Positions 1 to 64,000 of a stretch of 64,000 bases of DNA are shown piece after piece; position 1 is the stretch's first letter, and every line of letters begins with the position of its first letter. Both the position numbers and the translations under genes were made by a program. This stretch comes from Enchytraeus crypticus (taxonomy: Eukaryota > Annelida > Clitellata > Enchytraeida > Enchytraeidae), in assembly GCA_905160935.1 (NCBI GenBank), contig CAJHZI010000736.1, positions 377,001 through 441,000 on the forward strand, read 5' to 3'. Below the pieces are notes generated by a model. That model worked only from the letters and a program-made list of their open reading frames with translations, had not been told where the DNA came from and ran no database searches.

Positions 1-184
1 CTTGAATGTGCCGAGGCTCTGCTTTTGTTCGGAGTTGTAACAATTGTTGTACAGTTGTGAAGACGTTGCACTTGATTTAAGCTGTTGAAAAGACTTGATA
101 TCAACTTAAGAAACTTAAAAGTTTCGTTTATTTAGAATTATTATACAATAAATCACTATGCATTATATGTAATAGATCTTTACC

Positions 185-400
185 CAGTGTTGTGGTATCC
201 GGAGTGCTGCAGAATAGGCTAATCGTAGAATGCACGAATGGTAAAAGGCGGCCAAGCACTAAGATCCAAACCAACGTCGGAAAGGGCATTCGATTTGCGA
301 GCGATTAAACTTCAGAAAGTGCTACACATTTTTTAATCGAATAGAATAACGGTCTACTCGTATCCCGTCCCTCTCTAAATCGGAATTCAAGGGGAGATGA
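185..400 (+). mobile_element. R3 repeat family, plus-strand copy
   Basis: AAGCACTAAGATCCAAACCA, CGTCGGAAAGG and GGAATTCAAGGGGAGATGATG match the minus strand of 62950-63215. No coding frame is seen. Confidence 0.6.
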
Positions 401-441
401 TGTTAATAGTAGATTTTTCTTACGTGAGAGGGTGTAACAAG

Positions 442-445
<4 letters not shown>

Positions 446-475
<30 letters not shown>

Positions 476-580
476 GCACTGCCTACTGGCAGGTTCATGA
501 TATATAACGCCTCTCCTCTACTCATCTCTAACATCCGTCTTTTTCTTCATGTCCACATACGATTGGATCTTTAAATTATA
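446..580 (-). mobile_element. LINE-2 family 3' tail with GA repeat
   Basis: On the minus strand a decayed ORF end (VDMKKKTDVRDE) is followed by CATGAACCTGCCAGTAGGCA, GTGCACT and a GAGA repeat. Confidence 0.6.
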
Positions 581-1779
581 TTATTTATAACATTTTTTAT
601 ATAACAATATTATTGGGGATTCTTCTTATAATGAGGTGGGCTCCTATGCCTTCCTCAGCTTTGACTAACATTTACTGGACAGGGGCGTCATTCCCTGAGA
701 AAGATATCCTGTTTACCCATAACAAGGACTAAGATTAAAGTAATTAGCCGCCCTATGGAATCAAGACAAAGAAGCGTTGTTTTGATTGATTCTTCTCTCT
801 ACCGGGGTTGGAGCAGAAAGTTATAGAACCCAATTAATCTGTTGAAATATGCATTGGACAAGGTACATTGCTTTTGCAATAAATGCATTGTGCTAAACAA
901 TGCGCTAGTTGAGGCAAACAGTTTGGTATAAGTTTTTTGTGTAATTAGTACTACTATCACAGTTGTATTTAAAGAAACGCAGGGTAACTGATTGAAGTGC
1001 TTAGACTACGAGCTCAAATGCAGAAACGGTTCTATTTTGTAAGGAAATTTCCAGGTAACATGAAAATTCCAAATAATAATTCATCTGAGTGCAGATCAGC
1101 CGATATCACATAGAAGATTTCAGAAAAACTTAAATACGGCGTATTTTCGCAGTGGAATGAGAACGATAGATGATATGTCTTGCAATTGCAAATTGCTTTT
1201 TTATTATTTATAGTTATTGGTGATTATATTGTTATCAACATAATTCATATACGTTCTTTCAGAATTTAATAAAATAATACTCCAAACGCGTCCTCCCCTA
1301 ACACTTTGTGCACAATAGAGGGCAGTTGTTCATGTTGCTATGCAGGACCTCATGAAATGAGCCAATTCGCTTTTTGTTTTTGTTTATTGGAATACTATTT
1401 TTCTTTCCCTCTCATCTGGACTCAATCCGCAATCTATCGGCTGTACCTGACGGCTCAAGGTCAAGGGAGATACAGAGTTTGTCTAGAATTCCAAATGGCG
1501 CAATGCGTTTATGTGTGGCTATAATACTGAAAGGATTTTCATAAAACTATTGAAAGCTTGCAATATATTCTAAACAATTCTTAGTAGTTGAAACATTTGA
1601 ATCTGAGAAACTTAACAGTACTATAACTGAGTCTGAATCTGAGAAACTTAACGGTACAGAACTATAGTGATAAAGACTTAGCTGATGCCCATAGTATTTT
1701 CTTTTAGAAATATTGACTCCCTAGATTATTCTCTGTGATTTCGCCAGCTAGTTATTTAGGCAGCTTCTTTTACAGGCAG

Positions 1780-1860
1780 ATGGCTGAGTAGTTTGGAAGT
1801 TTGCCTGATTTGTATGAGGAGTCGCTGGTTTGAATCCAAGTAGCTTAAAATCTCTGACAG
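1780..1860 (+). mobile_element. tRNA-derived SINE head (Leu/Ser-like)
   Basis: A box TGGCTGAGTAG and B box GGTTTGAATCC fit the pol III consensus. The cloverleaf is imperfect, so it is a SINE head rather than a tRNA gene. Similar heads lie at 21668 and 49860. Confidence 0.5.
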
Positions 1861-2098
1861 TGTACATCGTGATCCGAAGCGGAAGTCAATCATTGATTGT
1901 TAATTGTTAACTCATTAATTGTTGATCAAATTAAACTATATATTAACTCTAAAATTGTTTTACATTTATCATAAAGTATTCAGCTACTGAAAGCAGCATC
2001 AATGCTATAAAAAATAAAAGAAAAAAGCCTAAAGTATTGCAATAATGTAACACATTAAAAATCTAAAGTAGCTATGTGTCATTTTTCTTTCATTGATC

Positions 2099-2200
2099 AT
2101 GTGCATGATTAAATCAATCAATCTATAAATTTATAAGAATTTAATGTCTGGTTCCTCGCCACAAGGTAATGACATAGACGTGATTTGTACTAGTTTTCAT
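2099..2200 (-). mobile_element. LINE-1 family 3' tail relic
   Basis: On the minus strand it reads GTGGCGAGGAACCAGACATT followed by a decayed ATTGATTGATT tail, like the subfamily at 9778. Confidence 0.55.
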
Positions 2201-2398
2201 TGTCTTAAATATGACTGCACAGTTATGCGCAGGCCAGAACTACTTAGCAGGTGAATGCTTCTTTGGAGTTAACATTTAAATGTTTAGTGAGAATTCTCAT
2301 CACAAAAGCAATGGATCAGTATTGCTTTTGCTGAAAAATTAGCAAGATTTGATATTATCATATCTTTCACCAGATGGGAGCAGTTCACAAGAAGTTAT

Positions 2399-2590
2399 CT
2401 TCTGTCTTTAGTGCACTGTCAAGAGGCAGGTTCATGGTACATATTCGTACTCAAATTCTGCTTTCTCGCTCCATAAGAGCACTCCTTAGATCAACAAGTT
2501 AATCCCTTCACAAAGTCTATGCCTTATCCATACCATATGTAGCCTATAGCTTGGGAAAAGTATGGCTTCTGAGGTGGTTTCCTGCTGCCT
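2399..2590 (-). mobile_element. SINE-2, minus strand
   Basis: It runs from AGTGCACTGTCAAGAGGCAG (tail end) through ATCAACAAGTTAATCCCTTC to the complement of the CCACCTCAGAAGCCATAC core. Confidence 0.7.
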
Positions 2591-3218
2591 TAAGAAGTTA
2601 TACATCAATATAATGTTGTAAAACGAAGCTCTTCTTAAGTGGTTTCACCTTTTTAACCAAAAGGAGTTTCTAAAAATTAATAAATGGCTTGTGCTTTTTA
2701 AACATGCCCCTAAATGCAATATATACAAACACCATCGTAACACTATACTAGCAAACGATTAGTAGCATAGATTGTATAGGACACAACCGATTTAGCAGTC
2801 CCATTTTTTACACGTTTGGAGCTACATGTAGGTTCGTTTAATTTTTGATCAAAGTTCCTAGGCTACGGATCTACTACTATCATTTTATAATAAAATTGAT
2901 TCTCTCAGGTGTCTGGTGAGATAAATCTGATAGTGCGTGGGTTATCAAAACCGCAAAAGTATACTAATTAATTAATTAATTAATTTAGGTAGGTAAATCA
3001 AGGAAGGTTGGTAGTTAGGTGTGTAGGTTGGCAAGAGAAATTAAGTAATATATTAATTACAATAATTCAATTACTTTTATGCATTAATTAATCTTCTGAC
3101 GAACATCTTTAGTATTACGAAAATGTTCCCTTTCGGTAGTTAAATTAGTTCCGAAACCATTTGCTCATTTTTTTTCATTCACTTTTTGTCTTTCGTTGTT
3201 ACGTTTGATTCGCTTGGT

Positions 3219-5680
3219 TTATAAAGTCTCAGAGTAGAAGGGAGGGTAGGGGGAGGGTTCATCATAAGGCACGTATGAATGTGGTTTGTGTTTGCGCTGT
3301 TTATCTGCTCTCTTCATTCTAATTCCAAGCCTTGGACCCTTTCTATCCATCGTTTTTGTATCGCGGGTGTCTTCCTGTCGTTTATCCTTGCTCCGCTGAT
3401 CAGTCTTATATTCCTGTAAATTGATCGAATTCTGATTGCAATCCGGATCTGGAAAAATCTCTTCCGTCATCGAGTCGAACCATCTCATCAGTTCCCGCTC
3501 GTCGTCGATGAAGCTCGTGTAGCCGTCAAAGTTCCTCGTGTCCATCCGGCTCTCCACCTGTGAGGATATATTGCTTATCTCCGGACTTCCTGAATTAGAA
3601 CTCTCGCCGTTGCTCGTCTTAGGAATTTTAACTTGGGAGTAGACGTGTCTGTGTACAGCGTCGTCTTCTAGACGTCGTGATGGTGTTTGTGCTCTTGTGC
3701 TCTTCAGCTGACTCAGGGTCCGCGGCTCCTTGTGCTCGATGTACGTGAAAGTTTCGCCTGTTTCTCCTCTCTCTACTCTCGATTGACGACTGTAAAAACA
3801 TAAGCATGTTAATATATCTACTTCTTTATTCGTCAACAATTGACAGAAAGAAAAGTAACAGAAAACAAATCAAATAGCATAAACATAAAAAGTTATATCA
3901 AAAAAGACATCATAGAAAATAGAATAGTTATTGGTAAATAGTCAATATGGTAAATAATTCATTATGTGCTATTCTTGACGCGATTGTTTTTGAAAGAGTT
4001 AAACCCCAAAACAATTGTTCTTGCTCTTGTTCTTGGTTCGAGAATTACAACAAGACGTAACGGTGTCAATGTTTTTCAAGAATATCCAACAGCATTTCTC
4101 GTGGCGGTGATGGAAGTTGATTGGACATGCAGGACCATTAAATAATATAAATTTATATTTTATATAATTTATAATAATAATAATAATTCTTAATTTTTTA
4201 CTGTGTTGAGCTGGACTGACAATAATATAACTACATGTATTATGAAGCATAGAGAACTTGGTTTAGAGAACTTGGTGCAGTTTTCAGATTAAATCGGATG
4301 GATTAAAGCGTACAATAGGCTACAGTAATTCATTAAGTGCATTCAAGTTAAATATTTAATGTATAAATAATTGATTGCCGGAGATATATTGAGACGAAAC
4401 ATTAGATATTTGTGAATCCTTAAATAACTTCAAAATGCAAATGTGATATCAATATTTGTACTCTGCCCATATTTGAAGATTCATCAAACTCTATATCTTT
4501 TTGCAAATAATAGTCATAAAAACATAAATTCATATCAAGGAAGTTCATGAGATGATGTGGATCTATACAGATTCAGATGTTTGTGCTCAGATTGACAAGC
4601 AGGCTTGTGGCAGGAAAACACAATCAAACGAATAGCAAAATATCCAACAGCATTTGTAGCAAAATAAAATCAAAATATAATAAATACAATAAATATATAT
4701 ATATATATTCACACCATTTTCTGACAATGCAGTAGGCTGTTACGAGGATTAGGATTATGAGAAGTATAAGGACAACTGCGGCTGCAGCTATTGCACCGCC
4801 TGAAACAGAGTAAATCAATCAATAAATGATCGACTTAATGAATGAAAAAAAAAAAAAAAAATGAATGAAGGAATGGATTAAAGAATTAAAGAATAAATGA
4901 ATGCATAAATCCACCAATTAATCAATCAACAAGCTAATAAATTGATCTACCAACCAATAAATAAAATAATGAATCAACCATCCGACAAACTAATCAACCA
5001 ACCAATTAACCAATTAACTAATCATCCAGTTTTCCGACCAAAACAAAATGAGCCAGTCACTTTGCCAATCATTTAACAAACAAATAAATCTACAAATCAA
5101 CCAAACTGACACACACGTCATTAGCTTTAATTAATTTTAAAGTAATTTAACCTCAAAAAGCTGGTAAAACTAAGGTTAACGTCAGTTTCCTCACTCGAAA
5201 GCGATGTCAATGACGGAGGAGCACAGGATTTGAACCCCGCATAAACTGATCCGCGGTAGAGTATCTTACCGACTTCGCCACTGGCTCCAGCCAGTGAATA
5301 TTAAGATTAACGAATAGATGTAATGAGTAAATGGTGCATGAATATATGCATCTAGAACCTGCCATTTAGCAGAATACTATTTAGATGCTGTTGTGCGTGC
5401 AATTTACATGTAAACAAGAAATTGTTAACAGCGTACTTGATTAGTAATCAGAAAATAAAAAATATGCCATTATAATGCACAATTTACAGATGTATTTTGA
5501 TTTTTAATATTTGAAGACTCTGATCCCGTAAATGCTGATAAAATGGCAAAATATAAAAATCAGCTAATTGTTATTACATCAAAATGCGATAGGCCTACTT
5601 ATTGGATTAATTGTAAGAAACTTACCCAGTGCGGCGTTACTTATGTTTGACCGACCCATATTCTCAGAAATTACTACCTG
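3219..5680 (-). CDS. Single-pass membrane protein, C-terminal exons (5' end not found)
   Basis: Three exons chain with matching phases: 5680-5626, 4799-4715 and 3789-3219 (stop). The first ends in phase 1 at a strong GTAAGT donor and encodes a stalk-like stretch (ENMGRSNISNAAL). The second encodes a glycine/alanine start followed by about 20 hydrophobic residues (VLILLIILILVTAYCIV) and then basic residues, a classic membrane anchor with a stop-transfer signal. The last encodes a hydrophilic cytoplasmic tail of about 190 residues, rich in Ser, Asp and Arg, ending FYSETL. This fits a class I PDZ-binding motif (T at -2, L at 0). I infer a type I surface receptor or adhesion molecule. The ectodomain and signal peptide were not found; they should lie between 5.7 and 9.5 kb. 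The acceptor at 5680 is a CAGCAG tandem. The last two exons are fairly sure, the first less so. Confidence 0.6.
4815..5100. repeat. Degenerate AATC/AATG-type tetranucleotide tract
   Basis: Irregular AATGAATGAA, AATCAATCAA and CCAACCAATTAACC units continue for almost 300 bp upstream (in transcript sense) of the membrane-anchor exon. No gene is seen. Confidence 0.7.
5157..5294 (-). mobile_element. SINE-1 (tRNA-derived)
   Basis: Read on the minus strand it starts GGCTGGAGCCAGTGGCGAAG, with A box TGGCGAAGTCGG and B box GGTTCAAATCC, and ends GAGGAAACTGACGTTAACCT. The boxes are pol III promoter elements. Confidence 0.85.
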
Positions 5681-5947
5681 CTGTAACTAAAACATTAAAT
5701 GCTGGCACAGTGGCACTGTTTGATTATTGTCATTTATAGTATTTTCATTACTTAAATCTACATAATAATAATTATTTTAACTGTAAAAGCAGCAGTAGCT
5801 AGTGTTCTTATATCATAAATCAACTGAGTACATCTTTAACTACACACATATACACCTGCAGTATAGGCCTATCCGTAATTAAACAATGATAATCTCCAAG
5901 TTCCCCATTTATATCCTAAATAATAATTCGGTTAAAAGTCTATCTGG

Positions 5948-5984
<37 letters not shown>

Positions 5985-6892
5985 CTCTCCCTCTCTGTCT
6001 GTATATCTCAAAAAGATTTGAAATTGATTAAAACAATCCTTTCTGTCTTTACAAGATTGCAAGATTATTAAACTGGACTTGAATACATGAATGTATACCT
6101 ACAACGCTGAGAGTAAAGATTTCTACATACAGTTTATATGTACGCCTAAGCCCCAATCTAATTTCTAACTCCACATTTATCGATAGGTGAAATTAGATGA
6201 TAAAAATAACTGTCTACTAAGAAACCCTTTAGAATTTGATTTGAAATTGATTCAGGCAATATTGAGCATGCATTTACTTATTACTTGTATACACGACGCA
6301 TAAAATTTAAATTAGAAATTATCTATCGCTAACTCAAATTTAGCTAATTCTGCAAGGCTACATAAAAACGCATGGCGTCTGGCACGTCATTTACGTTACT
6401 TGATGCTATAATAGAAGCAGCTCACGAATAGTTCAAACCCTTCAAATAAAAATTTATAAACAAAGTTCAATACGAAATAGTTCAAATAGGGCCTACTAAA
6501 TAAACTGGCAACTAGTTCAGTAGCTCTGTCGCTGACATGTTATATAGCACGCTGACAGTCTAGTACTAACTAGTAGATTCTGAGATTTTCATGAGTACTT
6601 AAATCCTGAGGTCCTTAGGAATACTTAAAAGCTTCGGATTCAACCGCTGTCGATCATGAAGAAAAGTTTCTGATACGCAATAAATAAATGCAGGTAAATA
6701 AACCAATGATCAATCCGGCTAACCATTTACACATGCAGTACTAAAAATGATAAATATCAATGTTAAAGGTAGTGTTACTATAATACGCTTTAAAATCTAA
6801 AGTAGCTCATGACTGATATATTTAAATTAGGCTCCACTAGCAACAGATTCGAGCAAACACAATCTCGTTAGCAACTGAACCTTTCAGTTGCT

Positions 6893-7205
6893 TTCAATTT
6901 AACTTTTCAGCTACAACTGAACGTTTTAGGAACAACTGAACGTTAAAGTAACAACTGAGTATTTCAGCAACAACTGAACATTTCAGCAACAACTGAACAT
7001 TTGAGTAACAGTTGACAAAATCAACAACAACTGAAAGTGTCAGCAACACATGAACCTTTCAGCTATAACTGAACATTTAAGCAGCAACTGAACGTTTCAG
7101 CAACAACTGAACGTTTCAGATAAAACTGAATGTTTTAGCTGCAACTGAATATTTCAGCAACTACTGAACGTTTCAGCAATAGCTGAGAGTTTCAACAGCA
7201 ACAAG
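6893..7205. repeat. Degenerate 18-21 bp minisatellite
   Basis: About 15 copies of CAACAACTGAACGTTTCAG-like units occur with frequent changes. It has no coding sense in any frame. Confidence 0.85.
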
Positions 7206-7742
7206 ACGTTTAACGCAGCATATTTGTCTACATATTAACTGTAGAATCTCATTATTTGATTAATCATGTAAAATATTAAGAAATATTAAGGCAAGTTGTT
7301 GCGGTAAAACTAGGCTGCAAGTACATATAGCGCATTTCTGGCTAGACGATTCTATATGATGACATGACATATACACTGATTCCTTTACCGACCATTTTGG
7401 CACATTGAGTAACTAACACGAGATTTTGCTGTTGCATATCATTATGTTAATAACAGCTCATAGTTTGGCAGTCAACTGCCATATCATTACGGTAAATAAA
7501 GCAACCTATGAATAGCTCAGTGTCTTGTGTTGATATACAACGTAGTCCTGGCTATTGTAGAGCTACTCTAGCCTTTTATGCCTGCTAACTTTAGTGGAAA
7601 ACAATTCCGAAAGTTTGCACAACTATTTAGACAAGAGCCTTTGCTTATAAAATTAGGTATAAGCTAATATCAACTCCAAACTCTAGAAATTAGAGTGGAG
7701 AATACTATTTAAAGAGTAGTCTAGTAGATTCATATGCAGTAC

Positions 7743-7767
7743 ACGCGATATCACGGTATATGAGCGT

Positions 7768-7818
<51 letters not shown>

Positions 7819-7925
7819 CTATATGTATATATAATTATATATATATATACATATATATTATATATATATAATATATATATATTATATAAATATATATACA
7901 ACGCTCATATACCGTGATACCGCGT
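7743..7925. repeat. Inverted repeat around a TA-rich core
   Basis: Arms of about 30 bp (ATCACGGTATATGAGCGTTG and its complement) enclose about 120 bp of TA repeat. A second TA run follows at 7932-7980. It could be a small MITE that expanded, or a cruciform-forming satellite. Confidence 0.7.
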
Positions 7926-7928
7926 ATA

Positions 7929-7982
<54 letters not shown>

Positions 7983-9575
7983 CACGTATATATATACATA
8001 CATATACATGAACATCGCATGTATAAGTATACATATATACCCGTCAATGGGTACTTGCCGCTATCCCGTGCCCAGTCCCCATATACCATATGCTGAGGAA
8101 GATTAAGGCAGACTATTGGCATTGTTGCTATCGTTTTAAAAATAAACTATTTTGAGTGGATATACTTAAAGTCTATTACTAATTACTTACTGCACTAATT
8201 AATAACTAAATATCTAGATATTAAGATATTAACTAGTATTTACTGCAGCAATTGATAATTATGATCAACATGTAATATATTACCTATTAGGCCTACTGCT
8301 CGCTGTTGGTACAATATAGTAATAAATGCATCGTATTATCAAGTTTTGGCATTGGTTAACCGAAAAGCAACAGATAGCCTGGACTGTATGTTGGCAGTTG
8401 GCTCATATTTGCTATCACTACTAACAGTTAACGAAATCGTACACCACTGACATATCCTGAATCTAATCTCTATAATCTGAGTAGGCATTACTGAAAAACA
8501 AACGGAGACTACATCAAAGTCTATTAGCATTAAAAAATATTTTACAATAGTAAAAACGATTCCCTTTCATATTCACTGCTCGTTTGCATTACACTTCTGT
8601 TTGCCTCCGAGGCTCAGATTTTACAGGCGTGATGGTCTTGTTTATGTGTCGCTGTTTACCTGCCGGATGAGTCATAAAAATGGCACTAAAATGTTATTAG
8701 CGCATGTCAATTTGAAATTCATGTACGAATTTATACAATGACAGCCTATAGGCCTATATACATAAACAACAGGCTACTCAGGATCTTCCACAGGTTCTAG
8801 AAGCAAAGGCGCGCAGCAGAAATATTTGGCTTTCGTACAATATTGCAGTGAATGCTTGTAATTTATGCAAATGACAAGGATTTGCTCAACACGATCTACT
8901 GGCAATCTGCTGTATTTCTTCAATAGTTAGAGTGATCAAGTAGAATCATTGATGTAAATGATTTCTACTCGTATCTAGGCCTACATCATACACGTATGTA
9001 TACCAAGCAGCGAAAATATTAGCTTGAGCAGGATGACCAGATCTAGTCCAAAAATTCACACGTTAGAAAAAATTAACGAAGATTCGACCAATCGAACGTT
9101 GTAAGATTCTGCAAAATGCGCTGATCGCAAAGTATGAGCATTTTATTCGCATATGCTTCTATGTCTTAATTTTTACTTTGATTCTTTTATAAGATCCATC
9201 AAAGCAGCTATAGAGTATGTATTCTCTTGTAATCTTTATAATCTCTTATATTATGTAATCTCATACAATATCTGAGTAACCTATTTCTTCAATCAATAAT
9301 TCAATTGAAGAAACCAGACACGTATATTCAGAGATATAGTGAAATAATTATTAATTAACAAATATGCGCATGACTAAATAATGAATAACCATTGTTTCAA
9401 GTAAAACTATCAAGCGTTTACATTCAAATACTAGACATATTAAAAAATTTAAGAGTCTGTCAAAAGAGTTCCGCCAAACTTCATGAATAACTGAAGCATG
9501 TAAAAGATCAGAAATGTTATCTAGTGCGACAAGGAGATTCTCAACGATTATAACTTGTCCAATTGAACTAATCAG

Positions 9576-12500
9576 TTACGAGATTTCAATCTCTGAGCAT
9601 ATGAGGATATGGTCGGCATTAGCTTGACCTCTAGTCAAAAGTCCGCTTTGAGTTAGAAACGGACCAAGAACTCTTTTGGTCTTCAACCCTTCCCCAGTGT
9701 GCCAGATGTAATCAGCGTGGAGCAGCTCTGAACTCTCCGCAGGTCCCAAGAATCTTGTCCGAGGCTCGGTAGTCTAAAGATCAATCAATCAATCAAATAT
9801 AACGTCCGGTTCCTCGACAAGGCAATGTCAGGGACGTCTCTTGCAGACTCTACGCAAACAGGCGCCAAAGCACCACACGATGACGACCGAGTACACAGAG
9901 ACCACAAGAGAGAGCGAGATTAAAACAGTGCAAGTCTAAGATCCCAGGCAAGCGGGTCAAAATTGAGACCTATGGCGGAAAGAGATGGGTTTTTAGCTTG
10001 CCAAGTAAAGTATCAATACAATTACAAGATCGAAGGTCTTGTGGCAGAGAGTTAAACTTGAAATACAACTTGAAATAAAGTTAAAGATTAAATAAAACGA
10101 TCTCCTTAGCAAGCTTTAAAAACTAAATGAAAAGAAAGTTTGGATTCGTATTCGAATGTAGTTAGAGGTTGTCGCCAGCCACAGCATGCGATCGCTAAAG
10201 TTCGTAGTCTAATGTCACTAATGGTGCTCAACAATGTCGAATGCAGCCTACAGAAAGCTGTAACTTTCAAGACACGTCTATTATTAATTAATTGTGAGAT
10301 CTCGATTGCGATGAGAATCGTTTCACTTACCGTATCACCTAATCAGTTCAACACATATTCAGGGATATAAGGCGATAATTATAATATAAGAAGACGAATC
10401 TAATTATCTGAATTATTCATAACTCTGATTTCAACATATTTGTTTCAAACTCACGAATTTTCCAATTTAAATGTAGGTCTATACCTTTTGCATAATCTGT
10501 AACAGTTATCGACTTAATTGATTCAATTGATTTGATTGACTTAATTGATTCAATTGATTTGATTGACTTAATTGATTCAATTGATTTGATTGAATTATTC
10601 ATTTGATTAGATTGACGTAATTGATTCAATTGATTTGATTGACTTAATTGATTCAATAGATCAGTTCGGTAATTGAAAACATATTTTGTTGCATGTTAAC
10701 ACTGGTTTGTTAATGTTGACATCTGATACATATATTTACATGCAAATGTAATGGGTCTACATTATAACTTCGTTTTAATGCATGCATATCGTTATAATGG
10801 GTGTCAGAGTTAAATTATAAGCGTTAAATTATTCTTTAGCCTAATTAATATCCGTAGGTTGTATAGTAGGTTGTAAAGTAAATAACATTTCTAAAGAAAG
10901 CTTGTATTAGAAATTATATGAGGAACTAGTACATTTCAATGGTATTCTACGCAGTGTTTACGTTTTCTTGTCCACTGTTTACATTTGGTGTCCCCCGATG
11001 TTCTATTTATAGCTATTACCGAAAAGATCTATTGATTTGATTGACTTAATTGATTCAATTGATTTGATTGACTTAATTGTTTCAATTGATTTGGTTGACT
11101 TAACAGATTCAGAAAACCAATATGCTCCATAGACTTACTAACGTGCAATATAGCAGCGAAGGTCATCTGATATCTTTAAGCAAACTTTTGAAGATTCTTC
11201 TCTAAAATAACTTACATAGGACTTTATAAGTCTACTTGCCAACTTACTAGTTAATAAGAGTTTTATGCTATTAGAACGAAATAAATTACGACCGATGGTA
11301 TTATGCCTTGATATTCTCGTCCAATGATCGATAAAGTGATCCAGAAATCTTAAATCTCACAGTTGCAGAATAAATTATTGCGCTCTAATTAATCTTAAAC
11401 AGAAGTCAAATACACTCCTGCTTCATACCTGCAGTATCAGAATCATCAAACGTAACTCAAGTACATTCTAGGATATATTTACCATAAGATCATGATAGGA
11501 GCTGACGAAATGAAGAGCCTCCTGCCGAAAATTATTCCACATCATCGAGTATAGACTACGCTTCTGAAGTAATAGAATGGTCATGAAACATTGAATAAGG
11601 TCGTTGAAAGATTGATTCAGTACCTCTTTCCTTACTTTAAAAATTGGCAAAAGTTGAAACTAAAGCTAACAAAGCGGGTAAAGCTAAGGTTAACATCATT
11701 TTCCTCACTCGAAAGCGATATCAGTGACGGGCGAAACCAGGATTTGAACCACGTACTTACTGATCAGCTGTCGAGTATCTTACCGACTTCGCCACTGACA
11801 CCAGCCAAGTATCCCTATTGTCGCATTTAGCTATAGTTAATTTATTCTCTATTTCAGTGCATAACCTATGTGCAGGTCCATGACATAGGTTATAACTTCT
11901 TCACATTTCTTTCATCTGTCCTTCTCATCATGTTAACATGCTATTAGGTTATCAAATCATTCAGCATGTCTCGGTTAACCTACTTTCCTTCCATTCTCCA
12001 TTCAATTACCTCTTTAAGTAAACAGTCCGTTATCAGAACATGATTCATCCAGTTGTTAGTTCAATTATGAGATTTTCTAATCCTTGTATTACTTACACAT
12101 ATTCTCAACATCATTCAGCCATTTATTATGTTCATCAGTAGTTTTCTTATATTCTGCATATCTCCGATATAGGCGCTTATAAAGCTTTAATCATTTTCGA
12201 TGAGTCTAGGTTCAAGATAACGCGTATAAGTCTACCGTCCTTCCATGACGGAAAATTAGACTGGTGAACATGCCAGATTTTATTATTGGTAAAATATTTA
12301 CTGTATAATTTTAAAGAATGAATTAATTTTCATTAAAGTCACAGGCGCATAATACCTCGTTCTGGCTGACTCTTATCTCGATATTTTTAACAATGTGCTG
12401 ACTCCGGGCTGATAGTTGACCTTGACTCATCAGCTCATAAACAGCTGATGTGGGGTCAGCGCAGAAGTTTCCACAGACCACCACCCTCTTTTTGTCAAAT

Positions 12501-15305
12501 CCAGAAATTCTCCTCATGGCTCCTAGAATGACCTCTTTCATCTAATCAAAGTAGTAAGAGACATTCAAGTCTTACAATACTTATTGTAAATACAGTTATA
12601 TATTAATGCAAATTATAGGAATGGAGAGATAGTCTCATTAGTTATGTTTCCTTTCTATTTTTATGTTTAGGCCTACTTGTATGATGGTATTTGTAGTTTA
12701 TTTGTAAATTGTAACCTGATTGGTGAAATAAAACTATCTCTACAAGTCGTATATTAAAGTGGTTCTATTTTAAAATAAAATTTTTATCTGCAAAAGTGAA
12801 ACAAAACTTGAATACATTTGCTTTTAAATTTAACTTAAAGGCATTGAAGCCCTGCATCTCACTTCCTCAGAAGCCATGACCAGAACATCCCATATGAGTT
12901 CTAACATCATTTATAGTTTATTTATGTTTCGTGGACGTCGACTTTGCACTGTTTTGTACAGCGAAATTGATTTTAAACTGCATTCGTGATAATTTGTCCA
13001 TTGGTTGCTTTTAAGTACAAAACTAAATATTTATATTTATTATACTAAATCAATATCAAATGTGGCAGTAATTCCATTATCGACCATGATACTTCAAGCT
13101 CCAAGTAATGGCATTTGTTCTAAAATATGATAAAAAACTTGTTATAATCAGAAAAAGTTATTTATGTAAAATACTACCCAAGAGATTTCATAAACAAAAT
13201 CCAATGTGGATTGTGAGTTAAAGCATTCACAGCATATTTTATTACTCATAGTAATAAAAGCTACTATACAAAATACTCAAGCAAGAGTCATACAATTACA
13301 CTAGTCTACTTGCAAAACTCATAAGGATTAATTAGCTAAAAGTTCCCTATGAACAGCTCAAAGATCTTCAACTTATTTAATAAATTATCAATGAAGAACT
13401 GCTCATTAACCTCGAGGCACTGAACTTCCTGACGACTGGAGCTGTCGGTAAGTCTAACGTTAGCGATCAGCAGGTCCTCGTTTGTTCGAGTACAGGTCAG
13501 ACAGGTCAAGATGACGGCAGCCGGGCTCTGAACAGAGAGTTCTAGCGTAGTGGCCTCATTGCGGGTCAAACCTGTGGACTTTCTTATCTCCTGCAGCAAA
13601 AACACAGCTAACGTGAAGTGGAATTACTTGCGTGATCGTTAATTAATCTTGATATAAATGTAACACACTAAATCGAGAGTTAACTATAAAACTGCAATAC
13701 CGATTAGAATATTGTAACTGACGGGCATAAAATTCGAACCCCCTCCCCCCCATACTTAGTACACAACCGGAAGCCTATCCAGTTGATGGCTAGATTAGGC
13801 AATTCTTTCTGTAGTACATTTAGTTATCAGTTTCGATACATGAATCTATTGACTGATTTTGACTGATTGACAGACTAGATACCTACGGTATATAATATAT
13901 TGACAGATTAAGATACTTACCTCTCTAATGAGCCTCACAAGGTCAAAGCTCTCAGAATGGAACTCCGTGAATCGATTTGCTTTATAGAAAGTCACGAGAC
14001 TCGCAGATTGATCAATACCATTATATTGCATGGATTTGCAGTTATAGCCATTGCTGAAACAGCGACAAATATTGCTTAAGATATTTAGATTAATGAGAAA
14101 TGAGTTTTCAATTTAGTGCTACCCTAATATGCATGATTAGCGTCTAAATGATTAGAAAAAATTAGCATCGTGTATCTAACACTGAAAGCAGCCGAGTTTG
14201 CTTTAAGCTACGAGGAAACAGTATAATAAGATAAAGTTAAAATTCAAATATAGATTTGTGGCTGAAAAACTTATGAATGAGCAAGTTTTAAATGAATTTA
14301 AGAAAATTTAATACGAAATAAAAAGACTATTTAGCAACCTATTTTCAATATATAAATTCTGTGAAATCATAAAGAACCGATAGGCTATATCACATTACAT
14401 AGCCATGCAAGAGACGAAGATCCCTTTGTAGTACGTCTTATTCAAGTTCTGCATGCAAATGACGTCAGCATCGTTTTCCAGAATCTCTGCCAGGAATTCT
14501 ATGTGTTGCTCGCGTGATTCAGGTCCTTGACCTACGGCATATGAGATGACCTTGAAGCATTTAGCAGTATTGCCAGGTCTGCCTATCCATTTTCTGTTAG
14601 AAATGCACAACGTTTTATTACTATTTTCATAACACGACAGTAATAATATTTGTTTTTATTATTTTTTATTTACAACATTAATAATTTATTAGAAGGAAAA
14701 CAAGAAAAAATTTTCCTCTTTCGAAAACTTAAAAGGACAAAGAATGAAATAGCATCAATATTGCGAATTTAATTTTTGGTTTGAACAAAGACTCGTTGCA
14801 AGTTGGAAGCAACGAAACTCTACCCAATGTTATATACTTCTTAGACACTGTACAAACCTGTCAATTTATATCGTAAGTATTTTAAAATTTGCTCCTTAGA
14901 TGCCATTCAAACCCTAAATGTTTTGAAATGTTGTTACTTTTGAATTGATAGAAGTAAAATTCATTAAGAGTATTGAATCCAGAAATTGAAAAGAATTCTC
15001 AATCAGCTTCATAATTTACGAGAAATTAACTAACCTATTCCATCCCACAGTTTCAGCGTTCATTAAATCCTCATCGTTCTCTACATCCATGCCATCCCAA
15101 CTCGTTCCCGATTGTTCCGGGATGTTATTGCAGGAGTTTAGATTCCTTCCGATTAGGCCTTCTCCGGATTGGAAGTCTTGGGGATGAAGGGCTCCGTAGT
15201 TAATGGGCATGAGTGAGAGATTAGGGACTGTGCGAGCTTCCGGGCGGGCGAGTCCGAAGACCCATCGACCATGTGATGTAGCCAAATCTTCTGCTAACTC
15301 AGGTG
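9576..15305 (-). CDS. ANGEL/CCR4-like EEP-fold protein with degenerate active site (5' end not found)
   Basis: Seven exons join with consistent phases: 15305-15035, 14593-14399, 14053-13921, 13590-13411, 12541-12356, 11563-11483 and 9773-9576 (stop). Motifs run in the order of the ANGEL/CCR4 branch of the endonuclease/exonuclease/phosphatase fold. Active ANGEL/CNOT6-type deadenylases have SYN, LQE, NTH, GDFN, DYIF and SDH; here these read SYAVGQ, CMQNL, ANVRL, CGNFC, ADYIW and ADH. The Mg-binding Asn, Glu, Asp and Asn are therefore replaced, and so is the His of NTH. Only the Asp of DYI and the last His remain. The frame is open and the splice sites are intact, so I read this as an expressed pseudoenzyme rather than a dead copy. 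The first exon listed (about 90 residues, low complexity) precedes the fold. At least one more 5' exon is needed; the exon at 21356-20827 on the same strand is a candidate, but I could not link them. Confidence 0.85.
9778..10125 (-). mobile_element. LINE-1 family, subfamily with TTGA tail, abutting an exon
   Basis: The minus strand reads FNSLPQDLRSCNCIDTLLGK and LKTHLFPP, stop, then a 3' UTR ending GAGGAACCGGACGTTATATT and repeated TTGA. The tail ends a few bases from the acceptor of the last EEP-fold exon (9773). Confidence 0.8.
10505..10657. repeat. 27-bp minisatellite, left part
   Basis: The unit is GACTTAATTGATTCAATTGATTTGATT with few changes. The array continues at 11031-11103 on the other side of the MITE, so it was split by that insertion. 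Confidence 0.9.
10658..11030 (+). mobile_element. MITE, copy 1 (373 bp), inserted in a minisatellite
   Basis: The ends are inverted repeats (AGATCAGTTCGGTAAT and ATTACCGAAAAGATCT). A close copy lies inverted at 40590-40948. It has no coding capacity. The same 27-bp satellite flanks both sides, and the junctions show a 2-bp duplication (AT, or TA if the end is set one base in). It is therefore a recent non-autonomous DNA transposon. Confidence 0.85.
11031..11103. repeat. 27-bp minisatellite, right part
   Basis: This is the continuation of the array at 10505-10657, with the same unit and orientation, displaced by the MITE. Confidence 0.9.
11671..11806 (-). mobile_element. SINE-1
   Basis: The family has the same order of A box, B box and tail as at 5157. 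This copy has a changed variable part. It lies in the intron before the 27-residue exon of the EEP-fold gene. Confidence 0.8.
11855..12060 (-). mobile_element. LINE-2 family relic
   Basis: The minus strand gives LLKEVIEWRMEGK, stop, VNRDMLN and a decayed terminal part, close to the copy at 61790. It lies in an intron of the EEP-fold gene. Confidence 0.6.
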
Positions 15306-15704
15306 CTGTAAAAATTATGATAATATTTCTATATTAAAATGTAGTACTCAAGCGAGCATAGAGAAATGGAGCTGCAGGTGAAAAGTAAATTAAATAAAGT
15401 ATTTTTACAAAGCCATTTTACGAAGTTAGTTAACACAATTCGAGATCAATGTATTCAGTCAATAAAACACAGAAACATAAAATACAGTTTTTTTCTCGCG
15501 ATACTTTATAACACGTAGCCTAATGTTTTTGATCCAGTATTCAGATGAGTGAATTTCGATAAATTAAATTTAGACTATTTTGACAATGATTTTGATTAAT
15601 TTAATGAAATAAATACCTCTCTAAACTGGGAAATCAAATCAAACCCACAAAATGCTGGTAATAAAAGTTGACTATTATATCAGTGCTGTCGTCTCTTTCT
15701 CTCT

Positions 15705-15900
15705 CTAGTATTCTGCCAAGTAGCATGTCCATGGTGCATTTTTATACTCTCGACTCTGCTTTAACGTTCCATAAGATCACCCTATAGATCAACAAGTTAA
15801 TCCCTCCAAAAAAGGCTATGCCTCATCCATACCTTGTGTAGTCTATTGCTTGGAAAAATATGGCTTTGAGGCGGTTTCGTTTGCCTTCCTGAGTATATGA
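15705..15900 (-). mobile_element. SINE-2, minus strand
   Basis: It has the same order as 2399-2590: TTCTGCCAAGTAGCATGTCC, ATCAACAAGTTAATCCCTCC, then the decayed core. Confidence 0.65.
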
Positions 15901-16184
15901 CTTGTCTCCCCTTAAGACACGTTACAGTTAACAGCCGATCTAGTCTTCAGATTCCCGGACACATCACGGGATACAGTGCTGTTTTAAAAATGTTAAATCT
16001 ACAAATCTTCCAACTATTATCATATCCCGACTGAGTTTCAGTAAAGCCACATTTTAAATTAAATTAAACTTTCCTACTCCAAACCAAATAGCTAACCTAT
16101 CGTTCTCATGCTCCAGTTTCACTGCTTACTCCGGACTGTACTTCTACAACCATGTAATAAATCAGATAAAATGCCTTATACACC

Positions 16185-16312
16185 GGGATTGAGGATACCA
16201 GTCGCTATTCCGACTGTTAGTCATCAGATGCAGGATTCAAATCCAATGTCCGCTCCGTCACTGGGTTGATCGAGACAGGAAACTGACGTTAAACTTGGCT
16301 TTGACCATTTTA
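16185..16312 (+). mobile_element. Divergent SINE with SINE-1 tail
   Basis: The B-box-like GGATTCAAATCC and tail GACAGGAAACTGACGTTAAA are clear. The head differs from SINE-1, so this is either an old copy or a different head on the same tail. Confidence 0.55.
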
Positions 16313-16424
16313 GATAGTGAATTATTTCGAGCCAAAATTCGTTTTAGATTTACCTGCATTATTAGCCTCTTTCTTTCTCGGTACCTCCGTGTCCTCACTC
16401 AGCTCATAATCTCTATAAAATACG

Positions 16425-16600
16425 TCATCATCATCATCATCATCATCATCATCGTCGTCGTCGTAGTCGTCGTCGTCATCATCATCATCATCATCATCAC
16501 CATCATCATCATCTTCTTCCCGTAAATCCCAGTTTAACCAGGATCGAGATACGAATAGACTTTCTCCAGTCCTCCCAGTACAATCTCAATAAAATACAAT
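16425..16600 (-). mobile_element. R3 repeat fragment with long CAT/CGT tail
   Basis: About 85 bp of CAT/CGT repeat adjoins CCCGTAAATCCCAGTTTAAC and ACGAATAGACT, the tail end of R3. The repeat grew from the element's tail. Confidence 0.65.
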
Positions 16601-17173
16601 AAACTACAATGAATTAGTATCAACAGTGTTGATGGACTTGCAGTACCTTACTTAAAGCAAACGATAGTGTAGCTTAGCAATTGTTATCGGCTTTGAGCTG
16701 ATTTGATTTTGTTTTTCAGCTGATTTAACATTAACATACCGGTTTGTAGGCTATATTCATGTAGCTATCATGATTTTTATTGCAGTATCCCAAACTTCAC
16801 AATCAAATTTGTTAGAATTTATGATAGGAGAATTAGTTAATATTTAAAATAAAATAAAATAAAAATAACAGAATTGCAATAGTTTTAACTTCGAATAACC
16901 GATATATAACATGAAATAATAGAATTAGTTAGGATTCATGGAATAACTAAAATATTTATGAATGCAGAGCGCTTACACAGCCATACTGTGAGTGATTTCT
17001 CAAAGCTATAGGCCTCCTCAAAACGTAAGCAAGTTATTAGGTAATTAAATCAAATGCTTGAGATATTTTACTTTTTCAAAAAAATCAATAATTAGCCCAC
17101 TTAAAATATTGAAAAATTCAAATGTGTTTTCTATCAAGCGTTTAAAGGCACAATATTTACTACATCTTAGAGG

Positions 17174-17335
17174 AAATTAACTAATAAAATAAAAGAGAAT
17201 GCTATTGGATAAAAATTAACTAATAAAATAAAAGAGAATGCTATTGGATAAAAATTAACTAATAAAATAAAAGAGAATGCTATTGGATAAAAATTAACTA
17301 ATAAAATAAAAGAGAATGCTAATGGATAAAAATTC
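17174..17335. repeat. 39-bp minisatellite, 4 copies
   Basis: The unit contains TAATAAAATAAAAGAGAATG and is nearly identical in all copies. The length is a multiple of 3, so an open frame runs across it without meaning. Confidence 0.9.
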
Positions 17336-18575
17336 AGAGGAAAAAAGCTATGCATTAAATCTAAAATTAAATTAATAAAATAAAATAAATCTAAATTAGA
17401 TCTTAGAAGACATGAAGCAGGCCCTATAGTGATTTAGTTAGTTCCCATTATTACAGCCCACAACTGGCTGCTCGTAAATCGCTACGCAATAAAATCTCGT
17501 GTTTGCTAAAGAAACAAAAAGAATAGAGCGCAGTTGTAACTAAACAGGCTTCAATAAATATTTAAAAACTGCCCATTTTCTCTTGCATATTTGAATACAA
17601 ATATTTATGGATCTAACTCTTGAAAGGTGTTTTTTTACAAATTACTCTGCACAAATATTTATTCTTATCATTCCTGATGGTTGTTATGTTAATGCGCATG
17701 CACGGTGTGCGGTATAAATAAGTTTGTGGGCGGAATCCAGCTTGTGATGTTACTGCGAAATAAGAGTTACTCTTGTGCCATTCTGCGTCTTTGCGTATAC
17801 AATGTACTAGCTTGTGGTTGAGTTGATAGCTGACTTGCATGATAAACAGAGGTCACTGGTTCGTAACCTCTTGATGCCGCCTCAGACAGTACAATAGTGA
17901 GCAGATACAGATGTTAAATTGAGTTATTCAGCTTTAATAAGTAATAATTTAAATACCTAAAATAGTATTGACTCCTACAAATGAGATTGCCAGAAAGGAA
18001 TTTTCACTTGAAACATTATACCCTTAGCAAGAATTTACTATCAATACTAGTGCCCGATGTTATGATAGACTCTGCATCTAAGACTTGTTAACTTAAAACA
18101 CGTCACGGAAGTAAAGTCTGTACTGGCTAATATTTTCCAGAGTAAGCCAATCACATAAATCATTCAATCAATCAGGTAAATCATTCAATCATTCAGGTAA
18201 ATTATTCAATTCATCAGAATATGACTCAGAAATCATAAACTCTAAACAATGCAAAGATTCAATAAATTAAGGTTAACCACCCATAAATTCAATTTGGGTA
18301 TAATTTAAGGCAAATTGGTAATTCGGGAGTGACCGCTAACAAAGATTACAAGTAAACGTAGATTTGGCGAATGAATATATTACAAAATAGTTGAGTGTTA
18401 ATCTCGCTGTTGGATTGGTAATCTGTAACTGTGCAATGAATGTGTGTTGTTTGCCCAAGTGGCGAAATAAAGATATATATAATAACGTAATAATTATTGT
18501 CTGACTATATTTTAATTTGAGGATCGGTTTCCTTGTTCTTAGGTTCGGGTCAGAGTAGTGCAAGTATAAAAATCA

Positions 18576-18660
18576 ATTCATCTGTTGACACCACTCTGTC
18601 AATAACATTTGTTGACACCGCTCTGTCAATAATATCTGTTGACATCGCTCTGTCAATAAG
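18576..18660. repeat. 27-bp tandem repeat, 3 copies
   Basis: The unit is TGTTGACACCACTCTGTCAA followed by seven variable bases. Confidence 0.85.
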
Positions 18661-20020
18661 ACCCATTCAGGAATTTTTCTTGATCATTATTTGGGAGTTA
18701 ATTCTTTACGCACTCAATTTTCTTTAATTTTTACTGTCTTTCATTTTTCTTAGATATATTTAGAATTAATAAGATATATAAATATTATCTAAACATTACT
18801 AAACACATCTAACATCAGTGTACCTTTTAAGTGTGTACTTATTTCTCAATGCTTTAAATCATACTCAGTAAATCAATTAAATCAGTTACAAAAAGGATAT
18901 TAGATTCTTACTTTGGTTCATCAATGTATCGATTTGTAACGTCACAGATCGAAGTGATAAAAACTGTTCATACAATGTCTTATCATAAAACAATACATGT
19001 AAATATGTCATGGCAGGATAAAGCGCAGATGTTATAACAACAACGAGGTCACATAAGTTTTGAGTAATGTGCTAATGCAGTGTAGTGTCATACAAGAACT
19101 TCTTACCATGGAACACCATTTATACATACCATGGAAGAAGTTTCTTATAGCCGTCAACATGGTCTACTGTATGTGTAAATTAAAGTAGTAAAACCATAGT
19201 CTCATTCATTTCGTAAACAATATGAGAATAAAATATCATATCACAGACATAAAGATTTTTACTACAAACATATTTATGAAAAACTCGGCACATACAAAGG
19301 TCGTTTGGAGCCATGAATTTTATGCTTTCCAAAATCAAAGTCGTTTTTCTCCACTCCTGACGTGCTGTGTAAGATCCCGGACAACTGAACGGTATAGTTT
19401 GGACCCGATAAGTTCACAGTCCATTGTATTTCCGCTTTCTTATTATAAGAGTCCCTGTGATCAACAAAAACAATTCAACAATCTCAACATATCTGATATT
19501 TTTCTAACTAGCTTCAGACATTTCAATGATTAAGTAACATTTAAATTGCAATGCCTGCAGGATAAACCGTAAATTATCAAATTATCTATGCGACGAAATC
19601 TGGGATGTTATTTTTGTATAATTTTTTAAAGAAATTATTTTAACTCTGCTAACGGAAACTAACTAATATGCTTAACCTATAGATCGAGATCGGTTCGCGT
19701 CAAATGATTACAGAGATTTTAGATAGAGATGTGTTTAGAGAATTCGAGATAGAGCTAATTTATTCGATAGATTAGTTATGTTTATAAGAACTTGTAGAAA
19801 GTTCAAAAAGTACTGATATCGCTTTCGAGTGAGTAAACTGACGTTAACATTAGCCATACCAGCTTTGCTTTAAAGGAGGTCAATGTAGATTGAAGTTGAA
19901 TCGATGCGTCTGGTTCACTATAAGTTACATGAATAATTTTTGACTGCTCCTTTTAATATAAAATAAATCAACTTTAGGAATAGTTTCCGGTTACAACCAT
20001 CGAACGTCGTGCAAATGAAC

Positions 20021-20166
20021 CGGCTGGAGCCAGTGGTCATGTCGGTAAGATACTCGACCGCAGATCAGTATGTGCGGGGTTCAAAAAACTTCAAATCCTG
20101 GCCTCTCCCGTCACTGAAATCGCTTTCGAGTGAGGAAACTGACGTTAACCTTACCTTTACCACCTT
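20021..20166 (+). mobile_element. SINE-1
   Basis: It is full length on the plus strand. The B box is disturbed by a short duplication (GGTTCAAAAAACTTCAAATCC region). The tail CTGACGTTAACCTTACC is intact. A tail-only copy lies just upstream at 19812-19873. Confidence 0.8.
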
Positions 20167-20454
20167 TTTTCATTGTCGGAAAGCTAGGTTTCAGAACTTT
20201 TAAAAAGTCTCTAGAAAAAATGACAATAAGGTCGAATCTGTGTAAAAAGGTGATTTATGACTATTTTCGCTACACTGCATGATATAAAATCAATAGAGCG
20301 CTTGACCTGTATGACTACCAGGCCAAGCTCACCTAGGGGATCACAATCAATCAAGTACTAACAGTGGCATTACACAAATAACTTAACGTCTCATAAATTT
20401 CTATAATTGAATTGATGCATAAGTGACGAATTGCTGATAATTAGTGATGGATTG

Positions 20455-20560
20455 ATGTATAATTTCTGCAGTAATGTGTGCTGTGAGGACGTCCCTGACA
20501 TCATCCCTGGATGAGAAAACGGACGTTAAACATTTATTATTTATTTATTTATAAAAAATT
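20455..20560 (+). mobile_element. LINE-1 family 3' tail
   Basis: Only the terminal part is left: GAGGACGTCCCTGACATCAT, GATGAGAAAACGGACGTTAAAC and an AT-rich TTTATTTATTTA tail. Confidence 0.7.
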
Positions 20561-20826
20561 AAACACGAAATCTAAACACTACCGAGTTTTCGCAAGGCCG
20601 TTAAGTGGAACTAACAGCCAAACATACAGTAAGTTTCTATTGCAATTTCTTGACTTTCTACATACGTTAGAAAAACCAAAAATAGTGATCGGTATTGGTA
20701 CCTGTAAAGTTCTAGCCTTATGGTTACTTCAAATTGAAAAATTGCTAAGCTCTACTTACGTTAGATACTATGTATCTAGGCGTCTACCTATAGCACTGTT
20801 ACACAGACACGCAACGATGAACATAC

Positions 20827-21356
20827 TCATTCAAAGTCTCTGCTCCATTCAGTTGATCAAATGACGTATTCCCAGCAGTAGCCTTGTGTGATTTGTCAGC
20901 AGCAGCATCTGAGGACACAATGAAATCATCTGTGCTCAGTTTAGCAACTTTAGCCCTCGCCTCCTCTTCCTCTGATATTTTCCGTGAACCTTTTCTGCCT
21001 TGAGTCACCGCCAAGGGCTTCTTTCCATTCCTGTCTGCAGATTTGGCGGTGGAAATCGGACTACTAGCTTCCTTCATAACGTCCTGAAAACTAGGCATCA
21101 TTAGATTAGCGCTTATCTCAGCAACCTTGACCTTCACTTTATTTTTCTCTGGATTCTCTGGCTCGCTCGACTTTACTTCTGCTGGTTTCTTTCTTGATCT
21201 GCCTCTATGTCTGGGTATAGGTGATTTACCGGCGTGTTCTTTGTCAAGGCTTTTGGTATTGCTGTCTAAAGTTTGATTAGTAGCTGATGACTGCGATGAG
21301 GACTGCTGCAGTCTGGCTAGTTCAGCAGCCTTGCGGGTCATTGACCTCGTCTGCAT
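20827..21356 (-). CDS. First coding exon of a basic, nuclear-type protein
   Basis: An ATG at 21356 opens a 176-codon exon ending at a GTATGT donor (20826-20821), after which the frame soon stops. The product starts MQTRSMTRKAAELARLQQ and then alternates Ser/Lys/Glu-rich, low-complexity stretches. It has clustered basic runs (RHRGRSRKK) that look like nuclear localisation signals, and RKGSRKISEEEEA, which could be a kinase site. I do not recognise a domain. The length and base composition differ clearly from the surrounding AT-rich DNA, which supports real coding. It may be the N terminus of the EEP-fold gene downstream on the same strand (15.3-9.6 kb), but the exons that would connect them were not found and the phases do not join directly (2 versus 1). 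It could also be an independent gene. Confidence 0.5.
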
Positions 21357-21667
21357 GGCAATACTGTTCTCTATTTAAATAGTATCTGTCTCTAGCAGCC
21401 GACGGTTCTATTTATACAGTTTGATTGAACAGGGCACAAATTTCATATCATAAAACTCGCTGTTTTTTAAAATACTTTAGGTCTGCAAGATGCACATAAG
21501 AAATACGCGATGGTTATTGTATGACACAAAAACTGTAAGCAATGAACTAGCAATAAGAATTTCCTCCACTGCCAGCTATGAGCAGCAGCTAATAGAAGCT
21601 GCAGTGTTGATGGACACTTCGATGACCTGCCGGGTGTTTGCTAACAGTTTATAGTCAATATAAGGAG

Positions 21668-21745
21668 GGTCTGAGTCTGATGGCCGAGTAGTGAAAAGCG
21701 TGGATTTTCTGAGCAGATAGTCCTTTTTCAAATCCGTTCGAAGCC
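21668..21745 (+). mobile_element. tRNA-derived SINE head (Leu/Ser-like)
   Basis: It has a perfect A box (TGGCCGAGTAG) and a B-box-like TTTCAAATCC. The body is decayed. Confidence 0.45.
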
Positions 21746-22720
21746 GTTTGCTATTATGAAACTATTTGACAATTATAATTTATACATTGCCATATGTCCG
21801 CAAAGTGACGCCAAAAAGAGCTCGTCGTATTTATATGTTGTCCGTAAAATTAGCCTAATTGATAAATCTTATCAATTATATAAATCTTATCAATTATAAT
21901 TGATACATTGTGCATCTCTACTATTGTAGTTTCTCTCGTTGAAGAACACATAATTAACTATTAATATATTATTTAGTATTCACTTTGCTTGTGAAACACT
22001 ATTACTTTTGACATTAAGACCGTACATATTCCTTGTACTAGCCTTTAGGCAACTTTCCTTTAAAACTTCCTAGATTCAACTAAAATTGGAAAATTCATTC
22101 CTCTGGAGTCAAAGCGAGTAAAACCTCGTCATTTACGAACACGCGTTTTTGCCAAACACATACCACTAATATTAAGCTAAGATATAAAATTTAAAAAGCA
22201 AAGACGCAAATTAGACCAAATAATTAAAGATATTCTATTATAAACAGAAACCTCTAGTTTAGAAAGTAATTCAAAGTGATTATTTCATTAGTGTACTTTT
22301 ACATAAATGGCGGTGATCACAATACACACACCCCTTAACTATTGGAACATATGCTAACTTGAAATTTTACAAATGGAAACTATGTAGGCAGGAAAAGGTC
22401 TTGCAACTAGAAGTCAACTGTAAAGAGTCACGTGTTACATTGTCTTAAAATTTCAATCATATTGATTACATGTTATATCATTTGTAACGAGCAAATGATG
22501 TACTCTATTTACTTTATGAAACTATGAGAATTGTTTGTATGTATTTAAACACAATATGACGTAACTCCAAATGAGCATTTAAGCCAAGTTTAAGATAAAG
22601 ATACTTGTGAAAAGATGTGAGGTAACTTGCATGTAATTTCATTCCTAGTTTCCTTGATAGTTGGACATATCCATACCGATCATAAATAATCTATTGATTT
22701 ACACGTACACTCATAAACTA

Positions 22721-22835
22721 CACGAGTCGTAAGAGGCGACTGAGCAAAAATTGAGGTAGCCAACGAGAAACCACCTCAAAAGCCATATTATTCTCAAACT
22801 ATAGGCTATATTAACGTGTGGATAAGGCATAGCCT
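22721..22835 (+). mobile_element. SINE-2 fragment
   Basis: GTCGTAAGAGGCGACTGAGC and GAGAAACCACCTCAAAAGCC match the middle of the copy at 31076. It is cut by a SINE-1. Confidence 0.7.
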
Positions 22836-22840
22836 TTTAA

Positions 22841-22976
22841 AGCTGGTAAAGCTAAGATTAACGTCAGTTTCCTCACTCGAAAGCGATGTCAGTGACGGAC
22901 GAGCCCAGGATTTGAACACTGCATCTACTGATCCGCGGTCGAGTATCTTACCGACTTCGCCACTGGTTCCAACCGG
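22841..22976 (-). mobile_element. SINE-1, next to a SINE-2 fragment
   Basis: It is full length on the minus strand with clear A and B boxes and abuts a SINE-2 fragment (22721-22835). Open frames on both strands here are SINE sequence. A tail-only copy is at 23255-23305. Confidence 0.85.
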
Positions 22977-24814
22977 TTTTGTGGCGGGATTAACTCGTTG
23001 CTCGATGGAGTGTTCTCTATGGAGCTTGAAAAGCAGCATAAGAGTAGGAATATGTACCTTGGATTTGTCATTTGCCAGAACTTTCGATAAAGAGATTGAG
23101 TTTTACATTCTGATTTCAAAAGAATGGCCACATTAGATACAAATTAAAGCAAGTGGTCGGATATCTCATTAAGCGCTTTAAACTCTTTAGGATTTAAAAC
23201 AGTTGCATAGATATTATGAGAATAACTACTACTACTATTACTAGCTCGATCAAACAAATAAAAAGCTAATGTTAACGTCAATTTCCTCACTCGAAATCTA
23301 TGCATGTCAATCGTCACCCATCAATTTTAGTGTCACACAACGTCTTTCGGAAATTTAAACCAATTTTTGAGGATTCAGACTTATGAAATTTTCCTGAGTC
23401 GAAAAATTGTAAAGTTAGCTGACATATTAGCCAGCAAATGTAAAGTAGAATATTGAGAACAATTGAAAGTTTTATGATTAATTATATTCAAGTGGACCAA
23501 AACGGACCATTACAGTTATCTAGTGTTGGTATAACAATCTCTCGGTGTCAGCATAAACATCATATTTGATTTCATCATATGTGAGGCAGCGGTGGGCGTT
23601 GTCTTCGGGCAATAAAATTATGACAAAGTGCATAACAGCCGCTCTAGTATTTATTTATTTTAATTTAGTTTTGCGATATCACCAATTATAAATTTAGTAT
23701 TGATGTGCTCCTGATATCATTTTGTGTAAGGAAACGAACCCAAACCTTTAGTGTTATTGTTTAATGCCGTTTAACGGTAGGCCTGTATGTATTACACAAC
23801 TGGTAGGTATCTGATAGTCGTTGGACTATACATGTTCATATTACGTTTAACAACTATTTTATTTTAATATTTATTACATTTTTAATTTAAAAAATTTTGC
23901 GAGTTTTAAAATTAGATGCTTTCTTTCTTGTCTTTATCAGTTCGTTAGAATTATTAAATTTAAAATCCTGTCGAAATAATTCTTCTAGAAAGTTTCACAC
24001 GCTGAATCTGCTATGATATCAGAGTTATCAATGTTAATGTATATGTATTTGGACGTATATTTCGATATCTGATTTCAAATTCGTTTTAAATTCTCTTGAA
24101 AAAACCCAATTTGATGATATGTTATCATATCATTAAATATGTTTCATATGTTTCTTCGGCATAGTCTGGGCGACTCTTCTCTGTCCAGGATCAAATGAGC
24201 ATTGAGGGTATATTACCTCGTCCCTTTTGTTTCCAAACTATATCCAGGTTTCCCGGTTCTAGTATTATATTATAGACTAATAGTTCCGAATCTTCATTAT
24301 ATCTCACTATCTAATGTTTGTTGCAGTCCCAATTCATATTATCCGCGACAGTTATGCACCGCTATATTCTGAGCCAAAATTTCGCTTTCTTATCTTAGCA
24401 GTGTATCGGAACAATTCCATTCCTCTACCGGTCGACTGAGCTGTTTTATTACAGTAGCTCATAACGTGTATATTTTGTAAGATAAATATTCAAGATGTAA
24501 ATAAAAATTATAATCTAATAATTATGTTGTAATAGAGATATTATACATTAATAGATAAATAGGTTAATAGGCTAATAGTATTAAGTAATTTAATGCTATT
24601 CTCGTGATGACTTTGTTTTACAAATATTTCAAAATCAATGTAAGGGTGCAGCTGTCCTCTAAGTCCTCTAAAATCGTAATTTATATAATGTATAATATTG
24701 TAGAACCTTTTCCAAATTATAGAAATATAGGAATCAATTAATATAAATAAAAATTGATTAATATAAGTTAAATAAAATCCGAAAGGACCTAGATCTGTTT
24801 GACATCAAGAAGGA

Positions 24815-33435
<8,621 letters not shown>

Positions 33436-34377
33436 TATCTTTCAATTTAAAAATAATAATGTATATATTGTAAATAATACTTACATTACCTAATATTATT
33501 CGCTTTAATTTCTTTCATTTTAAAACTACTACAGGAGACTATGAACTAAGACTGACATTTTCAAATTTATCGGTATTAACTATGACGGACTAAGTGTTTT
33601 CATTATTGAATTTCGCTAAATGATAAATAGGATGATCTTCATTTTATATGCTGATGAATACGTGACTTAGATGTCCAAAATTTAAATTCGGCTGGTCGTA
33701 ACATGCGGCATAAATATTCAAAGTGAGAATGGGAAGAACTACAAAAGTTTTAAAGTAAATGGTTGATCTTACAAAGCGAAATGAGTTTTACTCATTTTTC
33801 AGTTTATACTAATATAAACAGTCATCAGTTGATAATACCAGTTTACAGTTTTATCCACTGTCAACAATTTGCTGTGCGTAAATTTCGGCGCTGCAATGAA
33901 AAAAAAAAAAAAAATGATAGACACTACCACTAGTGCTACTTTCCTGACATTTTTTGGTTAATCTGTTCAAGATACTAATGATATTAATATACTTCTACGT
34001 GTATGCTAAGCAAAATTTAATGTTCTTGTATGTGTAAGCGCTAAACTATAATAATATTATAAATATACATGTATAATAACCCCGACGTTTATCATCTAAA
34101 TGGTTTGGTGAAATTATATGCAAAGTTCAATGATCAATACCTTAACAGTTTTGTCAGAATGAAGTAAAATTGCCATCTCTGCTACTAATTTGGTTATTAG
34201 ATTTTTTAAGAGTCTCTTTCCTTAAAGATTTAATAGGTTTTACGATCAATTTATCGTGTAACACTAAACGCAATTTGCCGAGTCAGTCACCGTAGTCCAA
34301 AATAAATTAAACTGTCATATAGTGATATGTTGCTGCTATGTTTAACATCAATCTCCGAAGACGACGATTATGGTGGA

Positions 34378-35184
34378 CAGGGGCGGATCCAGGAATTTTT
34401 TAAGGGGGGCCCGAATTTTTTTTCGAGAGTACACATTTTTTGCTTACGCCACGCCTTCTTCTGGACATGTGACCAGGGGCGGATCCAGGAATTTTTGAAG
34501 GGGGGACCAAAATTTTTTGAGAGTATACATATTTTTTGCTTACGCCACGCCTTCTTCGGGCATGTGACGCCAAGGGGGGGGCTTAAATTTTTTCACTACT
34601 TGGCTCGGCTCATAGAGAGCGTGTATCCCCGTATCTTACCCCCCCCCCCCCTCATACCCGTACTAAAGTCATGAGAAAACCTGAAATGCCTAAAATCCTA
34701 CATTTGTTTTGGAAAAAATCAGGTTAATTTTTTCACCTTCGAAGAAGCTCATCGGATCTGGACGAATTGCAAAAGTGACCTAATTCTGGCGGTGGGGGGG
34801 GGGGGGGGCTTAACTCCCTCTCAGCCAAGGCTGCTTGTACCACTGCTCCGGGACAGAGTTAGCAGTTTTTATTCCTTTTTTCCTCTTATACAGTAGTTAA
34901 AGTCAAAATTGAGAGCTAGTGAAACGATCAATATTTTTCGGGACCCTTTCATTACACAGGGCTCCTAAGATACCAAATATGGGCCCCTAATCCATATTTG
35001 AACAAACCTGAGCTAGTTCCCTTTGAACTGAGTTCCTTCTCGTACCCCCCCCCCCCCCCAACCCTTGCCCTTACAAAACATATTGACACATAAAATTTGC
35101 CCTAGCAACAACGAAAATATAGTTAGAAATTTTTTTCGCCGGGCCTAAGGGGGGGACCGGGCCCCCCTGGATCCGCCACCATTG
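34378..35184 (+). mobile_element. hAT-like non-autonomous element, copy 1
   Basis: It starts CAGGGGCGGATCCAGG and ends with the complement (CCTGGATCCGCC). The flanking octamers ATGGTGGA and ATGGGGAA match at 6 of 8 positions, fitting the 8-bp duplication and CAG ends of hAT transposons. The first 100 bp are duplicated in tandem (34378 and 34476). G and C homopolymer runs are frequent. No transposase is seen. It lies between the RhoGAP and RPL10A genes. Confidence 0.65.
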
Positions 35185-35302
35185 ATGGGGAAAACTAGCT
35201 GCAGATGTCATATAGGTCATCAACTGTCATTGAAGCCAGAGAGGCCGCTGACAATGTGAGAGACTGAGAACACACTTTTAACGATGGTCACTTTGTCATT
35301 CG

Positions 35303-35411
<109 letters not shown>

Positions 35412-35738
35412 TTCGCGTCAGTAATCGAAGTTAAGCTATATCGGCCTAGGTTAGTACTTTGTGGGTGACTATCTTCGAAAACCGAGTGTTGACAGTTTTG
35501 AAGGAAAAATCCCAAGATGATAGAGTTTTATTCTTAATCCGCGCCGGCTGCAATTGATGCGCCATCAAAAGGCAACGATTACTAATAACTATAGAGAGGA
35601 AGGAGGAAATGGGCCTTAAACAAGCATCTGTGCTTCCTGACCCAGTGTGCCGTTATAATACTGTAATTTTTGTTGTTGTTGGTAATTACTTTTGGGATTT
35701 CTTAATTTGGTAACGATCAAGCAGTTCATAATGAAGTG

Positions 35739-35760
35739 CTTTCTTCAGTTCTTTCCTTGT
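35739..35760 (+). promoter_or_regulatory. Possible 5'-TOP pyrimidine tract of RPL10A
   Basis: A pyrimidine-rich run (CTTTCTTCAGTTCTTTCCTT) lies about 20-40 bp before the RPL10A start codon. Ribosomal-protein mRNAs in animals normally begin with a C and a pyrimidine tract that ties their translation to growth signalling. The exact cap site cannot be read from sequence. Confidence 0.3.
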
Positions 35761-35776
35761 GTTGTTGTTTAGAAAG

Positions 35777-38700
35777 ATGAGGTAAATAGAGCTTTAGATG
35801 GTAATAGTATTCGTTTATCTAGCTTAATCATCATTAACTTATATGCCAAAAAATATCAGAATGTACTAACTGGTTGAGATTAGTGTTTATATTAATTAAT
35901 TGTGAGTATTTTAGCGGTATAGGTCATAATAATCGATTTATTTCTTGTTGCTCGGGACACCTCTCTTTCGGTATCTTTGGGTATCTCAATATCATCCGTT
36001 TTTTTCAACAAAGAATCTCTGTATAACCTTGATAAACACCTAACTTTCCATAAACATATACCTAAAACTTCACAGGAATTATCCGTGATCTTTGAATACG
36101 TCCATATGTATCACGTGAGACCGCAGCCACAATTGGTGCATCTCTTCAATCCAAGTTGGACTACTGTATTTCTTAAATCTATAGACTATTGCAGTTTTTA
36201 TATCTTTCTGGCTGTCAGATTGATCGGTTGCAGTTTGTTCAGAATTCTTTTGCGCTAGAAATTTTTGTAGTTCCAATTACTCACACGTCACACCTATTTT
36301 AAAGGCTTAGCACTGCCTAAAGATTAAGGAATGTTAAAAAGATTCCTAGACAGTATTCCAATGTTTCTCTTTTATTCATAATAAATAAATCATTTTAATT
36401 AACTTGCCGCAAGCCATTAACTCTACTAGTATAGTGATACCATTTAAAGGATCTTAAATGTTTGTGTTTAACCGCACAGCAAGATATCGCGAGAGACACT
36501 GGTTGAATCAGTGAATGCTGTACTCCAGCATTCAGCTGAGAAGAAGCGCAAGTTCACAGAGTCAGTTGAACTACAGATATCCCTGAAGAACTACGATCCT
36601 CAGAAAGACAAGCGTTTCTCTGGAACTGTCAGGTTTGTTGTTTCTTGGTTAAAGTGTTCAACCGCAAGGATTCATTTTGGTTCAATTTTTTGCCAATTCC
36701 TTTCTCCATTCATGACTTACACCGAGTCATTCACTCGATCAAGTTGAGTATCTACAGCAGTTCTTTCTGTTTCAAATCTTAGACTCGTACATTACTGATA
36801 TTTTTTCAGATACAAGACTGACAATTTGACCAAGCTTGTTTGTATCTGTTTATGTTGTTATATTTATAAATTTTTGTGTGAACCAGATAAGAGGCCATTT
36901 GATCTTCGGTGTTTGGTTGTGGAAGTTTGTTATAAATGACTGTTGCTTGTAGAAGAAGACTTCCAAACAGTCATTGTATTGCAAGTTTATGAACTGTCTT
37001 GTTTACTTATATGTGTATGTTTAGTCCAAGATGTGATGAAAGATTAATCACGATGGTCTTCTGACATCATTAGTGATGATTAATTCTATCTGATCTTGAT
37101 GATTGTTCTGTTACATTTAATAGGTAATCTGTACTATCCGTGTGCAAAATATTTAGCCGTAAATAAGTAATAACATCAGATCCTATTTAGTGCACAGCTG
37201 TATACTGTTCAAAGTGTTTGCAGACTGTACCATTTGTAAACCATTATCCATGATGACAATAATAGGTAGACTTCTATAAGCGTCACGCTTTGGGAAATAT
37301 CATAGGTATGCAAATTAATTGCAAGTAAAATATAACCACCTTGTTACCTATGATTTTGAAGCTAGATGTTCTGACATTAATTTGTATATTCTGTAATTCT
37401 CCTATTAGTTAAAATTACTGTTACGATATATATTAGTGCTTCAAGATATGATAATAAATTAATCACTATGGTCTTCTGAATATCTGATGAGGATTGACTT
37501 AATCTGATCTTGTTGAAATTGTAAAAACTGGGTAATGCGAGTAATATGCTGTTTCACGGTCACTATATACATGAATAATTTTATGATTCTACTTTCATGA
37601 TAGCTAGTGAACAGTGTGTACTAGTCCAGTCCCTGTTCAAATTTGTAAGACTCATATCATATGTTAGTGTATTTTGTTAGAAGATTACATGTGTGGAATG
37701 TGTGTGGGTGTGTAGGGACTTAGAAGTTATAAATTTTAATACTCCATTAGCTATTAATGTACATAATTAACTATGAACTAATGATGTATTGATTATTTTC
37801 TAATCATAATCATCTCTTGCTACCACTCCAGATGCTGGTTCTTGAGTGATTTAATTTTCGTAGTATGTATTGGCCTTTTGAATCACGATAGATAGCCCTG
37901 TATTTTGTGCCAAACAGACTGCGTCATGTGCCACGACCCAAGCTAGCTGTGTGTATCTTGGGAGATCAGCAACATTGTGATGAGGCTAAGGCCAATGATG
38001 TTCCCAACATGGATGTTGAGGCTCTCAAGAAGCTAAACAAGAACAAGAAGCTGGTAAAAAAACTGGGTAAGATTATGTTAAACTTTGATTCATATCTAAA
38101 AATGAATATATATTAATTTGAATGAATTTATATAGTTATTTAACTGTTTTTATTGTCACAAATTGTAGTCTAATAAATATTTGTGAATATTAATTAAAAC
38201 AAGTTGGGACAAGCATAAATTTCTGTTGAGTCAAATACTGTATAAGTAATTCTGCTGTTTTGGAGAATACAGATGACCTTTACAATAATCCTAATTTTTA
38301 CATTTCCTCAGATGAAAATTCATTGTCTTTCTCTAATGATGAAGAATATAAGCTGTATGATGCAATAACAAATTTGTAATGTAAAAAATTGTTGTAATGA
38401 AACAGGCATAGACTATAAAGGGAGTTACTGAAGTGTTGTAAGTCTTAATTAATAAATGTTGTTATTACTTATACCCACATACATGTAGATGACCATCTCA
38501 CCATGGCATCTGATCTTTTTCTTCTAGGGTACCATGTACCTGCCTAGTGGCAGGTACACGGCATATAACTCTTTCAAACAATTCAATCCATATGTATGAT
38601 ATGAAGTCTGATATAAGATGTAAAATTTTGTTATAGTTCAGACTAATACCTATATACTTGTATTTGACTATTTGTTTTTCTTGTAGCTAAGAAATACGAT

Positions 38701-39983
38701 GCATTCCTTGCGTCAGATGCTTTGATCAAGCAGATCCCTCGTATCGTTGGTCCTGGACTCAATAAGGCCGGCAAGTTTCCCACGATGCTACAGCATGGAG
38801 AGTCCATGATGGCTAAGATAGAGGAAGTACGTGCCACCATCAAGTTCCAGATGAAGAAGGTATGTGGCTAGCAATGATCAGTTACCCTCCTTGGGCTTTT
38901 GACTCATCTGCCTTGAAAATTATTGAAAGTGGCATTAAGTACCATTTTATTCTTTTTTACAAGATTCTTATGGATTCTGCCACTAGGTCCGAACAATCAG
39001 TTTGATTGCTTTTGTGTTCTATTGAACGGATCAGGGTACGAGTTGTTATATACCTGCATTACTAGTCTTACTTTTAAAATTATATTGATCTTGTTGCATT
39101 GTTCGCTTTTCTCCTGTAGTATTGTATTCTCCAGATAAACTTCGCTGGAGTTGACCGCTCACTGTTCTTTCGACTTGCTCAGTGCTGCTCTTTGAATTTT
39201 GCTGTTCTAACTAACAGCTCATTGCTCTCTAAGAGCTGCTCTCACTGTGCTGTTCCAGTACTCAATGTTATAATACAGTGCAATGCTGCAGTGTCAATGA
39301 GCTGAACCACTCAAGCCATGTGGTAGACCTATTTAGGCCTAGTTGTCAAACGATCTGAGACAGGCTGGCTCTCATCCTCTCAGCTGTAGTACATTCAATA
39401 GTTGTCACAGAAGTGTTATCAGATGGACGGGTTTTGCACTCCAAGTGACGTTTACGCTGTATTCAGATTTTATGACAAGATGTTATTTAGAATGAGATGA
39501 AGTTAAAAGATCTGCCATTGAGAATTTACCACTGAAATGCAATTGACCAAGCTTGGACAGTAGGATTGGCGGAACCACAATATGTAGAATTTAGCCTATA
39601 GGATTACATAGATTAGCTTACTCGGGTGATCTGGTATTATATCAGTAAAGTTAACTAGATTTTAGGCACTGGGTTATACTTCAGACCTTGCTGCATCACA
39701 TGTATCTAGATATGCACTTTGAAGACAGTAAACCAACACTAAACTTCGCAGCAGTCTCTCTCTTTGACAATCAGCTAGCGGTCAAATATCGATTTTGCTA
39801 TATTTGGTGTAGGTACTTTGTCTGGCTGTAGCCGTCGGTCACGTGAACATGCCGGCTGAGGAGCTAACCGCCAACATCAACCTCGCCATCAACTTCCTTG
39901 TGTCTCTGCTCAAGAAGAACTGGCAGAACGTGCGTGCTCTGTACATCAAGTCAACCATGGGACCTGCTCAGCGTCTCTACTAA
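35777..39983 (+). CDS. RPL10A: 60S ribosomal protein L10a (uL1), complete
   Basis: Five exons encode 216 residues, against 217 in human. They are 35777-35781 (only ATG AG), 36480-36632, 37918-38066, 38687-38859 and 39813-39983. The split second codon gives MSKISRETL, matching the family start, and the end is [10 protein letters not shown]. Landmarks along the chain are [61 protein letters not shown] and [19 protein letters not shown]. The protein forms the L1 stalk of the large ribosomal subunit, which guides deacylated tRNA out of the E site. A poly(A) signal follows at 40202. Intron 2 carries two box C/D snoRNAs, so the gene is also a snoRNA host. No defect is seen. Confidence 0.98.
37027..37098 (+). 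ncRNA. Box C/D snoRNA, copy 1, in RPL10A intron 2
   Basis: All four boxes are in order: C (GTGATGA, 37033-37039), D' (CTGA, 37061), C' (GTGATGA, 37073) and D (CTGA, 37090). A closing stem pairs CAAGA (37027-37031) with TCTTG (37094-37098). The 72-nt size and a ribosomal-protein intron host are typical. The stretch before D' (ATTAATCACGATGGTCTT) is the main guide candidate; its rRNA target was not identified. Such RNAs guide 2'-O-methylation with fibrillarin. Confidence 0.85.
37442..37512 (+). ncRNA. Box C/D snoRNA, copy 2, in RPL10A intron 2
   Basis: This 71-nt paralogue lies about 340 bp after copy 1. It has C (ATGATAA, 37448), D' (CTGA, 37476), C' (CTGATGA, 37484) and D (CTGA, 37504), with the same CAAGA/TCTTG closing stem. 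The guide ATTAATCACTATGGTCTT differs from copy 1 at one base. Flanking sequence is much less similar than the boxes, stem and guide, which suggests selection on the RNA. Confidence 0.85.
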
Positions 39984-40201
39984 ACTCAGTTACTTCAGTG
40001 TGACTCAGTCCTATTAAAATTAGCAGAATAGAAATAATTACAGTTAGCCTGAAGGAAGTTAAGTGATAGTTAACCTAGCCTAGCACTGAATGATACCATA
40101 TCTCAAGAAAGATTTTTAAGTAATGGTAAAATACTTGCGTAGTTTGAGTATAATTGCATGTGCTGCTATCTGCAGGTGGTGACAGTGTAGATGTGGAGTG
40201 T

Positions 40202-40207
40202 AATAAA
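40202..40207 (+). terminator. RPL10A poly(A) signal
   Basis: AATAAA lies about 220 bp after the RPL10A stop codon and is followed by T/GT-rich DNA (TTGTCTCGTTTGTTG) suited to cleavage-factor binding. Confidence 0.7.
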
Positions 40208-40317
40208 TGGTACCAATTAATTGTCTCGTTTGTTGAGTCAATCCTAATGTTTAGAAGTAAAATATATGATAACCACTTGATATATTAGATCTTTTATATT
40301 GATATTACTTCCCATGG

Positions 40318-40545
40318 CTTCTTAACATTAGAGTCATCTTTCCTTGAATCCCTGTTTATCTAGTGTCAGGTGTTAGAAAATTTTGTAGCAGTAATATATG
40401 CATAAGTGCTTCCCAACCGAATTACCTTTCTGACGTTGGGTTGGATCTTAGTTCTTGGTCGCCTTTTACAACACATGCAGACTACAGTTAGTCTATTCTT
40501 CAGCAACCCTGACAAAACACGTGTTACGGTAACATTACTTTATCA
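40318..40545 (-). mobile_element. R3 repeat family copy, 3' of RPL10A
   Basis: CTTGAATCCCTGTTTATCTA, CTTTCTGACGTTGGGTTGGA and CAACACATGCAGACTACAG match 62950-63215. It lies downstream of the RPL10A poly(A) signal. Confidence 0.7.
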
Positions 40546-40589
40546 ATAAAACACATGAGCCTACACAATAGCCCTTCTGCTGTTTCAAT

Positions 40590-40948
40590 AGATCTTTTCG
40601 GTAATAGCTATAAATAGAACATCGTGGACACCAAATATAAACAGTAGACTAGAAAAAGTAAACACTGCATAGAATACTATTGAAATGTACTAGTTCCTCA
40701 TAAAATTTCTAATACAAGTTTTCTTTAGAAATGTTATTTACTTTACAACCTACTGTACGTATATTAATTAAAGAATAACTTAACACTTATAGTTTAACTC
40801 TTTCACCCATTATAACGGTATGCATGCATTATAACGAAGTTATAATATAGACCCATTACATTTACATGTAAATTTATTTATCAGATGTCAACATAAACAA
40901 ACCAGTGTTACCATACAACAAATATGTTTTCAATTACCGAACTGATCT
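40590..40948 (-). mobile_element. MITE, copy 2 (359 bp)
   Basis: This is the inverted counterpart of 10658-11030 and is alignable end to end with small differences. It has the same terminal inverted repeats and AT on both flanks. It lies between the 3' ends of RPL10A and the GH1 gene. Confidence 0.85.
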
Positions 40949-41684
40949 ATTTAGTCATGTTTTGTTTTTATTAGGTTTCTGTTTTGCCACAGATCATATA
41001 AAAATTATAATTAGCAATTATTAAAAATGTTTGTATAAGTGGTTCAAATGGTCAGTAAAAGCCATTTGCTAGCATAGATTAAATCATTTAAATTGCACCT
41101 GTAAGGAAAGTAACGAATGTCATACCTATAGGTTTGTGAGAAGCAGCCATTTAGCTGCCGTTTTAGTTCTAAATATCACGTAGCTGACTCGGCCATTATC
41201 ATAGCGAATAAGATCAATAATACCGTTATGAATGTCAATAAGTCTGGAAACATCTATTTTGTATATATATAAGAAGTCGTATTGTACCGTAGCTCTTCGC
41301 GTTAGGCTCATGTCGCTTCTGACCAGATTGGAGAAGCTGTTCTGTTCAGATTGGAGAAGATCCCAGAGGCGTGTTAGTAAAATGAGAAAACCACAATCAT
41401 TACCTGTCCCGAACAAAGGGCTACATTAAGATTTTTTAGATCTTGCCATTTCTTTAAATATTTCTTAAATATTAATTTTTTTAAATATTAAAAAAAAATT
41501 AAAACGGCATCAGCAGAGTGCTCTAAAGAGCGTGAAGTAGTTCTTAAACATGAATAGATGACAGGCTCTGTACCTTGGACCTGCCGTTTTGCCTAGAGTC
41601 AGAGAAGGGAGAGTGGACGCAGAAGATCAAGTAGAGAAATTACTAATTGCTTCATCAAGTCACATTAAATAAAGCCCCCGGGCT

Positions 41685-43780
41685 TTACAGGTACGTGTCT
41701 ACCGCCTTGGGAAAGCCGTTATCTCTGACGACCTGAGCGTAGAAGGCTGCGGAAGCTTTGGGGGTTCTCTTTCGCTCCGGGTCGTTGAAGTCGACGTGGT
41801 GGAGACCAAAGCGTTCCGAGTAACCTCTCGACCACTCGAAGTTGTCCATTAGACTCCACGCTGTGTAACCCTTGACGTCACAGCCGTCCAGCCGAACAGC
41901 TAGAATCAGAATAATCTAGGCTGTAGCTGGTAAAAGCTAAGTCAGTTTCCTCACTCGTACGCGATGTCAGTGTTAATGAGCCCAGAATTTGAACCCCGAA
42001 CTGATCCGCGGTTGAATATTATATTGACGTTGACACTGGCTCCAGCCAGAGTATAATCTAGGAACACCTTATTGTGGCTATAGATTGTAATCTAACAACA
42101 CCTTATTTAAGCTTTACATTGTAAAATTAATACATCTCATGCGCCCAATTTTCTATGGCTGACGTTATATGGTACAACTGCAATCAGAACTCAGTTACAG
42201 CCACTAGCGAATCTTCAAAGTCTAAACACGTAATTTGAAAGTGATTTATTTAATTATGAGCATCAAAAATCAGATCCGCCACGTCTAAGCGTAATTAAGT
42301 TACTTTAGTCAAGAATAGTGATATAAAATTATATTTTACCGGCTGTGTATAAGTAAAATCTATTATAATAAAAATACAATAAATCTACACTATAGGCCTA
42401 CTATAATAAAAAAAATATAATTAGGCCTATACAGGAGAGTCCACACAAAGTTAACGACACAAGTTGCGTCGTTGACAAATAGTTGGGGTTAGTAGCAAAA
42501 GGTATGAAGTTTAAACTAAAAGAGGGGAAGTAGATAAATTGCGCATCGTAAGTTAGACGAGGGAGGATATGCGTACATGCGAATTTTCTTTGGAGGGGGA
42601 GTGTGGACGCCCCTGATCTGTATAATACAGTACACTAGAATAAGCATAAAATCAAATGACAGATGAAATAATTATGCGCAAACCCTTTAGAACTTCATTA
42701 ATGTAACTCCTGTAGTAGAATATCCTCTCTTTATCGTCCAGTGTTCCAGTGATATCGGATGTTCCATTCTCAGTGATGTATACAGGAGGATTACCGTAGT
42801 GATCCTTAATCCAGTTTAGTAGTCGTCGTAATCCCCATGGTACCACGTACAGCCACTCCGAGCCGGATCTGTAGAATTTTAACATAATTGTCTTATCATC
42901 CGTTGCAGGAATTCCATTTGCTCTATAAGTCTATGCTTTAGGGGCCTAAATAATTAGCTCTTCAATAATTTTCCTTTGTAATGTTTAATTTAATCGATTC
43001 AGTTGTTTTTTGTATTGAATTTTACTTTATGAAAATAGATTTTGATTTTGATTGAGTATGCTTGAATTTATATCAGTACTTCATTTATTTCGAGATTGAG
43101 ATTACTGACTGATAACAACTTACTACAAGACTCACTTCGTCACTTGGTTGGAGGCAGTGGCGATGTCGATTAGATACTTGACCGCGGATCAGTAGGTGCG
43201 GGGTTTAAATCCTGTGCTCGCCCGTCACTGACATCGCTTTCGGGTGAAGAAACTACGTTAACCTTATCTTTTATATATAATTAAAGATAACCTGGGCCAG
43301 TTTGGATCTACTTCGGTTTTACAATCCATCAGATCCGCCTCTGTTGCAGGAGGCTGTGTGCTTGGGAATTTACTAGCAAATCCAGTTGTGTAAGAGTTCA
43401 GTCCAAAGAAGTCCCACGTCCCTGCGTGAACATGTCAAAGACGTTTATATCAGTGCTCGTGACGGGTCTGGAAAATATGCAGTTAGTGGTTATAGTGGGG
43501 GGAGGGGCGCAGGGAACTCAGTTCCACCAATAGTTCTGAGATCTGTTCCCCTGCTAAGGGTCCATATTAGACAGGCCTACTAGGAGATCTGTAGATAGAT
43601 TACCGGTGGGAGGGGGTTTGAAAATTCTGACTGTTCGCCTAGCTCTTAATTCCCATTTTAACCACTGAAAATAGTACGCAATTCGAATGCGGAGAATCTG
43701 CGTTATATAATGATGACGCAGTCAAAAAATATAGAAAAATACTTCATTGCACAGGTATAAAATGCTTATTTAAGATATAC

Positions 43781-43835
<55 letters not shown>

Positions 43836-45688
43836 AGTATAGAATCTTCAAAAGCAAAACCTCGGTTAAGTCTCTTCTCTTCCTCAGTGAACTTGGGCAG
43901 AGGTGACTCAGGTAAACCAAGCTGTTTGGCTTTCAGCGCTAACTGAGCCTTGAGCAAATCAGGATAGTCGCCGTTCCCGAATATAGGATTAGCGAACCAG
44001 CCCAGCTTGAACTGCATCACTCTGTAAAATACAATTATGGTTACTGATATGCCAGTTTATATGCCTATACAAAAAATTCAGTCAAGCAGTGAAAGCTTAA
44101 ATTTACATGTAGATTAACATGAGAGCAATAAAGGATTCAATAACTCTCAGATGATATTCAGACTCACCAAAGAAGAATGGTTGGTCTCTCGCAATATAGG
44201 CTACACTGACATAATAATGTCATGAGATTATAATAATTAAATACATCTAAATCTCGGGTTATTGTGAAACAATAGCACTGTAGAATGGAATCTCACAATA
44301 TACCGTACATAGACCTGGAAGTTTAGAACAGAGACATTAATATCTCTCAGAAGACATCGAGACCTACAAAATGAGAAAGGTATACCTCTGAGATGCCTCC
44401 ACCTCGATACGCCACAGTGTTTATAACTACAGAAGTAGAATGGTATACTTCTTACATGACTTTAAACCTATCTTTTGACTCATTTTCTGGATTTTAGAAT
44501 TTTCACCGTTTTAGAATTTTTGGACCTTCTTTTGCTCGGCAGCTTGGATTTGTCTCAATAGTGTTCGATGTTGTCAATGATTACTATTTAACTCTAATTG
44601 TTGATGTTATTGTTACTATTTTTTTATTGTTATTAGAGTAGTAGAATGGTTTACCTCTCAGAAGCCTCCACGTCGTCAGGGTTGTTTCGATCCTTCGGTT
44701 CACTCCAATCACAATTATTTGAAATTCCAACTTTACCTACGCAGTAATATCAATATTTAAGTATTTTATGAAATCGAAATTTAAGATATAAAATCATTAC
44801 CTATACTTCTTTCTTTTACTAAAATGCCTAAATTGTTTTCATAGCACATAGCTTATCTAAATAATTATGTCTGTTCTATATTTCCTATTCCGGCATATAA
44901 ATGCTGTATCAAATTCTCCATTCCTTAATCCGGCCATTCTTACACACTCTTTCCATAAATTATCTTTTCTATTACCACTTTTAGAAATCTATTCAACATA
45001 TACAGTAGCTTTAATAGCATTTAGAGGGCTATATAATAGTATGAAACGTAGGTAAATATTTTATTTTAATTAATCATCTACGGAGCAGGTCAAACTTCAT
45101 TTCATCAAATATTACTAAAAGTTACTGATATCGTCTCTCCACTCGGTTGTAATTGATCTTCACGAAAAAGTGGCCGATATCTACATCTCCATATAGTTGG
45201 AAGAGGCAGTGAGGAAGCTTATTGGAAAGGTGGACATTCAGAGAAAGAAAGAAAATCTTCTGTGGTTAGTCAGTAACGATAAGCATAATGTAATTTTGAA
45301 TAAACCTGCCTAAAATATTGAGAGAATCAATCAACTTTAGCGTATGCACGTAGATTACAAAAACTAAACTTTTACGTCAAGACTAATTCTAGCAAACTGT
45401 TCACTAGCGCAAAAGATGATGCATTTGAGGCACAAAACAATTTTAGAAATATTTTAACGTCATTTTAATTACTACATGGATCACGTTAACAGTCGCTTGA
45501 ATGATTGATTTGAAATCGCACCAGTAATGCGGTGGCAAGTAAATAAGTAAATATTATTATTTACCTGAAAACTAAGGGAACGATCGAGCTTAGAGGATAT
45601 GCAGTGAGAAAGCGTAACACAGTGCTTCCAATATATTTATAGCTTGAAGCCTAATAAAGCTCATCTTCCATTTCACCCTTCAAAACTA

Positions 45689-45724
<36 letters not shown>

Positions 45725-46074
45725 GCTCCCTCCCTCCCTGTATAATGTTCTGCCAAATAGCAGGTTCTTCAAAACTAGCAAAAATTATTATAAGAATGAC
45801 TAGTGCTGTCTTACACGATGTGCGCATAACTGGAGCTAATTCCTACCCTGCTGCTTGGCCCTGAACTCATTGTCGTAGGTCCTCCAAGCCTTCGCGTGCG
45901 CTCTGATCAGGTTATGAGCCACTTTGAAGACGGAGTTGACCGGATCCTGTATCCCCGGAGCGTAAATCCCGTTCCCGTGTCCCAACCAGGAGTACACGAG
46001 TGTCTCGTTGAACGTTATCCAGTATTTAACCTGCAATACGCAGCAATGTGTAATTTACGTGACAGGGTTCAGGT

Positions 46075-46111
<37 letters not shown>

Positions 46112-49100
46112 AGATTTAAGAGAGAAAAAGAGAGAAATAAAAGATAGAGAAACAGAGAGGGAGAGAAAAAGAGCTCTAAGAGAGAAAACGAGAGAAATAA
46201 AAGATAGAGAAACAGAGAGTGAGAGAGAGAGAGACAGAAAGAGAGTGAGAGGGAGAGAGCTCTTAGAGAGAAAACAAGAGAAATAAAAGAGAGAAAAACA
46301 GAGAGAGAGAGAGAGAGAGAGAGCAAGAGAGAGACAGAGTAAGAGAGACAGAGTTAGAGAGAGAGAGAGAGAGTTAGGGAGAGAGTGCGAGAGAGAGACA
46401 GAGTAAGAGAGAGTGTGAGAGAGTGAGAGAGAGAGAAAGAGAGAGATGGAACAAGAGTGAGATTGACAGGTCATACTCTATCGCCGAACTTCTCGTAGCA
46501 GAGACGAGCATAGTCGTTGAACCAGTCTACGCTGGGCTCGACCCTGAAGCCTCCCTGGTCCTCCAGGGCCTGAGGCAAGTCCCAGTGGAATATGGTGACG
46601 AAGGGAGTTATACCTGCCGCCAGCAGAGCATCGATGACTCTGTTGTAGTAGTCGACACCTTTCTGGTTGATATTAGCGGTTGTGCCATCAGGCAGTATAC
46701 GAGCCCATGACAAAGAAAAGCGATAGTACTTCGTCTACAGAGAAATAATGCATACAAATATTAGATTAATTCAAACGCGACTGCTTTTGATGATTCAAGA
46801 ACCTTTGAGTAGGCAACTCGAGATAGATGGTTGACTTTAAACATTATGCAGTTAATTAATAGATCTCACGACCTCTCGTTTAGAATATACATGTAGATTA
46901 TAATAAAAAGAGTCTTCGATTTTTAATTATGAGAAATGCGATAATTGAATAGGCCTACTGATTGGTTACTAAAGTTAATAAAATTTGATGGTAAATTCAT
47001 ACTAATGGTAAATTATAAACGCTCAATATTTCGATTAAGTATATTCTTTAACATGACTGATAAACTGGATCACTTCATTTAGATTAATGAGTGTATATAG
47101 CACTTATAACCTGAGATTATATAACTGTAACTTTTTAATATTATAGCGATAAGTCGAATTCATCTAGAATCACCCAGACCTGTGTCGTACTATCAGCTGT
47201 GTCGTACTATCAGCTTTGTCGTACTATTTGCTGTGTCGTACTATCAGCTGTGTCGTACTATCAGCTGTGTCGTACTATCAGCTGTGTCGTACTATCAACT
47301 GTCATCACGCGTACAAATTAAGCAATATAACATTAATAACCAGCAATCAATTGACCTGAGCAGGTATAATCTCATCTTATCATTTGAAGCAGATAAATGC
47401 TGGCATGTATACATTTTTGCACTATGGAATGCAGCGCTTAATTGATGATTGTGATCAGCCTCTATTTCAGTGTTGTAATCAATACCTAGTTAGTAATCAA
47501 TGCGATAGTTAGCAATATTTGTAAAACTTACTCCAAGTCCTTTGATTAGTTTGATATCCTCGTCCAGCCTGTGATAGCTATCACAGGCAACGTCTCCCGT
47601 ATCTCCTCCAAATATCTTTCCAGGTGTGTGACTAAACGTGTCCCATATGTTCACTCCTTTGCCTAAACGTTACAATTACTCTAATCAAAGGTTCTGCAAT
47701 CTAATATACTGCAACGCTATCGTTAGCATTGCAGCTTGCAGGCTAGTAGTTGCAAGGTAGAATAAAACTGGAAAGGATAGATATAATATTTGCCATTTTG
47801 AGAGATTACATACAGATTACAGATGTAACAGATGCTGTTACATGTTTGCATAGATAGGCCAAACTTTATACGCGTGTGTTTAAGGAAGTTTGTGAGGCTC
47901 CCCAAGAATTGTTGTTGTGTCTAAATAAACTTTATGTGTTTGTTTATTATGATCCTTGGAACACATTTCACGCGAAAAACTCGAGCAATGATATCACTGA
48001 ACGGTCAACATTAATGCTTTATTATGATTTGAAGGCTTTGTCAAATGTGAACCTTATGCCACTTTCAGTTGATTGATAGTAAATAAGTATATAAGTGCAT
48101 AATACATTTTCAGCGTGCACGACAATAGCTATATAACATGTACGCTCTGTGGTTAAAATGAGGGGGTGGGACGCAGGGGAACTTAGTTCCACTAGCTCTT
48201 ATTTTGTGTGAGGCGCATTCCCTGGTAAGGCCCATATTAGATATTATAATAATAATAAAGGTTTAACGTCCGTATCCTCATCCAGGGATAATGTCAGGGA
48301 CGTCCCCAACAGCACACATCACTACAGATCAATTCACCCAGACCAATCTGCAAAAGAAATGTGCTGAGGAGAAGTAAGGTCCTAAACGAAAGCCAGTCCG
48401 GTGATCAAAAATGGTCAGGGTAGATTGATTATGTCTACGGTGGGAAAAGGTAAGTCTTAAGCTTGCTAGAGAATGTTGAAAGAGAAGAACAAGAGCGAAG
48501 ATTAGCAGGTAAAGAGTTCCAGATTGTGGGTGCTGCGTAAGAAAAAGAACGTCTGCCCAATGATGTGAGAATATTTGGCACAGAGAGAAGATTAGCATCG
48601 GTGGAACGAAGTGAACGTGAGGGACGATAAGGAAGAAGAATTTCAGATAAGTAAGAAGGCTTGCCAAATCGCAGAGTTTTAAAAGTTAATAGAGCTATTT
48701 ATTATGAGATCTGTAAATATATTACAGGGGTCCAAAATATTCTGATCGTCCACTAGCTCACAATTTGAAATGTTAACCACTGTGTACTCGATAGTGCGAA
48801 TGGACGGACGGATGCTATAGGTTTTGTAGGAATGGACGGACGGACGCTAGGTTTTGTAGGAATGGACGGACGGACGCTAGGTTTTGTAGGAATGGACGGA
48901 CGGACACTAGGTTTTGTAGGTCTATACAGAAACACAAGCCTGCGGCCAGACTGCGTCAACTGTAAGTTCGATTGCAAATATCTTTAAATCGTATGAAGTC
49001 AACGAAGTGTTTAAAATTTGTTAAAATAATATTTCGCTAGACTTTAATAACAAATTGAAAGAAATAAAATCTGTTGTGCTAGCAAGCAAGTGTGCCACTG

Positions 49101-50299
49101 GAGGTGTTCCCTCTTTCATGTATCTAATTCTAAACTCCCCCCCCCATTTAGAAAATTTTCGAGAACAGCACACGATAGTTGTCTCAAGCTCGAGAAATGT
49201 AAAGGTTAAGTAATCGACAAGTGAATCGATCAATATATACATGTGGTTGTAGGCTCACTGGTTGATAATGGGTAGCTGCCTTATAATGGTAATTAATTAA
49301 TCAGATTAATTAGGCATCGCAAATTAAGTAGACAGTGCTCAGTAATAATAGTCAACAATCTGATACAGGCGAGCTAGTAGATCTTGGCTCAGTACTGAAA
49401 CAGGCATGGCTCGTGTCCCGATAGAGTGCGAGATTTCTTGAGATATCATGAGATTTCACGAGATTTCATGAGATCTCATGAAACCTCATGAGATTCCATG
49501 AGATTTCATAAGATTTATTGAGATTTCACTAGATAGAACTTCTTATGCGAATGAAAAGAGCTCAGATCAGAAAATCCAGAAGAAAGCACAAGGATAAATA
49601 CGATGAACACGACGATGTGGATTTTATTCCATTACAGCTGAGTAGCATATGGACATATATAACCGGAACTGCATCCCCAGAATGATTTTCTGCTTCATCG
49701 CTTTATTATTATCACGAAACAGTAGATGGAAAGAAAAATGAAGCTTAATTTCTTTCCAAATAAAATCTAAAACCTTCATCTCATTCTTTAGTGTTTGAAC
49801 CAGGAGGTAATTTAGATCTATTAGCCCGGTTCCTATATAATTATGGAATCACAGTTCCGATTAGCTGAGTGGCTGGAAGCATAAATTTCGACTGCTGTTT
49901 AGGATATGAGGATAAAACGGACGTTAACATAGAGTTTTAAAGATATACGTTCCATTTCTGTTCCTTGATCAAGCTCGCAGACACAATATGATATCGAATG
50001 TACTAGTGCCGTGCTAATTATCAACAAAATGTGTAAGGATGCTAATGAAAGTTTCAACGAATCTGTGCTTAAGTCGTATATTATTAGCTGTCGAAATTAA
50101 ATCATTATGTTTCAAAATCTCACGTGTACTGGCCTGCTAAGCCTGATAAATTTCAAAAATTAGAAATTAGTGGAGTGAACAAACCGTCTTCATTCCATGC
50201 CCCCTCTATCTGATAGGAGGCGGTGGCTGTACTCCAGGCAAAACCTTCCGGGAACACTCCGTGCAGGAAATCATCGCGACCTAGCTCGACTGTACTCAT
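41685..50299 (-). CDS. GH1 family beta-glucosidase, complete, probably cytosolic
   Basis: Nine exons give an unbroken 486-residue protein: 50299-50185, 47662-47532, 46734-46477, 46030-45847, 44736-44655, 44021-43861, 43421-43292, 42868-42684 and 41899-41685. It begins [20 protein letters not shown] with no signal peptide and then [17 protein letters not shown], typical of glycoside hydrolase family 1. The acid/base Glu is in WITFNET (about E177; the usual NEP is NET here). The nucleophile Glu is in YITENGTSD (about E387). Other landmarks are [22 protein letters not shown] and [12 protein letters not shown] near the end. It should hydrolyse beta-D-glucosides or galactosides with retention, like cytosolic GBA3 or a single lactase unit. 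Length is normal for one GH1 domain. All phases match. Introns hold repeats; intron 3 is almost wholly GA/CT repeat. Confidence 0.95.
41925..42047 (-). mobile_element. SINE-1 in GH1 intron 8
   Basis: The copy has a small deletion near the tail (AAGCTAAGTCAG). It starts only about 25 bp upstream (in transcript sense) of the last GH1 exon. Confidence 0.8.
43145..43272 (+). mobile_element. SINE-1 in GH1 intron 7
   Basis: It is full length on the plus strand with B box GGTTTAAATCC and tail GAAACTACGTTAACCTTATC. It is antisense to the host gene and ends about 20 bp from the donor of exon 7. Confidence 0.8.
46070..46460. repeat. GA/CT repeat filling GH1 intron 3
   Basis: Nearly the whole intron (46031-46476) is GAGA with periodic AAAGAGAAATAAAAGA interruptions. 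In the transcript it is CU-rich, an extended polypyrimidine stretch. Open frames on both strands here are repeat artefacts. Confidence 0.95.
47178..47300. repeat. 17-bp minisatellite, 7 copies, GH1 intron 1
   Basis: The unit is GTGTCGTACTATCAGCT, almost unchanged in seven copies. Confidence 0.9.
48241..48690 (-). mobile_element. LINE-1 family: 3' end of a non-LTR retrotransposon
   Basis: On the minus strand 48667-48435 encodes the reverse-transcriptase C terminus ([19 protein letters not shown], then [20 protein letters not shown] and KLKTYLFP) with a stop. This signature is common in CR1/L2-type LINEs. The 3' UTR ends CCCTGGATGAGG-ATACGGACGTTAAACC and an ATT-repeat tail. The element is 5'-truncated and sits in GH1 intron 1. 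Confidence 0.85.
48796..48925. repeat. 30-bp minisatellite, 4 copies, GH1 intron 1
   Basis: The unit has AATGGACGGACGGACGCTAG followed by GTTTTGTAGG. Three of the four copies are nearly identical. Confidence 0.9.
49430..49540. repeat. 10-bp minisatellite
   Basis: About ten copies of GAGATTTCAT-like units occur. Confidence 0.8.
49860..49937 (+). mobile_element. Short tRNA-like SINE with LINE-1-type tail
   Basis: The A-box-like TAGCTGAGTGG is followed, after a deletion, by GAGGATAAAACGGACGTTAAC, the LINE-1 tail. It is in GH1 intron 1. Confidence 0.45.
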
Positions 50300-50777
50300 C
50301 TTTACTGTCCAGCTACAATCACAAACCAATCAATAACTTTTGCAATTCCATTTTGGACAACGTTTAGTCACAAATAACCCGAGTTTCTAAATCGCTGGCC
50401 GAAAGTCCTTTGATATTATTCGACCTTTCGCCTATAGTTTATTGTCTATGTAATAACCAAGTAATCGTTTGATCAGCAACCTAGATCTAATATGCATCAA
50501 ATGTTATTCCGAGATAGCAACTATTCCACTATTAATTAATTGTTCTCTATACTAGGTATAATTGATGGGAGATGCTGCATGGGCACGGTAAGTTCACTGA
50601 TTTTCATCGTACTCTCCTAAACTCAGGATCTCAAGGAGCCAACAGGTCCAAAAGATTAGTGGAGATGGTTGATACCATGCAAGTACGCAGAGAAATAAGC
50701 GTTTCAAAATCAACTTATGTTATATAGAAATTTATATAAAAACATATAAATTCAAAATAAACTTAAAAATAGACATA

Positions 50778-52170
50778 TACGACAGACATTCCAAAAGCAA
50801 CGGGACTACTCTTTTAAAAAATTCCCACCAGAAGTAAAAATCTAATGTTGGGTAGAATATTCTAGCTCTTATGTATGATGTTTATCAAAAGTAGCACTAT
50901 TATTTACATTACCTTGGATAGTGACATCGCTACGATGCATTGCGTGTCTAGCCTGTATGACACTATTGGCCGCGCCATCTTATTGACAACAACAACTGAC
51001 AACAACAACTGACAACAACAACTGACAACAATAACTGATAGCAACAACTGACAACAACAACTGACAGCAACAACTGACAACAACAACTGACAGCAACAAC
51101 TGGTAACAACAACTGACAGCAATAACTGACAGCAACAACTGACAACAACAACGGACAACAACAACTGACAACAACAAGAGGCACAGCAACTGCCAAGACC
51201 TTTTCGAACGGTACGACAAAACGGATTAATTTCTACGCTGTGTATTAACTGGCAATGAGACCTGGATACATCAGTTTGCATCAGAATATAAACAGCATTG
51301 AGCGCTGAAGACATAAAAATCAATAATAAATTAATAAACAGAGCTGAAGACTTAATAAATCTCCCCCACCGCGGAAGTTTATGGCCGCAACAGTTTTCTG
51401 GAATGCTTCAGAGGTAGGCCTATTGGTCGTTGGTCTCCTCGCGTTGGACAGATATTCAATGGCGATCGATACATTGCAACGCTTATTGAAATCAGCTCAG
51501 ATATCGGGAGAAAATTCGTTCATAAAATCCAAAAGTGACTTTCTGCGACGATATCCTGCGGAGTGGCGGATATCGTTCCTTCAGAATATTGGCTATAAGA
51601 GTTGAAGCGTAACATTCGTAGGAATGGGCGAGTTTACGTGACGACCAACTTCTGCTCCTTCATTACAACGTAAGTCATTCTGCTCACCGTGACCTCACCG
51701 TGACCTCATTCTGTTCACCATGACCTCACCATGACCTCATTCTGCTCGTCTTACGCCGCACGCTCGAGGTAATACAGAAGCTTTGTTGGACGCACTAAGC
51801 TGCCACTTCCGCCATGCAGTCCACATCTAGCACCATCAGACTTTGTTCATCATGGATCAAGAAAGGACTGAAAGGAAAACGCTATGCCAACATCACCGGT
51901 GTACAGAGAGCCGGTAACTCTTGATTGAGACAGCTGCCAACTGAGTTCTGTCAGAGGGCATCATTAATTTGGTGCCATGCTGGCATGAAAGCATTGCTGT
52001 TAAATTAAGTCGAAAAAAGTAGGCACGCACATTTAGGTCATGTAAGTCGAACATATAGGAAGATGTAGGTCGAACATATAGGCACGCATTTCTGACAAGT
52101 TTTATTTTATTATGACTTCTCGCAATTTTATAATCAAGTCAGTCTCGTTACTTTCGGAACGTCCCTCGTA
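50778..52170 (+). mobile_element. Decayed mariner-like element
   Basis: The ends match as inverted repeats: TACGACAGACATTCCAAAAG on the left and the complement of TACGAGGGACGTTCCGAAAG on the right. Both are flanked by TA, the Tc1/mariner target. Inside, ATVFWNASEV (about 51384) and, across frameshifts, PHLAPSDF and GIINLVPCWH resemble mariner transposase motifs. Stops, frameshifts and a 13-bp minisatellite (50988-51185) interrupt the gene, so it cannot make transposase. It lies upstream of the GH1 gene. Confidence 0.8.
50988..51185. repeat. 13-bp minisatellite inside the mariner relic
   Basis: About 14 copies of TGACAACAACAAC occur with small changes (AGCAACAAC, ATAAC). Long open frames across it are an effect of the repeat. 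Confidence 0.9.
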
Positions 52171-53615
52171 TAAAAAAGTAACTTAATAAAATTACATTTT
52201 TACTAAAAATGTAAAACATTCAAAATAAACTTATTTCATACAGCTAAAAGTTTATCTATATCTAATTGTTAAAGACATAAGCTTATATAAAATACCGAAA
52301 AAGTACATCAATCTACAACCTCAGTGGTTGCAAGGGTTATAATGCGTTGGTGCGCTATAAGTTAAGCTACATATTAAATATTGAGCTTGCAAATGTCAAA
52401 CATCTGCAAGCTCAATTCTTGCATTAAAAATTGCAATCATTGCAGTTTTTGAACTATTTGCAATCATTCAAATTCTAATATCGTACAGAGAGCGAAACAC
52501 ATAGAGACATATAATAGACTTTCTGTCAACCTACCTGGTATGGTATCTAAATTCAGTCCTTTCCTCTAATGGTTATAGTTACTCAACTGCATAATCGTCG
52601 AGAGTATGTTATCTGCTGTAGACAACTAATATCATAACGCTATCAGTCAGCTACGTGCTCTGAGGGCGCTAGGGCAGCACGTGCTGGTCGCCTGTACGTA
52701 TGTTAGAATGCTTAAGTGCTTCTGCAATATACAGTACATAAAACTCCTAAAACTACAAGACAGAAAGCTGAAGCCTACTCTCTGAAAACATATACTAATT
52801 GCTATTGATTGCTTGCATATGAAGCTGATTCGTTTTAAAAGATGTGTTCTGATCAACAGGGGTGGATCCAGGAATTTTGTAAGGGGGGGGGCCCGACATT
52901 TTTTTGAGAGTACATTTTTTGCTTCTTCGGGACATGTGACGCAGCCAGACAAATTTCTGTGGGGGTGCTCAAAATTTGTTCACTACTGCGTTCGGCTCAT
53001 AGAGTGAGTGAATCCCCGTACCTTACCCCCCCCCCCTCATACTCGTCAGGGGAAAACCTAAAATCCTACATTTGTTTGGAAAAGTAGGTTAATTTTTCAC
53101 CTCTGAAGAAACATTGCAGATCTCGACGAATTGCAAAATTGACTTAATTTTGGCGGTGGGGGTAGGGTGCGTAAGCCCCTTCCAACCAAGGCTGTTTGCA
53201 CCACTGATACGGGATAGAGTTCATATTTTTTACTTACACCGTTTTTTCCTCTAATGCAGTGGTTATGCATTGGTTCAAGTGAAAATTGAAAGCTAGTGAA
53301 ACGGTCAACACTGGTTTGGACCCCCTTCCATTATACAGTGCTCCTAGTATATCCTAGAAAAAAATCGTGCTATTGGAACTGAGTTCCCTATCTTCCTCTA
53401 ATGCAGTGGTTATGCATTGGTTCAAGTGAAAATTGAAAGCTAGTGAAACGGTCAACACTGGTTTGGACCCCCTTCCATTATACAGTGCTCCTAGTATATC
53501 CTAGAAAAAAATCGAGCTATTGGAACTGAGTTCCCTATCGTACTCCCCTCGACCCCCCTCCTAACCACCTCCATTATTAACATATTTTCACATCGAAATT
53601 GCCAAAGAAACAATG

Positions 53616-53716
53616 AAAATATACCCTGTCTTACCCTCCCCGGGCCGCCATAACCACCTCCATTACTAATGGAGGTGGTTATGGCGGCCCGGGGAGGGTA
53701 AGACAGGGTATATTTT
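53616..53716. repeat. Perfect palindrome, 50-bp arms
   Basis: The arms are exact inverted copies around a single central base (53666). It abuts the next palindrome without a gap. The inner sequence (AACCACCTCCATTA) is shared by both. Confidence 0.9.
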
Positions 53717-53983
53717 AAACGGTCAACACTGGTTTGAACCCCCTTCAATTATACAGTGCTCCTAGTATATCCTAGAAAAAAATCGTGCTATTGGAACTGA
53801 GTTCCCTGTCGTACCCCGCCCCCAGGTCCCCACCTAACCACCTCCATTACTAATGGAGGTGGTTAGGTGGGGACCTGGGGGCGGGGTACGACAGGGAACT
53901 CAGTTCCAATAGCACGATTTTTTTCTAGGATATACTAGGAGCACTGTATAATTGAAGGGGGTTCAAACCAGTGTTGACCGTTT
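53717..53983. repeat. Perfect palindrome, 133-bp arms
   Basis: Reading outward from 53850, the arms are identical inverted copies with no mismatch that I can see. Such structures are unstable in cloning and replication, so this is either very recent or an assembly effect. Confidence 0.9.
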
Positions 53984-54919
53984 CACTAGCTTTCAATTTT
54001 CACTTGAACCAATGCATAACCACTGCATTAGAGGAAAAAACGGTGTAAGTAAAAAATATGAACTCTATCCCGTATCAGTGGTGCAAACAGCCTTGGTTGG
54101 AAGGGGCTTACGCACCCTACCCCCACCGCCAAAATTAAGTCAATTTTGCAATTCGTCGAGATCTGCAATGTTTCTTCAGAGGTGAAAAATTAACCTACTT
54201 TTCCAAACAAATGTAGGATTTTAGATTTTCCCCTGACGAGTATGAGGGGGGGGGGGGGGTAAGGTATGGGGATTCACTCACTCTATGAGCCGAACGTAGT
54301 AGTGAACAAATTTTGAGCACCCCCACAGAAATTTGTCTGGTTGCGTCACATGTCCGAAGAAAGCAAAAAAATGTACTCTCAAAAAACATTTCGGGCCACT
54401 CCCTTACAAAATTCCTGAATCCGCCCCTGTCCATTACTAACATATTTTCACATCGAAATTGCCATAGTAACAATAAAAATATAGTTTACAAAATTTTATC
54501 GGCGGTCCTAAGGGGGGGGGGGGGGGCGGGCCCCCTGGGCCCACCCTGGATCCGCCACTGTTTATCAAATATTTTAAATAAACTTATTTAACACCAAGAA
54601 TTGCAATGCAAGTTTCAGTGATATTAGGAATCTATGACTTATTAGTTATAGGTGATTTTGAGAGCAGTTTAGTCTTGCAATTAGCGAAATTCTAAGAATA
54701 TCGTATAGAGACAATTAAGCGTAGGTCCACAATAAATTAGTTACCGCAAGCTTGACTGCAGATGATTAGAATCCCAAATACACACATAGCCTACATGGGC
54801 ATAGCCTACACAAACATTTTAAGCACGCAAACCAATCGGTCCGCATACCGACACAAAACAGGTACTAAAAATTATCCAATACTTAACTAACCAATTCTTG
54901 AAAACATTCTCTGCAAGTA

Positions 54920-55290
54920 AGACTTACGTAGAGTGGACGGAAGAGCATCCCAGATTTTGCCAAGCAGCGTGCTGGAAAGAGCAATTAGACAGCTAAAGAT
55001 ATGGAGAGAGTTTGCCCGTTCAGTTTTAGCGGCTGCTTAGATGTTTCAAGCAGAGACAATTCAGTCTTAGATGAGTTAAGTGCTACGAAATCAGCAGACT
55101 TCCGGTTGGATGTATAGCCTGAAAAGATTTGTTGCAGGAGGGTTACATGTACATGTAATTCAGCGTCAGAATAGTATTGGGTTAAAATCTCATCATCACA
55201 TACATGTAGTTCTCGATCAAGACAATTAGAAGAGCCTAGGGAGCCTAAAGGTGTGATATAGAGTTTGAATAGGTTAGGCCCATAGGCCTA
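54920..55290 (-). mobile_element. Degenerate reverse-transcriptase fragment
   Basis: With frameshifts, the minus strand gives LFKLYITPLG, then LNSSKTELSLLETSKQPLK, which resembles the LNP.KTE.LLIG region of CR1/L2-type reverse transcriptases. Stops are present. It may belong to the LINE-1 family. Confidence 0.5.
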
Positions 55291-56292
55291 TATAGGACCA
55301 TGAATAGAGCCTTAGCTGTGACATATCAGTGGTACTTGAGGTGAAAAAAAAAAAAAAAAACTGTAACCTACTCTTTCATTTTCACACTTAAGGAATCATT
55401 CGTAAGATAGGAAGTAAATCAATCCAGCAAGAACGCTTCCACGAAAGAATCTCAAATGCATAATCAAATCGAAAAGCAAGCCTATGGGCTATTACTACAG
55501 TGTAGGAATAGGTGTTACAGAATGCGAATTTAGCATTGAAGTATGAATTTGGATCTCTATCGACTCAGGAATATAATTATTAATTAAAAATTACAGAATT
55601 TAATGTCGATCTTTCGTGATTTTCGAAACTTTAAAAAGAAGAGCTAAGTATTGCTTTGGTTTCTTGTTTACAACTTTATTGTTTATTTACGTAAAGGTGA
55701 AGGCTGGGTTTGTGTTGTCGTCTCATCAACTGATAATTAGGACTTGAGTGAGGATTTGTGAACCGGTTAATATTTATATTATATAATGATTCTGGGTCTT
55801 CAATATTCGTAATGTTATTGAGCGATATTAATGTGAAGAGAACCGATAATCGTGAAATAGATTGTTGCTTATACTTGGTTTGGTTTCTAGTTTTTTGTCT
55901 ACTGTGTAATATTTAGACCAATTTTATTCGCTTAAATACTAGAGTGATTTTAATATGTTCGATAGTGTCATTAAGGGTGTTGCATTATGTCATTGCAAAA
56001 TCTTTCTTTTTTAAATTTATGCTAAGATGGTATTTGATCCATTTAGCCATTAAAAACTTATTGAAATCTTAAACCATGCTGCCTACCATCATACCATGGT
56101 ACTTTGCAGTTATTTGATTTATGTATTTCAGTTGGCTAATATATTTTGCATTAGGTTTTAAAGTTCTCGAAGTATATTTCTTTTAAACATATTCCTGTGT
56201 AATGATATATTTTGTCTATATTTTTTATTACATTTAGTTGTTGTTTTATAGATTCTACAAGACTTTATCTAACCAGCAGTAAAGTCGTTGCA

Positions 56293-59200
56293 ATGGAGAT
56301 ATTGGTAAGATTTATTATTGTAAATAAAGTCAAATTTAAACTTTTAAAAAAAATTGTACAAGTGCACACGCTAATTTTAAATTCATTGTAACTAAATTTT
56401 GTAGATATAAAACACTTGTGCAAATTGTACCATGCTGTAAAGTATTATTCTGCTTTAGTTTAAGTGCGTTTTATGCAATAAACCTAAGTTTAAGCATCTT
56501 TACTCAATATTCAGACATATTTTAAACATGAAATGATCATCTAGGTAACTGTAATGGGCACTAATTGCAAAAAATATTTAGAGTGCCTCTGGCAGAGTTA
56601 ATAATCCTGTATAAATATTGAACATATTAATTAATTTTTGATTGATATGTGCTTTTGGAATATTAAAGCATATAGCTTTCTCCAAGTGATTGATCCTGGT
56701 GGCCTCTGCAGATTATTCTTCATTGGAACGATGTGAATGTATCTTCTATTTTATACTGGTTATGATATATTGTTTCTTAGCTAAACTGGGATTCAAGGGA
56801 AGTTGATTATGATAGTTGTGATGATGATTATGTATTATTTCTTGTAGGCTGAAGAGTGCAAGAAGGAAGGAAATGAGTGCATGGACAAAGAGAAATACTT
56901 TGAAGCAGTTCTACATTATACGAAAGGCATTAAGATTGATCCAAACAATCCACTTATCTACAGCAACAGATCGGCAGCTTTCCTCAAGATACAGCAGTTC
57001 TATCATGCTCTCGATGATGCCAAGACAGTCATTAAAATGCTGCCAAAGTGGGCAAAGGTATTATAACCTTTGTTACAAGTTTACCTCACTTGTGTTTGCA
57101 GCTGTGCATGCATTAAGATTCTGAACTAAAATTTGAATATAGATCTCTGATATATTTAAATTTATTTCTGTATATATGTATGATCTCCCTTCTCCTAAAT
57201 AAATTTTGCTTAAATGTGTTCTCTAATATTAAAAAATTGTGAACTTTGTACCAATTTTGCATAGTTGTATACTTTCAACTTATTAGTATATTTGGATTGT
57301 TTGTTTACTTTCCATTGTTTATGTGCATAGTAGTGGCTGTATATTTTGCTGGATACCTGATAGAAATTGAGTCCTTGTTGGTTGTTTTATTTTATAAACT
57401 TTTCTATTAGTTTGCAACTTATCAGATTCATAGCAAAATCCTGTATGCAGTGAAAAATGAATTATTTTTCTTATTATTTTAGAGATTGGTTTATATGAAT
57501 GTCTTGTGGTAGTATTAATAAAATTACCCTCATAATTGTTAACTTTTTTTCGTTACTTTTTAAGTTAGTATAGATTTTTTATAGTTGGGCTATTGATGCT
57601 TTCTTTGTTTAGGTAGCATTGCCTGGATGGCTAGTTTATATTTATAATATCAATATTTTAGTAGTAATTACTTGCAGTTATTGAGATTTCTGATGCTTTG
57701 TATTTGTTTTCATGTGCACTCAGGGATATTATCGCAAGGCTGAAGTAGAATGTGTAGCGGAACATTTTGAAGACGCTGTTGCCACATATCAGGTCAACTT
57801 TTCAATTAGACTTCTTAAAATTCTCTCTGATCCAGTTGTGCAGTTTATTGTGGTGTTCTACTCTGTGTCTGTGTTTAATGCTGGTGGAGCTTTATCAGTT
57901 AACTTGATAGGTTTCCAATTGAGCAACATATTTAATGAAAATTTGGGGATTATCATCTGAAATAGCTTGCAATTCTAAGATGTAGGAAATGGCAGTGGTG
58001 ATTGTTGAATGATGATTTATATACCAGGCTGGTATATGCTTGCGGAGCTTAATATAATATATATGGTAACTAGCAATGAAGTTATGAATATACTCAAATG
58101 CAGTTTCAGTTTTTTAGTTTACCTTTCTCCGCTTATACAATCTGAGAATGAGGTTCTAGGTAACTGGGGACTATGGGTGTAACTATAGCTTTTCCCAGAC
58201 TATTATTCAACGATTCATGTTCTTCATGTCACTAAATTTTTATAAGCATACAAATAGCGAACAACTCTTGTTGTTCACTATTTATAACACACCTATTCCT
58301 AAATGTCTGGCTGTGGAGCAAAGGCAGATCAAAAACCGTAACTCTATGTATTGTGTTTTATAGTCTTTCTTAGACTCTCTGGCTGAATTGATTTTGTAGA
58401 AGGGACTTAGTCTAATACCGGATGATCCCACACTCATAAAGGGTCTCCATTTTGCTCAAGAGCAGCTAAAAGCTCAAAGAAAAGGTTTGTTTACTTTCTG
58501 TAAATATTTTCTGTTTGTTTTAGATATTTGAAGTTATGCACAATTTATCATAATCAAATGCACTATCTGACTGCTTTCAAATAAAGTTAATCGCACTTTA
58601 TATAGAGAAATTATCATTGAAAAATAATGATATCTATCATGTTCTCTATCCTATAGCTAATTTCATGAAGCTCTGTTTCCCATTTTGCTTCTGGTTCACT
58701 CAAAAAAGACTAACCGTAAATGGCATGTGTTGCAACTTGCAGGCCACTAAGCAAGAACTGAGAAAGGCAATGGCAAACCTCCTCAGAACTCATTATTTCA
58801 AAGCAGTAGGCTAGATTCTAGTATGGATAAGCCATTTGTAAAGGGAGTAACTTGTTGATATATGGAGGGCACTTTGCGGAGCATGGCAGCAGATTATGAT
58901 TAGGACTATTTACATTAGACCTGCCACTTGGAAGAAAACCAAGAGAGGATTATAAAATATATATTTATCTGTTCAGCCTGTGTACACTAAGTAACCCAAG
59001 ATTTGAACTCAAGGTACTTAAATTCATCTTAGAATCAATCATATATATTTATTTTATAATCTAAATGAATTTCTGGAATATCAAGATATATTATCCTTAT
59101 TGTTATATTTCATGACAGATATGAAGTGTAGGTTTTATGTATGGACTCTGTACTATCAGAAAGGCTTTTGTGCTTATAGGTGTATGCTGTCGAACTAGTG

Positions 59201-62200
59201 TAATTATATTGTTGCATATTTGTATACTTATAGCCGAGAGCAGAATGCCGTGGTATGGGGTGGCATTTGGTGCAATGGTTGGAATATTTCTTATTCTAGC
59301 AGACGAACTTTTGACAAAGAAAACAATGTTAAAGGTAGTAAACTAGCATTTGAGTTACTTATTTATTGAGGTCTGTTAAAGAATACCAAATGATTGTTCA
59401 CTCTAGAGTTGCAATGCTCATGCAGTCAAGCGATACCGGCATTTGAAAATAGAACAAATCTTACAATTTCTGCATCACGCTTATGTAACTCTTAGATGTA
59501 TTGAAACTCTACCACTAGTACAAGCATTCAATCTTGTGTGTCTTGATATCTTTCTTATTTTACATGACGCACTGAATGTAAATGATATTATATTACAATG
59601 TTATTGTTGAATGATAATTCAGTGTCAAATAAAATATAAAAAAATTTGATTGAGTATTATAATTTTTAATATTTCTTAAGTTTTAATGTTTAATATGTCC
59701 CAAGTATCTGTTAGTGTATGGACATTACAATTGTAATTGATATCTAACAGTTTATGTACTACAAAACTTATATGCTATATTGTAAACTATAATAAGGAGA
59801 TTTTCATTTAGAATTATTATGTTGCTTAAAAGTTAAAAATGAGTAAATATTTTACATAGGTTTATCAATGATTGTAATATTGCCTATCATTGTCATCGTT
59901 GCTATGACAATACTTTTTTTAGGATATCTAGAATTTTTCCTTAAATAGTACCCTTCTAGAATACAGTGAGCTCAATTTTTTAATGAATGTGACCAGTATG
60001 TTTATTGCATAAGCTGAACTTCTTTCCATTTTCTGTGTTTAGATAAATGTGCAGTTGCAGCATAACCTTATACTACTTTATTAAATTTATTATAACCTGA
60101 TAACACTGGTTGCTACATTACCCATTGTTGTATTGAACATTTCAGAATGATTTATTCCGGTCTGTGGCACTGTCTGTTATTGTCTCAGTATGCTATGGGA
60201 TTGCTTTACTCTACAGGTAAACTTTTTCAGTGCTGTCAACATGCTGTTGATTTGCTGTAAGCAAATTGAGTAGTTGAGTTCAGTTACTTCTTTTTTAAAT
60301 CCTTAAAATCTAACTTCAAATTTTAATAAAGTTCTCCTTTTTATTAAATTATAAATATATTGAACCAGCTCTGTCTGTTTGTGTGAAGTAACGCTGAGCG
60401 TCATGATTCATATTTAGAATTCCTTAAGAGTTAGACTAATGTTATGGCGCTGTTATTCAGCTCTATCATTTAATCGTTCTAATCTTAAATTCATATACCC
60501 AGTATATAATGAAAGTTTATAACAGCGTCATAAGACTCATAATACTATTTATTCATCAACGTCGCCTTGGGATTGAAAGGTCAGAGTTTGAATCCACATT
60601 CACTTCATCATCATCATTTAGTAAATAGTTGGTAAGAATATTCATTGCACACTACTTGTGCTGTTTGTGCAATCTATTTAATTCAAATTTATTTAAATGG
60701 TAATAGTATACTTCAATATACTTTATTATTCTATTGTATGATTCTGTTCGTCTGTTAACTCTGCTTAAGTAAATGTTCAACTAGATAGAACGCGTCTCTT
60801 TCTCTTTGATGGCCTATTGTTTGTGTCTCTGCTTACCTTGTTTGATTGATGTTATATTTCCCTTTTTCTAATTTTATTTTATATTATGTTACTTTATATT
60901 GCTTGTTTTCATTTTGTATGGTATATGCTGTGTTTTGATCTAATAAGCATATTTCTCTCTCTCTCATCCTCAAAATTGCATCGTCATCATCATCATTATT
61001 TAAAACATTTCATCATCATCATCATCCAACCTTCATCATCATCATAAAAATTTATGCATATGAGATTTTTTGACTATTCTGAACGTTTGTCAATACTTTT
61101 TGACAATTTAAGTTTTGCCTATTTTTCTGTTGTAGGCCTTAAGCGTTGTAATTAATGGAGTTTTGTTTGCTTCAGATACTTTGTAAGAAGTCAGCGGAAG
61201 AGCCTGACTGAAGCGCCGATTGATTTTCTTGATGGTATGTTAATGTCAGTAATTTAGTTTTTACGTAATTATGTTGTTATGAGATTGTTTAAGAGGTACA
61301 ACAACTATGCCTATATTATGTGACATTATGATTATGTTTAGTCATTTAACTTAGTAATGATCATTTAGACTCTTGTATATTGTAGCATACTATTTGGCCA
61401 TTCAATTTCATTTTGATGCTATTATATCTTTTGTGTTTTATTTCTGATTTATAATGCATATTGTATTTTGTGTTATATAACAAATTATATCTAACTTCAC
61501 TTGTTGCAAGAGGCGACAAAGCTTAAACTGAGGAAGCAAACGGGAAACCTCGTAAGTAACAAAATTTTGTTCCCGAACTATAGGCTACATAAGGTTATAA
61601 GTAAGGTTATAAGTATAGCCTTTTGTGAAGCTATTAACTTGTTGACCTAAGAGTACTATATATGGAGCTTGAAAGCACACTCAAGATATGAATTTGTACC
61701 ATGAATCTGCTGCTTGGCAGAATACTTATTAATATATTCCAGTCTCTTGTTTTTGTTAGAAGAAAATCCTTTCAACAGCGCTGGAAATGTAATCTCTTTC
61801 TTAGTGCACTGCTTACTGGCAGGTCCATGGTATATAACGCCTCCACTCTTCTCTGTCTTCCGCTTTCCTCTTCATTTCCACATATGCGTGGGTCTTGAAA
61901 TCATCTAACGTACCTAATCTCGGCCTGCCCCTGCCTCTTTCCCTTCCATTCTAACTTCCATGACCTCTTTAATAGACCTTCCCCCTTAGGATGTGTCCTA
62001 TCCAACTCTTCTTCCTATGTCTTAATACATTTGTCAGCTGTCTATCTGTACCAATTCTCTCCAGAACTTCTTGAAATGTAATATAATATAATAATTTTCT
62101 GATAGACAGCAATGATTTCTCAAAATGCCATGTCAATGATTTCTCAAAATTGCCATGTTATAATCTTTTTCAAAATAGACTGCTTGTATTTGTTGGTATG

Positions 62201-62549
62201 GATGAATTTGTAAAAATGATCAAAGTGACTTTTGATTTCTAGCTCTGTAGTTAAATTTTACTGCCAATCTTCGATAGTTAAACCTATAATTTTCATATTA
62301 TTTTGTATTCTGTTAACTGTCGTTGTTATTAATTGTTGTGCAGAATTTATATTCATAATTATATGTTTATTTGCTGCAGCTAAAGATGTAGCTTCACTGC
62401 TAAGTAATCCAGTCAAACAATCATCAGGTTCAGCAACAGCCGCTGCCTCATCATCATCGGCTACAACAACAGCTGCAGCTGCAGCTGCTGCAGCAGACAA
62501 GAATGATTCGCCTAACAAAACAGCAGCTCGTCGCAGAAAGAAGAACTAA
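56293..62549 (+). CDS. Membrane-anchored TPR protein (HOP TPR1-like), complete
   Basis: Eight exons give about 258 residues: 56293-56304 (MEIL), 56848-57057, 57724-57792, 58400-58484, 59234-59334, 60146-60216, 61176-61234 and 62380-62549. Residues 5-125 form three TPR repeats, with YSNRSAA and WAKGYYRKAE as landmarks. The carboxylate-clamp residues that hold the EEVD tail of Hsp70/Hsp90 are all there (K and N in KKEGN, N in YSNRS, K and R in KGYYRK). Two hydrophobic segments follow, about residues 131-149 (VAFGAMVGIFLILA) and 165-186 (SVALSVIVSVCYGIALLY). The tail is Ala/Ser/Thr-rich and ends ARRRKKN, a basic, ER-retrieval-like end. I infer a chaperone docking protein on an organelle membrane; no orthologue name is claimed. 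An acceptor-like site just before the start (about 56250) suggests an upstream 5'-UTR exon. Confidence 0.9.
58740..58935 (+). mobile_element. SINE-2, old copy, TPR gene intron 4
   Basis: Decayed landmarks are CAAACCTCCTCAGAACTCAT, GTAACTTGTTGATATATGGA and CATTAGACCTGCCACTTGG. Confidence 0.55.
61501..61731 (+). mobile_element. SINE-2 in TPR gene intron 7
   Basis: It matches 31076-31440 from GCAAGAGGCGACAAAG to TACCATGAATCTGCTGCTTG, with a short internal duplication (AAGGTTATAAGT). A LINE-2 3' end lies just beyond in opposite sense. Confidence 0.7.
61790..62075 (-). mobile_element. LINE-2 family: 3' end, in TPR gene intron 7
   Basis: The minus strand encodes RIGTDRQLTN, KKSWIGHILRG, KEVMEVRMEGK and AEDREEWRRYIPWTCQ across one or two frameshifts. 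This is the C terminus of a non-LTR reverse transcriptase (WIGHVLRM..EGR..GKR type). It ends with CAGTAAGCAGTGCACTAAG. Confidence 0.8.
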
Positions 62550-64000
62550 TTTAAAAGCTGTTGTTTTAGAAATAGCTGTATTTAAAATGAATTAGTTCTG
62601 CTAAAACTCTTGTGACTCTTCTTGATGTGAATAGTGAAACTGAATATGTAGTAGTTGTTTATCCAGTGGCCCAATGAAGTGTTTACCAAGATATATTGTT
62701 GCTTTACTTACTGTATCTGATGTTGCGTTTCGTATAATTGAAAGATTTTATTATAAGAAATTTAAATTAGATTTTAGTGTAAAACATTTTTCGCTAGACA
62801 AAAGGGATTTCTGAAAGGTTAGGTTAAAATTGAAAGTAACACTAGTTCGAACTATTGATAGAGACATTATTGAACTGGGTGAAAAAAGCTAGAGACAGTG
62901 TTTAATTTGCCAAACTTGATTAGCACTTTCATAAAGTTTATAAAATAATATCATCATCATCATCATCTTCTCTTGAATCCCTGTTTAACTAGGGTCGGTA
63001 TACAAATAGACTGCCTAAAATCCTCTCTGTTTCACATCATATCACCAGTCAATCCCCAATTTTTTTTGTAGCAAATTCTGGAGCCTAGGCGCTCACCAAC
63101 CGTCCTTTCTGACGTTGGTATGGATCTTAGTGCTTTAGTCACCTTCTACGACACGTGCAGTCACCGGTTGGTCAATTCTTCAAACAACCCGGACACAACA
63201 CGGGAAAGTTGATAAAATAATACATTTGAAATAATAAGATATGAATAATATGAATTGTAGATCAGTAAAATAGCAATTAATGAAAGTACTTAGTAAGTTC
63301 AGTAAATGGGATTGGGCGTCTGGAAGAATGAAGGTTTGTTTAGCCCATGGATAATTTTTTAGTTTTGTTTGGTCAGTTTTGTTTTATTCACTATTTTTAG
63401 TTATATTCTCTAAGTTCTTTATTTGCTCAGAATGAAATGGCTTAATATTCTACATTCCTCATAATAACAAATCGTTCATTGTATTTTGATGTGGTTGTAA
63501 TATGTCAATTGTATTGTTTTTCGGATTAATATATATATCCAGGCAATCAATCTATCAATAAAGTTCATCAAGGACATTAATGTTTACGTAATCTATCAAT
63601 TTAATGAAGTAATCAATCAATCAAAGTTGGCAATAGATGTTCAATTCAAGTAGCGGTTTATATATACTGTATGTAGAAATATTTTATAGATGTTGAAAAT
63701 TAAAATTCGAGTAATCAATCAATAAAAATAGAGCGCAAATTACATTGTACATTTGTATTCTTCGCTGACCTGCGGTTTAACAAGAGTATTATAATTTGTA
63801 AAGAATACTTAATGGCAATGTCTTCAAGTTTTGAATAAGTTACTTGAGCTATATTATTGGTGCAAATGTTAAAATATCATGAAGCACATCAGTAGGTGCT
63901 TGATTGGATAACCTAGCTAACCCATTATTGACTATCCTTATCAGTCGATAAATTCGGCCTTAGCCAGTAACTGTTCGTAATGCATCAAATAGGTATCAAA
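62550..64000. other. 3' UTR and downstream DNA of the TPR gene
   Basis: No further gene is seen. AATAAA at 63557 is a possible poly(A) signal but lies beyond the R3 element, so a nearer, weaker signal may be used instead. Confidence 0.4.
62950..63215 (-). mobile_element. R3 repeat family, fullest copy
   Basis: A CAT-repeat tail precedes CTTGAATCCCTGTTTAACTA. The rest includes CTTTCTGACGTTGGTATGGA and ACGACACGTGCAGTCACCGG and ends ACCCGGACACAACACGGG. The minus-strand start resembles the head of SINE-2. Confidence 0.75.

Follow-up and report, generated by a model that had tools for sequence, protein, structure and literature searches.

Introduction

The closest described relatives of the gene reported here are nocturnin (NOCT; PDB 6mal, 6bt1), ANGEL1 and ANGEL2 (PDB 6rvz), and CNOT6/CNOT6L and PDE12 (PDB 3ngq, 4z0v), all belonging to the CCR4-type EEP superfamily, whose catalytic set consists of an Asn, a Glu, a His, Asp-x-Asn, an Asp and a final Asp-His. 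Angel1 in which the Glu of this set alone was changed to Ala no longer rescued non-stop decay (PMC12265940), and fly Angel with its catalytic Glu mutated gave no rescue (PMC9525292), according to the accessible parts of these two reports. The active sites of Drosophila Angel and Nocturnin are reported to be conserved (PMC4033318, excerpt), and human NOCT has been considered a possible pseudoenzyme, though its catalytic residues are reported to be conserved (PMC6214945, excerpt). Outside the family, fungal pseudonucleases related to Dis3/RNase II offer a parallel in that a nuclease fold has outlived its active site, the proteins being described as RNA-binding in the available portion of the source (PMC8097288); they differ in belonging to the RNase II nuclease family and to another lineage. 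Among the matches listed from the open-licence literature, none described a conserved pseudoenzyme of the CCR4-type EEP family.

Here we describe a gene of the annelid Enchytraeus crypticus located in a 64,000-nucleotide stretch of genomic DNA (contig CAJHZI010000736.1, positions 377,001 to 441,000; hereafter the window). Its product resembles nocturnin in the predicted EEP fold and in its DYIW and CGxFxAxPT strands, but nocturnin has every catalytic residue of the set, together with a NOCT-specific loop that is mostly missing from the gene. With an estimated probability of about 0.75, we read the locus as a spliced gene for a CCR4-type EEP-fold pseudoenzyme which lost its catalytic residues before a retrocopy was formed, has been under purifying selection since, and would act by non-catalytic binding.

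Results

A seven-exon gene on the minus strand

The seven exons, running from 15305 to 9576 (Table 1), join in phase into 1202 bases that encode 399 residues and a stop codon with no internal stop, and they are bordered by an AG acceptor in all seven cases and by a GT donor at each of the six exons that have an intron downstream. A sequence-only reading of this DNA had claimed seven in-phase exons with GT-AG sites and about 1.2 kb of coding sequence without stop or frameshift, and this was borne out. For the six exons measured, G+C content ranged from 0.41 to 0.53, as against 0.27 to 0.36 in the introns between them. The two other sense frames of these six exons contained 2–7 stops each and the coding frame none. 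A codon-usage score trained on 832 codons lacked the power to discriminate: it was higher in another sense frame for exons B and E, was exceeded by antisense frames for exon C, and was nearly level for exon D.

The micro-exon came to light on comparing the gene with its second copy (see below). By eye, its product is the counterpart of the LxSAY/SVY strand of the family; the RNA fold around it gave no signal (z 1.16). A tblastn search of the window and the surrounding 240 kb (120 kb on each side) revealed no further copy of the gene.

Table 1. Exons of the gene and candidate upstream features, in window positions. The last column describes the join to the preceding exon in the second copy on C404.
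Feature	Position	Strand	Length	Content	Join in C404 copy
Candidate upstream exon	16354..16585	(-)		phase-compatible; partly poly-Asp from a (GAT)n tract, partly dispersed repeat	
Upstream open frame	20802..21374	(-)		holds MQTRSMTRKAAELARLQQ; G+C 0.46	
Exon A	15035..15305	(-)	271 nt	enters in phase 1, open; AG acceptor, GT donor; residues upstream of the EEP domain	
Exon B	14399..14593	(-)	195 nt	first EEP strand, reading SYA at the Asn motif and ADVICMQN at the Glu motif (LQE)	intron-free
Exon C	13921..14053	(-)	133 nt	GY...DQSASLVTFYKANRF; EEP core	no intron, small indel
Exon D	13411..13590	(-)	180 nt	strand reading NVRL where the family has NTHL	clean
Exon E	12356..12541	(-)	186 nt	VVVCGNFCADP in place of GDFN	clean
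Micro-exon	11483..11521	(-)	39 nt	EALHFVSSYHDLM; AG/GT, phase 0 on both sides	87-base insertion
Last exon	9576..9773	(-)	198 nt	retains the Asp of DYIWHT and the Asp-His of ADH; includes the stop codon	ungapped

An EEP-like domain without most of the catalytic residues

Profile comparison (hhalign) of the product with NOCT, ANGEL2 and parts of PDE12 and CNOT6L gave 96.7% and an E-value of 3.5e-10. When the 297-residue form lacking the micro-exon was run against PDB chains with phmmer, Nocturnin (4.5e-5) and ANGEL2 (1.5e-4) were found, E-values that lie near noise because designed repeat proteins scored 6e-4 and 0.02 in the same list. The Pfam family PF03372 (Exo_endo_phos) was matched at 16.1 bits, under its cut-off of 24.5 (14.1 bits with the 399-residue form), and an NCBIfam search returned nothing. 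Judged by homology over the EEP fold, and with Pfam below cut-off, the product is predicted to belong to the CCR4-type EEP superfamily.

Alignment with NOCT and ANGEL2 agreed with the motif calls made from the letters alone, namely SYA, MQN, NVR and GNFC, with DYI and DH kept. The Glu of LQE is Asn (MQN), the His of NTH is Arg (NVR), and GDFN reads GNFC, with Asn for the Asp and Cys for the Asn. In the first motif, SYA, the Asn is lost as well, one alignment showing it as deleted rather than replaced. Between the first and second motifs, 16–17 residues are absent by a count on the sequences. The gene thus lacks the complete catalytic set, of which only the Asp of DYI and the final Asp-His are kept. 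Because the Asn, Glu, His and Asp/Asn are lost and these 16–17 residues are absent, the metal site appears to be dismantled, and from the known role of the lost residues the protein is predicted to be catalytically inactive.

An active enzyme with a rebuilt site, its metal or chemistry supplied by other residues or its substrate being a different phosphate, would accommodate the persistence of the DYI Asp and the Asp-His pair and the presence of asparagine at two sites where the family has Glu and Asp; migrated catalytic residues are indeed considered possible for some pseudoenzymes (PMC10211241, in the part available). We nevertheless hold this to be highly improbable, as the Glu (MQN) and the Asp (GNFC) are both gone and the Glu mutants of Angel1 (PMC12265940) and fly Angel (PMC9525292), as excerpted, already fail to rescue.

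A decayed second copy lacking most introns

A whole-genome search with the 297-residue form (E ≤ 10) returned nine matched pieces, five of them from this gene and four from one place on another contig (G000:C404:84264-85461, L038-L041). As the search scored the best candidates (8 of 8) and missed distant relatives, this is the only other copy in the sense of close copies, and the locus is single-copy as far as found.

The C404 copy starts inside exon A. Five of its six exon junctions are free of introns, one of these five carrying a small indel; the remaining junction, which joins exon E to the micro-exon, holds an 87-base insertion whose end matches the intron of the gene. Over the 319 codons compared there are 12 stops, and 12 of the 20 gaps in the alignment have lengths not divisible by three; one of these lies in the ragged 5' end, and some neighbouring gaps perhaps reflect a single event. 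The C404 sequence is a dead copy, best explained as a retrocopy. The intron-free junctions imply that germ-line cells at one time produced a spliced transcript of the exon chain; a form of the proof of splicing, for which the sequence-only reading had looked to transcripts, is thus provided by the retrocopy.

At the five lost catalytic sites the copy reads Ala, Asp, Arg, Asn and Tyr and the gene Ala, Asn, Arg, Asn and Cys. Since three sites are identical and neither sequence has the family residue at any of the five, the catalytic loss most likely predates the retrocopy; separate changes in gene and copy are possible at the two sites that differ.

Probable selection on the reading frame

For the gene and its copy, a single sequence pair without outgroup, dN/dS was 0.315 (bootstrap 0.22–0.45), computed without the first 26 codons, alignment columns lying 3 bases or less from a gap, and codons that had become stops. 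Simulations in which both sequences evolved neutrally gave a mean of 0.79, and in neither of two settings, with up to 600 runs each, did any run give a value as low as the one observed. Differences by codon position, with the same leading codons and gap-flanking columns left out, numbered 67/329, 53/331 and 100/329 (chi-square p 2e-5), and third positions differed more than first and second positions in all seven exons, single exons being short. With dN/dS far below the neutral expectation, at least one side must have been constrained, and the 12 stops are all in the copy. A form of the dN/dS check between species that had been proposed for the earlier reading is given by this comparison with the retrocopy, with a result below neutral expectation.

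How strongly the gene itself would have been constrained was estimated with the copy taken as neutral and the two branches as equal. With gene dN/dS set to 0.5, 0.7 or 1, the observed value was reached in 0 of up to 120 runs in each of six settings; it was reached in 0–1.7% at 0.3, 0–4.2% at 0.2, 1.7–6.7% at 0.1 and 8–15% at 0. The best fit was thus at a gene dN/dS of 0–0.1, with the observed value still on the low side, and values from 0.5 upwards fail to fit a copy that evolved neutrally all along. Simulated copies acquired on average about 4.5–7.1 stops as against the 12 of the C404 copy. Because of this excess of stops and the low observed value, the model of equal branches and neutrality from birth is inexact; the copy may have remained functional for some time before it died, or the branches may be unequal, in which case the bound on the gene would be looser. 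In a rougher test, neutral drift from the coding sequence of the gene left it free of stops in fewer than 1% of runs at 0.1 substitutions per site, and produced about 15 stops at 0.5 substitutions per site.

These data bear on whether the gene is simply decaying, that is, a pseudogene yet to meet its first stop or frameshift. Loss of the catalytic residues and of 16–17 residues of the domain would be in keeping with decay, as would the low identity to the family, but dN/dS and the codon-position bias against the retrocopy speak against it, and so do the probable age of the losses, which would be older than the retrocopy, and the fact that the retrocopy gained 12 stops and the gene none. We regard ongoing decay as very unlikely, and it is possible that constraint was relaxed recently on the gene's own branch, the comparison being of one pair without outgroup. 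Of the conserved pseudoenzyme proposed from the letters, an intact gene, seemingly kept by selection and with most catalytic residues gone, has thus stood, whereas its identity as an ANGEL has not (see below).

Placement among the EEP proteins of the same genome

The presence of a canonical ANGEL in this species had been named as a point to verify, and one is found on C795 (human ANGEL2 match, 1.9e-17). It comprises an open frame of 469 residues, of which 456 were read, running in a single frame from DGCAI to SDH, and keeps TYN, STH, GDMN, DYI and SDH in the parts read, the LQE exon lying outside them; it is one open frame where the gene described here has introns. CNOT6 and PDE12, which share the superfamily with the gene, likewise have strong counterparts of their own in this genome, at C757 and C696 (human CNOT6L query, 3e-18) and at C717 (one locus; human PDE12 query, 4e-27). 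Human NOCT as query found nothing better than E 0.001 among the 10 best candidates scored. Unassigned EEP-like places lie at C669, C201 and C424. Two short pieces read at C669 keep LQE, DYI and SDH; this locus was considered as a close relative of the gene and rejected, being no closer than the other families.

Identity of the gene to each of the five sequences compared was 18–23%, and its local z was 16.9 with NOCT, 15.5 with ANGEL2, 11.2 with PDE12, 7.6 with CNOT6L and 5.3 with the ANGEL of the same genome. In a six-sequence tree the latter grouped with human ANGEL2 (100) with the gene outside, and the gene joined NOCT (94) on a very long branch of 2.1. An orthologue of ANGEL is thereby rejected, by the separate canonical gene at C795 and by the tree, and the ANGEL label first attached to the gene finds no support, as ANGEL, nocturnin, PDE12 and CNOT6 all lie at about the same distance from the gene. 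Other comparisons were divided: the N-terminal half of the domain scored better with ANGEL2 and the C-terminal half with NOCT, the segment of exons B and C had its strongest match in ANGEL1/ANGEL2, and phmmer with the 399-residue form placed ANGEL2 first (2.6e-4), ahead of NOCT (0.022). Out of eight NOCT-specific residues listed in the accessible part of PMC6214945, one was matched (N230) when compared by eye with numbering tied to E195; D160, R290, K365 and R367 differ in the gene, and P220, P223 and L225 fall in a gap.

A specific form of the pseudoenzyme reading would make the gene the organism's own nocturnin, disarmed, with no canonical nocturnin left. Both the junction with NOCT in the tree and the best local z point that way, as does the failure of the human NOCT query to do better than E 0.001 among the best 10 candidates when ANGEL2, CNOT6L and PDE12 all find counterparts. 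Set against this are the very long branch in a tree of only six taxa, the preference of the N-terminal half and of the 399-residue phmmer search for ANGEL2, the single match among the eight NOCT-specific residues (PMC6214945, excerpt), and the scope of the search, which covers the 10 best candidates in a genome with unassigned EEP loci at C669, C201 and C424. On balance a disarmed nocturnin seems unlikely.

Sequences around the gene

The N-terminus may extend beyond exon A. The upstream candidate at 16585–16354 is not counted as an established exon because of its poly-Asp/(GAT)n and dispersed repeat content; its SLFVSRxWLNWDLRE stretch recurs, partial or diverged, in 7 of the 32 loci searched. 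The open frame further upstream has no family match above cut-off and could conceivably, and speculatively, be the first exon of the gene or else a separate gene.

Several other features were recorded. Similar stretches, recognisable by VAKSVRYSTADQ or, translated, by GKIFDRGSV, occur in an intron and in flanking DNA (11757–11900 and 22806–23143 of the window; L011 4719–5092) and, by eye, probably represent a dispersed short repeat. On the plus strand, an open frame of 637 residues (31522–33435) lies downstream of a RhoGAP exon (29449–29865) and contains at 32000–32285 a 24-base minisatellite of about 12 copies translated in frame as (RLNDDSEH)n. A tandem pair of 96-base units (CAGGGGCGGATCCAGGAATTTTTGAAGGGG...) at 34378–34568 probably belongs to a mobile element, as stretches similar by eye are present at 52647–52979 and 54195–54485. 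Two matches to glycosyl hydrolase family 1 (Pfam PF00232), one above and one below cut-off, were located at 42655–44056 on the minus strand. In the flank of the window (L011 5426–9278, minus strand), open frames resemble what we take, by eye, to be exons of a glutaminase gene.

Discussion

The reading that we favour, a conserved pseudoenzyme with an EEP fold, can be put as a sequence of steps. The metal/phosphate site would have been taken apart through loss of the Asn, Glu, His and Asp/Asn, with the DYI Asp and the Asp-His pair kept; this would have happened before the retrocopy was formed, and the reading frame would have remained under purifying selection afterwards. Parts of the fold core (ADVICMQ, GY, CGxF, DYI and Asp-His) are retained, with the chemistry presumably gone. 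The protein most likely works by binding: its fold would engage the mRNA-decay machinery through a protein partner or an RNA end, with no cleavage. Because the phosphate- and metal-holding residues are lost, we infer that a protein partner is somewhat likelier than RNA.

Pseudoenzymes often turn into regulators of active relatives. On a wider view, the gene might stand for a conserved animal subfamily of EEP pseudonucleases, in which, within this lineage, a CCR4-type phosphodiesterase, perhaps nocturnin, was disarmed long ago and preserved by selection as a non-catalytic regulator, canonical nocturnin having gone; this broader idea is tentative and we consider it rather doubtful.

A dead retrocopy within an organism's own genome can support the splicing of its parent gene and time a catalytic loss relative to the copying event, and it serves as a test of selection that needs no second species. 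If the pseudoenzyme reading is true, the dead member, preserved by selection beside canonical ANGEL, CNOT6 and PDE12 in the same genome, would offer a naturally occurring case in which binding is uncoupled from catalysis in mRNA decay.
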